Below are positions 1 through 64,000 of a stretch of 64,000 nt of DNA, piece after piece. The first letter of the stretch is position 1, and every line of letters starts with the position of its first letter. This DNA comes from Acytostelium subglobosum LB1 (Eukaryota; Evosea; Eumycetozoa; Acytosteliales; Acytosteliaceae). The DNA lies in the NCBI RefSeq assembly GCF_000787575.1, contig NW_012236512.1:260511-324510 (forward strand). The letters run 5' to 3'. Made by a program: the position numbers and the translations under genes. Under the pieces are notes generated by a model, which saw only the letters and a list, made by a program, of their open reading frames with translations, was not told the DNA's origin and did not search any database.

Positions 1-61
1 CCCCCCCCCCCCCCCCACACAACTCACATACACTTTCAAAACATTCAATCAATCATCCAAG

Positions 62-840
62 CCCAAGGGACTTATTTGATCAGATAATATTGGATACCAA
101 TAGTGAGAAGTGTGAGGAATCGATTATTAGAATAGCAATGGACTTTATTATTGCTGGAACTGATACTACAGGAAACTCATTGATTTGGTTCATGTTATAT
201 ATGGTCAATTATCCAGAGGTACAACAAAGAATATATGAAGAGTTGATTGATAATGTTAGTGATAGAGATCAACAACATGTCCCAATCGCCAGAATAAGTG
301 ATCGACCAAAAACCCCATATTTAAACGCAACAATCAAGGAGGTACTACGTATCAAACCTGTTGCCCCACTTGGACTGGCACGTGTCTGTACAGAAGACAT
401 TGAGATCGAAGGGTATCCAATTACCAAAGGTGTATGTATATCTCCTGTCTCCCACCCATTAAATCAATATGGAACCATTCCGCTCACTGATTCAATCATT
501 TATACACACTTAGACTGTGATGTTTATGAATGTTTATGGAGTACATCATGATGAGGAGTACTGGGATAGACCGGAGGAGTTCAGACCAGAGAGGTTCTTG
601 GACAATCAACATTCATCACATTGGTTACCATTCAGTTGTGGACCAAGAGATTGTGTAGGGTCAAACTTGGCATTAGATGAAATATATGTTGCTTCAGCCA
701 ATATGATACTTCAATTCAAACTATCATCTAGTACTGGAAAACTTTTGGATGACAAAGAAGTCAATGGATTGACCATCCATCCTAATGAGTATGGCGTCCA
801 TCTAGAGAAACGCATCTCAATTGGGCAACCAAGTCATTGA
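62..840 (+). CDS. Cytochrome P450, C-terminal part (5' end missing)
   Basis: Haem-thiolate monooxygenase fragment. The frame opens after a likely acceptor AG at 60-61 and reads RDLFDQIILDTN before the I-helix motif AGTDTT. It then has the K-helix ExxR (EVLR), the PERF motif and a haem loop (PFSCGPRDCVG) with the axial Cys. An 82-nt intron is inferred at 432-513 (GTATGT...TTAG); joining in phase 0 gives the canonical KGTVMFMNVYG followed by HHD. Everything upstream of the I-helix, including the membrane anchor, lies off the window, which starts with a run of 16 C that looks like a contig edge. A polyadenylation-like AATAAA lies just after the stop. Substrate is unknown. Family assignment is firm; the subfamily is not resolvable. 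Confidence 0.9.
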
Positions 841-1508
841 CCAATTAAAGATCGAACAGATTGTTAACAATAAAAATTATCAAATATAAATATAAAAATA
901 TTTATTCTCAAATTCATCATCACATCACAGTTAATATTTATTAAACATCGACAAATATTAATAGTAATAATGTTATCTTCAAACCTCTTAGAATGGACTC
1001 ATCAACATTCTGATCCAATTAAAATTATTGAAGATTATAATGATAGTAGGTAAAAAGAGGAGTTGTGAATCACAATCATTAATTAAATATCTAGGAAATC
1101 TCACTATTAATGAATAAATAAAAGGATAGACATGTCTTGTTTTCAAATTGAAAATGACCGTTATTATTATTAACCAATTTGAATCTGGGTGGGGTGATCG
1201 TTTCACCTCCCATTTTGATCATCACCAGTCTATTTGGGACGTCCAGGCAATCAATACACCTCCCACTCACACCGATGCAAACATACATTTACATTCGATC
1301 AAATACAGATACACATACACAACCAATACAATAACAATTAAATTCACACACACATACTCACACACTTAACAATCAATCAATCAATCACATGATGATTGTC
1401 TTGTCTTCAATCATCACATTAGTTGTACTTTAGTCTCATAGTAGTAGTAGTAGTTCAATCACATCATCAATCACAACAAACAAACAATAACAACAAACAA
1501 ACCAAGAA
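841..1508. other. Intergenic spacer between P450 and TKL kinase
   Basis: AT-rich spacer with poor coding potential. One short open frame (ATG at 970, 27 codons, stop at 1051-1053) is followed at once by a GTAAAA donor-like site and could be a stray first exon, but I find no convincing continuation. From about 1250 to 1508 the + strand is G-poor and rich in CAATCAATC, CACACA and AAACAA, as in the 5' flanks of other genes here, and probably holds the kinase promoter and leader. Confidence 0.5.
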
Positions 1509-3920
1509 ATGTCAATATTGACACAAAAGAATGGGAAACGTTTATCTAGAACGATAGACTATAATGAAATACAGTTTGATAATCAAGTTGGCTCAGGTGG
1601 ATTCGGCAAGGTGTTTGCCGGCTACCTCAATGGTCGAAAGATTGGCATCAAGAAGATAACCATCTACGAGAATGATCCAAACAAAGACACGTTGCTCAAG
1701 TTTATCGAACGCGAGACTGTGACACTCAAGATGTTCTCACATCCCAATGTCATACAGTATTATGGCATCGCAGAGAAGGAGCGATCATTCTTTCTGCTGA
1801 CCGAGTTGGTGTCGGGTGGCGATCTGCACTGGTACATCAAGAATCCGCAGGTCAAGATATCCTGGCGTCTCAAACTGATGATCGCCAAAGACATCGCCGC
1901 TTCCATGGTCTATCTACACAACAACAATGTCATTCATCGTGACCTCAAGTCTACCAACCTCCTGGTGGCCGAGAACTGGGTGATCAAAGGTAACCTGGTC
2001 TCGATCAATCATTCCAATCACACTCATTCAATCAAACTAACAATCATTCATTCAGTGTGCGACTTTGGTCTGGCGCGAAAGATTGACTTGGCCGCACAGT
2101 CTCAGATGACGATATGTGGAACGGATGATTGGATGGCACCAGAGGTGCTGTTGGGCGACCCCTATGATAAGTCTTGCGATGTGTTCTCATTTGGCGTAGT
2201 GTTGATCGAGCTGATAACCAGGCTGAAACTGACGCCAAGGGTCAGGAACGAAAATCTGGGAATCGATCAGACGTACGTCGTCTCCAAGACGCCCAAGGAC
2301 TGCCCCAAGGAGTTCCTCGACCTAGTATTCCACTGCTGTCGCGAGCGACCACAACTGCGACCCACATTCACACAGATCGAGCAATTGATCACATATCTGC
2401 TGGACACGCTGACGGACTTGGGTGATGTTGACTATCCGCCCCTGAGGAGCTTCGAGCCGCCTCAGCTCACAATGTCACAGATTGCCAAGAACAACAACAA
2501 TAACAATAGCATAAGTGGCAGCAATCAGTCATTCCCGCGACCCTATGTATCGACCGAAAAGAAGCGGGCAGGATCAATATCATCATCAAAGACAGACTCA
2601 TTCCCGCGACCTTACCAGGGGTCCAACTACCGACCGCCAACTCCCCAGCAACTGGTACAGCAACAACAACAACAGGCACCAACTTTAAACGAATCAGTCT
2701 CTTCAACTCCGTCCAACTTCTCATTCCCTCGACCCTATCAACCAAGCGATGACACTAGTGACTCGTCCAGCTTCTCATTCCCGCGACCCTATCAACCAAG
2801 CGAAGGCGATTCAGGCTCACCTGCACAGACCAACAACACAGACTTTATGCATATGGATGACCCTGAGCAACAGCCACCACAAGAGTATGAGTACGATTAC
2901 AACTCTGTTGGCGGCGAGGATGAATATCAGCAACTACAACAACAGCAAGAGTATAATCCGGATGATTATCAATACTCAGAGGAAGAGGATACCGTTGTCA
3001 ACTTTTATGACTCTGAATTGTTGTCATTCCCTCGACCATACCAGCCTGAGGGTGAGAGTGACGACCCTGTCTCGACAAGTCCACTGCTCAAGCATCCAGA
3101 TTATAGCTTTCCAAGACCTTGGAGTCCCGAGTATGACCCTCCACTTCCAGCGGCCAGCTCACCCCCACCACGCATGGACCTGGCAACACAACCTACCACA
3201 TCATCCTCCTCCTCTTCACCACAACCACAAGTAATCAATGTCCAGCCCAACCCATCACCAGCAGCAGCGGCAGCGGCAGCAGCGTTAACCAACATGGTGG
3301 ATGAGCGAAAGAACACCTTCAGGCTTAACATCACCAATGTAAATAACAACAGCAACAACAACAGTAACAACAACAACAACAAAGAATCGATCGATGATAG
3401 TCTGCTTCAAGGTACAAGTGGTAATGGCACGAGCCAAACAACACTTCACATATCATCCCCAACAAACAAGAGCACTGGACCATCACCCAATGTGCTCTCC
3501 AGCCCATCGACACCCAAAGCAACCAACCCGACAACACCAAAGAGCAAACGATCATCAACAACTGTAACACCAATCACCTCGTCACCACCGATCTCGCCAC
3601 AAAAGGCACATATCTCAGTGCAGGACCGTATCAAGAAGCTGCTCACGACAAAGAAGGGTGGCAGTGGAGGTGGCGGCAGCAGCACCAAACTTGGCAGTGG
3701 CAGCAGCAGTCATTTGGAATCACCAACACTGAACCGAAAGACACTCAACACCAAGGAGATCATCCAGAAATTCGAGGAGATCACCAAGTCGTCCAACAAC
3801 TCGAGCAGCAGTTCTGCTGGCGGAGGTGGATGGAAGTTTGGATCAAAGCAGTCCTTTGATGCTCCAGTTGATACATCTGCGACACCCAAGGTGATCGAGT
3901 TGTCAAAGAGAAGGAAGTAA
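1509..3920 (+). CDS. TKL-type protein kinase with long low-complexity tail carrying SFPRPY motifs
   Basis: Cytosolic Ser/Thr (tyrosine-kinase-like) kinase, about 781 residues after splicing. Residues ~22-300 form the catalytic domain: glycine loop GSGGFGKV, the lysine in GIKK, catalytic loop HRDLKSTNLL, DFG (CDFGLAR) and APEV. A 66-nt intron at 1990-2055 (GTAACC...TTCAG) is in frame and free of stops, so the uninterrupted frame would wrongly insert 22 residues just before DFG; removing it gives VIKVCDFGLA. The tail (~residues 320-780) is rich in Gln, Asn, Ser, Pro and acidic stretches and contains six copies of SFPRP(Y/W). It ends with basic and Ser-rich segments. No signal peptide or membrane span is seen. 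The substrate is unknown. Kinase call firm; tail function unknown. Confidence 0.93.
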   Translation: MSILTQKNGKRLSRTIDYNEIQFDNQVGSGGFGKVFAGYLNGRKIGIKKITIYENDPNKDTLLKFIERETVTLKMFSHPNVIQYYGIAEKERSFFLLTELVSGGDLHWYIKNPQVKISWRLKLMIAKDIAASMVYLHNNNVIHRDLKSTNLLVAENWVIKGNLVSINHSNHTHSIKLTIIHSVCDFGLARKIDLAAQSQMTICGTDDWMAPEVLLGDPYDKSCDVFSFGVVLIELITRLKLTPRVRNENLGIDQTYVVSKTPKDCPKEFLDLVFHCCRERPQLRPTFTQIEQLITYLLDTLTDLGDVDYPPLRSFEPPQLTMSQIAKNNNNNNSISGSNQSFPRPYVSTEKKRAGSISSSKTDSFPRPYQGSNYRPPTPQQLVQQQQQQAPTLNESVSSTPSNFSFPRPYQPSDDTSDSSSFSFPRPYQPSEGDSGSPAQTNNTDFMHMDDPEQQPPQEYEYDYNSVGGEDEYQQLQQQQEYNPDDYQYSEEEDTVVNFYDSELLSFPRPYQPEGESDDPVSTSPLLKHPDYSFPRPWSPEYDPPLPAASSPPPRMDLATQPTTSSSSSSPQPQVINVQPNPSPAAAAAAAALTNMVDERKNTFRLNITNVNNNSNNNSNNNNNKESIDDSLLQGTSGNGTSQTTLHISSPTNKSTGPSPNVLSSPSTPKATNPTTPKSKRSSTTVTPITSSPPISPQKAHISVQDRIKKLLTTKKGGSGGGGSSTKLGSGSSSHLESPTLNRKTLNTKEIIQKFEEITKSSNNSSSSSAGGGGWKFGSKQSFDAPVDTSATPKVIELSKRRK
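2529..3122 (+). repeat. Six dispersed SFPRP(Y/W) peptide motifs in the kinase tail
   Basis: Within the kinase frame the hexapeptide SFPRPY occurs five times and SFPRPW once, with 20-120 residues of unrelated low-complexity sequence between copies. Three copies extend to SFPRPYQP(S/E). The surrounding sequence is not conserved between copies, so the motif itself seems to be what is kept. This looks like a short linear docking motif; the partner is unknown. Confidence 0.8.
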
Positions 3921-3998
3921 TAACAAATATATATTTATGTGTATAGATAGAAGTTGTTTGGGGTTTATTTATATCTCTGAGATACTTTGGATGAGTGT

Positions 3999-6900
3999 TT
4001 ACATGGCAGGTGGCTTGGCCTCCTTGATGAGAGCACCAAACTGGTTGTGGAGAACAAGGATGGAGAGCTTGGAAACATCGTTGATATTGCCAGTTGAGAC
4101 ACTTGCGTAGTCAAAGTAACCGGCAATGTCAGAGTAGCCATCCTTCCAGAATTGGACGTTGCCAGAGTTGCTCTTCTCGTAGACCTTGATGTAGGCCTTG
4201 GAGATTGGCTTCTTGGTCTGCTTCTCAATGACACGGAGCTGACCAGCCTTCTCGGTGATTTGGACGGCAAGGTTGTTGGAGTAGATGGTGAGGTTGTGGT
4301 GGATGCCGTGGGACTGGCAGTCGACCATGATGTTGGAGTTCTTGAACTCCTCAGGGATCTTGACAATGTGGGTGCCTGACAGCTCCTTAAGTGGGAAGGA
4401 CTCCTTCTTGTTGGGTGAGATGTAGAGGAACTGTCCCAACTCTTGTTGGACGAATGGATTGCTGGAGAAGAGCAACTCAATGTCCATAATGTAGTAGTTG
4501 ATGGTGACATCGGTGAGGTTGGTGTAGTTGATGGCGATCGTTCTGTTTGGCTCAAGGCTGACATCAAACGATGGCTCGGTGGCCAGAAGCTTGGCGTGGC
4601 GTCTGTCACGATCGTTCTCATTGTCATCGACCTCGACAGTGTCGCTGTTGGTGACCTGTTGGATCTTGTTGTAGATGTCCTTGAAGAGGGCGTTCCAGCG
4701 TTGCACTGGGTAGTTCTTGTACTTCTCAGAGAGCTCCTTGGCCTTGGTTGGGTTGGCGTTGAAGAAGTCCATGTAGGAGATCAAGTAGTCGAACTGCACT
4801 TGGAGCTCGGGCAAGTTGGATGGCTCGTTGAAGTCAGACACATCGACGCACATGTCGCTGCACTCAGTGTCATCATCGTGGGCGGGTGGGGCGGCGCCAA
4901 TACCAGAGGTCACAGGGGAGGCAGAAGTGTCCTCAGTCTTTGACTTCTTGGCCAACTTCTTGAGCTTCTTGTCCTCTTCCTCCTTCTTCTTTCTCTCCTC
5001 CTTCTCCTTTCTCTTGACCTCCTTCTCCTTCTTCTTCTCCAACTTCTCTCTCTCCTTCTCCTTTCTCTTGTCCTCCTTCTCCTTGAGCTTCTCCTCCTTG
5101 TCGGCCTTTCTCTTCTTCTCGTTGGTGTCCTCAGCACCTGATGAGGTGGAAGTCGTTGAAGCAGGTGCTGGGGCAGGCATTGGCTGGCTTGGTAGATCTG
5201 GTGAGGTGATCGACTGAGACTCGTCGGACACGCCAACACGCTTCATGGTCTTGAAGCCCTCGTCGAAGCGGTCTTGAGAGAGCAGATAGTAGACGAGTGA
5301 GAGCAAGTCGCTGTCCGATGGGTTGGTGGTGTAGGTCATCAACTCGCAGAACTTCTTGTACTGCTCGCTGAGCTTGTCGTTGAGGATCTTTCTCTTGCCG
5401 AGCTGATGAGTCCTCGAGTTGACCAATGGGTAGTACTCCAAGTAGCTAAAGTCGTTGCGTTCGATTGGCGATGAGGTGAGCAACTGGCTCTGAATGACCT
5501 TGCCAACGTCGTACTGTCCAAACACACTGCTCAAGTAGTCCTGGCAGTAGTGAGCGTCCTTGTGGTAGACGGCGAAAGACCAGGCCTGGCTGTCGAACAC
5601 CTTCTTGCTCTTGAGGATCTCGATGACCTTCTTCCAGAACTCGTGGTCGGTGAGCTTGTGGTACATGTGGTAGAGCTCCACGCGGTTGAGGTTCTCGCGC
5701 TGGAGGAACTCGAGGATGGCCTGCTGAGTGCCATTGCTGGCGATGTACTCCCATGAGAGCTGGTTGACAATGGTTGGCGTGGTGACGACCTTGAAGGTGA
5801 ATGGGACGACGGCGGCGATGATCTTGTCCTTCTCGCTGACGTGGGTGGGGAAGTGCTGGTAGGAGCCAGCAGATGGGAAGTAGAACTGGTACTCAATGCG
5901 ATGAGTTGAGTATGGGCTCAGCTCAACAGACTCGCCACGAGTGTAGAAGGGGTGTGGGCCAATGGGCACGGATCCCTTGGGGATCTGCAGGAGGATGTCC
6001 AACTTCTTTCTCTTGGAGGAGAGGTTGGCCACAACGATCAGAGCGCCGTACACCTTGGAGCAGAGGAACTCCTCGTGGAGGTAAATCTCATTCTGCTCGT
6101 TGTTGTCGTAGCTGTAGCGGTTGTTGGGGTCGAAGAAGTGCTGGCTGATCAACACGTTGGTGTCGCGCTCCAGATTGGCGCTGATCAACTCCTCGTGGAA
6201 CACGATGATGTTGGATGTGGGCTTGTAGGTGACGCGACCATCGATGTTTCTTGGCTCCTTGTCCTTGGTCTCGAATGGCAGGTCGAGAACGGCGAGTGTG
6301 GCCATGGCACTGGTGAATGAAGAGGAGGTCAGAGCAATGTACTTGCTCAAGAATGGAGCGACGTTGTTGTTGTTGAGACCGGCAACGACGTGAAGGACGT
6401 AGTCTCTCCAGAACTCGTTGCAGGGAACCAGGTCCGAGTGTGGGAACTGGTTCTTGTAGTAGTGGGTCTCGGCCCACTCCTCAGTCTTCTCGATCTCCTC
6501 GTAGATGACCTTCTTCTTGGCGTGGCGCTGAGCGCCTCCAACAACCTGTTGTGAGAGCTCGCCATATCCCATTGGGGTGTCGGCAGCCATTCTCATCATT
6601 GACATTGGTGCCATTGATGCCATTGCTTGGGCAGGGGGTGGAGGTGCAGCGCCCATTGGACCAGCGAATGAAAAGCCGCCTGGGGCTGGGGAAGGAGCAA
6701 AAGCTAAATTCTTCTTCATCTTCATCTCTGGAGCTCTTTCTCTTTGCCTGCGCTCATCCACCATCATATCCATATCCATGGCACCGCCGCCACCTTCGCC
6801 GTCCATCTCCAACTCCATTGGCTCCATTGGCTCCGAGTCAGAGGCGCCCTTGTCAGTGTCCAGGGACAAGGCAATCTTGAACAGTGTGTCGTAGCGCACA

Positions 6901-9900
6901 GGGCTCAATGGGGAGAACTGGACACGGTCCACGATCGAGGCCTGGATGTTCTGGGCCTGCTCGGGGAACACCTCAGCGAGCAGGATACGCTCGAGGACAT
7001 TGAGCTCCTCAAACTTGGTGGCGCTGGTGATGTACTTCTCGAGTCGGTCGTGGTTGCCAGTGAAGTAGTGGTCAAAGAAGGTCTTGTGCATCTTGGATGC
7101 GACGAATGGCTTGACCACGGCGTCAAAGTAGGTGCGGTCCTTCTTGTAGATGAAGAAGGCCAGCTCGTGACAGTAGAACTTGGACAACTTCTCATTCTTT
7201 TGCTCGGCGGTGAGTGTGCCCCACTCGGCAACGAACGAGAAGTCCTGCAGGTTGGACGATGGCGAGATGGTCTTGATGAGTGACAACACCTTGGCCAACG
7301 TGTCGTAGGTGGTGAACTTGGCCGAGTCGGCATTGGAGATGGTGAACTCCTGTCCGACTGGGACAGTGGTGATCAACTTCTTCTCAGTGAAGTGAGCCTG
7401 GGCGTCGAGCGAACGCACCAACTTGGTGTCCTTGAGTGTGGCCTCAGTGTGATCCAAGACAATCTCGCGAGTGACAACATTGTCAATGTCGACGGCAGTG
7501 ATAGTGACGAACTGACCGGAGGGGGTGAGGGCTGAGAGGGGCACAGTGACGACTCCCTTAGCATCGGGCACAAGGTTGAGCAACACGGCGGTTGGAGTCT
7601 TGAGGAACTCCAAGAAGCAGCTGTAGTTGCTGACAGAGTGTTGGTTGCGCGAGATTGGGCAGGCGTTGGCGGCATGGTGGGACTTGGCGCTCCTCTTGGC
7701 ATATTCGTCACCCTTGGAGAGGGTCTCCTTCTGTTGAGTGGTCTTGGCAATGGACCATGGCTGCATCAAGAGCGAGGGCTTCTTGAGTGAGTTGCCTGGC
7801 AGGGTGTTCTTGGCCAACTTGCGGTTGAGCACGTAGGTGATCTCGTCACCCAGTGAGCGGCCGCTAAAGTAGAGCGACTTGGTCTTGGTGTACTCCTGTG
7901 AGAGCACTGGCGTGTTGCCAACGCTCAGGCTATTGTTGAGCTCCTGTGGTGGGACAAAGTAGCTAGAGAGGACGTGCACTCTAGTGGTGGCGGTTGGGTT
8001 CCTCAGAGTGATCTCCAAGTTCTTCTTGTCAGCGACGGCCGAGATGTTCAGTCCGTGAATGAGGGATGGGTGGTAGCTGAGGATTCTGGACGAGCCAACA
8101 ATGAATCCCTCCTTAACATCACCATCACAAACCTGGATTGTGATGTTCATCTCTGGCTGGCTCATGCAGAACAAGTACTGTCCTGGTGGCAGCTTGAAGA
8201 TGATGTCTTGCTTCTCCTTCTATAGTTGGGGGGATGGGGATGTTAGTCATATGATCAAACAATGCCACGATGATCAATGAGGTTACTTACATCAAACTGG
8301 ATCTTGTCAAAGTGATCGTTGGTGACGTTGTACCTGATCTCAAAGAGATTGAATGCTGATCTGGTGATGCTCTTCTCTGGACCATTGTAAGGAATGGAGA
8401 TCTGCTCGCCAGCACGAGCATGGATGATTACAGGGTAGTTGTGCTTAGCTCTGTTGCTGTTGATATCAAAGCTATAGTATTGCTCACTGTTGATTGTGAT
8501 GTTATCAATCTAAATGAATGCAAGTATGATGTGTCAGTGTTATGTTGTGACGAGGGACGCGTGTGGATGTACTTACATCAACTAGTTTACCAAGGTGGAT
8601 GATACCATCCTTGTCAGTTTGCAATGTGACGTAGATGGCGTCGTTGATCATGCTGTGCTTGAGAGTAAGCGACAGTTGCTTGTTGGCGTAGCACTCACCA
8701 CCCTTGCCGAGTGCATAGACCTTGAAGCCATCGGCAGAGTAGCGCAGATAGCAGTTGACGAAATCACTCGACTCGTTGATCGAGTTGATTGGTAGTGACT
8801 TCTCGAAGCTCACGTCGATGGTGTCGCCCTTGCCCTTCAGCTGGCGCACCTTGGCGTCGAAGCGCACTGTTACATTGCTCACATTCTCTGGCACCTTGAA
8901 GGAGTAAGTCGACTCCTCCTTGTCATTCAAGGCGAATGGCTTGACCTCTTTGGCAGTGACAATGGACTGGGCAGACTATAAATGAGTGATAGGTGTTGGT
9001 TAGCATGTGATTGATTGATTGAATGAGTGATGATGACACATACGTTATCAGTGGTAGTGATTGTGAGGGTGGACTCCTCGAGGTTGGTAAGGGAGATCTG
9101 GGTGTTGTTGAGGTAGAGACGGGCTCTGACAACGATTGGTGCACGCTCGCCTTGGAGGAAGGTTGAGTTCTCAAGGAAGATACCTCCGACAAGTGTGTAC
9201 TTCTCAGAGTTGTGAGTGAAGTCCTTTAGTGTGGCAAAGTCCTCAGTGACCAAGATGATTGGCTTGTTTGATTGATTGACAGAGAATGGAAGGATGATAT
9301 CGCCACTCTCCTCACTCTTGTACAGGTTGCCATCGACGTAAACAGAACTCTTTACAATCTTGACAGAGTCCTCATCGATCACTCTAATGACCTGGCCATC
9401 CTGGCTAGTTGCGGAGATATAGTGTAGCTCTCCCTTTCTGATCAACTATATTGTTGTGAATGGTGTGAATGATGTATGAGTATGCGGATGATTGAATGAG
9501 TGTTGAATTACTTACAGCACGGCTTGACTTTCCATTGCCAATGAACTCTATGACAAAGATACCGCGCTTTCCTTTGAGTGATGGGAAGGAGAAGGAGCGG
9601 ACGACTGATTGGATGGGTGCCTCGGTGTACTTGTAGGTGAACTCTTGGTTGGCCACGAGACCGTCGAGGTTGATGTCTGATTGGATCTGGCGTTGCTCGG
9701 TCTTGTAGTAGTTGAGTGTGTTGATCTCAAACACCTTGACCAGCAGGTGCTGCACATTCTTGATGGCGCACTTGATCTCAACAGCCTGGTCTGGGCTGAA
9801 GTACTCGGGGTTCTGGGGCAGGAAGTCAATGTCGACGCGATCCTTCAGCTCCTGGACGCGAGTGTGACTGTCGACCATCTGGTACCACTTCTCCATGTCG

Positions 9901-11057
9901 CCAGTGTTGGTCAGAAGCTTGATCTCGGCAAAGATTGGCTGGAGGTAGGAGGCGGTGAAGAACTTTGTGAACGAGTCGAACGAGTTCTCAGTCTGGAAGA
10001 TCTTGGTGAAGAATGCTCTGAGCAGCTTCTCGTCGTCGGGCACGGATACTGGTGTGAAGGCGTCGCTGATCTGAGTGTTGAAGTTGATGGGGTCGACAAT
10101 CTTGGCGCCTGGCTTGTTGTTGTAGTAGTGGGTGTCTCTGGGCAACTGGCAGTACTTGGTGAACTTGTCATTGTCGTAGACGTTCTGGGACACCTGGAAG
10201 GTGAGATAATGATACAGGACGGCATGCTTGAATGAGTTGAGGCTGGCGGGCAGCTTGGTGACGTAGGCGTAGGCCGCCTTGAGGTAAGCCTCGTAGTGCT
10301 CTGGAACGCTGGTCCAGTCGACGTCGTCCTTGGACGGCTGCAGCTTGTTGAGGTATGTGGAGACGAAGCGCTGGTCGACCAACTCGGGCTTGCTCGAGGC
10401 CCACTTGTCCATCTGGGCCAGAGTGAGATTGGCAAACAGTGACGTCTGGTTGTATGTGAAGCCAGCCTGGACGAGGAGATCGACGGTCTTGTCAAACACT
10501 GGATATGTACATTGTTGCAGAGCCTGCTTGAGCTGCTCTGGCGAGAGGGTGTGGTTGTTGACGACGTAGGGGATGGCCGAGCGTGGGAATCTCAGCTGAT
10601 AGGGGTAGTCGGCGATGGCGCGCTTGATCAATGTGGCGCGATCAATCAGCTTCTCGTCCAACTTTGATGGATAGAGGGGTGCGGCCGACGAGTCGGCGAC
10701 AGCAGACGAGGCCGACGACGAGGGGTAGTAGCTAAAGGTGAGGTTCAGCTGACGCTTGATGGACTCAAACACCTCTTCGGACGTCTCGCTGGAGAAGCCC
10801 AGCAGATGCGCGCGGTTCTTGATGCGCTGGTGCAGGCCGTCGTCGTAGGCGCCGTGGTCGTTCGTCCAGTCCTTCAAGATTTGCTGGAACTTTGTCTTGT
10901 TCGCCTTGTCCTTTAGCTGTGGGTCGACATTGAGCAAATGCAAACTGTTATAATAATAATAGTCTGGGCTACCAGCGATCAGACTTGCCAACAAAGTAGT
11001 CCTCTCATTATTATCACTGGCAAGTGCGTAATTCTCTTCAAACACTTGATTTGACAT
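3999..11057 (-). CDS. Very large macroglobulin-like protein of unknown function (five exons)
   Basis: About 2,260 residues. Inferred exons on the minus strand: 11057-9516, 9445-9044, 8975-8577, 8509-8291, 8219-3999; the four introns are 67-71 nt, all GT-AG and all give continuous frames (for example SRA|LIRKG and FD|KEKQD). It starts MSNQVFEENY with no signal peptide. Residues ~400-900 look like beta-sandwich MG-type domains of the alpha-2-macroglobulin kind. A Pro/Met/Ala-rich linker and the block EKTEEWAETHYYKNQ lie mid-protein, followed by a Lys/Glu-rich probable coiled or disordered stretch (about nt 4930-5130) and a C-terminal beta-rich region. No thioester GCGEQ is visible. The macroglobulin link is an inference from local pattern only; a protist-specific family is equally possible. 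It is convergent with the kinase, 78 bp apart. Confidence 0.85.
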
Positions 11058-11721
11058 ATTTAATTATGTTTCTTTGTTGTTGTTATTTGTACAAAGTAAT
11101 AACTTGTAGATTGAATGAATGATAGAATGAATATGAGTATGTATATTTGAATGAATGAATGAATGAATGAATAGAGATGTGGACACACCTATATATGGTA
11201 AGGCTTGGATTAGTACTCAAGGACTAAACATTAAATTTAAATAAATATCATGATGTTCATACACCCAGCTAAATAACGGGGTATGTTTTGATGAATGGGT
11301 TCAATGATTAGTTTTGAGGTTGTGTTTGGGGGTTCCCCCTTGTGAGGTCATCCAAGATCTAGGCGAGAGTTCCAGCCCGAATTCACGACTTGAAACCCCA
11401 AGGTGGAGAAGAAGTGTGACTTTTTCAAGGGTCTACTCTTCGGCGAATCCCTTGGTCGACCGTCCCGACCTCTAGGACCGGTCCTGCTTCACGCATTCGT
11501 ACACACCGACTCAAAGTCTCTCGACCATTTGTGCATAAGCAACAACATCATACTTTATTATCTCTGATAAATGTTACAGAATTGATTGATCACAACAATG
11601 ATTGATTAATTGATATGATATGATATATTCGATGAATCAAATATTAGTTGGATTCAGGATAGAGATAGACCTTGATCTTTGCGCAAACAGAATGCATGAA
11701 TGAATGAATGAATGGCCCGAC
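11058..11721. other. Spacer and promoter region with a GC-rich palindromic block
   Basis: The first 150 bases are the upstream flank of the large gene and carry GAATGAATGAATG runs. Bases ~11320-11540 are unusually GC-rich for a spacer here and include GGGGGTTCCCCC, AGGACCGGTCCT and GGTCGACC palindromes. I see no open frame, tRNA boxes or recognisable spliceosomal RNA. The last ~120 bases are the 3' flank of the TPR-like gene. Confidence 0.45.
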
Positions 11722-13163
11722 TCATGATGAGGATGGTTGAGTACCAATGAACAACCTCATGCCATGAAGTATGTCGATGATGGTCTCGTGGAGATTGGAG
11801 ACTTCGGGGAATTGGGTGTTGTGTTCGTAGTAGTACTGGCATTCTTGGGCTGACTTGATAAGTATTAGGAGTAGTCTATCGATGAATTGATAGTAGGTTT
11901 GATTGAGTTGCGTGCTGGGCACGGCACGGAACATCTCTGCAACCTTGTTAAGTGTAGAGATTAACTCAACACAGTTGGTCGATGATTGAGTGCTGTTGCT
12001 GCTGCCACTGCTGTAGGCTTTAACTTGTGCGGCTATAAGTTCTGCCGCGGCAACTGGTCTCTTTGTTGTTTTGTACGCTTCACTACTCATCTCAATTACA
12101 TCGGCAGCCTGCGAGAATACCATGGAGACGATCTGATGCATCAAGAGTACACGATGTTTGGCTTCTCGAGGGTTGTCGCGAGACACAATGTCCAGGAGGG
12201 GTGTGAGTGTGTCGATCGATTCCATCACTCTTCCAAGGTCTTGCAAGATCGCACCATGATAGCTGCGAGCCTCAACGTTGGTTGGACGCATGGCGACGGC
12301 TTCCTCGATGAATGGCAGCGCCTTGGCCGGGTCAGAGTTCTTCGCACTAATGATGCGCGCTTCGAAGCAGTCTGGGTAGAAGTGGAGCATCTGTGCCGAG
12401 GCTTCGACCGCCTTGTCTTTCTGCCCCATTGAATTGTACGCCAAGGCAATGTTGAGCCAAGCATACAAGGACAGGTGCTCCAGGAACGATTGATCAAGTC
12501 GAATAGTAACACCTTTGGGCAAAGGTGTGTTGTGCTTGGCGTATTCTGGATCCTTTTGTAAGCGCTCTAGCAACACCTTATGAATGTCTATACATATGTC
12601 CCATGAAGAAGCTACACCAAACTTCTTACCCAATGCTAACAAAGTGACATAGTCCTCATTCTCCCATTTGGGTGCTTCTCTATATCTCTGCATCAACATT
12701 CCATACATTGAAGGTGACTTTGATACCTTATCATACAACCTATTAACCAAATCCATTCCATTATCTTCTTCAATCATAGTGCTATTCTTGTTGTTGTTGT
12801 TGTTCTTTAGTTTTGATCGATTGATTAGTATGGATAATCATTCATTCATTCATCCATTCATTCAAAGAGATGAGAGCATACCAATGATGGTTTGGTTGAA
12901 GACCAGTATGACCTTGAGTTTCCACCAATGGATGACAATGTTGTTGGGTACTTGGACCATTGTACTGTGCTCATAGACAATGGCAACCTTAAGGGTTTGG
13001 AGAGCCTGTTTGTAAAGTTGAAACAAAGGTTGGTGCCTTTGAATATCATACTTGACCTGAGATACATTGTATTTATATGTTATATGTATATATAATGATA
13101 TTGTTTGAACATCAATGTATTTGTCATCACCTTGATATTGTGTCGTTTCAAGTTGAAACCCAT
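11722..13163 (-). CDS. TPR-like helical repeat protein (three exons)
   Basis: About 417 residues. The ATG at 12777 opens a 351-codon frame, but upstream sequence extends it: exon 1 13163-13131 (MGFNLKRHNIK), intron 13057-13130 (GTGATG...CTCAG), exon 2 13056-12882 (begins VKYDIQRHQPLFQLYKQ, ends NQTII), intron 12768-12881, exon 3 12767-11722. Phases 0 and 1 fit exactly and the total is a multiple of three. The second intron is 114 nt and has two possible acceptors three bases apart (GAAGAAG), a one-residue ambiguity. The body has paired amphipathic helices such as LNIALAYNSMGQKDKAVEAS, typical of tetratricopeptide scaffolds. Function unknown. The upstream exons are my inference; an annotation starting at 12777 would miss 65 residues. 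Confidence 0.8.
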
Positions 13164-13326
13164 AAATTAATCTCTTGAATACTTGAGGTTACAATTCACT
13201 TCAACTTGAATGTCTTGATCCACTTCTATCTTGACAAATAATATAATAAATATAGTAATAATAACTAGATAGATAGAATGTTTACCTACTTACTTAACTT
13301 AACAACATTACTTATATAAGTAGACA

Positions 13327-15344
13327 ATGATAAACACAACTTCAACAACTACTTCTACAACAACTTCAACAACTACAACAACATCATCAATTACAACTAC
13401 AACATCGACAACATTACCAATCAACTCGATTGAAGACAAAGCCATTCTCACAGAGGAGAAGAAGAAGACAACACAACAATCACAATCAAGTGATGTGAAG
13501 CCGCCACATGTACAACAACAGGTACATGTACCTACTGTAAAGATTGAGATAGATGACCAAGATGATGGTCGTCAACATATCCATAGCGTCGACTTGGAGT
13601 ACAAGTCGTTGATTGAGCCGGTAAAGGTAGATAATGATGATCATTATGGCAATTATCAACCACAACCTGTGCCACTTGAGAAACAAGAAGAGCAAGCACG
13701 CCATCCCCACTCCCACTTCCACTGCCACTGCCACTGCAACCAGTCGATATCAAGCAAGATGAAGAAGCCCTTATGTGCTTACATAAAGGTTGCTCACATA
13801 TCATTGAATCAGGCCAACGTGATGAGTTGCGATCACACTGCAAGTTGAAACATTCACCACAAGATTGCAACACGACATATGCCAGCTGTCCAAACGAACG
13901 GAGCCAAAGACTTGTAGTTTATGAGCCATCTCCAAACGACTTGGAGTCGATCGAGTTGATGCTGGCCGATGGATGGTCCAATTGTCTGGACTCGGCATGC
14001 AACAGATGGTTCCGTTCGAATCTCGACATGTCTGGCCACATGCAGCTGGACCATGGTGTGGAGACAGCAGTGGTGTCCAGCCACTTGCAGCTGGAGCATG
14101 GTGTGGAGACAGCGGCAGTAACAGCACTCTTGGTCGATCAGCCCCAACTACTCGTAACTGGTGGCGATGTCGTCCCACCACTACCTCGCGTCAATCTCAA
14201 CAACTTCAGCTGCCAACACGAGTTCTGCGACAGCTCATACATGGTCTACAGCCAGTTGCGCAATCACTGCAAAGAGGAACATGCTTGCACATGGACATAC
14301 GCTGCATGTCCAAACCATCACGTGTTCCCAAGGATTGGATTCAAGGCAGATCCAAAGGACACCGAGTCGATCCGCATGATGCTTGCCAACGGACTGATCA
14401 AGTGTCCGCACGCGTCCTGCACCAGCTTCTTCCCCACACACGGCGCCAAGCAGAGTCACTTGACACAGGCGATGCATCAGTGTGCTGAGCCATGGAGATG
14501 CAGGGCATGTCAACAACTAGAGGGCAGTGTTGAGGAGGATATCAAGCACAGGATCCGGTGTATGCATTCGTCATGCGCCAAAGTGTACTCGAACACATAC
14601 AACGCGTATGCTCATTGCGCCTCGGTACATCGATGTGCGTGCACCTATGCCACTTGTCCAAACCTGCGTCACTACCAAAAGAAGAAGTTCTCGGTCTTGC
14701 CTGATGACACAAAGTCGATCACAATGATGCTTGCCAATGGCTTGATCAAATGCACACATACAGACTGCCACATCTACTTCATACGCGCCAAGAGCCAGAT
14801 GAACCATGTGCGTAAGATTACACATCAATGTATCGATCCAAGTCACTGCAGGGCCTGTCAGAAGCGACGCTCATCATTAGGGTCAATTGACAGCCACGAC
14901 CATGGCGTCTTGGCATTGGAGGAGCATGAACATAGCAGCAACAGACTGAAGAAGAGGAACAAGGTAACAAGCAGCAATGTAGACGTACACGTAGACGTAG
15001 ACGATGTGGATCAACATGATCCTGCTGGCAACGTACATCTATTATACCTCGTCAACCTTCGAGCAAAAAGAACGATTCAACAGGTTGCCTGGAGGAGTGT
15101 GGCGAAGACCAAAGGTGATAATGGTGAGGGCGAGAATGTTGAGATTGAAGATAAGGTTACAGAGCTTGGAGCGCTGGCAACAATCTTCAACATCAAATGT
15201 CCCCATATCAGCTGCGAGAGTAGTGGTACACTGGATGAGATGCTGGTCCATCTTGGAGAGGATCACAAGTGTCCAACTCTGTCTCTACTTCCATGTGATG
15301 GTTGCAAACTGGACCAAGAGGGGTCAAATTGGCTACTCATTTAG
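13327..15344 (+). CDS. Cys/His-rich zinc-finger-like protein 1 of the cluster
   Basis: First of five related genes. The N-terminus is Thr/Ser-rich, then acidic. The body has three ~100-residue modules of the form CxHxxC ... HC(x4)HxC ... CPN ... SI(x)MMLA(x)G(x4)C(x)HxxC ... HQC ... CxxC, beginning near 13773, 14209 and 14557, and a conserved tail (KCPHISCE ... CDGCKL ... NWLLI). Probably zinc-binding; nuclear or RNA/DNA-related role is only a guess. The Thr-rich frame and the Cys/His frame differ. An intron at 13621-13754 (GTAAAG ... ATCAAG) would join them in phase 0 as SLIEP|QDEEALMCLHKGC; a small indel in the CCACTG microsatellite at ~13710-13735 is the alternative. A 48-nt tandem duplication lies at ~14038-14130 in module 1. 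Confidence 0.75.
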
Positions 15345-15668
15345 TTCCATAACCATTAAAATCCGAGAGTTTGCCATCCGATCATGGGATGGATGAGGGG
15401 CATTTTGTCGTCAATCATTCAATCAATCAATCAAACAATCAATCATTTGTTCTGTCCTTGTGGGTTTGATCATCGCCCCCGAAGGCCCCATGTCGTTCAC
15501 CTCAAGGTCACTTCATTTCATTTCATCCAAATTCAAACAAATAACGATCAAACAAATACAAATACATATTATTGTAGCTATAATAACAACAACTACCAAT
15601 AACAACTTAGAGCAACATCACAACATCTACAGCATCAACAACAGAGTGAGATAGAGAGGGTCGCATGC
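15345..15668. other. Spacer between Cys/His genes 1 and 2
   Basis: Starts with the 3' flank of gene 1, then CAATCAATCAATCAAACAATC repeats, a short GC-rich patch near 15470-15500 and an Asn/Thr-coding-like AAC/ACA-rich stretch up to the start of gene 2. The frame at 15460-15654 is open but carries no recognisable domain and I do not call it. Confidence 0.5.
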
Positions 15669-15930
15669 ATGTCAAAGAAAGGTCAGAAGGTTGGATATTA
15701 CTGTCTGCACAAGAGATGTCCAAATGGAGGGACATACAAGTACAGCACATTCACCAGTCTTATGGATCACTGTCATGCCCTGCACTCTTGCACACATACA
15801 TACGCGACATGTCCAAACGATCGTAAACATCGAAGTTGAAGCAAGATGTGTGCAGACACTTGACCAAGCCATCGTGCAACATCAACTCTATCGATGCCGT
15901 GTCATCAGGGTCGGGAAGAAAGTGCAACTT
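15669..15930 (+). pseudogene. Scrambled first module of Cys/His gene 2, containing an inverted segment
   Basis: ATG at 15669 opens a frame with module 1 of the family (YYCLHKRCPNGGTYKYSTF ... TYATCPNDRKHRS) that stops at 15837. The next ~90 bases make sense only on the opposite strand: the minus strand of ~15835-15925 reads PDPDDTASIELMLHDGLVKC followed by LHTSCFNF, nearly identical to the second half of module 1 in gene 4 (19252-19335). The inverted piece is flanked by AAGTTG (15833-15838) and CAACTT (15925-15930). After it the frame resumes in the middle of module 2 (IFSDLHVHCRSEHNC), so roughly 60 residues are also missing. This is a real rearrangement or an assembly error. Confidence 0.75.
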
Positions 15931-17315
15931 ACAGAATATTCAGCGACTTACATGTCCACTGCCGATCAGAACATAATTGCGCATGGACGTATGCCACGTG
16001 CCCAAACGATCGCCTTTATCGCAAGAGAGCTCATATAGCACAGCCGGACGACACTGCTTCCATCGAGATGATGCTGGCCAATGGACTCATCAAGTGTTGG
16101 CACACCTCTTGCATGTACTTCATGTCGACGGAGGATACACGCTATTCACACTTGTCAAACGTGGATCATCAATGCACCGACCATGAAACCTGCTATGGCT
16201 GTCTCATTCGAGCAAACAGGAGGATGGGACCAGGTCATTCAACATCTAGGGACGACACCGATTGCGAGATGGAGGAACCTGACAACGACGGAGAGAATAA
16301 TGATAATGATGAGGATGACGAAGATGACAATGATGGTTCAAACAATATGAGAGTTAAACCAAGGCTTCAATGTCTACATGACAATTGCACGGTGAGGCAT
16401 TACCGAGTTCTCCATTTGCGTACTCACTGCACGACGAGCCATGGATGCACACATACGTATGCCAGTTGTCCGAATGAACGGAAGCGCAGGAACTCGTTTT
16501 TTGAGACACCGCCAGAGGACGTGGACTCGATCGCAATGATGAAGGCCGATGGAATGGCCAAGTGTTGGCACACCTCTTGCAACAAATGGTTCAGATCGAT
16601 GGTAACGGTCAAGGAGCACATGAGAATGAAGGAGCACCAATGCAAGGACAGCGAGACTTGTGCTGGATGCAATCAAACGACAGACGATATCACGCTGCCC
16701 GAGATTAGGTTCAACAAGGTAGCTCTCAAGTGTCTCCACAAAGACTGCACCAGGACAAAGATGAGCGGCAGCCTTAAGCACCTTCAGCTGCATTGCAAGG
16801 GAGTGCATCGATGCACGTTAACGTTTGCCAGCTGTCCAAACTCAAACACATACCGACGAAACAAGTTCAGGGCCGATCCAAACGATGCTGCATCAATCAA
16901 GATGATATTGGCTAAAGGATTGACCAAGTGTCCACACAAGTCTTGTGGTAACTTCTTCCACACATTGTCGAGCAAGGTGAGGCACGCAGCAAAGAAGCAT
17001 CAGTGTGCACAAGATTGCAAGGCCTGCCTTCAATCTATGGCCATCAACAGTAATGATGACGATGGACTTATTACAACTGATAGACCGCTGGGATTCACTG
17101 TTGAGCAGTCTGGCAATGAGGCATTGTTTGACATGATCAAGTGTCCACATGTCAGTTGTGAGCATCATGGGTCCATGGACGACATCAACATTCATCTTGG
17201 ACAAGACCACAACTGTCAATCATCATCACAGTTGCAACAACAATGTATTGGTTGCCAGTTGTCTCGTCACAATGACAATGATGAACATCATCAACGTGAT
17301 TGGTTGCTCGTGTGA
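15894..17315 (+). CDS. Cys/His-rich zinc-finger-like protein 2, intact part
   Basis: Open frame carrying the remainder of module 2 (HCRSEHNCAWTYATCPN ... SCMYFM), an acidic Asp/Asn/Glu linker (~16260-16340), module 3 (LQCLHDNCTVRHYRV ...), module 4 (LKCLHKDCTRTKMSG ...) and the family tail (IKCPHVSCEHHGSMDDI ... GCQLSRH ... DWLLV). Module order and linker match gene 4, so these two are closest paralogues. The apparent ATG at 15894 lies inside the inverted segment described for 15669-15930 and is unlikely to be a natural start; the true gene probably began at 15669. If the rearrangement is real, only modules 3-4 and the tail could be made intact. Cellular role unknown. Confidence 0.75.
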   Translation: MPCHQGREESATYRIFSDLHVHCRSEHNCAWTYATCPNDRLYRKRAHIAQPDDTASIEMMLANGLIKCWHTSCMYFMSTEDTRYSHLSNVDHQCTDHETCYGCLIRANRRMGPGHSTSRDDTDCEMEEPDNDGENNDNDEDDEDDNDGSNNMRVKPRLQCLHDNCTVRHYRVLHLRTHCTTSHGCTHTYASCPNERKRRNSFFETPPEDVDSIAMMKADGMAKCWHTSCNKWFRSMVTVKEHMRMKEHQCKDSETCAGCNQTTDDITLPEIRFNKVALKCLHKDCTRTKMSGSLKHLQLHCKGVHRCTLTFASCPNSNTYRRNKFRADPNDAASIKMILAKGLTKCPHKSCGNFFHTLSSKVRHAAKKHQCAQDCKACLQSMAINSNDDDGLITTDRPLGFTVEQSGNEALFDMIKCPHVSCEHHGSMDDINIHLGQDHNCQSSSQLQQQCIGCQLSRHNDNDEHHQRDWLLV

Positions 17316-17470
17316 GTGATCAGTCAAGAATAAAATCAATCATTTTGAACATTCATTCATTTATTCATTTGTTCAATCAAACAAGCAAATACATATTATA
17401 ACAAAATGCAACCTCAACAACATCAACTACATCAACAATCACTACAAACAACAAAGCAGAGCAAACTACA

Positions 17471-18058
17471 ATGATGAAGCCGAGACTTGCCTGTCTTCAT
17501 TTGGGCTGCACAAGGACCTTCATAGATTATGGCACAATGAGCAAGCATTGCTCCACCGATCATGGCTGCACTCGGACTTATGCATCGTGTCCAAACTTCA
17601 GAAGCTATCGGACAAGGTTGTTCATTGTCGATGCCGAAGACAAAGACTCAATCGAGATGATGCTGGCCGATGGACTCATCAAGTGTTTGCACACCACTTG
17701 CTTCAACTTCTTCACCTCGTCGGTCTCCATGTGCCTACACTTGTGGAGGAAAGGTGGAGATCATCAATGTGCAGACCGCAACAGCTGTCCAGGTTGTCTG
17801 CGCAGTGACTTGTTGATGGCAAGGTACACACATCCCAATGATCTTCCATCCATCAAGCCGTTTGTCTGTTTACACGATGGTTGCTCCAAAGAGTTCGATG
17901 TGTTTGGTACTCTGCAACATCATTGCAAGGTAGTGCATCAATGTCAATCATTCGAACAGGGACCCACTTTCATCAACTTCATCAGGCCCAATCAAGTTGG
18001 AGTCTGGAATGAGAGCATGTTCAATGTGATCAAATGTCCAACATCAACAACATTGTGA
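17471..18058 (+). CDS. Cys/His-rich zinc-finger-like protein 3, shortened copy
   Basis: About 195 residues (MMKPRLACLHLGC ... MFNVIKCPTSTTL). One full module and the start of a second are nearly identical to the gene at 48-50 kb. Two internal deletions are visible by comparison: after HQC the second module jumps straight to the pre-tail region (FIRPNQVGVWNE), and after FNVIKCP about 30 codons are lost. The second deletion shifts the frame; the lost family ending can still be read in another frame at ~18036-18108 (QQHCDGCKLSRH ... DWLLM). Even the 5' leader shares GCAGAGCAAAC with the inverted paralogue. Likely a decaying duplicate. A near-perfect inverted repeat TTCACCC...GGGTGAA lies just downstream at ~18120-18142. 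Confidence 0.7.
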   Translation: MMKPRLACLHLGCTRTFIDYGTMSKHCSTDHGCTRTYASCPNFRSYRTRLFIVDAEDKDSIEMMLADGLIKCLHTTCFNFFTSSVSMCLHLWRKGGDHQCADRNSCPGCLRSDLLMARYTHPNDLPSIKPFVCLHDGCSKEFDVFGTLQHHCKVVHQCQSFEQGPTFINFIRPNQVGVWNESMFNVIKCPTSTTL

Positions 18059-18404
18059 TGGTTGCAAGTTGTCTCGCCATGATGATAATGATTGGTTGCT
18101 CATGTGAGTGATGATAGTTATTCACCCTTTTAAAGGGGGTGAAGGTAGTATGACTTCTGATTTAAACAATACAGTGTTGTAAATCTAAATCCAACGATCA
18201 CAATATATATTATTAATTGTCGAATAATTTATATATAATATTTTTGTGGTGAAATAAATTTATAGGCTAATTTACAAATTGGATGATCAATTATTAATAA
18301 TTAAATCCTAAATCTTGGATTCAATCAATTATATATAGGAAAAGGCTAAATTGAATTATTATTATTATTATTATTACAATATATATAAATATATTATTAC
18401 TACA

Positions 18405-18797
18405 ATGAAATTAACTAATTTTATTATTAATTATTATATTTTTGGATTATTACTATTTATCTCCATGAATTTAAATAATGGAGAGGAAACTAATTTTGAC
18501 TTTTCTCCTTCTAACCTTATTATTAGTAAATCTAAATATTCACTACCTAAATACTATGGTAGTGACGATTTTATTCACCAAGTAATTAACCAAGCTTCAA
18601 GTGATAATAATCCAATGAGAGTTGATATGGAAGACTCACTTAGTAGTTCTGATAGCTACCCTTATGTGAGAGATTCTCCAGCTTATTCATACATTCAAGG
18701 TGGTCAACCTCCAATTCACCAAGTTCAATCAAAGAAGGGTACCTCTATAGGAGGTAGGGGAGGACTCCCAGATAATATTTACCATTTAATCAGATAA
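18405..18797 (+). CDS. Small secreted orphan protein, AT-rich
   Basis: About 130 residues. An ATG exists 54 nt upstream (18351), but that would prepend a Tyr/Ile-rich low-complexity stretch; the start at 18405 (ACAATGAAA) gives a proper signal peptide (MKLTNFIINYY followed by IFGLLLFISM). The mature part is Ser/Asp/Tyr-rich, lacks cysteine, and ends with a Gly-rich segment and DNIYHLIR. I recognise no family. Its codons are far more AT-rich (ATT, TTA, AAT, AGT) than those of the flanking Cys/His genes, and it sits between members 3 and 4 of that cluster on the same strand. It could be a young or transferred gene; expression is unproven. Confidence 0.6.
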   Translation: MKLTNFIINYYIFGLLLFISMNLNNGEETNFDFSPSNLIISKSKYSLPKYYGSDDFIHQVINQASSDNNPMRVDMEDSLSSSDSYPYVRDSPAYSYIQGGQPPIHQVQSKKGTSIGGRGGLPDNIYHLIR

Positions 18798-19051
18798 TTT
18801 TTGTCGTTGTTTTTTGAAATCAATTTTAATAAAATCCTATTATTATTTATATCATGAATAATACCCCCTCATTTGGGACCATCCCTTTACTAACAAACAG
18901 ATTTCGAGTGATGGTACGGATTGATCGAGCTTTCATGTCCCATAAATAATCAAAGGTGGACCCTTTCATTTCACTTTGAGGTCGAGTCCTCAGCCTTAAC
19001 ATGGACCACCACTCAATCAACCAATCAAAAAAAATACACTTACACATATAT

Positions 19052-20924
19052 ATGTCATTGACCAGATATAAAACAATAGAGGTACAACGAAAGGAGGAGG
19101 GATTGTATTGTTTGCACAAACGTTGCCCAAATAGATCACATAGCTATAGCACATTTGACAAACTACAACAACACTGCCGAGTGCTACATGGATGCGAGGG
19201 CACCTATGCAGGCTGTCCAAACGATCGAAGATACCGCAGTACACTCTTTTGTCCGGATCCTGATGACACAGCATCGATCGAGTTGATGTTGCGCGATGGT
19301 CTCGTCAAGTGTCTGCACACATCTTGCTTCAACTTCTACGGGTCAAAGGAGGGCTTGACTCAACACTTGCAGTTCAAAGATGGAGACCATCAATGTGCCG
19401 ACCGTCTGACCTGTCCTGGCTGTCTTCGAAGTGACTCATTGATGACAAAGGCGACCACTATATCTGATGGCCGTCGACCTCAGACCGTCTTGCTTTATTG
19501 TCAACATGGTACATGCAGGATGGAGTTCAAATCGTTCAACGAAATACATATGCACTGCAGAGCAGTGCATCGATGCACATGGACCTACGCAACCTGTCCA
19601 AACGAGCGTAGCTACCGCAAGAGAGCATTCAAAGCTGATGCCGCTGACACTGCATCGATCGAGATGATGTTGGCCGATGGCTTTATCAAGTGTCCGCATA
19701 CATCCTGCCTCCACTTCCTTGAAACGGAAGAGTCACTGTTGGCTCACTTCCGCAAAGTAAAGCACGAATGTAGCGACCGAACGACATGCCTAGGCTGCCA
19801 GCCACGGTCCAAAATTCGTTCAGAAGGGCTACTCTCATCTCTCAAGCGACGCCGGACAGTGCTCGACGAGGACTCGGATGCCGAAACACCATCTACAACA
19901 GACAGTGGACAGGCCAAGCCACACCCCAGGTATAACACCATTACCAGTCAAGATGGAGACAACCACAGAATGCCAAAGCTCCGCTGTCTACATGATGATT
20001 GTACCATCGCACGNTTATCAAGTGGGTAGTATCCGCTTACACTGTAAAGAGGCCCATGGATGCACACATAGCTATTCATGTTGCCCAAATGAGAGAGAGC
20101 GAAGAACAACATTCTTTGACACACCACCCGACGACGTGGAATCAATCAGAATGATGATGGCCGATGGAATGATCAAGTGTCGTCACACATCATGCAACAA
20201 ATGGTTCAGATATAGACATACTGTAAATGAGCACATGAGGATGAAGGAGCATCATTGTGACGACAAGCAGAGCTGCGATGGATGTACTCGACATAACTTT
20301 CGTCACAAGTTGTCGGTTAAGCTGAACAAGAAAGTATTCAAGTGTCAACATATTGCCTGCTCCAACACAAATGAGTTCTCAAGCTTCTCCGCTCTTCACA
20401 TTCATTGCCATGATTTTCATCGATGCACTTTGACATTTGCCAGTTGTCCAAACTACCAGATGTATCAACGACACAAGTTCAAAGCCGATATAAACGATAC
20501 CGCGTCCATTGAGATGCTGCTGGCAAGAGGACTGACAAAGTGTCCACACACCTCCTGCGGTCACTTCTTCCGCTCACCGGAAGGCAAGACATCCCACTTA
20601 TCTACTCCACATCAACAGTGTGCTGACCAAGAAGATTGCAAGACATGTCTTGATAACAGCGTCAACATTAACAATTGTATCGATAATGATGATGATGGAC
20701 ATTCAACTCAAAGACCTTTCGGATACATAGTTCAAGAATCAGACCAAGGTGGAGAGTTCTACAACATCATCACATGTCCGCATGTCAGTTGCGATCATCA
20801 TGGATCAATGAACGACATCATCATCCATCTTGGACAAGACCACAACTGTCCATCATCATCACAGTCACAACAATGTGATGGTTGTCGAATGTCGAGTCAG
20901 GGTACAGATTGGCTACTCATTTGA
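19052..20924 (+). CDS. Cys/His-rich zinc-finger-like protein 4, fullest copy (frame interrupted by N)
   Basis: Start MSLTRYKTIEVQ at 19052; an in-frame ATG at 19001 is possible but adds leader-like sequence. Contents in order: module 1 (LYCLHKRCPNRSHSY ...), module 2 (LLYCQHGTCRMEFKS ...), a basic-acidic linker (LKRRRTVLDEDSDAE), module 3 (LRCLHDDCTIARYQV ...), module 4 (FKCQHIACSNTNEFS ...) and the tail (ITCPHVSCDHHGSMNDI ... CDGCRMSS ... DWLLI). The reading frame changes exactly at the N at 20014. Dropping the N yields TIARYQVGSIRLHC, in perfect register with gene 2, so I treat the N as one surplus base. Result ~623 residues. Conserved Cys and His spacing suggests metal binding; no known named family comes to mind. 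Confidence 0.8.
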
Positions 20925-21224
20925 TTGATTGGTTGGTTGGTTTGTTACACAATAAATGATCACTTTAAAGTGTGAATGATACAAGGAAATTAATGAATGG
21001 TATAAATGAATGAATGAATGAATGGTATAAATGAATGTATGAATGAATGAATGGGATCAATGAAGGTATTTGTGAAAAGTGAGAGGTTCAAACTTAAAAG
21101 TGTGAGTTCACATTCTCAAGATTGCAAGAGGTGTTCCCGCACTCATTCGAATCAACTCACCACATCTTTAAAATAAAATAAATGAGGAATTTAATTTGTG
21201 TCAAGTGGTGTGAATGATCAATCG
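20925..21224. other. Convergent spacer with AATG tetranucleotide runs
   Basis: 3' flanks of Cys/His gene 4 and the helicase. Contains GAATGAATGAATG tracts at ~21005-21055 and an AATAAA-like site near 20952. No gene seen. Confidence 0.6.
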
Positions 21225-24200
21225 TTAGAATATTGAGTACTTTCCTTTATCTGAGTGTGATAGCAGTTGTGCCTCGTCCAAGATTCTCTTGATCTCTGCA
21301 ACGGCGGTGCGCACGCCAGAGTCAGTCGGACCTTCGACGAGCAATGAAAGCTTCTTCTGACCAGCTGGCACTGGCTTGTTGGGCGGGAAGTACAGACCCT
21401 TTGCAGTGATGGCTGTGCCAGTCATCTCGATGATCTGTTGCATGGCGTCCTTGTGTGTAACCTTCCATCTGGCCTGCTGTGAGTAATCATTGATCTCCAC
21501 CTCGTCGTGGAAGGTGGCCAAATGCTGCGATACTCTTGGTGGCTTGACTGGTGCTTTGACCACGCCAGTCGCCACGGCCACGGCTTGCTGTGCGGCACGA
21601 ATGGCCGCCTCTGTACTGATCTGCAGTGGTGTGGCAACGACTTGTTGAATTTGTTTGATTGCCTGCTCGCCGGCCGATAGACCATCTGCTGGTGTGGCTG
21701 GCGTGCCGTTGAGAGGGGTTTCGGGTGCTGGAGTGACATCAGCTGTTGGTGTGGCTGTGACGGGTGGAGTCTTGGTATCCTCCTTGACTTCCTTGACCTC
21801 GTCGTCATCCTCATCATCGTCAATGTCGTACTGTTTCTTCTCAAGCTTCCTCTTCTCCTTCTTTCGCTCCTCCTCGGCCGCATCAAACTTGTGACCACGA
21901 CCTCCGTATCCACTCGACACCTTGATCTCCTTGCCCTCTTGTCGCAGCTTGGCATACTCTTGGCCTAGCTTGACCAGCTCCTCTGGTACCTTGGCACCAG
22001 ACTGCTCGAGAGCCTTGATAATGCTTGGCGCGAACCTGCTCTCCTCCTGTAAGATGAATGTGTACGCTGTTCCCTTGTTGCCAGCTCTGCCAGTACGACC
22101 AACACGGTGAACATAGTCCTCGAGATGGTCGGGGCAATCAAAGTTGACAACCAGGTTCAGGTCCTTGACATCGAGTCCACGTGAGGCAAGTGGGGTGGCG
22201 ATGAGGATCTTCTTGATCTTGTTCTTAAAGTCTGATATGGTCTCGTCACGATCCGTCTGATCCTTGCTGCCGTGCAGCGACAGACATTCGTAGCCGGCCC
22301 TGCTAAGCTGGCCAAAGAGTGTGTCGGTGGTGTCCTGTTTGTTGGTAAAGATGAGGATAGAGCCCTTGTGATACCAAATGGCCAGTAGCTCGAGCAGACG
22401 ACGATACCTTGTCTCGTTGGGTCGAACCTCGACGATCTGCTCCACGTCCGCACAAACGATTGAACGACCGCCACAAATGATCTCCAGTGGCTTTGTAAGG
22501 ATCTTGCGTGCCACCTGCTCCACCTTGAATGGGAATGTCGCAGAGAACATGACTGTCTGGCGATCAGGTCGCACATTGTCGATTACGCACGTGATCTGTG
22601 GGCCAAAGCCCAGGTCGAACATTCTGTCGGCCTCGTCGAGTACGACGAAGCTTACACGACGAAGATTGGTGATACGCTTGTTGTTGGCGCACAGGATATC
22701 GATCATGCGACCAGGTGTGCAGACGACAATGTCTGCGCCACGCTTGAGATCCGAGATCTGTTCACCAATGTTGGCACCACCATAGACACAGCTGACGCGC
22801 AGACCAAGCACCTTGGAGAACTTCTTGCACTCAGAGTAGATCTGTAGCGCAAGCTCACGTGTTGGCGACATGATCAGGCCAACCATGCCCTCGCCCGCCT
22901 TTGGCTTCTCCTGCGCCAGCACATGACGGAACATTGGCAAAAGGAAGGCCAGTGTCTTGCCCGAGCCAGTCCTGGCAATTCCAATCACATCGCGACCGCT
23001 CATAATGGCGGGTATCGTCTGTGCCTGAATCGAAGTTGGTTTCTCATACTTGTGAGTCTTAAGTAGTTGATGACTATATTGTTGGTGATGATGGATGAGG
23101 GGGACAAACATTGTAACATTAGTGATGTTCTTGATGAGTTAATCAATGATTTTGATCGCTTGTACTTACATCTTCTCAGGCAGTCCACACTGCGACCAGG
23201 TCTGGATGGGCTTGGGACAGTTCTTGCCGGCGATCTTGATGCCCATCTCGTAGCGTGCGTCGATAACTTCGGTGTCGGTCATGTTGGCCAGTGAGGGTAC
23301 CTCGATGTAAAAGTTCTTCTCAAAGTCAGGGTAGTCCATCTTGGCATGGTCGGTGCTGAGGAGTTCACGCTTACCCTTCTTCACCTCTTTCAACTTGTCG
23401 CTCTCGTCGTCGGACTCCTCTTCCATCGCTTGGGCTGCCTCCTCGCCATCCTCAAGTCGCACTGCCTTGATGCCACTACCTCCGGCACCACTGTTGGCCG
23501 CGGCAGATGAGTTTGATGCACCATTTGTCGAAATGCTACTCGTGGCTTTCTGTTGTTGCTCTTGTTGTTGTTGCTGCTTCTTCTGTTCCTTGCTTAGCAT
23601 TTGGTTCATGAAGGCGTCCAATGGATCCTCTTCATCATCTTCGACTTGTTCTGATGCTTGTGGTGCTGTCTCCTTTGCCATCATCGCGTCTGTTGTCGGT
23701 GCGGGGGCGTCAGTCTTTGCCTCCTTCTTCTCTTCATCTATTTGCGCTGGCTTCATCTCTGTATCCTTTTCCTTCTCCTGATCGCCATCCTGATTTTGAT
23801 CCTTATCCTTCTCTTCCTCGTCATCGTCCAGACTCCATTTATGATCAGCAGCGTTGGAAGCCACTGCCTCGACATCCTGACTGGCCTGTTCTGCTCCTGC
23901 AGCGGCCAATGCTTGCTTCTCTTGCTCCTCCTTCTCCTTCCTCCACCTCTCCACCTTTTCTCTTCGCTTCCTCATATCCTCATCCAATCTCTCCTGTTCC
24001 TTCATTCTCTCCTCCTCTCGTTGTTTCTTTAGTAGCTCCTCATCGACCGTTGGCACTGTTGGTGCTGGAGGTGGAGGACTAGGTGTCTGTAGATATGCAT
24101 GAGTAGGTGTCTGTGGATAAGCATGTGGATTGACGTGTTGAGGTGCATGTGGCGGTACATGTGGCGGTATGTGTGGCGGTATGTGTGGCGGAGTTTGGGA

Positions 24201-24779
24201 TTGATGAGAATATGGCTGATGTTGAACGTGTGGTACATGTGGCGGAGTATGTGATGTTACGTGTGGCGGATAATGTGGATGTAGTGGCGGAGTTGTTTGA
24301 ATGTGACTTGGAGGTGGTGACTCCCTCAGAGGGACAACTCTCTGGCGATCATATTCTTCCCTGTCTCTATATTCTCTTCCAGCAGATCCTCTGTTATCTC
24401 TTATGTCTCGACCACCATCTCTTGGATACTCTCTATCTCTGTTGTCTCTATAATCTCTGTTATCTCTTGGGTCGCCTCGAGGGTATTCACCTCTACCACC
24501 ATCTCTAGGATCAGGTCTATAATCTCTATTATCTCTATTATCTCTATAATCTCTATTGTCTCTATTATCTCTATAGTCTCTTCTATCACCTCTATAATCA
24601 CCTCTATTATCTCTATTATCTCTATAGTCTCTATTATCTCTTTCTCTATCTCTATCCCTATCTCTCAACTCTCTTTCTCTTTGATCTCTATCCCTATCTG
24701 AACTCCTACGTTGTTGTGATGATCTTCCACTATCATCTCTCTCATTGGATGGTCTCTTTCTCTTTAAATCTCCATCCAT
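21225..24779 (-). CDS. ddx46: DEAD-box RNA helicase of the DDX46/Prp5 type
   Basis: Predicted spliceosomal helicase that acts at pre-spliceosome assembly on the U2-branch site (known of the family). Two exons: 24779-23170 and 23073-21225 with a 96-nt intron (GTAAGT ... TATAG); the join reads CGLPEKIHQLLKTHKYEKPT. About 1,152 residues, usual for the family. N-terminus: an RD/RS-like region with dozens of RD, RDN and RDY units, then a His/Pro repeat region, then a long charged coiled stretch. Core: Q-motif KPTSIQAQ, motif I ARTGSGKT, PTRELA, DEAD, SAT, and HRVGRTGR. The C-terminus has the acidic stretch and the KH-like ending typical of DDX46 orthologues (KKLSLLVEGPTDSGV). Confidence is high for the subfamily because of the architecture. 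Confidence 0.93.
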
Positions 24780-25021
24780 TATATATATATATCTATATTA
24801 TGTTATACAAGTAATACTTGAATGAATGAAGGAATGAATGCATGAAGTTCTCGAATATCACAACTTTCTAACACATAGAGAGAATTAATTCTACTTTTGA
24901 AAATTGAACAATTGACGAGTCAGCTCATCAAAGAGGCACATCATTGTGTTTATTATTTATAGATGGAATAAACGATAAGGGTATGTAAGAATACAATCAT
25001 GGATGGGATTGACATTACAAG

Positions 25022-25370
25022 TTATGATGGTGATGGGTTGAGGGCTGGATCGCCCTGTCCGTCACCGACCTCGTCAATCAACATTTGCTCGACATTCCTT
25101 GGAGTGTCAAAGCATTGTTGGTGAACCATTGCTGCAGCGCTCAAACTATTATGTGAGTTTAAATATTTATATTAGTATTTGTATTACAAAATATAAGGTA
25201 AGAAATGGGTATACATACTTGGCATGACTTTGGAGGAACTCCATACCATTCCATGACATGAATGCTCGGGAGGGGGTGGCGGCGATGGTCTTGGTACAGC
25301 TGACAGTGTGATTGACAACTGAAGATGAAGGCAGGACCGCACTTCTCAATAACTTTCCAATTCTATTCAT
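25022..25370 (-). CDS. Small protein with mitochondrial-type presequence (two exons)
   Basis: About 91 residues. Exon 1 25370-25219, intron 25146-25218 (GTATGT ... TAATAG), exon 2 25145-25022, stop TAA. The phase-2 join gives QSHANLSAAAMVHQQC. The first ~35 residues are basic, Ser/Ala/Thr-rich and free of acidic residues (MNRIGKLLRSAVLPSSS), as in matrix-targeting signals. The C-terminal half is acidic and ends NPSPS. No family recognised; a small accessory subunit of an inner-membrane complex is possible but unsupported. Reading through the intron would give a false hydrophobic C-terminus, so the gene is easily misannotated. Confidence 0.7.
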
Positions 25371-26330
25371 ATTGTTTAGTTTTATCGTTGAGGTAATTGT
25401 TGAAGATGTAATTGTAAATGTAATCTTTGATTATTATTGTTCATGAACAATATTAGTATTTGTTTGTTTGACAAAGGGTATTTAGGTAGGTAGGGATATC
25501 AATTAAGTTGAATGATTAATCATTTGTCCACTCCAGGAGTCTTATTTATACCTTTCGAATTGAGTGTGTGGATGTGACTGGGGAGTTAACTTGTCAACTA
25601 TCCACTTCCATCTTTGATCACTACACTCTCTCATCGCCCAACCCCCCTTCAGCTGACTCACTCTTTACTTACTTCTTTACATCCATCCTTCCGACCTTGA
25701 CCAAGACCATCAACCTACGCGCCAAATGGATTGAGGAATGAGTTGATACATACACTCATACACCTACACACACACTAATACTTAACATAAAGAGTAAGGT
25801 TGTCAATAACTACCTTCATTATTCCGAAAGCAGAAGTTCAAGGGGTAAGGACTTCCCCCCAACCCCCATTCTAATAATAACCTCACTCACACAGGATAAT
25901 TAATCTAGATGAATGTGCGGACCAACATTGGCCCACTTGTCTTGGATGGTCAACTTTTTTCCAATTATGGTAATTGATCTTTATGTGTTGTGGGGTTGAA
26001 CCACACAATAAGACACTTCGTATTCATTATCTGAAGCCCTGCTCACTAATGAATTGAGTTTGTGTGTGTGTGCTTTGTTTGAGGATACACAAGGTGTTGT
26101 CGTGGCTGCATGTCAATAATTCTGCCGCCAACAAAGTGGATAATGGATAAAGAAGTGTTGGTGGTTGGAAGTTAGAACCATGCAGATGTTTGAAGAAAGG
26201 AAGGATCAAATATTCGTGGCGCGACACACTAAAGGAGCATTCATACTACCTTTCCTCTTTCCTTCCTTCCTCTGACACTGTCAGAATAACACTGCAGTGC
26301 ACTTCGCATGTCATTCATTCTTTATGGCTA
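25371..26330. other. 960-bp spacer without a supported gene
   Basis: Upstream flank of the small mitochondrial-type gene and 3' flank of dolichyldiphosphatase. Open frames here (e.g. minus strand 26227-26027) show no domain, codon bias or splice context. Features seen: a G-run/C-run pair around 25838-25866 (AAGGGGTAAGGACTTCCCCCC) that could fold weakly, CT-rich tracts near 26245-26275, and several CACACA runs. No RNA gene recognised. Confidence 0.5.
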
Positions 26331-27272
26331 TTACATCTTCTTCTTTTGTTGATTTGGAGACTGTGATGATGATCCTTGTTGCTTTAGTCTACTGATCTCT
26401 TTTAGGGAATTGTTGTACTCGAACTGCATAAGATTGGGGATCAAGGTCGTGTCCCTCAGATAGAAGTATCGACCAATTGGTGAATCAGCCAACAAAGGGA
26501 ATATGAAAGGTACAAATATATACTCAGTCACTCCGTACCATATCATCGCCAATGTCATACCAATAACTGAACCATAAGCTACCTGTCTATCAGTATGATA
26601 TCCAAGATGAACCCTATACAACGAATGCGTCTTGGTTAGTGACTTTGACACTGTGAGTCAGTCATTTTGACAACATACCTTGAGTAGGCTACAGCCAAGG
26701 CCAATGTGAACAGAACTACAATTAGTACTCTCTTGATGTGTTTGCATATCTTTGTCTTATTCTTCACCATGAACATCGTCACCAACAATGCAAAGAAGAA
26801 CATAAACTGTGCATGATCCGAAGGCATTCCATAACTCTTCTTTCTCAATTGTTCTATTCATTCAATCATTAGTCTACTGCTTGACACATGGATACTAGTC
26901 AACAAAGTAGTTTACATACGGATATGAGTTGGTCTTCCCTCCTTGATCGACTTCTTCAGCACATAGTTTATCGCTTCACTCACTAGGAGTCCTCCAAGTA
27001 GTGAGCCAGTTCGCAAGTCACGTCTGTGTTGTGTTTGTGTCGAGTGTGGATTGTGTTAGCCACCAACTTTCATTCATTCATTGCATCATCCATCATTCAT
27101 TCACTCACTTGAATATGACAAGAGTTGCAACGGATACTACAATGATCAGTGGTATCAGAGTGATGTACGCCCAGATCAAACCTTGAGGATCGTTCATATC
27201 ATAATGTACTGTTGTCAACTCCAAATGTGTCAATGCCACATGGACATTCGCTTCAGGTTGTTCCACTGTCAT
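26331..27272 (-). CDS. dolpp1: Dolichyldiphosphatase (PAP2 family, four exons)
   Basis: ER-membrane enzyme that converts dolichyl diphosphate to dolichyl phosphate for N-glycosylation (family knowledge). Exons 27272-27109, 27023-26920, 26853-26679, 26613-26331; introns GTGAGT...CACAG, GTATGT...AATAG, GTATGT...TATAG; sum 726 nt, 241 residues, close to the usual ~240. The three PAP2 motifs fall on three exons: KKSIKEGRP (KxxxxxxRP), MPSDH (PSxH; here Ser-Asp-His) and SRVHLGYHTD (SRxxxxxHxxxD, created across the last splice). Hydrophobic spans surround them: ITLIPLIIVVSVATLV, FMFFFALLVTMF, VLIVVLFTLALAV and a later pair. The C-terminus is a Gln/Lys tail. The gene is divergent from the ankyrin-like gene with 192 bp between starts. 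Confidence 0.92.
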
Positions 27273-27464
27273 CTTCATATATATTACAATGTTGATGTTG
27301 TTGATTTCTCTTTGAAGATTTGAATATGCAAGTTGATGATGATCAACAACGGAAAGTTGGAAAAAGGAAGATCTGAAGAAATGAAGGGGTTTGACAACTT
27401 TGAGGTCAACTTTCTCTCATTCATTTATTCATTCATACTTTACAATCAATCAAACAAATACATA

Positions 27465-29849
27465 ATGGTCGATCACTCACTGGTGTCATCCACTGATGAT
27501 CACCAACTCATCAAAGACAAAGACAAATACAAGTTCCAGGTGATACATTCAGTCTTAACAAATAGATATCTATTACGTAATATTATACAATCGTTACCAT
27601 CTTATATTTGGCAATTAGTTTGTACTTCTACATTGGATAAGGATTGGCGTACAAAGTATAATCAATGGAATACATTGTCGGCAATAATCGAAGGTAGACA
27701 TTTTGGTCTTATCATTGATCGACTGCGGCTTGGCCTAGATCTGGTCGTGGACGATTCCAGTATACACAAGTTCCTACAAACTTGCACCGACGTTCATGTG
27801 TTCAACGCACTGTACAAAGCCAAGCGCAACTACTTTATCAATCATCAACTGCTGGCATACGCTGTGAGGAGTGGATCGATCGAGATTGTCAAGACACTGG
27901 CGGAACAGACCTTCCCCATCCGCTTCCAAAGGACGCGCCACAGCTACACCCCCAACATCAAGGAGTACAAGTACTCTGACCTGCTCCTTCAAGAGGCCTG
28001 GGTATGTCGTCAGTACTCAATGTACTTCTACCTTTTGAACAACGTCAAGGACGAGGATGGCGAGCCACTGTGCGACAAGAGTTTGTTCCAGAACACCAAG
28101 GCAGTGATGATTGGCAGGGTCAACTCTCTGCTCATCAAGGATATCAAGATGTTTAGTGCCGTGCGTCAAATGGCGCATCCAGAGTTTGCCAACATCATGG
28201 TGGAGTGGGCCGCAGCCAATCCCGAGATCCTATACATGACAGATGACACCGAGTTGATTGATCGCCTCGTCCCCGCCAATCTCTTGCCCAAGCTCAAGTC
28301 GAACCATGACTGGACCCAGCATTATCACGCTGTTGTCGATTCCTCTGGCTATCATTTCACCTACACCACATTTGAGTCGTTGATCAAGGCTTGCATTGAC
28401 CTCGACCTCGCACCCATGGAGCCACTGATCCAATCAAAGTATGCTGAATCAAGGCGTCGATGTATCACTTATGGTGTTCCAGAGTGCGATCTAGGCCCTG
28501 TCGAGATGGACATCAACACTCCAACATACCTCGATATTGTAATACTGGAGCAGTTGGCTATTAATAACTTGAGGGTGGATGTATATAGTTCGACAATGGT
28601 CAGGATTATCAAGACTGGCACTTTAGTGTTGATACCCTACATACTCGAATACATACAACGTGGACGCACTGATGGCTCATCGATGCATGATCAATTCTAC
28701 ACTTTGGTTCGCTTTGGAGAGATGAGTCAACTCAAGCTCGCCATCAAACATTTGGAGGCACGCGCCAAGATAGACACTATAGTAGTGTATAGACTACTTC
28801 AGTCGCTGATCAACTCACCTCATGAGGTGGTCGAGTTGATCGTCCACACATTCCAAAAGCCAATCCGTGCCTCTAATGACTTTAGGTTCACAACCATCAA
28901 CCCGAACCAATTGATGTTGTCCGATGCCGTGTTTGAACTGGGCCACTCATTGAAGATCTTCAAAACAACCTACATATCTGATCACAACACCATCAAGTAT
29001 CTGCTCAAGAATCCAACTGGTCGACATGACTGCCTTCTTGGTGAGTGGGCTGCACGCTTTGGATGCCTCGATGTTTTGAGGCTCACTCCAAAAACGTCGG
29101 ACTCCAACAATCACAACATGCAACACGCCATTGTGGGTGGACATCCGAGCAGCATTGGATTCATGTTGGAGCGACGCAAGTTCCTGATGAGACAGGACAC
29201 CGAACTGATTGCCAAGTTGAACAATATCAAGACATATGATCTGATCGTTGACAAGCTGGGCTTGAAGCCCAGCAAGATTGAAGAGCTTTTCTTCGAGCCC
29301 GAGACGCTGAAGACCTTCTTTATTCATGGTAGCGATGAGTTACTGCGCCACATTCTCAGGAAGCATGGTCTTAAGCTGCCCAAGCTGGAACCATCCTTTG
29401 TCCACTATGGTCATGTCTCCATTCTCAAGATGTGCATTGGCCAATTCATCAATAACCTCGAGCCCATCAATGTAGCAATCGTGAACAATAGAGTCGAAGT
29501 GTTTGACCTCCTGTTCAACAAGTTGAGGCAAATGGATGAGTTCTTTGAGGAGTCCAAGTCAATGTTCTGCAGCGATGTCCTGGACAATGTATTCAAGGAG
29601 AAACTGGAGCAGTTGATAAAGTCCAATTGCTATGCAATGATATTGCGAGCCGTTCTGCTCGGTGCCTACATGGACCTCGTTGTATTCACTCCTCAACTCA
29701 AGTTCAAATACCCAACCAACGTGACCATCCAGTGTCTGGGCAAGATGTACCTCAAGAAGAAGAAGGAGTTGAGGAAGGCCAAGCAGTTCCAAAATATTGC
29801 CCAAGACCAAGCCCAAGTCCTACTGAAGGACTTGACAATCAATCAATAA
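27465..29849 (+). CDS. Ankyrin-like repeat protein of the dictyostelid FNIP/ankyrin style
   Basis: 794 residues from ATG 27465 (AAATACATAATGG). The frame stays open back to 27333, but that part looks like leader (ATTCATTCATAC). The N-terminus has a conserved-looking opening (FQVIHSVLTNRYLLRNIIQS ... IWQLVC), common in Dictyostelium ankyrin-type proteins that often carry an N-terminal F-box-like segment. The rest is a series of ~30-residue helical pairs such as LLAYAVRSGSIEIVKTLAEQ, characteristic of degenerate ankyrin units. It ends with a basic helix (KKKKELRKAKQFQN). No catalytic motif or membrane span. Likely a protein-binding scaffold; partner unknown. No intron needed. Confidence 0.8.
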   Translation: MVDHSLVSSTDDHQLIKDKDKYKFQVIHSVLTNRYLLRNIIQSLPSYIWQLVCTSTLDKDWRTKYNQWNTLSAIIEGRHFGLIIDRLRLGLDLVVDDSSIHKFLQTCTDVHVFNALYKAKRNYFINHQLLAYAVRSGSIEIVKTLAEQTFPIRFQRTRHSYTPNIKEYKYSDLLLQEAWVCRQYSMYFYLLNNVKDEDGEPLCDKSLFQNTKAVMIGRVNSLLIKDIKMFSAVRQMAHPEFANIMVEWAAANPEILYMTDDTELIDRLVPANLLPKLKSNHDWTQHYHAVVDSSGYHFTYTTFESLIKACIDLDLAPMEPLIQSKYAESRRRCITYGVPECDLGPVEMDINTPTYLDIVILEQLAINNLRVDVYSSTMVRIIKTGTLVLIPYILEYIQRGRTDGSSMHDQFYTLVRFGEMSQLKLAIKHLEARAKIDTIVVYRLLQSLINSPHEVVELIVHTFQKPIRASNDFRFTTINPNQLMLSDAVFELGHSLKIFKTTYISDHNTIKYLLKNPTGRHDCLLGEWAARFGCLDVLRLTPKTSDSNNHNMQHAIVGGHPSSIGFMLERRKFLMRQDTELIAKLNNIKTYDLIVDKLGLKPSKIEELFFEPETLKTFFIHGSDELLRHILRKHGLKLPKLEPSFVHYGHVSILKMCIGQFINNLEPINVAIVNNRVEVFDLLFNKLRQMDEFFEESKSMFCSDVLDNVFKEKLEQLIKSNCYAMILRAVLLGAYMDLVVFTPQLKFKYPTNVTIQCLGKMYLKKKKELRKAKQFQNIAQDQAQVLLKDLTINQ

Positions 29850-29920
29850 TAAAGCCATTCCAGTCCATCTCCCTCCCCAAGGGTACCTGTTTCGTGTTGC
29901 CTCATGAGGCTGATGTTTGT

Positions 29921-32344
29921 TTATTGCTCAATGGACAAGCTTTGGAGCTCATCTGTTGGCAAGTCATTGAATTGATCTGTGACATTCAGTGCCACCGCCA
30001 GCTGATTGACCGTGTTCAACACAGTCCTATGTGTAAGTATCGATTGAGGTATCGCTGGGCTACTCGAAACTTGGTATATCTACCGTGTATTGCATTGATG
30101 TCAGTAAGTGATTGAATGAATGGGCGTGCAGTGAAGGTTGGTAGAACTTACATTCTCTTGGAAGTCCTTGTGAAGATGGAAGACGGCATGGCAGAATATG
30201 AAACGTACGATGAACGAACGCAAGAAGTCGTCGTTCAGGAAGAAGGCAAAGGAGGGTGGCAATGATGTCACGTTGTCAAACAGTGTCTTGGTTATGGCGT
30301 TCATCGCACTCTGTACGATGGACTGGTAGTTGGACAGTGATTTAGAGGATATCTTGTTACAGGCGGTCGTATCACAAAAGGCGCACAGTGGATCATGTAG
30401 GAAGAACGTGAACAGATTGCCAAATGGTGCTGTCCTCTTACCATTGCTCACAATTTCTGGAGAGTTGTGGAGATGTATGAATGAATGAGTTAGTGAGTGA
30501 GGTGATGGATGATTGATTGATTGATGGTGATACATACTCTTCGGGGTTGACAGAGGAGACAGCAACGAGACGAACGGTTGATCGAATGGTGGCTGGAAGT
30601 CTTTGAAAATCTGACTGCTTTTGGAATCGATAATCAAGAAGAATGGCTTCCTGCAGTATGGCAAGAGATCGAATGGATATAGCGCATCAGACTTTACATT
30701 GTCATTGATCGTGCTACTGTTGTTGTTGTTGTTGTTGTTGTTGTTTCCATTCTGTTGTTGTTGTTGTTGAGTCTGTGGTTGTGGTGCTTGTGGTTGTGGC
30801 TTCTGTCCTCCACCATTCATCAATAGTCCACCAGAGTAGCCTCCATTGAAGCGATCAGTTGTCGTTGTTGTGGTTGTGGTGGATGTGGTGTTGTTGGTTC
30901 CATTCTTGATACCATCGACAGAGAGATAGAGCAGCAGGGCCTTGTTGTCACCCAACTCCTTGATCGTGTTTGAAAGGAAGAGCAACAGCTGTGATATGGT
31001 TGGCCTGTACAGTAGATACTTGTGAGGGTTCTTCTTCTTGCTTGAGCTTGGCGAGATCAACAGTGACGAGGATGACGATGATGCGCCAGATGATGATGAT
31101 GAAGAGTTGTCACCAGACTTGCTATCCTGCTTGTCGGATGGGTCCTACAGTAGTATGGTTGGGTGTCAGTACTCTTGGAAGTCCAAAAAAGAGTGATCAA
31201 TCAATCATTCAATCATTCATTACCTTAAGCTCTGGAGTGTCATACTCGAGTGATTGAGTCATTCTAAACATGTCGAGAGTGATCTCACTGAACTTGATCT
31301 GGTTGTGATGGTTACCAACGAGGATGGCCTGTTGGAGGATGGAGGATGGCTCACAGGGCGAGGGCAGAGTGCCCTGATGTGGGTTGAGACGATGCGACAC
31401 CTGCATAGGGCCATTGCTGTCAGAGAATGATACACATTGGTCGGCCTGCAAAAATGTGAAGATCTCCTGGATCACCAGAGACCACTCGTGGGCATCGTTT
31501 GGCTTGTGTGTCTTGGTGTAGTCCTTGATGTGCTTAAACAGCTCTTCGACAAGATCGTACACCACCTTCTTCTTGTTGAGCAACAAGCACACCACGATGA
31601 ATCTGGCATAGTATCGCAGTTGCTTGACCATCATGTCCGACATCTTGGCATCAACAGACACGTCCTTAAAGTATGATCTCAACCTAATGGCTTCGTAGAA
31701 TATGTAGGATTCATGTAGATAGCTTGTGTCACTTGTTCTTAGACTTGATAGTTTGTTTGAGTGGCGTACGGTGTAAGTATGATTGGTCGATTGATTGTTT
31801 GATTGATCAATGTTACACATACTAATAGTGATAATAGAGTTGACCAATCTTTGATGCTATCTCTCCTATCTCACATCTTTTAAGTCCATATTTGTCTGTC
31901 TCCAACAATGATCGATATTGTTGTTGATGTTTCCACAACTATATTTGATTGAATGATCGAATGAATGTTAACAACGTGATGAGACTTGGAGCACGATAAC
32001 AATAACAATACCTTTGTATAGAGCTCAAAGGTCTTTTGAAAGAATGGCTGCCACTGTCTACCAAACTGTGGAAGATCGCGAAGACCAACAAACAATGACT
32101 GTGACTTCCTCAACAAATGTTCAAATGTCTTTATAGGATTCATTACATCTGATGATGAAGATGATGATGAGTTTGGTGTACTACTATTATTGTTGTTGTT
32201 GCCATTGTTGTTGACACCTGCTGCTACTGTGCTCGAGATATTGTTGTTATTATTGTTGCTGTTGTTATTGTTGTTGTTGGTAACTCCTACACCAGCAGCA
32301 GTCGCACCAACAACAGGTATAGAGTTTGAGACTGCGTGTGACAT
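29921..32344 (-). CDS. scai: SCAI homologue (suppressor of cancer cell invasion family), six exons
   Basis: Animal SCAI is a nuclear cofactor that represses MRTF/SRF transcription and acts in double-strand-break repair (family knowledge). Exons: 32344-32012, 31938-31823, 31743-31224, 31144-30538, 30456-30152, 30079-29921; introns 72-81 nt, all GT-AG; total 2,040 nt, 679 residues. Diagnostic stretches: YLHESYIFYEAIRLRSYF, KQLRYYARFIVVCLLLNKKK, DYTKTHKPNDAHEWSLVIQE, ALYPFDLLPYCRKPFFLIID and NLFTFFLHDPLCAFC. Dictyostelid additions are an Asn-rich N-terminus (~residues 25-70) and a Thr/Asn/Gln insert in exon 4. The exon 4-5 intron is in frame and stop-free, and the last exon (IYQVSSSPAIPQ ... QSLSIEQ) is easy to miss. 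It is convergent with the ankyrin-like gene, 71 bp apart. Confidence 0.9.
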
Positions 32345-32587
32345 TACTATATATTTATTACTGTCGTTATATATGATTGATTGATAATGAAGATGTGACC
32401 TTATGCTAGATGAAGCTGAAGAAGTGACAAGTTGTGTCAAGTTCAATTTGAGCTCACGAACCCACATACCACCCACTTTGAATTGAATCCCCTTCTCATT
32501 TATTATTTGCAAACTTTTGAACTTCGACAAGTGTCATCCCAAATAGGAAGGGAATGGAATAATTCCAGTATCCAATTAATTGAATGA

Positions 32588-33322
32588 TTACATATCGGTT
32601 ATAGTTGCATTACGGATGTCTGTGGCAAAGTTACTGATCACCTCGAAACTGTCACGTATTTGTTGGAGCAGGGTATCGCGATTGTCCAACTTTGTATTCT
32701 CTCCCAAGATGTAATTATTGCCACATCTCTCGATCAACAAACAACTATGTTGTGGCTCGGTGAACTCATCATCGTCCGACATCAAACTGTTACCACTGAC
32801 ACTGGTGTGCTCGGTTGCCATTTGAGTGTGCATTGGATGATATGACTTGATGTAACCCTGGCTGTTCATTCTTCGCGACGAGCCATTGACATCGCCCTTG
32901 CCAGTCAGACTCTTAATACTGCTGATACAACTGAAGAATATCTCCTTCATGGTCAACTCCTCGTTGAGCAACTCTGGGGGGACGGTGGAGAAGTGGATGG
33001 CCATCTTGTTGTGGTCGATCACGCCGTAGACTGTTGAGCCAAGCGTGATCTGGCGATTCTTGATTGGTGACGCCTTCTTGATTTTGAACAACTGTTTGAT
33101 CACTTTGAATTGTGAGTGCTCGACATTTAGGTTGCCGGCCAGCAGACGTCCCTTGCGATCCAGTACGGCAAGACCGGTGATATTGCCCACATTAGAGATG
33201 ATGTCGAACAATGCCTTGTCACTGGTACGCGATGGACCTGGTATAGGTGTATTTATACTCATCGAGTCAAAATTTGGCACGGGTATATCAACAACACTTG
33301 ATTCAAGGGTAGGTGTAGACAT
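32588..33322 (-). CDS. Conserved-looking 244-residue protein, function unknown
   Basis: Single-exon frame from ATG 33322 to TAA/TGA-type stop at 32588. After a Pro/Ser/Thr-rich start (~35 residues) a compact alpha-beta segment follows: ALFDIISNVGNITGLAVLDR, KGRLLAGNLN, then GSTVYGVIDHNKMAIHFSTV. This resembles a roadblock/longin- or profilin-like fold, but I cannot assign it. A low-complexity Ser/His/acidic insert (~150-195) precedes a conserved-looking C-terminus (CLLIERCGNNYILGEN). No signal peptide or membrane span. It lies just upstream of SCAI on the same strand, 243 bp away, with no sign of co-transcription. Confidence 0.75.
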   Translation of the reverse strand: MSTPTLESSVVDIPVPNFDSMSINTPIPGPSRTSDKALFDIISNVGNITGLAVLDRKGRLLAGNLNVEHSQFKVIKQLFKIKKASPIKNRQITLGSTVYGVIDHNKMAIHFSTVPPELLNEELTMKEIFFSCISSIKSLTGKGDVNGSSRRMNSQGYIKSYHPMHTQMATEHTSVSGNSLMSDDDEFTEPQHSCLLIERCGNNYILGENTKLDNRDTLLQQIRDSFEVISNFATDIRNATITDM

Positions 33323-33356
33323 TATTATTATTATTATTATTGTGATTATATTATTA

Positions 33357-33396
<40 letters not shown>

Positions 33397-33398
33397 GA
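33323..33398. repeat. ATT trinucleotide microsatellite
   Basis: Two blocks of (ATT)n at ~33322-33342 and ~33357-33396 separated by a short AT-rich break, immediately upstream of the minus-strand gene at 33322, so it is (AAT)n in its leader or promoter. Confidence 0.9.
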
Positions 33399-33965
33399 AT
33401 GGTAGGATGATGTTGTTGAATATGAGTGAATAGAATACAAATTGTAATAATGACAATGACTGAGTGGAGTTGACAGTGATAGAGATAGAGATATTGAGAC
33501 TGTGAGGTAGACTACATACCATCGATATCTTTGTCGTCTGTCTGTCCATCGATTGGACTCACCTCATATTCACCACCATCTTACAATCGAGATATATCTG
33601 TGGTCGAGTGGGTGTATGTGTGTGAGTGTGTGTTCGTATATCTTGATCCTTATATATACACACACCCCCATTGTATGACACTCAATGTTAATATCTGTTT
33701 CATTTACACATGAATGAATGATGTTAGATATATCTGTATTATAACAAGTACTGATTAGGAATGAATGAGTGAATGTATGTATGAATGAATAATGTGATCG
33801 AGATTGTCAAAGAGACACACAACAACAAAATGATTGAAAGGGTCGTGTTTGTGGACCCTTTCAAAGGTCCAGAGGTCATGGTGAAGGGTCTTTGATTAGA
33901 CCCAAACTCCAATCATCATACAAATAATAAACAAATAAACAACATATAAATATATAGATATAGAT
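33399..33965. other. Divergent promoter region
   Basis: Spacer between the 244-residue gene (minus) and deoxynucleoside kinase (plus). Contains GAATGAATG runs (33710-33790), TGTGTG tracts, and a GC-richer patch at 33838-33905 with an imperfect inverted repeat (GGACCCTTTCAAAGGTCC). No gene seen. Confidence 0.5.
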
Positions 33966-34809
33966 ATGAGTAATAACGATAGTCCAAGTCCCAATCATTC
34001 ACCATTGGTCAATGGTGCACTATTCAAACAAAGTAATGATTTACAAGGTTTATACATTGGAATCAGTGGACTTATTGGCGCTGGCAAGACAACACTATGT
34101 ACAGCACTTGGCAAAGTGCTCAATCTTCCAACATATGTATGATTGATTGATCATTGATCATCCACTCATGGTCCACATCATGATGATGCTGATACCCTCA
34201 ATCAATCAGTTTGAAGGTGTTATAGATAATAGTTACTTGGCAGACTTCTATACGGATCCAAAGAAGTATAGCTTTCCACTACAGATATACTTGTTGAATC
34301 AACGTTTTAGACAACAACAACAGATCATATGGCAGGGCAAGGGTGGTGTGCAGGACAGGACGATATACGAGGATAGCGTATTTGCAAAGATGTTGATGGA
34401 GGCTGGCATGATGGAGAAAAGGGAGTACGAGACATACTGCTCAATGTTCACCAGTCTGTCCAACTTTATGAAGATACCCAATCTGATCATACATCTTGAT
34501 GTCACACCAGAGGAATCACTCAAGCGCATTCAACAAAGGAATCGTGAATGTGAGAAGACCATCACACTCGAATACCTAATCAACCTAGACAAGGCCTATC
34601 AAGAGTTCATCAAAGACATCTCAAAGTATATCGCTGTCATCCGAGTCAATTGGTCCGAGTACAAAGATCCCGAGGTATGTTTGTCCATGTGATAATTTGA
34701 TTGATTAAAGTTTATTGACTCATATTATGTTGTTGTACATATATAGGAGTTAGCATTGATGATCAAGAAGGAGTATATGAGTATGAGGTTGATACATGAG
34801 CTGAAGTGA
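33966..34809 (+). CDS. Deoxynucleoside kinase (dCK/dGK family), three exons
   Basis: Phosphorylates deoxyribonucleosides in the salvage pathway; Dictyostelium is known to have deoxyadenosine- and deoxyguanosine-type members, and specificity cannot be read here. Exons 33966-34136, 34210-34674, 34747-34809; introns GTATGA...ATCAG and GTATGT...ATATAG; 232 residues. P-loop GLIGAGKTT at ~residue 37; QDRTIYEDSVFA carries the ERS/DRS-like catalytic site; LDVTPEESLKRIQQRNRECE contains the lid region. The short last exon (ELALMIKKEYMSMRLIHELK) completes the C-terminal helix. No clear mitochondrial presequence: the N-terminus is Asn/Ser/Pro-rich (MSNNDSPSPNHSP). Reading only the central frame would lose the P-loop. 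Confidence 0.9.
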
Positions 34810-35036
34810 TACCCTCACAGACACACCCTCGCAGACTAACTTCGCGCGAAACTCACTTGTGACACAGAATTTATGTCACTTTTCGAAAATAAATGAAATG
34901 ACTCAAAGTCGAGCGAATCGAGTGATGTGCATTATTGAATGAGTTGGTTTATTCATTGCAAGCTCATATTCATTACATTACACATCAACAACTCATATAC
35001 ATATATACATATATATAAACAATATCAATCATAAAG

Positions 35037-35291
35037 ATGGAGAAGAAGTTTTCAAAGAAGGAGGAGGACAGGTTTATGAGACAGTTGAACAAGATGCAGA
35101 TGGAGGAGGTTATGAACACAACATTCCAGATCACCAACCATTGCTTCGAGGCATGCATCAACAACTTCAGAATTAGAAAGCTGGACAATGATGAGGAACT
35201 CTGCGTCTACAAGTGTATCGAGAAGAACGAGCGTTTCGCCATGGTCTTGACTGAGTGCTTTGCCAAGATCTCCCAGCAGGATCAACTATAG
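35037..35291 (+). CDS. Small Tim chaperone (Tim9/Tim13-like)
   Basis: 84 residues, single exon, starting AAGATGG. The twin CX3C signature is present: HCFEACINN and ELCVYKCIE, with 17 residues between the two CX3C units (usual range 11-17). Small Tims form hexamers in the mitochondrial intermembrane space and escort hydrophobic precursors (family knowledge). The N-terminal helix (KKEEDRFMRQLNKMQMEE) and the C-terminal helix fit. Tim9 seems closest, but Tim8/10/13 cannot be excluded by eye. Convergent with pex2. Confidence 0.88.
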   Translation: MEKKFSKKEEDRFMRQLNKMQMEEVMNTTFQITNHCFEACINNFRIRKLDNDEELCVYKCIEKNERFAMVLTECFAKISQQDQL

Positions 35292-35588
35292 AGTGTTGGT
35301 GTAGAGCACACCCCTCTATATATAATAGATGAGCTCGAGTAACATCAACGTAGTAGTAGTAGTACATGCATGGTGTGCGAATGAATGAATGGATGGATGG
35401 ATGGACATGCTGGACAATCAGCAACAATCAATCAATCAATCAAACAAGCAAGATAGACGATGACAATGGACATGGATCATGGACACAATCAATCAATCAA
35501 TCAAACAATCGTGCGCGATTGCGGGCTACAACGATAACAACAATACAACAAAGCTCATATAGATATATACATATAACGGACAGACGGT

Positions 35589-36989
35589 TTATTGATTGTT
35601 CCCATTCCCATTGGCGGCCAGACGCGGAGATGACGTGTTGGAGGATGGCTCAGCAAAGGGGGTGAATCGCTTCATGTTGGAGACGATAGAGTTGCAGCGC
35701 GGACATGTGAACGTAGGGTCTATCATACAGTTGGTCTTTATACAGTAATAGCAGAACAGATGACCGCAGTCGGTGATGTAGGGCACCGATATAGGGTCGT
35801 TGAAGCATATCGGACATTTCTCCAACACCAGTGGGGCAAGCAGTTGTGGCGCCAATGCTGCGTCCTCTCCCTGCTGCGACCTGTTCTGTTGTTGGAACAT
35901 GTTGCTTGGCTTCTGAATGAATGTCCTGTAAATGAATCCCTTTATCCTGTCAATGTTGATCAATGGCATGATGAACAAGAAGAACTCCTGGAGTATGTGA
36001 GTGAGTATGGGTTAGTACTTGGGCGAGCGATCCACTTTGGTGATTGAGCGAGCGATACGTTACGGTGAATCCATGCCACACGAGTTGCCTGTTCATGTAC
36101 TCGAATGAGATGCGCCGACTGAGTGAGGGCTGGGCGTAGACTAGTCGCATGCACAGGATACGGTTGACTAGTGTGACGTACTTGCCGTCAAATAGGAAGG
36201 CCAGGAAGTTGAGGATGGACAGTAGTTTGTACACTGTTTCCAGGTGATTGAGTATGCGCCACACTCGCTTCTTTAGACTGTCGTCGGGCAGATCGCCCCA
36301 CGCCTCATTCGCCGCCTTTCGATTGATCCTCGCCCATGCCCACTCGCCACCAATGTTGACCAGACCCGACAGCCACTTCTGTTGGAGTGTCAGTCGCGAT
36401 ATATAGTCCGAGCCCTTGGTCGCATCAAAAGCTCTTTCATTCCTAAACGTCAAGTTCTGCAACTGATTGCCATATGTAGTGCCAAGATTGAATATAGACA
36501 ACTTGAATATCACTGACTTGAGTATCAAGTTGATCTCTGGTTGGAAGTTCTGTACAAATGTTGGCTACTCATGTCGCGTCAGTCATTCAATGATTCATTC
36601 ATTCATTCAATCAATCAATCAATCAATCATATGATACATACTCTAAAGAACATGAATATCCTCATGAACTGTGACTTGAGTAGCTCTAGGATCTCTTCGT
36701 CGAGCTTCATTGAATCGAGTTGGCTGACCCTGACGATGTTTGTCGAAGGGCGTTTCGACGCCTGTATCTGACTCAGTATATCACTGTATCTCTTTGCTGT
36801 TTGTACATCCACCTTGTCAATATATCTCGCGCCGCCAGGTGTTGCAGCTGCTTCTAATGTCGATGTTGATGCAGATGTCGGTGTAGAGGTTGATGACGGG
36901 GAAGTCGTTGTCGGCCTCGTCGCGACAGACGTTGTCTTTATCCTATTATTATTATTATCATTGTTATTGTTGTTGTTATGTGTTGACAT
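35589..36989 (-). CDS. pex2: Peroxin-2, RING E3 of the peroxisomal import complex (three exons)
   Basis: Peroxisomal membrane ubiquitin ligase subunit that works with Pex10 and Pex12 in Pex5 recycling (family knowledge). Exons 36989-36642, 36549-36064, 35987-35589; introns 92 and 76 nt; 1,233 nt, 410 residues. N-terminus has Asn/Thr/Ser low complexity, then RVSQLDSMKLDEEILELL, which is typical of Pex2. The middle membrane region contains FDATKGSDYISRLTLQQKW and LNFLAFLFDGKY. The C-terminal RING reads CPICFNDPISVPYITDCGHL then FCYYC and CPRC, with the usual cysteine/histidine spacing. The middle intron ends within a reading frame that continues, so an unspliced reading would give a false C-terminus. 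Confidence 0.92.
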
Positions 36990-37143
36990 AGGATATATAT
37001 CTTATTTATTATTATTATCTGTTTTGTCAATGGCTTGCGACTTGTTAAAATGATCCCATGTTCATTCATTCATTTAGCTCAACCACATTCACAACACAAC
37101 AGATAGTACTTGTTGTTGGTCAAACAAATAATAATCATATAAA

Positions 37144-37655
37144 TCAATGAATGCTCCATGGATCAGATGATAGTGAGTCACATGAAGTCGACGTGATAAC
37201 ATTGTTTCGACGATATATAATTGCCGCCGGTGATGTCGTGCGACTGACATCCACCGTATGATGAATGGCCACGAAGGTATCGACATCTTCGAATCCAGAT
37301 GATACGAACGTATTAGTTATTATGTCCTCCAGCGTCGACGTCGATGTCCTTACGAAATGATCGATGAGGACAATATTGGTATTAGAACCCTTGGTAGTTA
37401 AGTGATCTCCTGGACTTGAGTCATGATGGTGCCGAAAGAATCAAGGAGAGGATCATGCCTGCCATTCTCAACCATCCATCAATTATCCAGTTGCTCTACG
37501 TTGTTGAACGACCGAAGATGGCGCTCCTCGATCGTCAGTCCAGTGTTCTCGCTATTGTATTCATAGTAAGGAGCAGTGAGCCTGAGTGACCTAAGCGGCA
37601 CTTCGATGCTGATTAACTCCTCGATGTGTAGGAGTGATGTTCCTTTGCTGTGCAT
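37144..37655 (-). pseudogene. Possible decayed gene: three overlapping protein-like frames
   Basis: Minus-strand frame from ATG 37655 (MHSKGTSLLHIEELISIEVP ...) stops at 37479. A second frame starts with ATG near 37491 (MVENGRHDPLLDSFGTIMTQ) and stops after ~25 codons. A third frame, ~37440-37144, is open for about 95 codons (HDSSPGDHLTTKGSNTNIVL ... AAIIYRRNNVITS ... DPWSIH). The three segments abut and all look like ordinary coding text with mixed amino-acid use, unlike the spacers here. No GT-AG pair of normal size connects them. I recognise no family. It could be one gene with two small indels or sequencing errors; weak evidence overall. Confidence 0.35.
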
Positions 37656-37740
37656 CTTGACCGCCAACAAATAAGAGAATTATTATTAAGTGAATATCCA
37701 CCAGTGGATATTGAATACATAAATATTTATTAATCAATTA

Positions 37741-40700
37741 TTAGTTGTCTTTTCCATTGTCATTGTCGGTATCAGTATCAGTGTCAGTATCATTTCCACC
37801 GCATTGTTTACCCTTGCATGGAGTGTGGACACAGGCGCCATTGGTTGGTGAGCAGTAATCGTAGGTGGTGGCGTCGTTGTCATCACAGTTGATTGGTGTG
37901 TGTGTGCACTTGCCACTTGATGCTGAACATAGGTCGATGGTGCACTTGTTATTGTCATCACAGTTCGTGTGGCGACATCCATGGACATGGTGGCAGGAGT
38001 CGCAAGTGCTGGGATTGCCATCGTCACAGTTGGTGTTCTCCATGACACATGTGCCGTTCCTGCATATAGAAAACCTGCACACGTCCTTGCCTTCATACTG
38101 GCAAGTGATAGGTGTGTGGATGCATCCCTTGCTGAGACTGCATGTGTCCTTGGTGCAACTGTCTCCGTCGTCACACTTGTTGGCGGTGTATGAACAGGTG
38201 GCGTTGGTGCAGGTGCCAATCTGACAAGCGTTGCCACCAGTGCACTGGTTGGATGTGTCCAGACAGAGTCCGGTCGATGACTGGCAGGTCTGACAACCAG
38301 AGCATTGCTTGGCAATATGTGTGATCACTCCAGTTGCTGGGTTGCAAGAGTCGATGGTGCATGCTTGGTTGTCACTGATCATAACATCAGTGTGAGTGAT
38401 CTCACCAGTGGTTGTGTTGCAGAGGTCAATGGTGCAGGCATTGTTGTCACTGATCACTACGTCTGTAAGAGTGATGATACCAGTGGATGGGTTGCAGTAA
38501 TCTATAGTGCAGGCGTTGAGGTCATCGATGGAGACATCAGTGTGAGTGATGATTCCAGTGGTGATGTCACACGAGTCGATGGTGCAAGCGTTCGAGTCGT
38601 CAATGACAACGTCAGTGTGAGAGATCACACCGGTAACAACGTCACATGTGTCGATGGTGCAGGCATTGGAGTCATCAATCAGGACATCAGTGTGAGTGAT
38701 CAATCCTGAGGTTGAGTTGCATGTGTCGATGGTGCAAGCGTTGGAGTCGTCAATCAATACATCAGTGTGAGTGATGATACCAGTGGCAGGGTCGCATGTG
38801 TCGATGGTGCAGGAATTGGAGTCGTCAATTGATACGTCAGTGTGAGTAATCAATCCAGATGCAGGATCACAACTGTCGATGGTGCAAGCGTTCGAGTCGT
38901 CGATGGATACATTGGTGTGCGAGATGATACCAGTGGCAATATCACAAGAGTCGATGGTACAGGAGTTCGAGTCATCAATGGAGACGGCAGAGTGAGTGAT
39001 CAATCCAGAGGCTGGATCACAGGTATCGACGGTGCAAGCGTTGGAGTCGTCAGTGGAAACGTTAGTGTGAGTGATCAATCCACTTATTGGATCACAAGTA
39101 TCGATTGTGCATGCGTTGGAATCGTCGATCAAAACATCAGTGTGAGTGATCACTCCAGTGGAAGTGTTACAAGTATCAATTGTACAGGCATTAGAGTCGT
39201 CGATGTAGACATCAGTATGAGTGATCACACCGGTTATGACATCACAGAAATCAATGGTGCAGGCATTGGAATCGTCAACCACAACATCAGTGTGAGTGAT
39301 CACTCCAGAAACGATGTCACATGAGTCGATGGTGCAAGCGTTGGAGTCGTCGATGGATACATTGGAGTGTGAGATGATGCCAGTGGCTAGGTCACATGAG
39401 TCGATGGTGCATGCGTTGGAGTCATCAATCACTACATCAGTGTGAAGGATTATGCCAGTGACGATGTCGCAGGTGTCGATGGTACAGGCGTTGGAGTCAT
39501 CGATCACAACTTCAATATGAGTAATCTCACCAGTGGTTATGTTGCAGGAGTCAATGGTACAAGCATTGGAGTCATCAATGGAGATTGGTACATGTGTGAT
39601 CTCACCGGTGGTAATGTTGCAAGTGTCGATGGTGCATGGATTGGAGTCGTCGATGGAGACATTAGTGTGTGAGATGAGTCCAGTCGTAGTGTTGCAAGTG
39701 TCGATGGTGCATGGATTGGAGTCGTCGATGGACACATAGGTGTGGGTGATGTTGCCCGAGACTGGGTCACAAGCATCAATGGTGCATGCATTGCCATCAT
39801 CAATGGCAACGTCAGTGTAGTCACATATACCAGTGGCGGTGTTGCAAGTGGCTATCTTGCACTTGTTGGTGTTGGCACTTGGGTCGCAGCATGCACACTC
39901 AGTGCTGGTCAGGTTTCTGGCATGGCATCCAGTGAGTGAGTCACAGGTGTAGGCTGTGCATGGTTTGGGGGGAGGCTGGCACACAGCTCTTTGGCTTGGA
40001 GACACAACCGAGGGCAGCATCACAAGAGTAGAGGAGACACTGGTCGTTGCCATTGCAGTTGACTGGAGAGTTGATACATGTCTGGTTATTGGGGCCACAG
40101 ACAGAGTTCATGCATGGAGTGGATTGGCATAATGACTGGTAGATGCATCCACCTTGGTTGGAGTCACACATCGATGTCTGGCAGCTCTTGGATGGGCATG
40201 TCTTTGGACTGGAGATGTCTCTGGCACATGTTCCGTTCATACACCTCCATGAAAAGCATGGGTCGGCAGCTGATTGAGCAGCGCATGTGATTTGTGTGTG
40301 AGTGCATTTGTCCAGGGTGATTGGATATGGTCCTTTGCAAGTGTCAATGGTACAAGAGTTGCCATCATCACAGAGTTGGCCAGGGGCAACGGGACAGACA
40401 CATGGGCCTGGGTTACAAGTTGATGAAGTAACATTTATGTAGAAATAATGGACTCCCTCGGTCATTGTCAAACCTTTGCTGTCAGTTAGGCCGATGTTTA
40501 TGACGTAGACACCGACCTTGGATGATGTTGGCTTCCAGGAAAGTGTGACAGTGCCTGTGCTGCCACTGACAGTCTGTGGAGTGTTGGTCTGGCTCGACAC
40601 GTTCATTCCCAAGGGTACCTCACCAATCATGATATTGACACTGGTGGCAGGCATGATGGTCTGGCCTCTGATTACAACATTGAGCGTCGAACCCTCCTCA

Positions 40701-41652
40701 ACAGTGATGGTCTGGCCTTGGAGTGGAGTTGGAGCGACAAGGAAAGGTGGGGTGGCAGTGGGTGCAGGTGGTTGGGATACACGGATCAGGAAGTCAAGAT
40801 GGATGAAAGTGTTGATCGGATTGGTCTTTCCAATCTTGATCTGAGTGGACCAGAGTCCAGTTTGAGTGGGCGTGTAGGTACACACTCCAGAAGCATTGAT
40901 TGAGAATCCTGGTGGATGTGACTCAATCAATGTGGACAAGGCATATGTGAATGCTGAGTTCTCGGAATCGATCACTGGTATCTTGAAAGTGTTGGTCCTT
41001 CCCATGTACACATCAATCATTGGCATCATACTGGAGACGGGCGAGCTGTGCAATCCCTTGGTCCAGTTGGCACTCAACATTGGTACAGAAGTCTCAATAT
41101 GCCATGGATCTTGGAGGAATGAGTGAGTTAGGCTGGGGTATTTCCAGTGATTGAAAGAATGAATACTTACTGTTAGCATTGTTGTTCAATTCGGCCAAAC
41201 GATCACCATCCTCATAGTAGACGATGTAGTTGCTCCAAATACTATTGGGCCACTTCATGGTGAAGACGTTCTCGGCATATACAATATCTTGAACCAAATC
41301 AATATTGTTCACCAGGAAGTTGGTAGGCATGGTTTCAAGGAAACTAAATAGATTGCTATCAACAATAGTCACTTCACCATAACTAAAAGTATCACCAACC
41401 TTTAGATTTACACCATTGACAGTTGAGAAGTAGCTATTACGGAATGCACACTTCAATGAGAATTGTACAGTGGACGTATTAGATATGGTCTTCCAAGTGA
41501 GTAGTCCATATCTAAAATGTGTGGCTATTATTTGTTGTGAGTATTTGTGTGTATGATTGATTAATTGAGTGAGTGTGTGGATACATACCTTCAGCCACAT
41601 TCAAGGATAGAATGACACCACAAAGAAATATTATTATTTTTATTGTATTCAT
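37741..41652 (-). CDS. Extracellular Dicty-repeat (CTDC) protein A, prestalk/matrix type
   Basis: Secreted cysteine-rich protein like the Dictyostelium extracellular-matrix prestalk proteins. Exons 41652-41589 (signal peptide MNTIKIIIFLCGVILSLNVA), 41524-41171, 41109-37741; introns 64 and 61 nt. Exon 2 gives a beta-rich domain (HFRYGLLTWKTI ... FSLKCAF). Exon 3 opens with a cadherin/He_PIG-like pair of domains, then a cysteine-rich zone, then 20 tandem 25-residue units (DDSNACTIDTCDxxTGxITH ...), then more divergent cysteine repeats and a Thr/Asp/Asn tail. The frame shifts once at a run of six G (39967-39972 on the + strand; C on the coding strand): one base fewer restores SPKPCTAYTCDS, as in paralogue B. 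Probably a homopolymer error; otherwise the repeat region is lost. About 1,260 residues. Confidence 0.88.
38318..39810 (-). repeat. Tandem array of 20 Dicty repeats in protein A
   Basis: 75-bp periodicity. Consensus DDSNACTID(T/S)C followed by D(I/P)ATG(I/V)I(T/S)HTDVSI. Each unit has two Cys 5 residues apart in CTIDxC. Copies are more divergent from each other than in protein B, e.g. NPCTIDTCN variants at the proximal end. The + strand of such arrays stays open and gives long false antisense frames. Confidence 0.95.
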
Positions 41653-42180
41653 ATTTATCAAAATATTAGTATTATTTGTTGTTTGGAATAATAATATCAC
41701 TCACACCATGGTATTATTTATAAGTTACCTTATTCATCAGTTCCCTCATTTACCCTCATTTGATCGACCATTGGTTACTCAAATGAGGGAGCATCTATTG
41801 GGCAATAGCATATTGATTGAATCCCCATTCCATTGATATTTCTTTGATTGAATTTCACAAACACCTGTCAAACCTTCGGGTTGTCCTGAAAGGCATCTAA
41901 GGGCGTCTTGAATCAGACCTATTCGAGAAATGTTGGTAAGTCACTACTTTCCAAGAAAAGATGGTACAACAACTATTATCCAATCAGATAATATATCTGT
42001 GTCGTATCAATGAGTGTTAATATGAATATATGATAGATCGAAGTTGGTCCACACACCATCAATCAGCCTTTATTTTGGTTGGGCCAGCTCATAAAGTTGA
42101 TGGGATATGATGGAAATCCATTCGAATAAGTTTATTATTATGATCGTCTACAAAGTGAGAACACTCAACTCAGTATCGGA
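41653..42180. other. Spacer between the two Dicty-repeat genes
   Basis: 528 bp holding the promoter of protein A and 3' flank of protein B. AT-rich, with a GC-richer patch at ~41868-41935 (CCTTCGGGTTGTCCTGAAAGG, a small hairpin-like piece). No gene or RNA recognised. Confidence 0.5.
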
Positions 42181-45100
42181 TTAGTCGCGGTCATTGTCGG
42201 TGTCGTTGTCGGTGTCAGTGTCGTATCCACCGTTTGGCTTGCATTGTTTGCCCTTGCATGGTGTGTGGACACAGGCGCCATTGGATGGCGAGCAGTAGTC
42301 GTAGGTGTTGGCGTTGTTGTCATCACAGTTGACTGGCTTGTGAGTACATTTGCCGCTGGACGAGCACAGGTCGATCGTGCACTTGTTGCCATCGTCACAG
42401 CTGGTGTGGCGGCAGCCCTTGTCCGAGCTACATGAGTCACATGTGGTGGGGTTACCGTCGTCACAGTTGACGTTCTCCATGACACACGTGCCGTTCTTGC
42501 ATACGGAGAACTTGCATTTGTCGTCACACTCGTGGTCACAGTTGATTGGAGTGTGGATGCATCCCTTGCTGAGGCTGCATGTGTCCTTGGTGCAACTGTC
42601 ACCGTCGTCACACTTGTTGGCGACGTATGAACAGGTTCCGTTGGTGCACTTGCCGAGCTGGCAGGCGTTGCCTCCAGTGCACAGTGTGGCAGTGTCGAGA
42701 CACTTGCCGGTCGATGGCTGACAGGTCTGGCAACCAGAGCACTTCTTGGCAACGTGGGTGATGAGACCAGTGATACGGTCACAGGCATCGGCGGTACATG
42801 CGTTGTTGTCGTCGATCACAACGTCAGTGTGCTTGATCACACCGGTGGTGGAGTTACATGAGTCGATGGTGCATGCGTTGTTGTCATTGATGACAACACC
42901 GATGTGAGTGATCAGTCCGGTGACACGGTCACAAGAGTCGATTGTGCAGGCGTTGTTGTCGTTGATCACAACGTCAGTGTGGGTAATCACTCCAGTGGTC
43001 TTGTTACAGAAGTCGATGGTACAGGCGTTGTTGTCATTGATGTTCACATCGATGTGGGTGATGGCACCGGTGGCGGGGTTGCAAGCGTCGATGGTACAGG
43101 CGTTGCCGTCGTTGATGGCGACGTTGGTGTGGACACATCCGTTGGTAAGAGTGCAGGTGTCGATTGTGCATCCGTTTCCATCGTCACAGGTGTTTGGAGT
43201 GTAGATACAGGTGGCGTTGATGCAGGATGGGAATGAGCAGACGTTTCCATCAGTGCACTGCGAGACGGTGTCGACGCAGAGGCCGGTGGCCGACTGGCAG
43301 GTCTGGCAACCCGAGCAGGCCTTGGGCTGATGGGTGATGGCGCCAGTAGCTGGGTCACAGACATCGATGGTGCATGCTTGGCTGTCGTCGATCACAACGT
43401 TGGTGTGGGTGATGATTCCGGTGGCAACGTCACAGGTGTCAATGGTGCAGGCGTTGTTGTCATTGATGGCTGGGTTGTCGGTGTGGGTGATCACACCAGA
43501 GGTGGTGTTGCAAGCGTCGATGGTGCATGCGTTGGAGTCGTCGATGGAGACGTCAGTATGGGAGATGATACCAGTGGTGATGTCACAGGTGTCGATGGTG
43601 CAGGCGTTAGAGTCATCAATCAGAACATCAGTGTGGGTAATAACTCCGGTGGCAATATCACACGAGTCGATGGTGCAGGCGTTCGAGTCATCAATGGAGA
43701 CGGCAGTGTGAGAGATGAGACCAGTGGCGATGTCACACGAGTCGATGGTGCATGCGTTGGAGTCGTCGATGGAGACATCAGTGTGGGAGATGAGACCAGT
43801 GGTAGTGTTGCAAGTGTCGATGGTGCAGGCGTTCGAGTCATCGATTGAGACATCAGTGTGGGTGATGATACCAGTTGCGATGTCACATGAGTCGATGGTG
43901 CATGCGTCGGAGTCGTCGATCGAGACGTCAGTGTGAGTGATGATACCAGTGGTTGTGTTACAGAAATCAATGGTACAGGCGTTGGAGTCGTCGATGGAGA
44001 CATCTGTATGAGTGATGGTACCGGTGGCAATGTCACAAGTGTCGATGGTGCAGGCGTTCGAGTCGTCGATGGAGACGTCAGTGTGGGAGATGATACCAGT
44101 TGCGATGTCACAAGTGTCGATGGTACAGGCATTCGAGTCGTCAATGACAACATCAGTGTGTGAGATGATACCGGTGGCGATGTCACAGGTGTCGATGGTG
44201 CATGCGTTGGAATCGTCAATCACGACGTCGGTGTGCGAGATGATACCGGTGGCAATGTCACAGGTGTCAATGGTGCAGGCATTGGAGTCGTCGATGGAGA
44301 CATCAGTGTGAGTGATCTCACCAGTGGTAGTGTTACAGAAGTCAATGGTGCATGCGTTAGAGTCGTCGATTGAAACATCAGTGTGAGAAATAATTCCGGT
44401 GGCAATGTCACAAGTGTCGATCGTGCAGGCATTTGAGTCATCAATCACAACGTCAGTGTGAGAGATAATACCAGTGGCGATGTCACAGGTGTCGATGGTG
44501 CAGGCATTCGAGTCGTCAATGACAACATCAGTGTGCGAGATGAGGCCAGAGGTGGTGTTGCAAGTGTCAATGGTGCAAGCGTTCAAGTCGTCGATAGCGA
44601 CATCGGTGTGAGTAATCACTCCGGTAGCAACATCACAAGTGTCGATGGTACAGGCGTTCGAGTCATCAATCACAACATCAGTGTGCGAGATGATACCGGT
44701 AGCAATGTCACAAGTGTCGATGGTGCAAGCGTTGGAGTCGTCGATGGAGACATCAGTGTGAGTGATCACACCGGTGGCAACATCACAAGTATCGATGGTG
44801 CAGGCATTGGAGTCATCAACAGAGACATCGGTATGGGTAATCTTTCCAGTGAGTGGGTCACAGGCATCAATGGTGCATGCATTGCCATCATCAATGGCAA
44901 CGTCAGTGTAGTCACATTGGCCGGTGGCGGTGTTGCAGGTGCCGATCTGACATCTGTTGGTGTTGGCGCTTGGGTCACAACATCCACACTCGGTGCTGTT
45001 GAGTGCTCTAACCTGACAACCAATCTGGGAGTCACAGGTGTAGGCAGTGCATGGAGTTGGGTTGGATGGCTTGCACACCTTGGACTTGGTGACACAACCG

Positions 45101-46838
45101 AGAGCAGCATCACAAGAGTAGAGGAGACACTGGTCGTTGCCGGAGCAGTCGACTGGAGTGTTGGTGCAGGTCTGGTTGTTGGCGTTACAGACAGAGTTCA
45201 TGCATGGAGTGGACTGGCACAGTGGCTGGTACTTGCATCCACCTTGGTTGGAGTCACACATTGAAGTCTGACAGCTCTTGGATGGACATCCCTTTGGGCT
45301 GGAGAGATCTCTAACACAGGTTCCGTTCATACACATCCATGGGAAACATGGGTCGGCAGCAGACTCGGTGGCACAGGTGATTGGAGTGTGGAGACACTTG
45401 TTGATGGTGATTGGGTATGGTCCCTTGCAAGAGTCAACGGTACATGAGTTGTTATCGTCACAGAGCTGACCAGCACCAACTGGACAAATGCATGGGCTTG
45501 GATCACAGGTGGAGGCTGGGACACGGACGTAGAAGTAACGGATACCCTCGGTCATCTTCAATCCCTTGCTGTCAGTGAGACCGATGTTGATGACGTAGAC
45601 ACCGACGTTGGCCAAGGTTGGGACCCAGGTCAAAGTGATGTTGCCAGAGCTACCGGTGGCAGTCTGTGGGGTGTTGACCTGGGAAGACACAGTCATTCCG
45701 CTTGGGACCTCACCGATGGAGATGTTGACACTGGTGGCAGCGTTCAAGGTGGCACCGCTGATCACAACACTGAAGGTTGTTCCTTCCTCAACAATAAAGG
45801 TCTCGCCTTGGGCTGGGGTTGGGTCCTTGAGGAATGGTGGGGTGGCAGTGGGTGGTGGGGCGTTGGACACACGGATGATGAAGTCGACGTGGATGTAGGT
45901 GTTGAGTGGGGCGGGCTTTCCGATTCTGATCTGAGTGGACCAGAGACCAAGGGCAGTTGGGGTGTAGGTGACGATACCAGAGGCGTTGATGCTAAGTTGT
46001 GGTGGCTGGACAAAGTTCAACAAAGTGGACAGGGCGTAGGTGAAAGTGGAGGTTTGGAGGTCAATCACTGGGATGGCAAAGTAGTTTGGTCTTCCCATGT
46101 ACACATCAATGGTTGGCATCATACTGGACACTGGGGAGCTCTGGAGTGCAGATGGCCAGTTTGGATCCAACATTGGGACAACAGTCTCAATGTGCCAGTT
46201 GGCTTAAGATGGAGAAGAAGAGGAAGTGATGGAAAAAGGAATAAGATGTTAGTGTACATGTAGGATTGATTAAATGAAAGAATAAGTATGAATGAATACA
46301 TACCATTGGCATTGTTGTTCAAGTTGGTCAAACGTGCACTGCTCTCATAGTAGGCGATAAGGTTCTTACGGCCGTAAGTGAGGGTGTTGGCGGTGAAGAT
46401 GAACTCAGCATGGAGGGTGTCCTCAACCTTGTCGATGTTGTTGACCGTGAAGTTGGTGTTTATCTGTTGGAGCGTGCCACCCCAGTTGAGGGTGACAGCA
46501 TTGTTGGAGAAGAAGTTACCGACCTTGAGCTCAACATTGTTGTTCAAAGCGGTGTAGTAGCTGTGACGGAAGGAACACTTGAGGGAGAACTGGATGGTGA
46601 ACACGTTGGGGCGGGTGTCATTCAGTGACTTCCAGGTAAGCTGGCCATATCTAAAGTGAGAGGCTAATATAAGAAATGGTTGTATGGTTAGTGTGATTGA
46701 TCATTTATTAGTGTGTGTGAGTGGGTCCAAACGAAAGTGATGGAAGTGATGATTGATTGATTAGGGTGACATACCTTCAGCAACATTTAATGCCAATACG
46801 AGGCAAGCAATAAATAAGATGATCTTTTTGGCATCCAT
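42181..46838 (-). CDS. Extracellular Dicty-repeat (CTDC) protein B, prestalk/matrix type
   Basis: Paralogue of protein A, same order and strand, 528 bp upstream of it in transcription direction. Exons 46838-46775 (MDAKKIILFIACLVLALNVA, signal peptide), 46663-46304, 46202-42181; introns 111 and 101 nt with the same positions and phase 1 as in A, which proves duplication after intron gain. 1,481 residues with no frame break. Domains: HFRYGQLTWKSL beta domain, two He_PIG/cadherin-like domains (FAIPVIDLQTSTFTYALS), cysteine-rich region (CVCP-like), then 21 tandem 25-residue units, a cysteine spacer (CSGCQTCQSATGLC), five more units, a second spacer, divergent units and an Asp/Thr/Asn tail. Known relatives are secreted to sheath and stalk; that role here is inferred. 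Confidence 0.92.
42750..44890 (-). repeat. Two Dicty-repeat blocks in protein B (21 + 5 units)
   Basis: 21 units at ~43325-44890 and 5 at ~42750-43115, 75 bp each. Several units are nearly identical at the DNA level (DDSNACTIDTCDIATGIISH recurs seven times), which indicates recent unequal exchange or gene conversion. The second block uses NDNN in place of DDSN. Confidence 0.95.
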
Positions 46839-48042
46839 CCTTTATTATTAATATATATATAATTAAGGAGTGATGTTAAATAAATAATTGTATATATATA
46901 TTTATCAATGATGTGGATAATAAATAATGTAAGTTCTTGTAGACGAGTAGTTATAGACTTTGGTTGTTGGTACCAGCCACAGGTTACTCGACCTCGCCAG
47001 CCAGTTCGAGGATGGCCAGGAACATTCCCTTCACGTCTCCTCCCTCAAAGAGACTTAAACAACAAACAAACGAAGGCCATCTCGTTTACTCTTGCTCCAT
47101 ATGGCTGTGTGTTGGGATGAGTTCTGGCGATGATCGTGTACATCAGACTACCAGATACTAAAATCGCAAAGTGAAGGGGCACGCCCTGCACAAGTTCGAT
47201 CCCCAGCTCATCAAACCAATCAAAACAGAATCGAATCGGCATAAAACCAATCACACAAGTTACTCAAGAATTGCATGATGCATCATCACTCGTTTCCAAC
47301 TCACACAACGGCCGTCTTGATGGGATTGTGGACCTCATCTTTGCTCAATCATGTTACCTACAGACCCGATCTCTTGCTCCAACTTAAAATGTACACTCAT
47401 CCCAGCCTCCTAGATGGGCGGCATCGAACCCAAAACCGTGCAGATGGTCGTTGCCCCATCGACTTTAACTAGACGTCGGGTCTGTTCAGAACAGACAAGC
47501 ATTCAACACAAACAACCATCAAACAACAAACCAAACACAGACGAAAGTTAAAGATAGACCTTCATACCCACCTCTTCGGGTACAGTTTCATCATTAGGGA
47601 AGGAAACACGAGCCCAACAACTCTGTACTCATACTTGGTGAAGTAAGTCTGTTCCCTGTTGGGGCTGCTCTGATGAAGTCGTACGACCCGGATCGCGTTC
47701 AAGTTAGAATGTGCAACGCCACCAATTCCCTGACAGATACTACAATAATATTATTGTAGTCTGGACCTCTCGATTCGAATCATAGACACCTTTCCCAATG
47801 TCACTCAATGACGATTCGTGAGGAATATCAGTCAACAAACCGGCATTAGAACGTCATGATCACCAACTGTTGGACTTGACATGATAACTCCTGATGATCG
47901 GTGATCATCATCATCATTTTGATTGGTTTCATCGAGATGATTGACAATATAGAAATTGCCAATGTATGACTGATCTCAAGAATTTGGTAAACAACGACTT
48001 CTATTGTTTATTTATTCTGTTAGTTTGATTGATCACTCTCAG
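46839..48042. other. 1.2-kb spacer, no supported gene
   Basis: AT-rich at the left, but ~46940-47800 is GC-richer and non-repetitive, unlike most spacers here. Short frames exist on both strands (minus 47254-47045; plus 46908-47120), none with a recognisable domain. A T-loop-like GATTCGAATC occurs at ~47774 but flanking stems do not pair as in a tRNA. It could be a degraded element or a non-coding gene. Confidence 0.45.
47739..47760. repeat. Perfect 22-nt palindrome
   Basis: Reads ACTACAATAAT and then its exact reverse complement, with no spacer. It lies in the GC-richer part of the 46.8-48.0 kb spacer. Function unknown; a cruciform or dimeric binding site are both possible. Confidence 0.85.
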
Positions 48043-50138
48043 TCACACGAGTAACCAATCACGTTGATGTTCATCATGATCACCACTGTGACGAGACAAC
48101 TGGCAACCATCACAATGCTGTTGTTGTTGTTGTGACACTGGACATGTGTGTGGCAGTCGAAGATGTTGGTTGATCATACTTGGCTGGACAGACTCCTCAC
48201 ATCCAATGTGTGGACATTTGATCACGTTGAACATTCTCTCATTCCACACTCCAACTTGATTGGGCTTGACAAAGCCATTTGTGTTGTTTGTTGTCTTCGT
48301 ATTCTTCCTGAGAGCCATACCGACCGGTACCAACTTCCCACTGATGATCTCGCGTTGCCTTTTACCTCCTTTGGACTTTGACTGGGACTGGGATTGATTG
48401 TCAACATTCACATTGTCGATGTGAAAGTTGCGCTCGACACATGCCTCGCACTCATGTGGATCGGAACACTCATGTCTAAGGACCATGTGACCCCGTTTGG
48501 AGATACCATCTTTGAAGAAGTAGATGCATTCTGGATGATCACACCTGAGGAATCCATCGGCCAGGAGCATCTCGATTGATTTAGTGTCGTCGTGTGATGC
48601 ATAGTACCTCTGAGCGCGGTACTCTCGAAAGTTTGGACATGTTCCATATGAGTTTGGGCACTTGTGATTCTTCTTTCAATGATAATACATGCCACTCGAG
48701 GAGATGAAGCTCTTGGTGCAGTCAGCGTCATGCAGACATTTGAACTTGCCCTCCTGCTTGTTGTCATTGGGTGGAGCTCCTGTCCAGCGTCTCGGGTGAT
48801 GATCGATACAACCTTGACAACTCGCAGGATCAGGACATTGATGCTCCTTTGCAAGGTGATGATTCTTGGCTCTGTTAGTGGCCATGAAGTGACCACATGA
48901 TGTGTGTGGACATTGGAACAATCCTCTTGCTGTCAACATTGAGATTGATTCAGTGTCATCAGGATCGGCAAAGAAACTCGTCTTTTGATGTGTCTGATAG
49001 TTTGGACATGCTGCGTATGTCTTGGTGCATCGGTGGTGGAATCGGCAGTGTTTGCGCAACGATGAATAGTTCACAAGAGAGGTTGGACATCCATCGTGAT
49101 GACACTTGAACTTGGGCAAGGAGGCAGAATCATTTCTCATCGCACACAGTCGTCGGAGCATGCATCCTTGACAGCTCTGGTGGTCTGTACATTGGTGATC
49201 CTTCCTGTTGTGATGGAGCATTTGGTACCTCATAGCGAACGATTTATCGCAGTTGGAGTGCAGACACTTGATCTTGACATTGCTTGCATGGTTGGTTGGT
49301 GATGATGGAAATGTCAAGATGAGAGACACATCCTCATCATCCTCACCATCTTGTCCATTATCTTGATCCATATCAATATCCTCATCGTCCTCCTCTTCGT
49401 CCTCCTTATCATCCTCCTCATCGTCCTCCTCTTCGCCGTCCATCATGGATCGTTTGCGTTTCAGAGTTGATTCAAATATGGATGATAGATCGTGACCTGG
49501 GTGATAGATTCTAAAGTGCTTCTTGATTGACCTGGTATTCTTGAAGTAGGAGGTGCATGTTGAATGTAGACACTGGATGAGACCTCTGGCTGTCAGCATC
49601 TTGATCGACTCCAAGTCATCGGGCGCTGCGGTGAAGTGAGTTGTTCGGTAGCGTTGTTGATTGAGACAACTAGCGAATGTTCGACATTGATGCATTTTCT
49701 TGCAATGCTTTTGCAACAGTCCAAAGTCTTCGAACTCTTTGGAGCAACCATCGTGCAGACATACGAACGACTTGGTTGTACGGTCATTGGGAAGAGTGTA
49801 CCGTGTCATCAACAAGTCACTGCGCAGACAACCTGGACAGCTGTTGCGGTCTGCACATTGATGGTCTCCACCTTTCCTCAACAAGTGTTCGCTCAGGGAC
49901 TTCAACGTTGTGAAGAAGCAAGCGGTGTGCAAACACTTGATGAGTCCATCGGCCAGCATCATCTCGATTGAATCTTTGTCGTCGGCATCAGCAATGAACA
50001 TCTTTATGCGATAGCTTCTGAAGTTTGGACACGATGCATAGGTCTTTGTGCAACCATGATCATCGGGGCAATGAGTACTCAAGGTGCATAATCAAAGGCG
50101 GACCTTACGCAGCCCAAATGAAGACATTCAAGCCTCAT
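48043..50138 (-). pseudogene. Cys/His-rich zinc-finger-like protein 5, inverted distant copy with two lesions
   Basis: Longest member of the family by module count: module 1 (MRLECLHLGCVRSAFDY ..., start ATG 50138), then modules with FVCLHDGCSKEFEDFG, a long Glu/Asp linker (~49320-49440), IKCLHSNCDKSFAMRY, FKCHHDGCPTSLVNYS, FKCLHDADCTKSFIS, and the full tail (FNVIKCPHIGCEES ... CDGCQLSRH ... DWLLV). Compared with gene 3, one base is missing near 50088-50095, just after the first CxHxxC, so the frame from there on starts STHCPDDHGC. Further down an in-frame TGA at 48676-48678 replaces a conserved Cys of the HC motif (YYH-stop-KKNHKC); the frame continues unchanged to the end. Either a pseudogene or sequence errors; the high quality of the rest argues for recent inactivation at most. 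Confidence 0.75.
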
Positions 50139-51542
50139 ATCCGGCTTTGTGATAGTCGTTTGCTCTGCATTGTTTTTGTTTGTTGTTGTTGTTGAAGTTG
50201 TAGTTGTAGTTGTACTATTGAACTTTAGTACATCATCACTACTCTCATGTCTTAAATTAAAAGGAAGAAATCAATTATGACATTGTATTGATGTCACCAT
50301 TCCATGTTTAAGTCTACTGACTGGCCGCCCGCAATGTAACTCTCAGTTATAACATTAATTTGAATGCATACTCCTCTTTTGACAAAGCCAACAACCCTGT
50401 GATGATGGCAAAGTGATTGGTGTCATTATCTGTTATTATGTGATTATTGAGAGAGAGAGAGAGATATAGAAAGAGTATCACAATAATATTGTGATAATTA
50501 TTCCCGTGTGCCTTTGCTCTATTAGTGATATAGATGGTAGATTGTCATCAATTTATCCTCGAGGTTATGTTATCAATCCAATTGACATCCACGCACTTTG
50601 AGACGAGGTACGCATTATTATTGTAATGTAACAAATTTTGTAATCAAAGAGGGGAGGGTGGGAGAGTGAAGTGATCAATCCAGCAGGTAAGCTATAAAAA
50701 AAACCATTAACAGCGTGATTGTGTGTGCATTGATTGTCAAATATCTCGTCAACTTGTTTCAAACTAAGCCTAAATGATGGCTGAAGATACACTAATCAAG
50801 AACGCCCCAAACATGGCACCTTATCAATGGGCTACATACATACCTACACACTCGCATTCATCCGTCCATGGGTCTGAATGTGTAATTGACAGGGCAGATC
50901 CGGCTTGAATGACACCCCCCCAATGTTCCATTGGATGGGTCTGGCCCAACACTCAGGAATGTTAATTAAACACGCGCGGTATTGAAGTTGCTTACTACAG
51001 TAATCGATACCAGTACTGATTCATTCATTCATCCTGCAAATGTATTGGATAATGGATGGATGGATGGTCTCGGCCCACACTCCATAACCCTCGATTGTTG
51101 GGCAGGTACACCAACAAACCATCAAAGGTCGACATAGATCAACTCACTCAACCCAACACACTAAACACTCAAACAATCGAATCACGAAGCGGAGTGGACT
51201 CGACATTCTTGGATGGATGGCTTTACTTTTGTGGCTCATCCTAAGGTCAGAGTTCTCACTTTTGGCCGCCAGTTCATGTAACCGATGTAAACTGGTTGGC
51301 TGAGTATACCCATCCATCCTAGGATCTTGGATACCAGCATAATTATGATGGTATTGGATGAAACACCGAGAAAGAATGGATGGATAGATGGATGGAATAG
51401 CGGGCTTGCTGTGTCGACTAATTGTGATATGTGTAAGTATGGTATGTAGGTTGTTATAAATAGTATCAATACCTGCATTGTCCAATTCAACCAATTCAAC
51501 CAATCAACCAAACAAACAAACAATCAATCAATCATATATAAC
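50139..51542. other. 1.4-kb spacer upstream of the chitinase
   Basis: Left part is the flank of Cys/His gene 5 (AAC-rich on the minus strand). A (GA)n run is at ~50450-50463. Minus-strand frames 50792-50565 and 51503-51144 are open but made of simple sequence or lack domain signals. The last 60 bases (ACCAATCAACCAAACAAAC ... CAATCAATCAATC) are the chitinase leader/promoter. Confidence 0.5.
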
Positions 51543-53312
51543 ATGAAATTCTCACTCTTTATCTGTATTATACTCTCATTGGCACTGGCTGCCAACGCCT
51601 TCAACATCAACAGTGGCAATAACTTTGTCGGTTATTGGGGCCAGAATAGTGCTGCTCCAGGTATGTATATTAACAAAATTCCAGAGATCGATCAATCAGA
51701 GTGGGTGACACCTTGTTACCAGGCCAACACACTGATCATAAACATGCTGACACACTATATCCACTCCACTCCATACAAAAGGCGGCAGACCATATCAAAC
51801 TGAACTCGGCACTTACTGTACTGATAACACCTACGATGTACTCATTGTCTCCTTCTTGATTAACTTCTTCTCTGGCGAGAACATCATCGGCACCAACATC
51901 CCCGCCCCAACTCTTAACTTTGCCAACATGTGTGGCGGTACTTACCCAGGCTACAGCCAGCTGCTCCAGTGTCCAAACATCGGCTCTGGTGCCGCTACCT
52001 GCCAGAGCAAGGGCAAGATCGTCCTCCTCTCACTCGGAGGTGCCGTTGGCAACTACGGATTCACCAGCTCGGCCCAGGCCACCCAGTTCGCAAAGACCAT
52101 CTGGAACATGTTCCTCGGAGGCAGCGACTCAACCTACCCCCGTCCATTCGGTTCCGTCCAGCTCGATGGTATCGACCTTGATCTCGAGGGAGGACCCAAG
52201 GAATACTACGACGTCTTTGTCAACACTCTCAAGATCCAGTACTTTGCCGGCGCATCAAAGAGGTACTACATCCATGCCGCCCCACAGTGTGTCTACCCAG
52301 ACGCAATGGTCGGACCATGGACCGGATCTGCCCTGAGCACTGGTAAGCTTGACTTTATCAGCATTCAGTTCTACAACAACTGGTGTGGCCTTGCTTCAGG
52401 CTCGCAGTTCAACTACAACACCTGGTCGCAGTGGATTAGCGCCAACTCACCAGGCACCAAGATCATGGTCGGTGCTCCAGGTGACACCTACGCTGCTGGT
52501 TCAGGATACGTCACTGCCCCAACCCTGACCTCCCTGCTCGCCAACTACATCAACGATCCAAACTTTGGAGGTGCCATGGATTATGGGATGTTTCCGTTGC
52601 CAACGCCAACATTGTCTCTGGCTCAACCAACTTTGCTCAATATGTCTCCAACTACCTTAAGACTGCCAGACCAACAACTGCCTCCTCTACCACCACCCCC
52701 GCCACTACCTCGTCTACATCCACCACTAGACCATCAACTACTACCACTACTACCACCAGAACATCAACTACTACTACCACTACCACTGCCCCAGCAACTA
52801 CCTCCTCGACCACCTCAACAACTGTCAAGCCAACAACAACTACCACAACTACCGCCCCAGCCACAACCTCATCGACAACCTCCTCCACAACTGTCAAGCC
52901 AACTACCACAACTACCACAACCACACCAGCCACTACCTCGTCGACAACAGTCAAGCCAACTACTACCACAACTACCGGACCATCAACGACCACCTCGGCC
53001 ACCACTTCATCCTCGACCACCTCACCCAACACATTGGTCTTTACCCAATCAGTGACCTCTCAATGGGGCAGCAATCCACCAACCAGCCAGATATCCGGCC
53101 AGGTTAAGAACAATGGAGCCACCACTATCTCCAACCCCAAGTTCAGTTCGCCACAGAATGCCATCATCAACGGCATGTGGGGTCTATCCCAGGATGCCAA
53201 CGGATATTGGGTACTTCCATCATGGGCCAACACTTTGGCACCAGGTCAAGGAGTTGAGTTTGGTTATGCCATCAACTCTGCCACTCCAGCAACATTCAAC
53301 AGAGTCGCCTAA
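51543..53312 (+). CDS. Secreted class III (GH18) chitinase with Thr-rich linker and CBM49-like domain
   Basis: Hydrolyses chitin or chitin-like polymers outside the cell. Exon 1 51543-51660 (signal peptide MKFSLFICIILSLALAANA, then NNFVGYWGQNSA), intron 51661-51781, exon 2 from 51782 (join PG|GRPYQTELGTYC). Catalytic DxxDxDxE appears as LDGIDLDLEGG. The frame then slips at ~52580-52586: GGAMDY-GM where the family has GGAMDWDVSVAN; two surplus bases (TA) explain it. In the other frame everything downstream is good: VSVANANIVSGSTNFAQY, ~100 Thr/Ser/Pro residues, then a CBM49-like end (WGLSQDANGYWVLPSWANTL ... FNRVA). The Pro/Leu-rich peptide read without correction is an artefact of the Thr linker. 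Sequence error or recent inactivation. Confidence 0.88.
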
Positions 53313-53623
53313 GGTCCTCCTCCTACCCTTCAATCAATCTTCCTGAGATTCAAACAACCATTGACATGGTTAGTCGAGTCCAATAAGGATCCAGACAACA
53401 GTCAACACCCTTAATCAATAAAACAATATATATATTTATTTATTATTCCATCCTTCCATCAATCAATCTGATTGATCTTTTACCAAAAATGGATTAATTC
53501 CAATAGGATGGTGTGCGAATCACAACGTTTCGTTCATTCGTTCGTTCTTTTGTTGTTGAGCTCAATTGAATTCATGAAAGGATACGTGTACATATATTAT
53601 AATAGAGATAATTAACAACAACA
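53313..53623. other. Spacer between chitinase and methyltransferase
   Basis: 3' flank with AATAAAACAATATATAT and then a TTCGTTCATTCGTTCG run at ~53530-53550, followed by the AT-rich leader of the next gene. No gene seen. Confidence 0.55.
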
Positions 53624-54894
53624 ATGACAAGTAGAATACAACAAATAAGTCAACAAGCTAGAAAGGTGGCAGTAACCAACCATTCACTTGTTACAAAAGA
53701 GGTACTTAGATCGAATGACTTGAAGCTCATCCATCAATCACTATCAAAGCTCAATGATTGGATTAACAACCCTAGTATGTGACCATTCAATCAATCAATC
53801 AATACACAACTTGTTACTCATACTCAACCAATCATTACGTTACAATAGAGAGTGACATGAAGGACTTGGAGAAGACGGGTATATTCCCAGCGATGTTTGA
53901 ACTGTTGAATCATGAGGATATAGAACTGGTTAGGAGTGTTATATTGTCTTTGAAGTTGGTATCACTAAAGGATACACCAGTCAATGAGATATTGCGATCA
54001 TTGGATGCAGTACATCTTTTAGAGACATTGTTAGAGACATCTTATGATCCAGACATTCTGAATGACTCTGCGACCACCATCGAATGTCTGCGGCGATGTG
54101 CACCCTATAGTACGCGTCGTGTAGGACTTGGTCAGTACGACGAGAGCTCTGGCGCATTCCAATGGACACTTGAACTCAGACAGCTGCACTTTGACGATGT
54201 GGGCGTAGCATGGCGAGTATGGGACGCTGGCATTGGCTTTTGTCGTTGGATACTGGAGAACCCTGACATCTTCACTGGCAAGGACGTGTTGGAGCTTGGC
54301 TCTGGACTTGGTATCGCTGGTCTGGCTGCAGGTCTGCTCGCCAAGTCAGTGCTCATGACAGACTACACGCCAAAGATTGTTAGAACGCTGCGCGACAATG
54401 TCAAGATCAACTCTATCAAGGTACCAGCAATCAGGAGCTCATGTGAGGTGGCGCCACTCGATTGGAAGAGAGATAAAGTGCCCAAGGTACATGGCTTTGA
54501 GGTGATCATTGGAACAGAGGTGGTCTACGATGTCAACTTGGTGGAGGCATTGGCCAGAGTTATCCACAAGAGTCTCACGCGAAAGGGAACGTTCTATGGC
54601 ACATGTGCCACAGTACGTCAGGGAATCCCCGAGTTTATCAAGTGCATGGAGGACAAGTATGGTTTCGAAGTCAATGTCAGCGAGTTCCCCAAACGCTTCG
54701 TACCGGACACCAAGTTTGACACATTGTTCCTCGTCTGCAAGAGGAAGCGTGACATCCCAGTGGTGACCACTGAGGAGGACACTCATGACGAGGACAACGA
54801 AGACAACGTCGGCGATCACTCAACAGAGGAGTCTGTTGATACTGAGTCCACAGCAGACACAACAACAACAACAACAACGACAACTACAATATAA
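53624..54894 (+). CDS. METTL21/FAM86-type class I SAM methyltransferase (two exons)
   Basis: 398 residues. Exon 1 53624-53774 (MTSRIQQISQQARKVAVTNH ...), intron 53775-53848 (GTATGT ... CAATAG, with CAATCAATCAATC inside), exon 2 53849-54894; the join gives NNPKSDMKDLEK. The N-terminal ~120 residues are armadillo-like helices (MFELLNHEDIELVRSVILSL). The methyltransferase domain follows: motif I VLELGSGLGIAGLAAGLL, motif II LMTDYTP, and EVVYD, in the order of the Methyltransf_16 (lysine-specific) group. The extreme C-terminus is acidic plus a run of Thr encoded by ACA/ACT repeats. The protein substrate is unknown. Convergent with the Rab-Clu fusion gene, 37 bp apart. Confidence 0.85.
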
Positions 54895-54931
54895 CAATTT
54901 TGTACAATCCACATAAGCTTTATCTATCCGT

Positions 54932-57900
54932 CTATCTGTCCAATCCTCCGACAATGACATTCTTGCACTCTTGTGCTCTGTTGAGGAAGAGGGATGATTC
55001 GTTGGGGAAGCCTCGCTCGGTGAGGAAGTTGGCATAGGCGATCAGACAGCGATAGTTGAACGGGTCCTCTTCCAGACTTCGAAGGAAGTAGGTCTCTGCC
55101 TTCTCGATACGATCGCAGCGCACCAAGAATCTGGCATAGAAGAAGAGGATGACGGGGCCCTTGGGGTTGGCATCGATTGCTCGCAAGAAGTACCTGTCCG
55201 TGTTGACGACCGCTGGCACATTCATAGGGAAGCAGACGTTGGACATGTTCTTGCCCTCGCTGCTGCTAAACTCTAGAATCTTGCACCAAGTCTGCGCACA
55301 CAGCTGCAGCGTCTCCTTGTTGTTTGGGTTTGATATCAGTGCCAGCTCGAATCTTTTCCTTGCCTTGTGGAACAGATGTAATGCAGTCGAGTGTGACGTC
55401 TCTGCCANTTGCCTTTGCATAGAAGAATGTTCCCTCTGCATTGGTTACAAGATCGGTATGCTATGTGAGTGGAGGAGATTGTTGTTAGTCGTCAGTGGTC
55501 ATCATGCTGTGTGTCGCCGTCCTGGACATACCTTTACTCTGACACTAATCTTCTTGAGATCAGAGTTGTTGAATGGCTTATAAGGATTCCAGAGGAGTTG
55601 ACTTGTGTCTGCCACCTTCTCGATTGTGCGTTTCCTAAACTTGAGGTGAGTCATGTCTCTGAAGCGTGTGAAGAGTAGATGACGACCCAGGACAAACGAG
55701 CCAGAGATCTGTGTCAGTCGGTCCTCGAGGATGTCCCTCAGCTTCCATCCTGGCGGCAGGATCATGGACAGTTTGCGTCCGTCGGCGGTCTGGGTGGCGT
55801 TGTTGTACATGAAGGGGTAGCCCGAGGTGGAACTATTCATGCCACCTTGTTGTTGGGCGTTGGGGTGTTTGGGGTGCTGGCCGGGCTGCGTGGGCACCTC
55901 GTTCGGCAGCTTTGAGCCCGAGACGACGTTGGGGACCTGGTAGATATAAAACTTGGAGTAGAGCTCTGTGGCCACGGTCTGCTCCCAGAACTCCTCGGTC
56001 TTGAAGTTGGGTGTGGTCGACTCACCAAACACCATGTTTAGGAAGTTGGTGGTCAGCTGGATGTAGGGCGCGCTCAGCGGCTCCTTGAACTGCTTCATCG
56101 TCTCTCGCAGACGTCGTCGAAGATCATTCTTGAGCACTCTGGCAATGGCCTCGATCAGCAGTACAAATCCTGCCTCACGCTCATCCACAATCACCAGCAT
56201 ATGTCCGATGAATCGCATGTTGATGCCATGTCTGTGGAACTGCTCGGGAATGTGGACGCCGCCACGAAGAAGGTCGCCATTCTCCAGCGACTCCTTGATC
56301 AGTCCCTTCAAACGCGAGGACACCTTGGGGATGAGGTCGTTGAGCAAACGCTGCGTAGCCTCCTTCACCTCGTTGTTATGAATCTGTCGCTCAGAGTCGT
56401 GCTTGAGGAAGCCACTGAATGCATCGGAGCACAGGGGCTTGGGATGGTTCTTCAGGAACTCGGGACGGAACAGCTGGAAGAGGTGGCCGCCTGGCACCGA
56501 CAAGTCGGGGTAGGTCGGCGGGAATGTCCTACTAAAGTCAATCAGGTAGTACCTGCCGTCTGTGCCAATGTGGCCTTCAATATCCGTGGCCGAGTACACT
56601 TTTACGGGCTTTTGAGTGCCTCCCATGTGCGCCTTGAGATTGAGTGCCTGTGCCAAATGACGCATGACGTCCAGTGAGGGCTCGTGAGATGCGTGCACCG
56701 TTTGTCCCATGTCGCTGGATCCATACACGATGGTGGAGTGCTCGCTCGACGATGATATCGGCAGAATGCTCATGGCTATCAGACGGTAGCCCATGAAGTC
56801 GACCAAGGCCATCAAAGGCACACACAGTCCATTGATCGGACAGTTCAGTGTCGCCATGCATCCTTTCAGTTCTTGTCCTCCAACCTTTGCGCCACCCCAC
56901 TCGCCATAGACTCCATGAGGTGATCCACCTGCAAACTATAATGTTGTTTGTTTGATTGGTTAGTGTCGAACACATACATGATGCACATGATGGACTTGAC
57001 TTACCTTGAACAACACATTCCTGACTATATATTTGTCGCCGCCCAAATGTCCACCGAGTGACGTGTGTTTGATTGTCTTCTCTTGGAGGAAGCGCTCTTC
57101 GATGATAATACGTCCATAGGTCTTGACCGTGTGGATAAAGTCCTGGGAGATGTGTAGTAGATCGGTACTAATCTCCTGGAGGTTGTACAAGTTGGTGTCG
57201 AGCGAGGGGATGTCTCGGAACTTGAGAACGACCTCTTGGAAGCGGTCGTTCAGGTCCGAAGTGTAGACGGGCGTAGTGTCAAAGTCGATGTTATCGCCCG
57301 TGTGATTGGTCGCGGATTGCTCCGAATCTGTCGCCAGGCCATTCGACTTTGAGTAGTTTGATTCGTCGTATGGGTTGATGTCCTCGATGTCGCAAAATGT
57401 CTTAAAGTTGTCTTGTTGATTGTTGTTGTTGTTGTTGCTGTTGTTGGCGCCACTGCTCTCGATACCTGTGCCACTGTTGGCGCTGCCTCGATTGTTATTG
57501 TTGTTATTATTATTGTTGTTGTTGGTGTTGTTGTCAATATTGTTGTTGTTGTTGCCTTTGCCTTGGACTGCTTGAGCCTCTCCTTGGTTTGTAGAATTGT
57601 GCTTGATGGCCTCTTCCAACTCATCGGCGTCGAGGTTGTAGCTCTCGCGGCCACCTCCACATGACGAACCAATGATCGAACCAACGATGGACTCTGTATC
57701 ACTGTGGTCCTGCGCGGGATTGGACGCAGCGACAAAGATAGCGTTGGAGGACAACGACATGCCAGGTGTGGGCTGAAGCAGACGTTGATTGGGAATGTGT
57801 GGTACATCATCGTGCTGCGACGACGGTGATGAGGTTGTCGATGTGGATGTAATATTGAGCGTTACTCTCTGTGTATCCAGAGCATTGTTGCTGTTGTTGG

Positions 57901-60058
57901 TGTTGTGGACAGACGGGCCACCAACGATATTATCTGCATCGTCTGGATACTTAAACTCGTTGGACCTGCGCGGAGTCCTGCTAGGGAACATTGGGTCCTG
58001 CGGGGAGGTGCCTGTGGTTTCGTGCGGCTGTGCCGAGATATGAAAAGTCGGAATGGGTGCAGTCGCCAGACTGCCCTCGCTCTGTGTGCTGCTGTAGGTG
58101 ATGGGGACGCTAGAGTTGGAAGCCAGCAGGTTGGGCGTGGACTTGGTGTTGTTGTTGATGAGACTGCGTCGCTCCTCGATGAGCTCCTCCACCATCGACT
58201 TGGACCAATTCTGCTGATCGTCGCAGGCAAAGGCCTGGTAGCCGTAGGCTTCGTGGAAGCCTTCCAGACTGTCGGGCGTCGATGACTTGGGCGACCGAGA
58301 CGCGATGGAGGACACATCAGGGTTCTTGCGCTCTACAAGCGGTGAGGATGATTTCATCAAAGATATTCCAAGTATCATTGGTGATCCTCCACCACCGCTG
58401 GCGTTGTTTGCTGTCGTTGTGCTCGAGCCATTGACAGCGTCATTATTGTTGTTGTTGGATGCTGCTGTGTTTGTTGTGCTTGTAATCATCGTTGTACCAG
58501 TTGTAGTCGTAGTTGTCATCATTGTTGTCATTGTTATTGGCTGGGTCGATGTCGATGTCGTTGTTGTTGGTGAGGTAGTTGCCGGCAGCGCTGGTGAGGT
58601 GGCAGACGCCGACAATGTTGGGGTAGTGGCCTGAGGCAAGGCACCTCCTGCTACCGCATTACTAGTTCCTGCAGGGGCTGGAGCAGGTCTAGGATAAGCG
58701 CCCATCCTTGTGCTTGGCTTGACCTTTTGTGGCGGTGTCGTTGGGATGGGGATCTGAAGAATCTTCATCCTCGTCCTCATGAACTGATCCTGCGTCGCTG
58801 GCGGGATGGGCGAGGCAGTGGTAGTGGGTGCGGCGGGTTGTGTTGGGGATGTATATACATTGCTACCGCGCAGCGTCTTGTCAAGTATCCCACTCTTCTT
58901 CTTCTTGCTCTTGCTGCTCGACAGATCCGATCCCGATGGGCTTGTGGTGATGCCCGTCGACGACTGCAGCGACGTCGAGGACGTTGAGCTGGTCGATGTG
59001 ATTGACGATGTGGACGAGAGCGACGAGGATAGCGAGGCGGCCTGGCCACCGCTGGTCGTGGTGGTGCTGCCTCCGCTCGGTCCCGAGCTCGCCAACGGCG
59101 CTGTGTTGCTCGATGACATCGCCATGCTACTGGTGTTGCTGTAGGCCGAGCTGCTGCTCGACGAAAGTGTGCTCAAAATCTTGATGATCGAGTTCCTGCC
59201 GCTGTTGTCTTTCTTCTTCTCCTTCTCCTTCTCCTTGTCCGACTTGTCCTTGTCCTTGGTGGTGACGGGTGGGGCGCCGCCCACGGGCGCAGTGGTCATT
59301 GTGGCGAGTATCTTGCGCGTCATCAATGTGAACACCTCGTCGATGTTCTCGCCGGTGCGCGACGAGCACTCAAAGCCCACCATCTTGTTCTGATTGCACC
59401 ATGCAGCCAGCACCTCTGAGCTGACCTGCTTGTCCAAGTCGCATTTGCAACCGACCACAAATATCGGAGTAGTCTGGCCTGCGAACCTCTTGGCGTCTGG
59501 CCACCATCTCTGAATCATCCTCTCGAACGACTCTTTTGATGTGGAGTCGTATGCAATGATCACTCCTTGCATTCCTCTATAGTATGAAGATGTTAACTGT
59601 GCCATCTTCTCCTGTCCACATGTATTCCACTATTGTTTGTTTGATTGATTGATCAAGTATGTTAGTGATGGATGGATTGGATGTATGTTTGAGTGAGTTG
59701 AATACTACATACTACTTGAAGCTTGATGCTCTTTCCATTGACATCCAACATCTTTGCTTTCTGTATTGGTCGTATAACAATGAAGTTGTATGAGTATGAG
59801 TCGGTCGTTAACTTTGATTGATTGATTAATTAAAGTACATACAAATAAGTCAAGCTTTGTATTATCATATTGAAATACATTCTCTGTATATCTCAATATC
59901 ATAGAGCTCTGATGATTGAATGATTGATTGATTGATTGGAATGATTGAGTTAGTAAAGGTGTTTGAACAAACGATATATATGGTGACAACAACAAACATA
60001 CCTTGCCAACTCCATTGTCTCCTATTACTGAGATCTTTATAAGTTTGTTATCTGTCAT
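54932..60058 (-). CDS. Rab-like GTPase fused to disordered region, Clu-like domain and TPR repeats (six exons)
   Basis: Exons: 60058-60002, 59908-59843, 59760-59716, 59629-57005, 56935-55532, 55460-54932; all joins are phase 0. About 1,574 residues. Residues 1-~165 are a Rab/Ras-type G domain: G1 GDNGVGKSS (assembled across intron 1), G3 WNTCGQE instead of WDTAGQE, then YYRGMQGVIIAYD, G4 VGCKCDL instead of VGNKCDL, G5 ECSSRTGEN. Residues ~165-870 are Ser/Thr/Asn/Pro-rich. Then a Clu-like domain (SPHGVYGEWGGAKVGGQELK, IGTDGRYYLIDFSRTFPP, RPEFLKNH), as in clustered-mitochondria proteins, and C-terminal TPRs (DRYFLRAIDANPKGPVILF). The single N at 55408 is one surplus base; without it AKAMAETSHST reads through. 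An atypical GTPase scaffold, perhaps acting at organelles; that role is inferred. Confidence 0.87.
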
Positions 60059-60773
60059 TCTTCAGCATAATGTTTAGATGAACAATCGATTGTCTCTTAA
60101 ACTAAACACTACTGCTGTGATCTGTTTGTTTGATTATCTGTCTTAATGTATATCTATCTCTGCTGTCTATCTATCTATATATATCTACGACACTGGACCA
60201 GTGCACACTAGTTGATCTTAACTAATACTATAATAATTGAATTACAAGGAATGAGTGAATGATTGAATGTTTGATTGATTGTTCGCTAACTTTGCCTGAA
60301 CTTCTAAACTGTTGTTGTCAGTATATATATTACTACTATTATTATTATTACTATTACTATTACTATTGCTTATTACTATTATTTACTTGATGCTATTGTT
60401 GTTGACACACACATTACAGGGTTTGGCTTGATGCAGACTTGACTTGATTGCTGAAAGGGCGTTTGGGGAACCAAACACTACGCTCACTCACACACTGATC
60501 AAATGACTTGTTGTTTTGTTGTGTTGTTGTTTGTTGAGGATTGATTTGTTTGGAAAGGATAGTCGTGGAAGTTCAATCACCTACTCAATCAATGTACAGA
60601 TTATCAGATTAGATTGAATGTTGTTGTAATGTGGCGTGATCAAACCACAAGGTAAGCTTGGTCATGGACTCCACTGGTCCATTATATCACTCCCTCACTC
60701 AATCAATCAAACAATCAATCAATTAATACGAGAAGATGGAATGGGGATGAGGAGTATAGGATAAAGGGTTTAA
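60059..60773. other. Spacer between Rab-Clu gene promoter and receptor kinase 3' end
   Basis: Simple sequence: TATCTATCTA, (ATT/ACT)n around 60330-60385 and GATTGATTG runs. Its right part (60660-60773) is the 3' flank of the kinase. No gene or RNA recognised. Confidence 0.55.
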
Positions 60774-62986
60774 TTACATAATTTCAAGTCGCTTTACAAT
60801 GTCATTGAATGACGGTCGTTGTGATGGATCCTCTGACCAACTATGAGTGATGAGGGAGAGTGTTGATGTTAGTTATCAATCAATCAATCAAAAAGGATCT
60901 TCTGGAATATTATATAAACACTTACCACTCGGTTATCAACCTGGTGAAGGGTGCAGGAACATGTGCCGGCATGATGGGACGTAGTTTGTGTTGTCCAACA
61001 GAGATGACGATTTGGAATGTTGGCATGCCCTCGTAGGGGTCCTCGCGGGTGGCCAGCTCCCAAAGTACAATGGCATACGAGAAGATGTCGGCCTTCTCAG
61101 TGTAGGGATCATTGCGTAGCACCTCTGGCGCGGTCCAGCACGGTGTGCCCACGGGTGTCATCGTCGTCTTCTTGTCGAGATGCTGCTTGAAGCGTGTGGA
61201 CAGGCCAAAGTCGGATATCTTGACGCGGAAGTGCTCGTCCACGAGCAAGTTGTGGGACTTTAGGTCACGATGAATGATGATCGGGTCGCAGCAGTGAAGG
61301 TAGTTCATGCCCTTGGCAATGTCAAGTGCAATGCTCTTCATGCGCATCCAGTCGATGATCACGGAGCGATCGTGCAGCATACGGTAGAGACTGCCGCGCG
61401 ACATGTACTCCATGACGATGAGGACCTCGGGCACATTGTTACACGTGCCGAGGAACTGGCAGACGTTTGGATGGCGGAGTTGCGACATGATGGCGGCCTC
61501 CTGAGCCAGCTCCGAAAGGAACTCGTCATCGTCCTCCGAGAGGATCTTGGCCTTCTTGATGGCCACGGTGATGCCGCGCCATGTTCCAGTGTACACCTCG
61601 GCGCAGCTGCCACGGCCAATACGGTTGAGCACGACGATCTCGTTCATATCAATCGGCTTGATCTCAAACAATGTCGTCTTGTAGTCGTGTGTGTCATTCT
61701 TGCCACCAAAGAGGCCTCGCTTGCCACCGCCAAACAACGGCTCGGTCTCGCGGTCTGAATCGCTGAGCGAACGAAGGTTGCGCGCTGCCTGCCAGCGTTG
61801 CACGCCGAGGAAGACGACGACGCCCGTGAGGATGGCTGCGGCAAGGCCCGAGCCCACCGATATCAGAATGAGACGATCAAACTTGTTGGTAGTGAGGGGC
61901 TGCGAGGGGAAGTAGTAGAAGCTAAAGTTGACGTTGAGGTCGGGATACGAGAACTTGATGCCCGAGTCAAAGGAGACCTGCATCGAGACGTTGTAGAAGC
62001 CATTGATGGTGAAGCCCAGGTTGGGTGTGGTGCACGAGATGGCAGTCGTGTTGATGTAGACTGCTTGCGTCGTGATGTTGGGCCAAAGCGACAGAATGTT
62101 GAGGCGTCCTTGACAAAGCCCTGGCCATAGACGATGATGTTGGTGCCGCCTGTGCCCGGGCCGGTCGACGGCTCCACCGAGCTCACGCGGTACGACACTG
62201 GACCGTAGAAGAACGTGACATACACGGTCGACAGACAGATGTTGGTCTTATTGTTTGTGCTCTGGAATTGGAAGAAGTTGGTGTTGTTGTACACGTAGTT
62301 GGTCATACCATTGGCGTATGTCATGATATACACGCCTGAGCTTGTGGCGCAATTTGGACAATTGCTCAAGTTCTTTGATGGCGGTGTAAATAATGTAAAC
62401 AGTTGGTCTGTTGGTGGAATGGAATCATTCCAAATGATTGATTGATTGGATTGAGTGATTGAATGAATGATTGTTAGTAATCAAACAATGGACAGAGGTG
62501 TCACGTGACATGGGTGAGGATACTCACTATCTAGTGAGATGACCAAGGATGGATCGCCAGTCTCGAAATGTCCAAAGATTTGGAGGATGACCTTGCGGAG
62601 GACAACGACATCGCTGTCGGGTAGGGGATCTTGGAATTGGATGATGCCATCGTTCCACTTGTCCGTGTCGGAGCTACAGCAGTAGTTCTCAAAGAAACGC
62701 TCCGTTGTGAAGGGGCACGTGCCGCACCTCGACGTGCCGCCCGTAAAGTTCAATGAGAATGCAACATTCTGTAATGCCTGGCTACTGTTGGCAGAGGTGT
62801 TGGTACCTGCCACTGTTGGAGTTGGTGATAGTGTTGGTGCTGGTGTTGAAGTTGATGGTACGATGTCCCTTAGTTCCGAGGGTATATTCAGCGTGTGCTC
62901 TTCAATGGCATCACGCTCTGCCTCGTCATAGTATTGTTGTAACAATTGCTCTTGTCTATTTAACCTCTTGAGCAGTTGTCTATTGT

Positions 62987-63019
<33 letters not shown>

Positions 63020-63386
63020 GCTGGGATCGAGAAGTACTGTCGTTGTCGTCGTCCATGTTATCATCCTCCTCCTCCTCGTCTTGTTTATAATCTATACATA
63101 ATGTTGCCAGAGTTGACACCTCGTAGCTAGGCATGGCGCACAGTGTCTGTAGGTGTTGATCGATCAGCTGGCTCCTGACATCGAGCTCAATCTGAAGTAA
63201 ATCATTGTTGTCGTCGTAATCTTGTTCTTGTTGGATATTAATATTATGTTGTTGACGTTGTGGTGTAGACGTCGCTGATGTTGATGATGATGCTGATGCT
63301 GCAGCAGCTGAACATTGTTGTAACAGACACACCAACAGCAACATTAGCAGTAGGCACAGTGTATATTGGCTTGGACGATAAGCCAT
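60774..63386 (-). CDS. Receptor-type TKL kinase with IPT/TIG ectodomain (three exons)
   Basis: Exons 63386-62528, 62407-60926, 60840-60774; introns 120 and 85 nt; ~802 residues. Signal peptide (MAYRPSQYTLCLLLMLLLVC), acidic/Gln-rich stretch with Q12 (~nt 62990-63020), a cysteine-containing ectodomain, an IPT/TIG-like segment (VEPSTGPGTGGTNIIVYGQG), transmembrane helix (LILISVGSGLAAAILTGVVV) and cytosolic kinase: loop GRGSCAEV, VAIKKAK, HRDLKSHNLL, DFGLS, APEV, ending ECWSEDPSQRPSF, which forms only after splicing the last exon. One base seems missing at ~62077-62084 (CRFGP then NITTQAVYINTT in the next frame); adding one makes the phases of all exons agree. Resembles dictyostelid Drk/VSK receptor-like kinases; ligand unknown. 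The glycine loop has Cys-Ala where Phe-Gly is usual. Confidence 0.87.
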
Positions 63387-64000
63387 CACTGCTATATATA
63401 TCTGTATATTAAATAAATAAATAATGTAGTTGTAGTAGTATTATTATTGATTGCCCAAGACGAGTATATTCATGTAGTATGTAGTATGTAGTATAATATA
63501 ATTGGTAAATCTGATTGTCTAATATAGTGATGTGATTGTTTGATTGAATGAATGAGTTTGTTGCTAACTTGATTGATTGATTGATCGGATTAATTGTGAT
63601 TGATGATGATGCCTGTATGTGTATGTGTATTTGTATTTATAAGTTGTGTGTGTGTATGTGTGTGTTTGAGTATCTTTGCTTTATAACAACAATGTTGTTG
63701 ATGGTGGACCAACAGTCTATGTGTGAATTTGAAAGTTGTCAGCTCAAACAAACACACCACCAACAACAAACACAAAGAGACAGTTCCCATTCATCAATTC
63801 AATCACACACATGGAGAGTAATGTGGATGGATGTTTCTGGCCCTTTTTGGTCTTGAGTCTCTCACATAAAAGATCTGGTCGATAACTTTCAAAAAAAAAG
63901 AAAAATCCGTGATGGGCCAAATGTGGGGCTATTTCGAATGACGAGACGCATTGGAGCCCAACACTTTTCAATCAAGGGGAAACATCCCCGTGTGTGAACA
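63387..64000. other. Upstream region of the receptor kinase; no gene supported
   Basis: Contains GTAGTATGTAGTATG repeats near 63470, GATTGATTGATTG (63570), and TGTGTGTATG tracts (63620-63670). Short frames on both strands have no domain signal. A 9-base A run occurs near 63892. The final ~100 bases are slightly GC-richer and may belong to a neighbour off the window. Confidence 0.5.

Follow-up and report, generated by a model that had tools for sequence, protein, structure and literature searches.

Loci of the Cys/His-module family

The stretch of Acytostelium subglobosum DNA analyzed here (64,000 nt, below called the window) carries five loci, W1 to W5, that share a repeated Cys/His-rich module. 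A sequence-only reading had described this module in four tandem copies and one inverted copy. We recovered that arrangement (13776-20924 on the + strand and 48043-50126 on the - strand), but the family is not limited to these five copies and has at least 18 loci genome-wide. The features of the window loci are as follows.

13327..15344 (+): W1, with a poly-Thr/acidic N-terminus, three modules, a tail finger and the end NWLLI
13327-13848 (+): N-terminal frame of W1, poly-Thr/acidic
13776-14045 (second finger degenerate), 14211-14510 and 14559-14858 (+): modules of W1
15198-15272 (+): tail finger of W1, protein end NWLLI
15669..17315 (+): W2, broken, end DWLLV
15702-15831 (+): module 1 of W2, continuing into the inverted segment
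15832..15922 (-): inverted 91-bp segment in module 1 of W2
15939-16202 (first Cys pair not found), 16371-16670 and 16731-17027 (+): further modules of W2
17142-17216 (+): tail finger of W2, end DWLLV
17402..18107 (+): W3, a broken copy of W5 type, with module 1 at 17492-17800 and a piece of module 2 at 17867-17944
19001..20924 (+): W4, with four modules, a tail finger and the end DWLLI
19109-19426, 19499-19798, 19985-20285 and 20343-20651 (+): modules of W4
20766..20921 (+): C-terminal tail of W4, made up of a lone second-type finger and then DWLLI
20775-20849 (+): tail finger of W4, end DWLLI
48043..50126 (-): W5, broken, with modules starting at 50126, 49761, 49104 and 48738
49266-49162 (-): single second-type finger of W5
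48216-48142 (-): tail finger of W5, end DWLLV

The copies had been treated as genes, but not all of them are intact. W2 contains the 91-bp inversion, which matches W4 19246-19336 on the reverse strand with 89% identity. Relative to W5, W3 is missing ~1.4 kb after its module 2 piece, and a second deletion lies within its tail finger; the remnant end, DWLLM, is not in frame. In W5 the first module contains a frameshift near 50085, and the module that starts at 48738 contains a TGA at 48676-48678; a KRKRS and acidic stretch is present in this copy. W1 shows a single frame change within a simple-repeat stretch (13680-13776), and at 20014, in the third module of W4, there is an N together with a frame change. 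We rejected a selenocysteine reading of the TGA codons: the TGA of W5 stands at a Cys position, but that of another locus, L037, stands at a non-Cys position (judged by eye), and both loci carry other damage. Module number does vary by copy, as proposed, although the counts are not the suggested one to six; there are three modules in W1, four in W2 (the first broken), one plus a piece in W3, four in W4, and four plus a single finger in W5. The tail finger is retained in W1, W2, W4 and W5 and not in W3, and its IKCPHxSC motif, thought to be invariant, reads ITCPHVSC in W4 and IKCPHIGC in W5 and is lost from W3.

Across the genome, we found 87 profile matches to the module over the 18 loci, and a search with one window module as query gave 33 matches at E <=1e-19, the query counted in. 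Six of the 18 loci have uninterrupted ATG-to-stop frames (494-737 residues), seven are clearly broken, and five more carry one frame change or ambiguous base. Of the proposal of a lineage-expanded family under turnover, these numbers bear out the multi-copy, decaying part. Scans of IMG/VR and GTDB yielded 25 and 16 pattern matches, respectively, none encoding a relative by tblastn, so no viral or prokaryotic source is seen with those patterns; a Foldseek comparison with viral models likewise gave no significant match. We found no description of the family in the literature, including for Acytostelium tandem zinc fingers, within a coverage that mostly lay outside subscription papers.

The modules consist of paired C2H2-type fingers

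Two C2H2-type fingers, typically CX4C-X12-HX4H, make up each module of ~100 residues. Some fingers have longer spacings, and some second fingers have 7-9 residues between the two His. Eight Cys/His are conserved in each finger. We counted residues of first fingers in the 47 of 87 profile matches that were near-complete and without stops, leaving out 40 incomplete matches beforehand, one of which (module 1 of L046) has lost the second Cys. The fixed Cys/His order that had been noted holds well: C3, C8, H21, C22, H26, C28 and C35 are present in 47/47 first fingers, and H5, the His of CxHxxC, in 46/47 (Asn in the other). Second fingers also mostly have His at the CxHxxC position, and the complete ones retain the ligands in 34-36 of 36 cases over the eight positions (35-36/36 for the C2H2 ligands). 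The two fingers are related to one another (hhalign 95%, E 3e-8, one comparison) and are joined by a conserved linker of 40 residues in alignment numbering; canonical TGEKP linkers are absent from the modules. We modeled a complete module of W4 (19493..19798, +) with AlphaFold2 and obtained a mean pLDDT of 90.3 and a pTM of 0.75, with a finger 1 helix at residues 15-26, linker helices at 36-41 and 53-61, a finger 2 helix at 79-88, and short strands preceding both finger helices. The pTM suggests that the two fingers are held in a fixed arrangement, and the prediction is of a module folded as one unit, made up of two C2H2-type fingers and a conserved linker that contains two short helices.

A profile of the 47 first fingers matched GLI (E 6.1e-11), YY1 (7.2e-5), ZNF410 (5.6e-4) and Klf10 (0.0012) in the PDB, with Zap1 also listed; the GLI value is summed over the fingers of GLI, any single one of which reaches E 0.07 at best. 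The non-C2H2 matches were cytochrome bc1 chains (E >=0.16) and one chain named MC5 (E 0.34). A native subset of 28 first fingers still matched GLI at E 7.5e-10, whereas shuffling the columns of these 28 while keeping the eight ligands gave, in two trials, a best E of 0.53 and no match, respectively. This similarity beyond the ligands holds for finger 1; the second finger alone matched weakly (YY1, E 0.083). The helices of the AlphaFold2 model stand where C2H2 helices are expected. In Foldseek, C2H2 proteins, as judged by title, ranked first among the PDB matches of the model and took the first 27 places, none of them significant (best E 0.22).

Pfam recognized none of seven window reading frames and none of eight outside proteins above its cut-offs. 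Its zf-C2H2 model (PF00096) matched one of those eight proteins at 16.4 bits, against a cut-off of 25.2, and one of 15 window modules at E 6.9; in the whole genome it gave four matches, all on contig C51. The best E values for the 15 modules were 0.0064 in Pfam (FOXP-CC, 2/15) and 0.044 in NCBIfam. The impression that the family belongs to no named zinc-finger class therefore agrees with Pfam, but the family does not stand apart from all named classes: its first-finger profile matches C2H2 proteins, and the shuffle control was clean. The modules are related to C2H2 zinc fingers.

Among described C2H2 systems, the tandem CWCH2 fingers of GLI, ZIC and Zap1 (PMC2837044) resemble the modules as predicted here in that two C2H2 fingers form one unit with a long, non-TGEKP linker, and also in that one residue lying between the two Cys is conserved (C-x-W in GLI, C-x-H in the family). 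In contrast to tandem CWCH2 fingers, the family never has Trp two residues after the first Cys (none at the CxH place among 47 first-type and 74 second-type fingers), its fingers each have four extra conserved Cys/His, and its linker of 40 alignment positions exceeds the reported maximum of 37; two D. discoideum tCWCH2 genes are also reported (PMC2837044). The C2H2_ZnF transcription factors of Dictyostelia belong to the same superfamily and organism group; the survey covers 103 genes from five species, A. subglobosum not among them, and states that the 23-residue C2H2 domain is often missed in some orthologues (PMC6873476).

Evolution of residues, modules and genes

We estimated pN/pS by a counting method, with no claim of positive selection. 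At the canonical DNA-contact positions (-1, 2, 3 and 6) pN/pS was 1.15 (0.93-1.54), compared to 0.75 at other helix positions, 0.47 in the linker and 0.02 at the ligands, and rank tests found the contact positions to be faster in finger 1 (p 0.0001) and finger 2 (p 0.004). The candidate recognition residues are thus the most variable, in agreement with the suggestion of diversifying recognition modules: change is fastest at the residues that would read DNA, and the metal ligands stay fixed. Because the intervals at the contact positions span 1, these values are also compatible with relaxed constraint on exposed residues; positions 83 and 87 of finger 2, outside the classical base contacts, are equally fast. 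Within the four A-type loci that have an open module frame (L035, L040, L043 and L044), the pooled contact interval was 0.72-1.89, and contact and other helix positions of finger 1 did not differ (1.04 vs. 1.03). A comparison of dN/dS between modules, proposed earlier as a check, gave a median of 0.41 over 88 within-position pairs, broken copies included.

In a tree of the modules, those of A- and B-type copies group by position across genes and not within genes, indicating that the differences in module number come from two old architectures followed by deletion and decay. Only 16 of 53 inner branches were strongly supported in this tree, its bootstrap was not settled, and some modules of other loci were unplaced. 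The idea of variable module arrays is at odds with this grouping, and the tree gives no support to module multiplication inside A- and B-type genes. Modules have evolved position by position in the two main gene types, and genes of the family are decaying; whole genes would duplicate and die, as in birth-and-death evolution. One could take this further and see an ageing family made up mostly of pseudogenes, its fast positions reflecting no more than relaxed constraint after redundancy. The seven clearly broken loci, the five with lesser damage and the pN/pS of ~1 at contact positions fit such a view, which we nevertheless regard as unlikely given the six loci with open frames, the median dN/dS of 0.41 and the ligand pN/pS of 0.02, a value that recurs in the four A-type loci named above.

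A putative second metal site and the proposed function

The four extra Cys/His of each finger look like a second metal site. This site would be of His-Cys3 type, formed by three Cys located in or after the helix together with the His of CxHxxC, and each finger would hold two metals, one there and one in an ordinary Cys2His2 zinc site. The residues in question are lost together. When we counted 74 second-type fingers by a fixed rule, the CxHxxC His was lost from 6 of 12 fingers without the Cys triple vs. 3 of 62 with it (Fisher 3.3e-4). Three of the 12 keep the triple at wider spacing by eye, giving 6/9 vs. 3/65, and the fingers without the triple are not independent, because five of the nine represent one orthologous position. 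An earlier, narrower pattern, which left out second fingers having 7-9 residues between the His, gave 6/9 vs. 3/55 (p 8e-5). The extra Cys/His might instead be structural or redox residues, or links between neighboring fingers, with no second metal site within the finger. Six fingers do break the co-occurrence, three without the His keeping the triple and three without the triple keeping the His. We nonetheless consider this explanation somewhat unlikely, given that the His is lost along with the triple and that lone fingers carry the eight-residue set (the tail, the third unit of A-type genes, and the N-terminal fingers of L041 and L045), showing that the set needs no neighbor; the tails of L035, without the His, and L043, without one Cys, are exceptions.

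The proteins end in W-L-L-hydrophobic at 16 of the 18 loci (as W-L-I-L in L039); this end is out of frame in W3 and L037. Most of the tail that precedes it is itself a finger of the kind found in the modules. AlphaFold2 modeled the last module plus tail less confidently (pLDDT 71.5, pTM 0.47); confidence was low in the linker and at the WLLI end. Ten of the 18 loci have a basic KR[KR]-like cluster that is followed by an acidic run. We think it probable that this is an expanded C2H2-type family of two-finger modules with a second site, nuclear nucleic-acid binding and birth-and-death evolution. The proteins are most likely nuclear and most likely use the exposed sides of their finger helices to bind DNA (or RNA), and the constant last finger and Trp-Leu-Leu-hydrophobic C-terminus would probably contact a common partner. 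The earlier idea of a constant tail with a shared partner is a possible one.

Adaptor zinc fingers offer another comparison. They have an extra Cys after HxxxxH and long linkers without TGEKP, and long spacers and extra Cys are likewise part of the Cys/His pattern of the TRAF-type finger (PF02176). The modules resemble them in these respects, and some viral TRAF-type proteins are among the non-significant fold matches, so the modules might be TRAF- or SIAH-like protein-protein or ubiquitin-pathway adaptors whose fast exposed residues track fast-changing protein partners. The TRAF-type profile, in contrast, does not match the family: there was no TRAF-type match by Pfam or PDB profile (TRAF-type alone being compared), and we rejected a TRAF-type origin, as the sole zf-TRAF match in the genome lies on contig C44, outside the family. 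The first-finger PDB matches, apart from the cytochrome bc1 chains and MC5, are C2H2-containing transcription factors. We therefore regard an adaptor role as quite unlikely and favor nucleic-acid binding.

In the KRAB-ZNF and ZAD-ZNF expansions of animals, which comprise tens to hundreds of loci, C2H2 genes duplicate and decay, ligands are fixed and base-contact positions change fastest; the family is like them in each of the last three respects. Unlike those expansions, it has ~18 loci, its fingers are arranged in 100-residue pairs that lack TGEKP linkers, and there is no sign of module duplication inside A- and B-type genes; Pfam found no KRAB or ZAD domain in the seven window reading frames and 8 of 13 outside loci. 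An extended reading, which we put forward as speculative and unlikely, is a KRAB/ZAD-like arms-race family outside animals. An undescribed two-metal C2H2 finger (Cys2His2 plus His-Cys3, a ~40-residue unit) would then diversify its DNA-reading residues among duplicates, perhaps tracking mobile DNA, while the WLL[IV] C-terminus would recruit a co-repressor.

In the copy of Pfam that we used, proteins of the family are not recognized above cut-offs, and genes of this kind will probably continue to escape annotation. Animals provide the best-known examples of C2H2 expansions in which DNA-contact residues change fast. If the dictyostelid case is true, this mode of evolution also arose in Amoebozoa, where it involves a different finger. 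The DNA-binding fold concerned is very common in eukaryotes, and a finger with eight ligands would be a new elaboration of it, provided that two metals are bound.

Extent and anatomy of the family

The Cys/His module that the sequence-only reading had described in four tandem copies and one inverted copy was confirmed at all five loci of the window, which has a G+C content of 46%:

13327-20924, plus strand: W1 to W4, four loci in tandem, module present
48043-50126, minus strand: W5, a single inverted locus, module present

Three module queries against the whole A. subglobosum genome (30.7 Mb in 56 contigs) gave at least 65, 62 and 68 matches, lower bounds because only the best candidates were scored, and all of these fell in the same 18 loci. 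The family thus comprises at least 18 loci, 5 in the window and 13 outside it (L035 to L047, on contigs C35, C36, C40, C47, C48, C54 and C56); an extra short match to a module query lies elsewhere, at C47:105043-105201 (E = 0.004). Querying with the tail, a lone second-type finger near the C-terminus, located it at 17 of the 18 loci, with only its last part at L047 and none at W3. Since the classical zf-C2H2 and zf-TRAF models gave only four matches and one match in the genome, the present family may be its largest C2H2-type set, as gauged against those two models.

Alignment of the nine complete window modules revealed 24 invariant columns. For ligand counts, 47 near-complete, stop-free modules were retained from 87 profile hits. 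In the first finger, C3, C8, H21, C22, H26, C28 and C35 (alignment numbering) were invariant in all 47 and H5 was present in 46; with a broader pattern applied to every frame, this His, that of CxHxxC, was likewise found in 46 of 47 first-type fingers. The excluded hits include L046 module 1, which has lost the second Cys, and W5 module 5, in which a stop takes the place of a Cys. A complete second finger is present in 36 modules; all of these carry C67, C72, H85 and C98, while H90 and C92 are found in 35 and H69 and C101 in 34. Each module half is therefore a CX4C-X12-HX4H finger with four further conserved Cys/His residues, and the two fingers are related to each other (hhalign probability 95, E = 3e-8, in a single comparison). 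The N-termini of L041 and L045 contain lone first-type fingers with just 7-8 residues between the second Cys and the first His and all eight ligands in place. In W1 module 1, the degenerate second finger contains a pair of direct repeats of 40 bp (14029-14113, plus strand), separated by 45 bp and 90% identical.

Relationship to C2H2 fingers and a candidate second metal site

The sequence-only reading had not recognized the module as any named zinc-finger class, and the Pfam search proposed with it returned no family above the cut-off, either for seven frames from the window or for eight proteins outside it. A known class did emerge when a profile of the 47 first fingers was compared with PDB chains: GLI was matched at E = 6.1e-11 (summed over its fingers), YY1 at 7.2e-5, ZNF410 at 5.6e-4 and Klf10 at 0.0012, followed by TFIIIA, GLI1, FOXP3, WT1 and Zap1. 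As a control, we used 28 gap-free first fingers and twice shuffled their non-ligand columns with the eight ligands fixed. The native fingers matched GLI at E = 7.5e-10, whereas one shuffle gave a best PDB match of E = 0.53 and the other none, so the likeness to C2H2 proteins goes beyond ligand spacing. The second finger alone was matched weakly (best YY1, E = 0.083). AlphaFold2 was run on a single module of the window together with 14 further modules or pieces from it (pLDDT 90.3, pTM 0.75); the predicted helices, at 15-26 and 79-88, lie at the places where one of C2H2 type is expected to begin at +1. In the fold comparison that had also been suggested, Foldseek ranked the C2H2 proteins TFIIIA, WT1 and CTCF first, but with no E below 0.22; by this method, no PDB entry significantly matches the arrangement of the module as a whole. 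By sequence, we place the family in the C2H2 superfamily.

The extra four residues of each finger are the His of CxHxxC and a C-terminal Cys triple. The full eight-residue set also occurs in fingers that stand alone, namely the tail, unit three of the A-type genes described below, and those at the N-termini of L041 and L045, and the extra residues therefore need no adjoining finger; exceptions include the L035 tail, without the His, and the L043 tail, without one Cys. A pattern search yielded 74 second-type fingers. Classed by a fixed rule, 12 of them lack the triple, and 6 of these 12 have lost the His, compared with 3 of the 62 in which the triple is present (Fisher, 3.3e-4). Inspection by eye shows the triple to be retained at wider spacing in three of the 12 (L037, L043 and L046), which changes the counts to 6/9 vs. 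3/65. A narrower pattern gave 6/9 vs. 3/55 (8e-5), or 7/11 vs. 3/55 (4e-5) with two fingers that the pattern missed. Five of the nine triple-less fingers occupy one orthologous position and so are not independent; the remaining four have all lost the His. This supports a putative His-Cys3 site next to the Cys2His2 site in each finger.

Duplication, decay and rates of change

Two main gene types were recognized. Type A (L035, L039, L040, L043, L044 and W5, with truncated copies W3 and L038) consists of modules 1 and 2, in most copies a KRKR/acidic stretch, a single finger, modules 4 and 5, and the tail; type B (W2, W4 and L037) consists of modules 1-4 and the tail. In a tree of 56 modules, those of the two types grouped by position in the gene rather than by gene, the first modules of A and B clustering together and the fourth likewise; these copies are thus products of whole-gene duplication. 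Several modules of L036, L041, L045, L046, L047 and W1 were not resolved.

Six of the 18 loci are intronless and open from ATG to stop (L036, 678 residues; L040, 692; L041, 494; L043, 734; L044, 737; L045, 650). Seven are clearly broken: W2 by a 91-bp inversion, W3 by deletions relative to W5, W5 by a frameshift and a TGA, and L037, L038, L039 and L047, the last in a stretch that includes 100 N. A single frame change or ambiguous base affects W1, W4 (N at 20014), L035, L042 (close to six consecutive A) and L046, and could be sequence error.

The comparison of dN/dS between modules, also envisaged in the sequence-only reading, gave a median of 0.41 (range 0.15-1.20) across 88 pairs of modules from the same position, counting those of broken copies. 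Pooled pN/pS was lowest for ligands (0.02), intermediate for the linker (0.47), other helix positions (0.75) and the remaining sites (0.56), and highest, at 1.15 (bootstrap 0.93-1.54), for the positions that make contact in the classical scheme (-1, 2, 3 and 6). By rank, pN at contact positions exceeded that at other non-ligand finger positions (p = 0.0001 in finger 1, 0.004 in finger 2) and at other helix positions (p = 0.01); with the four A-type loci that have an open module frame (L035, L040, L043 and L044), the same tests gave 0.005, 0.013 and 0.03. Against this ranking, the pN/pS intervals at contact positions include 1, finger-2 positions 83 and 87 are as fast as the contact positions, the finger-1 ratio of the four-locus set is the same at contact positions (1.04) as at the rest of the helix (1.03), and relaxed constraint would yield a similar pattern.

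Other frames noted in the window are as follows:

18405-18797, plus strand: A+T-rich open frame of ~130 residues between W3 and W4, with an N-terminal hydrophobic, signal-peptide-like stretch (by eye) and no Pfam match
42181-46203, minus strand: frame of 1340 residues with 30 stretches of Dicty_CTDC (PF00526, E = 7e-190), a repeat that occurs in dictyostelid extracellular-matrix proteins
51751-53055, plus strand: glycosyl hydrolase family 18 (chitinase-type) domain (PF00704, E = 5.8e-16), then a long proline-rich low-complexity tail

Outside the window, the frames adjoining L043 (607-2265, minus strand) and L044 (5019-6560, minus strand) look by eye like B-box- and FNIP-type proteins of dictyostelids; for A. 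subglobosum, 381 members of a B-box/FNIP family are given (PMC4334915).

Comparison with known families and predicted role

The system that the family works most like is that of tandem-finger C2H2 units. Its mode of evolution resembles that of the KRAB and ZAD expansions, but Pfam found neither domain in the seven frames of the window or in the eight proteins scanned outside it. The fingers differ from the tandem CWCH2 class in missing its defining Trp (PMC2837044). A dictyostelid transcription-factor survey counted 103 C2H2 genes over five species other than A. subglobosum (PMC6873476).

At 10 of the 18 loci, not counting a weak eleventh case in L047, a basic cluster resembling KR[KR] precedes an acidic run. 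The supposedly invariant DWLLI/V ending proved widespread rather than universal: a W-L-L-hydrophobic gene end was found at 16 of 18 loci (as W-L-I-L in L039, and not in frame in W3 or L037), the two loci without it being L041 and L045, which are divergent. The WRPW motif recruits Groucho, and the C-terminal Trp motif is reminiscent of that recruitment, by analogy and only as a suggestion. The family proteins are most likely nuclear nucleic-acid binders, with a predicted C-terminal contact that they would have in common.
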